Below, one piece after another: positions 1 to 5,598 of a DNA stretch of 5,598 bases (its first letter is position 1; each line of letters starts with the position of its first letter). Origin of the DNA: Prevotellaceae bacterium UBA1786 (GTDB lineage Bacteria > Bacteroidota > Bacteroidia > Bacteroidales > Bacteroidaceae). Below the pieces are notes generated by a model. The model was given only the letters and a program-made list of their open reading frames with translations, did no database searches and had not been told where the DNA came from. A program made the translations under genes and the position numbers. The DNA lies in the NCBI GenBank assembly GCA_002314525.1, contig DCGE01000060.1:1-5598 (forward strand), in the 5' to 3' direction.

Positions 1-1
1 T

Positions 2-658
2 ATTGGTTCGCCTATCGACCTCGAGACATTCCGCGATATAGTTAACAAGATGAAAATACAGAGTGCCTGTGCAAGATTGACCGCAGACATCGACATGATG
101 GACCGCAATTGGATACCAATAGGCCGATATACAGATGCCGATTCATCCCGCATCAGCTATTCGGGCATCTTCGACGGTGACGGTTTCGTCATCCGCAACC
201 TGAGCGGAAGGAGCGAGACAGATCAGAACTTCGGACTCATAGGTCACTCGGCCGAAGGATGTACGGTCAAGAACCTCATCATGGAGAACGTAAAGTTGGA
301 GGGCGGAATCAACAGTGCTCCGTTTATCGGGTACTGCGAAGGAACAACCACAATAGAATACTGTGCATCGATTGGCTTGCTGAAGTTCTCATCTACACGC
401 ACGGGTACAAAGAATTTTGGAGGAATCATAGGCAAGGGCTCAAAGGAGAATATGAATAGCTGCTATACAGTATATTCCTCACTTTCGGGTTCGAATGAGG
501 GAACTGCCAACACATGCTATTACGGAGCAGAGGTTGAGAAAAAGGCAAGTACGGGTGAACTCTGCTACCTGCTCAACGGCAGCAAAGGCACAGACCACCA
601 CTGGCTCCAGACCTTAGACTCCGACTCGATTCACAACAACAAATATCCCGTACAGCGA
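2..658 (+). other. GLUG-type repeat region (protein module)
   Basis: The encoded segment shows the usual layout of Bacteroidota GLUG regions. It opens with an IGSP...LETFRDIVN lead, then LTADIDM, WIPIG and YSGIFDGDGFVIRNL. Three glycine-rich turns follow (FGLIGHS, PFIGYCEG and FGGIIGKG). It closes with a CYYG...STGELCYLLNG segment and a final WLQTLD...YPV. Such regions are thought to fold as short beta-helix-like repeats in exported proteins. The module is cut at its 5' side by the window edge, so earlier repeats may exist. The family call is fairly secure; its binding role is unknown. Confidence 0.75.
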
Positions 659-3598
659 GACGGCAAGAAAGTCGATAGGAAGAATGGCAAGTACTACAAC
701 GTAGAATTCACCGAGAGCGACAACACGACATACGGAAGGGACCTCACGTCGAACGACTTCAAGGTCATTCACCACGGAGGCAACCTCTATGAGTTCGTCG
801 TCACCCTCGGAACTAAGGACGGCAAGGGTGAGCACCGCTTCCCCGACATGAAGTTGTCATACAACGAAGACGGCTCATGGGTGGATATAGCAGAACTGAA
901 GAAAATCAACAGGGATTCCGTGGCGTTCAAGCAGAACTGGTCGGGTGAGATAACCTACACCAAGGGAGAGTTCATCAACCCACACACGTTCCAGCAGCAG
1001 ACACCGGTGTTCTGGATCATGCAGGGCAACCATTCTTCAAGCAAGGCAACGAGCCTGCTCTGGTTGGCACCTGAGGGAACAAAGCCAATAAAGATCTTCA
1101 AGGCTGAGACACAGACTAAACCAACCAAGCAGGTCACGAGCCTTATCCAGCCGTCAGCCGCACCGACAGGAGCGAATGCCGTCATTGTGACTGAGCCTAC
1201 GATGGACATGAACAATAAGAAGCCTGGGACTGTATCGGTAATACTGAACACACCGAACCCTGCATACAGCCTCGGTGTATGGGACGCTACCGACAACCGT
1301 TTCATCTCAACGCAGGAGAACCCTGATGGAGCACAGAACATAACCATTTCGCTGCCTCAGCAGGACTGCATCCATGAGATTGTGGCACTGATGTATGCCC
1401 GCCAGGTCGATATGGTAGGTACAAAGCAAGACACAACATACGTCACATACGGAGTACCTATGTCGGTCAAACCACTTCACAGAATAGTACGCTCAAATGC
1501 GAACCAGACGTACAACGCCTCAAACAACCTGCGCTGGGCCATTGCATTCCCGAAGGACGAGGACCTGATATCCGACGATATGTTCTCCCTGTCGCGTGCC
1601 TTGAAGAGTGACTACTCCGATGCTACCTCACTCAAGTCGTTCAGTCTGAACAGCTATACGGAGACCACTGAGGAGAATGACACCCTGATGGGATGGTACT
1701 CATACAGCGACAAGTCACAGGAAGCATTGTCAACGACTGAAAAGTATGAAGACACGAAGAGCGCGTTCGACCAGTGGAACCTGACCGGCACGGCACAGAC
1801 AATACTTACCGAATACAAATATCCTGCGCGCTATATATATTATAATGTGGAACGCGCAACCACGAATACCGTATGGACCACCGACTCTACAGTATTCAGG
1901 AAGAGATGGAAGGTATTGCTGACCAACGTCCTGCCGAGAGTGGATAGCGTGAAGGTGATAAAGACCGATGAATGGGAAAGGACCCACAAGGTGAAGCTCC
2001 GTCTGGTTCTCAAGAACCCATATCCGGAAGACCTCGTACCTGAAGACCAGAAGTCTTCGGTAAAGGAAGAACGCAAACGTCAGGGTTTCAACACACGGAT
2101 GTTCGCATGGGACGAAAAAGCCAAGATAGTCATCAGGCGCTTTAGCCCTGACCACGAGCACTACTTAGGAGTGGATGAAGCGGCAGAGACCTTTGTAGTA
2201 GAGGGAAGGGAAGTGAAGGAAGATGAACTGACAGGCAACTGGTACGCAGAGGTCTTCGACATCCAGACTGCACCAGAGACACACTACTACTATTCGGCAA
2301 AGGTCGATAACAGCGAGAGCGACTATCCTATCTGCATCAACATGAAAGACTCGACCGAGTCGTCGGATGAGGATGCCATTGCATGCTATTCGAAGACGGC
2401 AGGAAAGATCACCGACTTCAAGGCATCGCAGGGCGAGTTCATCGGCAAGGTCAATCTGAGCTGGGAGTCGGACAACACCGGAAAAATGAATCTTACGAAG
2501 AAGACATACAAGTTTGGCTATGACAGTGGCCAGAGCAGCAGCAATCAGGAGTACACAATACCGACCAGCGGCAAAAAGGCTACAGACGACCACTCACTCG
2601 CAGGACAGGTAGATGAATACACCCTCACCAAGACAATCACACGCAGAGGACAGACATTTTGCGACACAGTCCGCACCTACGGCTATTCCATATACAGAGC
2701 CGGAAAGATATCCGGTCACGTGCGTATGCCGAACGGAATGGCGTTCCCGGGTGAGGTTACCGTAAGGATCAAGGTGACGAACCCGAGCAAACTGCATGTG
2801 AATGACATATACACGCCTGATGGGAAGATCCTCATAATGAAGGGCTATTCTCCGTTGGAAGAAGACACCGTAGTAGTTACCGACGAGAACGGCTACTACG
2901 AGATTGACAGCCTGTGCTACTACGGCACGGGAGTGGTATATACCGTATCGGCCGAGTCGGGCAATGCGTCCTTCGTCAACACCACGGGTGGGTCAGGAGG
3001 CATAGACCTCACACTGGAGAATGCATGCAACGAGTTCTCCAACGTTGACTTCATCTGTGAAGACACCCATCAGATCTCAGGCCGCATAGTCTATGCAGGC
3101 TCTACTGTGCCGGTAAGGGACATGGAGTTCTATGTCAACGGACAGAAGCTTGTGGAAGCTGACGGCAAGGCCATCGTCACCGACGCAATGGGTAATTTCT
3201 CATTCCCTGTTCCAAAGTTCAAGATGTCGATACAGGCACGCAAGGAAGGCCACGTGCTCCAGGGCGGTGGCTATGTGCTCGGAGGCGACGACGGCACGGA
3301 GAAGGAGTTCACCCCTACCAAGGACTACGAGGTGACAATGAGTGACTCAACGACAATCCGACTCGTAGGACGAGTGGCCGGTGGCAATACGGAGGGCAAC
3401 AAGGGAATAGGTTTCGGAGACTCAAAGAACATACTCGGCGACAGCATCACACTGGTGCTCCAGTTGGAAGGCGACAACACGTCGTTCATCCACTACAACC
3501 TCAACAACCCTGACGAGAAGAGCATGACAAGAACCTTCACACAGGATGTCTGTCTGCCAGGTGGCGGCGTGCTGCAATTCGATAGGACCAATGCCTAG
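2..3598 (+). CDS. Giant multidomain Bacteroidota-type surface/secreted protein, N-terminal and central part (5' end outside window; ends at in-frame TAG)
   Basis: This is the upstream 1198 codons of a giant gene. I do not recognise a named gene. Seen: the frame is open from base 2. The residues before Met50 (IGSPIDLETFRDIVNK) belong to the same GLUG-type module as those after it, so Met50 is internal and the start, with any signal peptide, lies upstream. Domain order by window codon (codon 1 at base 2): GLUG-type region 1-219; unassigned, partly highly charged region 220-802; fibronectin-III-like segment 803-900; two carboxypeptidase-regulatory-like Ig-fold modules about 901-1019 and 1023-1114; and the first half of a further Ig-like module from about 1118. 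Known of such proteins: large exported Bacteroidota proteins combine GLUG and Ig-like modules, probably in adhesion or cell-envelope roles. Inferred: extracellular location; no catalytic motif was seen. Odd: it stops at TAG in mid-module, while the same frame stays open for 666 more codons. A truncated product or a disrupted gene are both possible. Confidence 0.85.
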   Translation: MGSPIDLETFRDIVNKMKIQSACARLTADIDMMDRNWIPIGRYTDADSSRISYSGIFDGDGFVIRNLSGRSETDQNFGLIGHSAEGCTVKNLIMENVKLEGGINSAPFIGYCEGTTTIEYCASIGLLKFSSTRTGTKNFGGIIGKGSKENMNSCYTVYSSLSGSNEGTANTCYYGAEVEKKASTGELCYLLNGSKGTDHHWLQTLDSDSIHNNKYPVQRDGKKVDRKNGKYYNVEFTESDNTTYGRDLTSNDFKVIHHGGNLYEFVVTLGTKDGKGEHRFPDMKLSYNEDGSWVDIAELKKINRDSVAFKQNWSGEITYTKGEFINPHTFQQQTPVFWIMQGNHSSSKATSLLWLAPEGTKPIKIFKAETQTKPTKQVTSLIQPSAAPTGANAVIVTEPTMDMNNKKPGTVSVILNTPNPAYSLGVWDATDNRFISTQENPDGAQNITISLPQQDCIHEIVALMYARQVDMVGTKQDTTYVTYGVPMSVKPLHRIVRSNANQTYNASNNLRWAIAFPKDEDLISDDMFSLSRALKSDYSDATSLKSFSLNSYTETTEENDTLMGWYSYSDKSQEALSTTEKYEDTKSAFDQWNLTGTAQTILTEYKYPARYIYYNVERATTNTVWTTDSTVFRKRWKVLLTNVLPRVDSVKVIKTDEWERTHKVKLRLVLKNPYPEDLVPEDQKSSVKEERKRQGFNTRMFAWDEKAKIVIRRFSPDHEHYLGVDEAAETFVVEGREVKEDELTGNWYAEVFDIQTAPETHYYYSAKVDNSESDYPICINMKDSTESSDEDAIACYSKTAGKITDFKASQGEFIGKVNLSWESDNTGKMNLTKKTYKFGYDSGQSSSNQEYTIPTSGKKATDDHSLAGQVDEYTLTKTITRRGQTFCDTVRTYGYSIYRAGKISGHVRMPNGMAFPGEVTVRIKVTNPSKLHVNDIYTPDGKILIMKGYSPLEEDTVVVTDENGYYEIDSLCYYGTGVVYTVSAESGNASFVNTTGGSGGIDLTLENACNEFSNVDFICEDTHQISGRIVYAGSTVPVRDMEFYVNGQKLVEADGKAIVTDAMGNFSFPVPKFKMSIQARKEGHVLQGGGYVLGGDDGTEKEFTPTKDYEVTMSDSTTIRLVGRVAGGNTEGNKGIGFGDSKNILGDSITLVLQLEGDNTSFIHYNLNNPDEKSMTRTFTQDVCLPGGGVLQFDRTNA
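659..2407 (+). other. Unassigned central region of the giant protein
   Basis: About 580 residues that I cannot place in a known domain. The first part (about 680-1090) is rich in alternating polar and aromatic residues and looks beta-rich. A Thr/Pro-rich stretch around 1090-1190 resembles a linker. The segment around 2027-2230 is strongly mixed-charge (many K, R, E and D, including VKEERKRQG) and may be a helical or solvent-exposed spacer. No catalytic motif, membrane segment or repeat was seen. Continuous open frame and codon use like the flanks support it as real coding sequence. Confidence 0.5.
2408..2701 (+). other. Fibronectin-III-like segment (weak)
   Basis: The encoded segment opens with ITDFKASQGEFIGKVNLSWE, the typical first strands of fibronectin-III-like repeats in Bacteroidota proteins (an 'ASxG...KVxLSW' pattern). 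It ends with a TYGYSIYRAG strand directly before the next module. The middle is Ser/Gly/Lys-rich and lacks clear conserved positions, so the module call is tentative. It would act as a spacer or adhesion module. Confidence 0.4.
2702..3058 (+). other. Carboxypeptidase-regulatory-like Ig-fold module 1
   Basis: It starts with GKISGHVRMPNG, followed by VTVRIKV, then VVVTDENGYYEIDSL and VVYTVSAE. This is the characteristic 'G.V...G....V.V......T...G.Y....L....Y.V.A' layout of carboxypeptidase-regulatory-like domains, which are common structural modules in exported Bacteroidota proteins. An insert of about 25 residues sits between the second and third strands. It is structural rather than enzymatic. 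Confidence 0.6.
3068..3343 (+). other. Carboxypeptidase-regulatory-like Ig-fold module 2
   Basis: HQISGRIVYAGSTVPVRDME is followed by FYVNGQKL, IVTDAMGNFSFPVP and a FKMSIQARKEGHVLQG strand. This repeats the layout of the preceding module and follows it with only a short Cys-containing linker. The tandem arrangement supports both calls. Its likely role is as a structural stalk or spacer. Confidence 0.6.
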
Positions 3599-3751
3599 TT
3601 CGAGAGCAAGCGCATCGTCATCAAGGCCGACAACAAGACGGGCGAGTTCTGCCTCGACCTCTTCCCTGCCAAGTACAAGCTCTCGCAGGTATATGCCAAC
3701 GGCTACGGAACACTCTACCTTGCGAACGAGGGTATCAGCATCATAGACCTC
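3353..3751 (+). other. Ig-like module split by the TAG codon
   Basis: The first half reads TIRLVGRVAGG, GIGFGDSKNILGDSITLVLQ and ends ...LQFDRTNA before the stop. The second half resumes with KADNKTGEFCLDLFPAKYKL. The later 'TGEF...LFPAKYKL' strands are what a regulatory-like module would be expected to have after an opening such as LVGRV. The module therefore appears whole only if the TAG is read as a sense codon. Boundaries are approximate. Confidence 0.5.
3596..3598 (+). other. In-frame amber codon (TAG) interrupting the giant reading frame
   Basis: The codons around it read AAT GCC TAG TTC GAG (Asn-Ala-stop-Phe-Glu). It is the only stop codon in this frame in the whole window. A single C-to-T transition from CAG would create it, and CAG is the dominant Gln codon in this gene. 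The following base is T, and I see no obvious stable hairpin in the next 50 bases. There is also no hairpin plus T-run that would suggest a transcription terminator. It could be a true nonsense mutation, a sequencing or assembly error, or a suppressed codon. Confidence 0.95.
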
Positions 3752-5598
3752 ACCGACAGCACCGTCAACAGAACCTACGAGAAGGGCAATATGCAGACTT
3801 CATACTGTGCTTCGTTCAACAAGATATACCACAGTCCGGCCAAACTCACACTCACCCAGACCGACGGAGCTTCGTCGCTCGGCTACTACGGAGAGAAGAG
3901 CATAAACGTCAGCATGGTTACAGGCGCGGAGGAGATGACGGTAGCATGGACACAGGACGGCAAGGCCGGTTATACGTTCGGCCATCCAGTATTCCAGGGT
4001 GGTACAACCTATACCTTCATGGCAGAGGCATATGAGGAATACCACTACAACAACGCCAAGTCTGGAGCATTGACGAGAGTGCCTGTCGGTGGACACAAGC
4101 TGACGGTGACAAACGGTTTCGACAGTACGAACCCGATTATCAAAGGCAACCTCAACTCAAACGGCAAACTCAGTTTCACCATCACCCCTACCAATGCCAT
4201 CTTCAATGCCACAGGCGAGAATGCCCTGATGGCACTCGGAGCAGCGGTTGACGTGGAAGGCTATTCATACGAAGCTGAAGCCATCAAGGCATTCGTAACT
4301 GGTGACAGGGATATGGGTGTAGAGGTCGAGGCAGCATTGGAATGCAAGCCTCAGATACTCGATTACATCCGTGACCCTTACGGAGCCAACAGCTATGCAT
4401 ACAGGGAGAAGGGAACTCAGTACAACTGGACATCGCACTACGAGAGTGACTTCAAAAGGTATATCGAATTCGATTGGAAATTTGGAGCGGCGTGGATATT
4501 TGGCACAGCTGTTGGTGGTCTTACTGCCAATAAGGTTGCTGCATATCTCAGCGGAAGCCACAATTGGATTACAGAACATGAAATCGAGCAGGAAGACGGT
4601 GAATACCATCTCACTCTGAAAGACCGCATCGAGACAAGCAGCGATCCACTTGATGTGGGCGCAATGGCCGACATCTATATCGGTTCGGTAAGCACGGTTG
4701 ATATAAGGAAGACGCAGTCGTTCAATATCATCAACGGAACCACATACGATTCGCTGTTCAGTGCGATACAGACCGGTGCCGTAAAGGTTGTTTCCGAGGG
4801 ATTCGACAAATATAAAAAGAGGGAGTACCTTGTCGTTGCGGATGGCATATATCCGGCTCCAGGAACGGAAAGGACCTTCATCTATACACAGAAATACATT
4901 CTTGGTACTCTCATACCTAACCTTGAGCGTTCACGTGACCGTATAGGGCTCAGTAAAGACTCTGTGAAGAAGTACAACAACTGCATCAAGGATTGGCAGG
5001 ATGTCATCAAAGCCAACGAGGAAATCAAGGTCAAGGCTCTTTCTTCCACAAATGATGTTTCAAAGTATAGTATCTCCGGTGCCAGTATTGACCATAGCGA
5101 GGAAGGTTCATCCTATTACCGCAAAGTAAAGATTAATGGCGCTGGATGCTACACATGGAGTTTATATGGCAATGGCGGAAAAGATTCTGGAAGTCCAAAA
5201 ACACATATGAGTGATGAAAACTATGAAAGAATGGGAGGAGAAGACGAAGATGGAGAAATAAATGTAGATGTTAAAAAACATCTGGACCATACGAAGAAAC
5301 AGATCAGTAAGCTCGAAGGATGGGGATTTCTTTTAGAAGGGGCAGTGGGTGGAGGAAGTACCACAAACGTGACGAATAATGTACGCAACTACATTACCAC
5401 CATCGGAGGATCGGGCTATCACCTGACATGCACTGACAATAGCTACATAGACCTTGATGTAGTCAAGATTGACGATCCTGAATTGGGCTCGGTGCACAGC
5501 AATTTCAAGAATTACATTGACTTATACGAAGGTGGAGATGAATACAGAGGAAATGATTATCAAAATGGCGAATACACCTCACAGAAAATCGACACCTT
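3599..5598 (+). CDS. In-frame continuation of the same giant protein after the TAG (3' end outside window)
   Basis: I translated this stretch codon by codon in the same frame as the upstream part. All 666 complete codons are sense, and the window ends before any stop. It begins in mid-module: FESKRIVIKADNKTGEFCLD followed by LFPAKYKL looks like the later strands of the Ig-like module that starts near 3353. It then carries a long region with an RDPYG box (4370-4384), an ADIYIG box (4667-4684), a TFIYTQ box leading into LIPNLE (about 4874-4927) and a WQDVIKANEEIK segment (about 4994-5029). From memory, these boxes recur in this order in very long Bacteroidota proteins; their function is not known to me. 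No convincing independent start exists: the first in-frame ATG is at 3791, well inside the conserved part. It is most likely the C-terminal half of the upstream protein, either reached by readthrough or silenced by a recent nonsense mutation. No C-terminal sorting domain is visible because the end is missing. Confidence 0.75.
4319..5038 (+). other. Conserved-looking C-terminal block with RDPYG, ADIYIG and FIYTQ/LIPNLE boxes
   Basis: The block contains KPQILDYIRDPYGANSYAY (4346-4402) and a glycine-rich hydrophobic stretch at 4481-4528. YHLTLKD (4604-4624), ADIYIG, and TFIYTQ...LIPNLE with a basic/acidic SRD ending follow, and the block closes with WQ..I.ANEEIK. I recall the same order of boxes in other giant Bacteroidota proteins, but I know of no assigned function. 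The hydrophobic stretch is only about 16 residues, so a membrane span is unlikely. A profile search would decide the family. Confidence 0.4.

Follow-up and report, generated by a model that had tools for sequence, protein, structure and literature searches.

A Lone In-Frame TAG in a Giant Bacterial Gene That Is Intact in a Near-Identical Copy: Probably a Recent Nonsense Allele

Introduction

Strain-level nonsense alleles and young pseudogenes are a known phenomenon in bacteria. The 5,598-base stretch of DNA analyzed here (the window) resembles such alleles in that one stop lies in an otherwise intact frame of which a close relative has an intact copy. It differs from the established ones in that its TAG is known from a consensus sequence alone. 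The parts of the literature available to our search contained nothing specific to this case. The stop in this frame most likely has an ordinary explanation. The locus matters little by itself, and serves rather as a worked example of how an intact sister copy accounts for a stop in a long open frame.

The window lies within one gene of ~4100 codons, which codes for a giant and presumably exported protein. Judging from relatives, the host of this gene would be a Bacteroidaceae/Prevotella-type bacterium.

Results and Discussion

A Single Stop Interrupts a Long Frame

The frame starting at base 2 of the plus strand has 1865 codons and runs off both ends of the window with exactly one stop (Table 1), whereas in the five others the stops number 33 to 118 per frame. 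This recount agrees with the preliminary description of the window, which had reported a lone TAG that follows 1198 open codons and precedes 666 more, with no shift of frame. Given the base composition, one expects 0.0488 stops per codon, and the probability of 666 open codons is then ~3 × 10^-15. So long an opening is improbable by chance, hence the 3′-ward half looks like coding sequence, as had been argued beforehand on the ground that it is not expected after a true gene end. The TAG is not within a homopolymer.

Table 1. Features of the window (coordinates in bases; P0020 and L001 are the relatives described in the text)
Feature	Position	Strand	Remarks
Upstream part of the interrupted frame	2..3595	+	1198 codons, open 5′ end; corresponds to P0020 residues 793-1990
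In-frame TAG	3596..3598	+	P0020 has Ser1991; L001 has Thr
Downstream part, same frame	3599..5596	+	666 codons, open 3′ end; corresponds to P0020 residues 1992-2657
Repeat-like region, window residues 1-235	2..706	+	Also resembles two L001 stretches further upstream
Weak carboxypeptidase-regulatory-like domain (PF13620)	3074..3265	+	E = 0.0033, 18.2 bits, under the 32.3-bit cut-off

Two Uninterrupted Relatives

A scan of contigs with the upstream half found two loci, a close one (L001) and a distant one in a Prevotella MAG (L002). L001 lies on contig JAKSJE010000007.1 of a Bacteroidaceae MAG from horse feces (isolate Horse_feces39), and its frame of 4117 codons, coding for the hypothetical protein MJY59_01495 (P0019), is uninterrupted. 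Both halves of the window align end to end to this frame, exactly one codon separating the two matches, with identities of 69% over the 1191 codons compared upstream and 64% over the 666 downstream (68% and 62% in gapped alignments).

A protein search with residues 1000-2681 of the L001 protein as query retrieved P0020, an intact protein of 4092 aa encoded on a contig of 19,263 bases. This protein is identical to the window at 1188 of the 1198 upstream residues (10 differ) and at 665 of the 666 downstream residues (1 differs), without a gap in either half. For the two halves together this amounts to 99.4% identity (11 differences in 1864 residues), collinear across the stop. Searches with single halves were limited to candidates of 0.55-1.75 times the query length. 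This is probably why the downstream half alone had no match at E ≤ 0.001 among 7996 candidates; under the same limit the upstream half retrieved 18 proteins, none of them close.

These relatives bear on the idea of a gene fission, by which the gene would truly end at the TAG and the rest of the frame would be a gene of its own. We found nothing in its favor. Homologs ending at this point, with the downstream part encoded separately, had been named in the preliminary description as the mark of a true end; instead, both P0020 and L001 run through in one frame. Among the relatives of the L001 genome (G001), 32 of 200 have matches to the downstream half, and all 43 of these matches lack an internal stop. 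In the window itself, the earliest in-frame ATG, GTG, or TTG past the TAG is an ATG at 3791, 64 codons on. Fission is thus rejected, with hardly any probability left to it, and the window should be annotated as one interrupted gene, not as two.

The Residue at the Stop Column

A query of 140 residues around the TAG site was compared with 47 proteins and with 96 loci, 77 of which came from protein searches and 19 of which are tRNA loci. It matched 21 proteins, all of which span the column (26 were unmatched), and 73 loci, which also all span it, 71 with some residue and 2 (L012 and L021) with a gap. The 73 loci are not independent, as L001, L003, and L066 represent a single place, and in the distant alignments the column may be off by one or two residues. 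No spanning protein (0/21) and no spanning locus (0/73) has a stop at the column. Within this sample, which does not cover further sister strains of the window's species, the stop is therefore private to the window copy.

Among the 21 proteins the column is occupied by His (6), Asn (4), Thr (3), Asp (3), and Ser, Leu, Glu, Gln, and Val (1 each); Gln is also found in just 1 of the 73 loci. The column varies, and nothing in it requires Gln. The earlier proposal that Gln fits the site and that TAG derives from CAG gains no support from this alignment of homologs, which had itself been suggested as a check. The nearest copy has Ser and L001 has Thr, and an origin from CAG is not supported.

Readthrough, Reassignment, and Mobile Elements

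Relative to L001, Ka (JC-corrected, as is Ks) is 0.22 in the upstream half and 0.29 in the downstream half, well below the respective Ks of 1.29 and 1.36. With Ka slightly higher downstream and Ks near saturation, the comparison of Ka/Ks between halves is coarse, but each half has the look of coding sequence that has long been under constraint. The low Ka/Ks of the downstream half is that of a translated gene, as one would expect if amber suppression or programmed readthrough at the TAG gave both a short and a long product. However, this ratio probably reflects for the most part the time before the stop arose, and the absence of the stop from all the relatives spanning the column gives no sign of selection keeping it. 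In addition, ARAGORN read no CTA anticodon in any of the 19 tRNA loci of G001. This genome is of a different species from that of the window, and its list is without Gly, Ile, Trp, Tyr, and Val tRNAs, hence incomplete and weak evidence. We consider such readthrough very improbable. Even less credit goes to the variant in which a real TAG is partly read through by an unrecognized weak suppressor, yielding a short form and a rare full-length form.

The idea that TAG has become a sense codon, be it in the source organism or in a phage, has nothing to recommend it beyond the open frame itself. The preliminary description had reasoned that a wholesale reassignment to Gln predicts many more TAGs, and in the window, the only sequence counted, the frame of 1865 codons has 1 TAG, at a column that is variable, whereas Gln is encoded in the ordinary way by 52 codons (49 CAG and 3 CAA). 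Moreover, the relatives sit in bacterial genomes with uninterrupted frames, and the searches of phage records and viral contigs described below gave neither a match nor a confirmed relative. We reject reassignment on the codon counts and regard it as extremely improbable.

A phage or plasmid origin of the window was likewise discarded. Megablast of the window, in "near" mode only, gave no match to phage or plasmid records, the search of viral contigs with the downstream half gave no confirmed relative, and the pattern around the TAG site had no match in viral contigs. Nothing that we found favors reassignment, suppression, or readthrough.

A Recent Nonsense Allele or a Consensus Error

The downstream half of the window has neither a second stop nor a frameshift. 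Its differences from P0020 (1/666) are not in excess of those of the upstream half (10/1198), the direction being of less change downstream (Fisher p = 0.11). Since the downstream half is undecayed, the stop would be recent or not real. We think that the TAG is probably a recent strain-level nonsense allele. A sense codon, which stands for Ser in the nearest intact copy, would have become TAG by one base substitution in a strain-level allele of recent origin, and the lack of any other downstream lesion would mean that the change is recent or has been of little cost so far. We infer, in other words, both the reality and the recent origin of the stop, as well as its effect on the protein. That Ka is well below Ks in both halves, and that none of the 21 proteins and 73 loci spanning the column has the stop, also speaks for this reading.

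The 11 replacements and the stop all appear compatible with single-base changes, as judged from the codons of the window, P0020 being known as a protein only. About 5.9% of the non-silent single-base changes in the frame give a stop, which comes to an expected ~0.7 stops for 12 changes free of constraint. One nonsense among 12 non-silent differences is thus no surprise if the gene is dispensable. Because the window was picked for its stop, this figure speaks to plausibility and does not amount to a test. When the L001 protein is taken as outgroup, the window shares its state at two of the 11 differences (P0020 positions 1150 and 2487), P0020 shares it at four (1013, 1029, 1038, and 1891), and neither does at five. 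Other relatives split, P0021 siding with the window at 868 and 1013 and P0022 with P0020 at 1150. This pattern suggests that changes occurred on both lineages, but the outgroup is distant and the other relatives side either way.

A consensus error explains the same facts, and it, too, would show up as one lesion with no decay around it. In that case the gene itself would be intact, and the contig, which is short and probably metagenomic, would have a wrongly substituted base, or one from a minority strain, in its consensus. That there is a single lesion in 5598 bases, that a near-identical intact copy exists, and that the stop is common to none of the collected relatives all agree with this explanation. 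The position of the site outside a homopolymer and the presence of 11 other residue differences from P0020, as between strains, speak against it and still leave room for an error. We take an error to be possible, if less probable than the recent nonsense allele. The order of likelihood given in the preliminary description (nonsense mutation or polymorphism, then error, then readthrough) fits these findings, although they do not tell its first two entries apart.

The 10 upstream differences from P0020 are clustered, six being in codons 76-358 and four in codons 1020-1135 (window positions 227-1075 and 3059-3406), and the 661 codons between the two clusters show no difference at all. Recombination between strains could have produced this clustering, as could chance.

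Domains and Predicted Consequences

If the nonsense allele is real, translation would end around residue 1990 of 4092, about midway, and the allele would show that a large part of a giant and probably surface-exposed protein can be lost in a strain. Positions in P0020 indicate that the truncation would remove the downstream half, with the LamG-like domains, the BACON-like stretch, and the C-terminal tail. In P0020, Pfam finds LamG-like domains (best stretch 3252-3388) and a BACON-like match at 3542-3602 that is under the Pfam cut-off. In the L001 protein, LamG-like and BACON-like domains are likewise found in the direction of the C-terminal end. With NCBIfam, neither P0020 nor P0019 reaches the cut-off of any family.

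To the eye, the tail of P0020 gives the impression of a type IX secretion sorting tail. Pfam does not detect Por_Secre_tail, the secretion-system sorting tail, in P0020 or in the tail of L001, and NCBIfam likewise assigns no family to P0020. In contrast, among the three distant relatives scanned, P0039 and P0040 have a Por_Secre_tail above the cut-off, the match of P0042 being below it. The loss of a sorting signal by truncation is thus only suggested. At its other end, P0020 appears, by eye, to have an N-terminal export signal, and a restart at the ATG at 3791, if used, would give a product without this putative signal.

The upstream part of P0020 has a sub-threshold match to Peptidase_M26_N (residues 303-377). 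The first 235 residues of the window are 42% and 25% identical to the two further upstream stretches of L001 that they resemble (Table 1). Repeated domains thus appear to make up roughly one fifth of the giant protein, in a stretch close to the N terminus (L001 residues ~251-1020).

A Widespread Family of Giant Proteins

Related giant proteins are widespread. At E ≤ 0.001, the upstream half was matched in 163 of the 399 genomes sampled from the family of G001 and in 206 of the 398 genomes of the genus of a second genome, G002. Many giant relatives have open frames of ~3100-4500 codons. Apart from G001's own copy, they are 25-44% identical to the window among the matches listed, and they have in common with it a central region, window residues ~950-1180, the region past the TAG site also being alignable. 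At the DNA level, a search with window positions 2900-4300 in 17 genomes of the genus of G001 matched three, namely G001 through the copy already described (73% over 1370 of 1401 bases) and two others through stretches of 58 bases.

Most of the matches listed cover only about the last 250 residues of the upstream half, and some only its first 235. Window positions 2849-3541, which correspond to the central region, are the most often matched stretch of the upstream half among the matches listed. This region has sub-threshold Pfam matches only and is a candidate for an undescribed domain.

Directly upstream of the giant gene of L001, and on the same strand, lie two frames of 494 and 165 aa (L001:7207-8688 and L001:8702-9196). 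They have no Pfam match at E ≤ 0.01 and may be partner genes of the giant gene.
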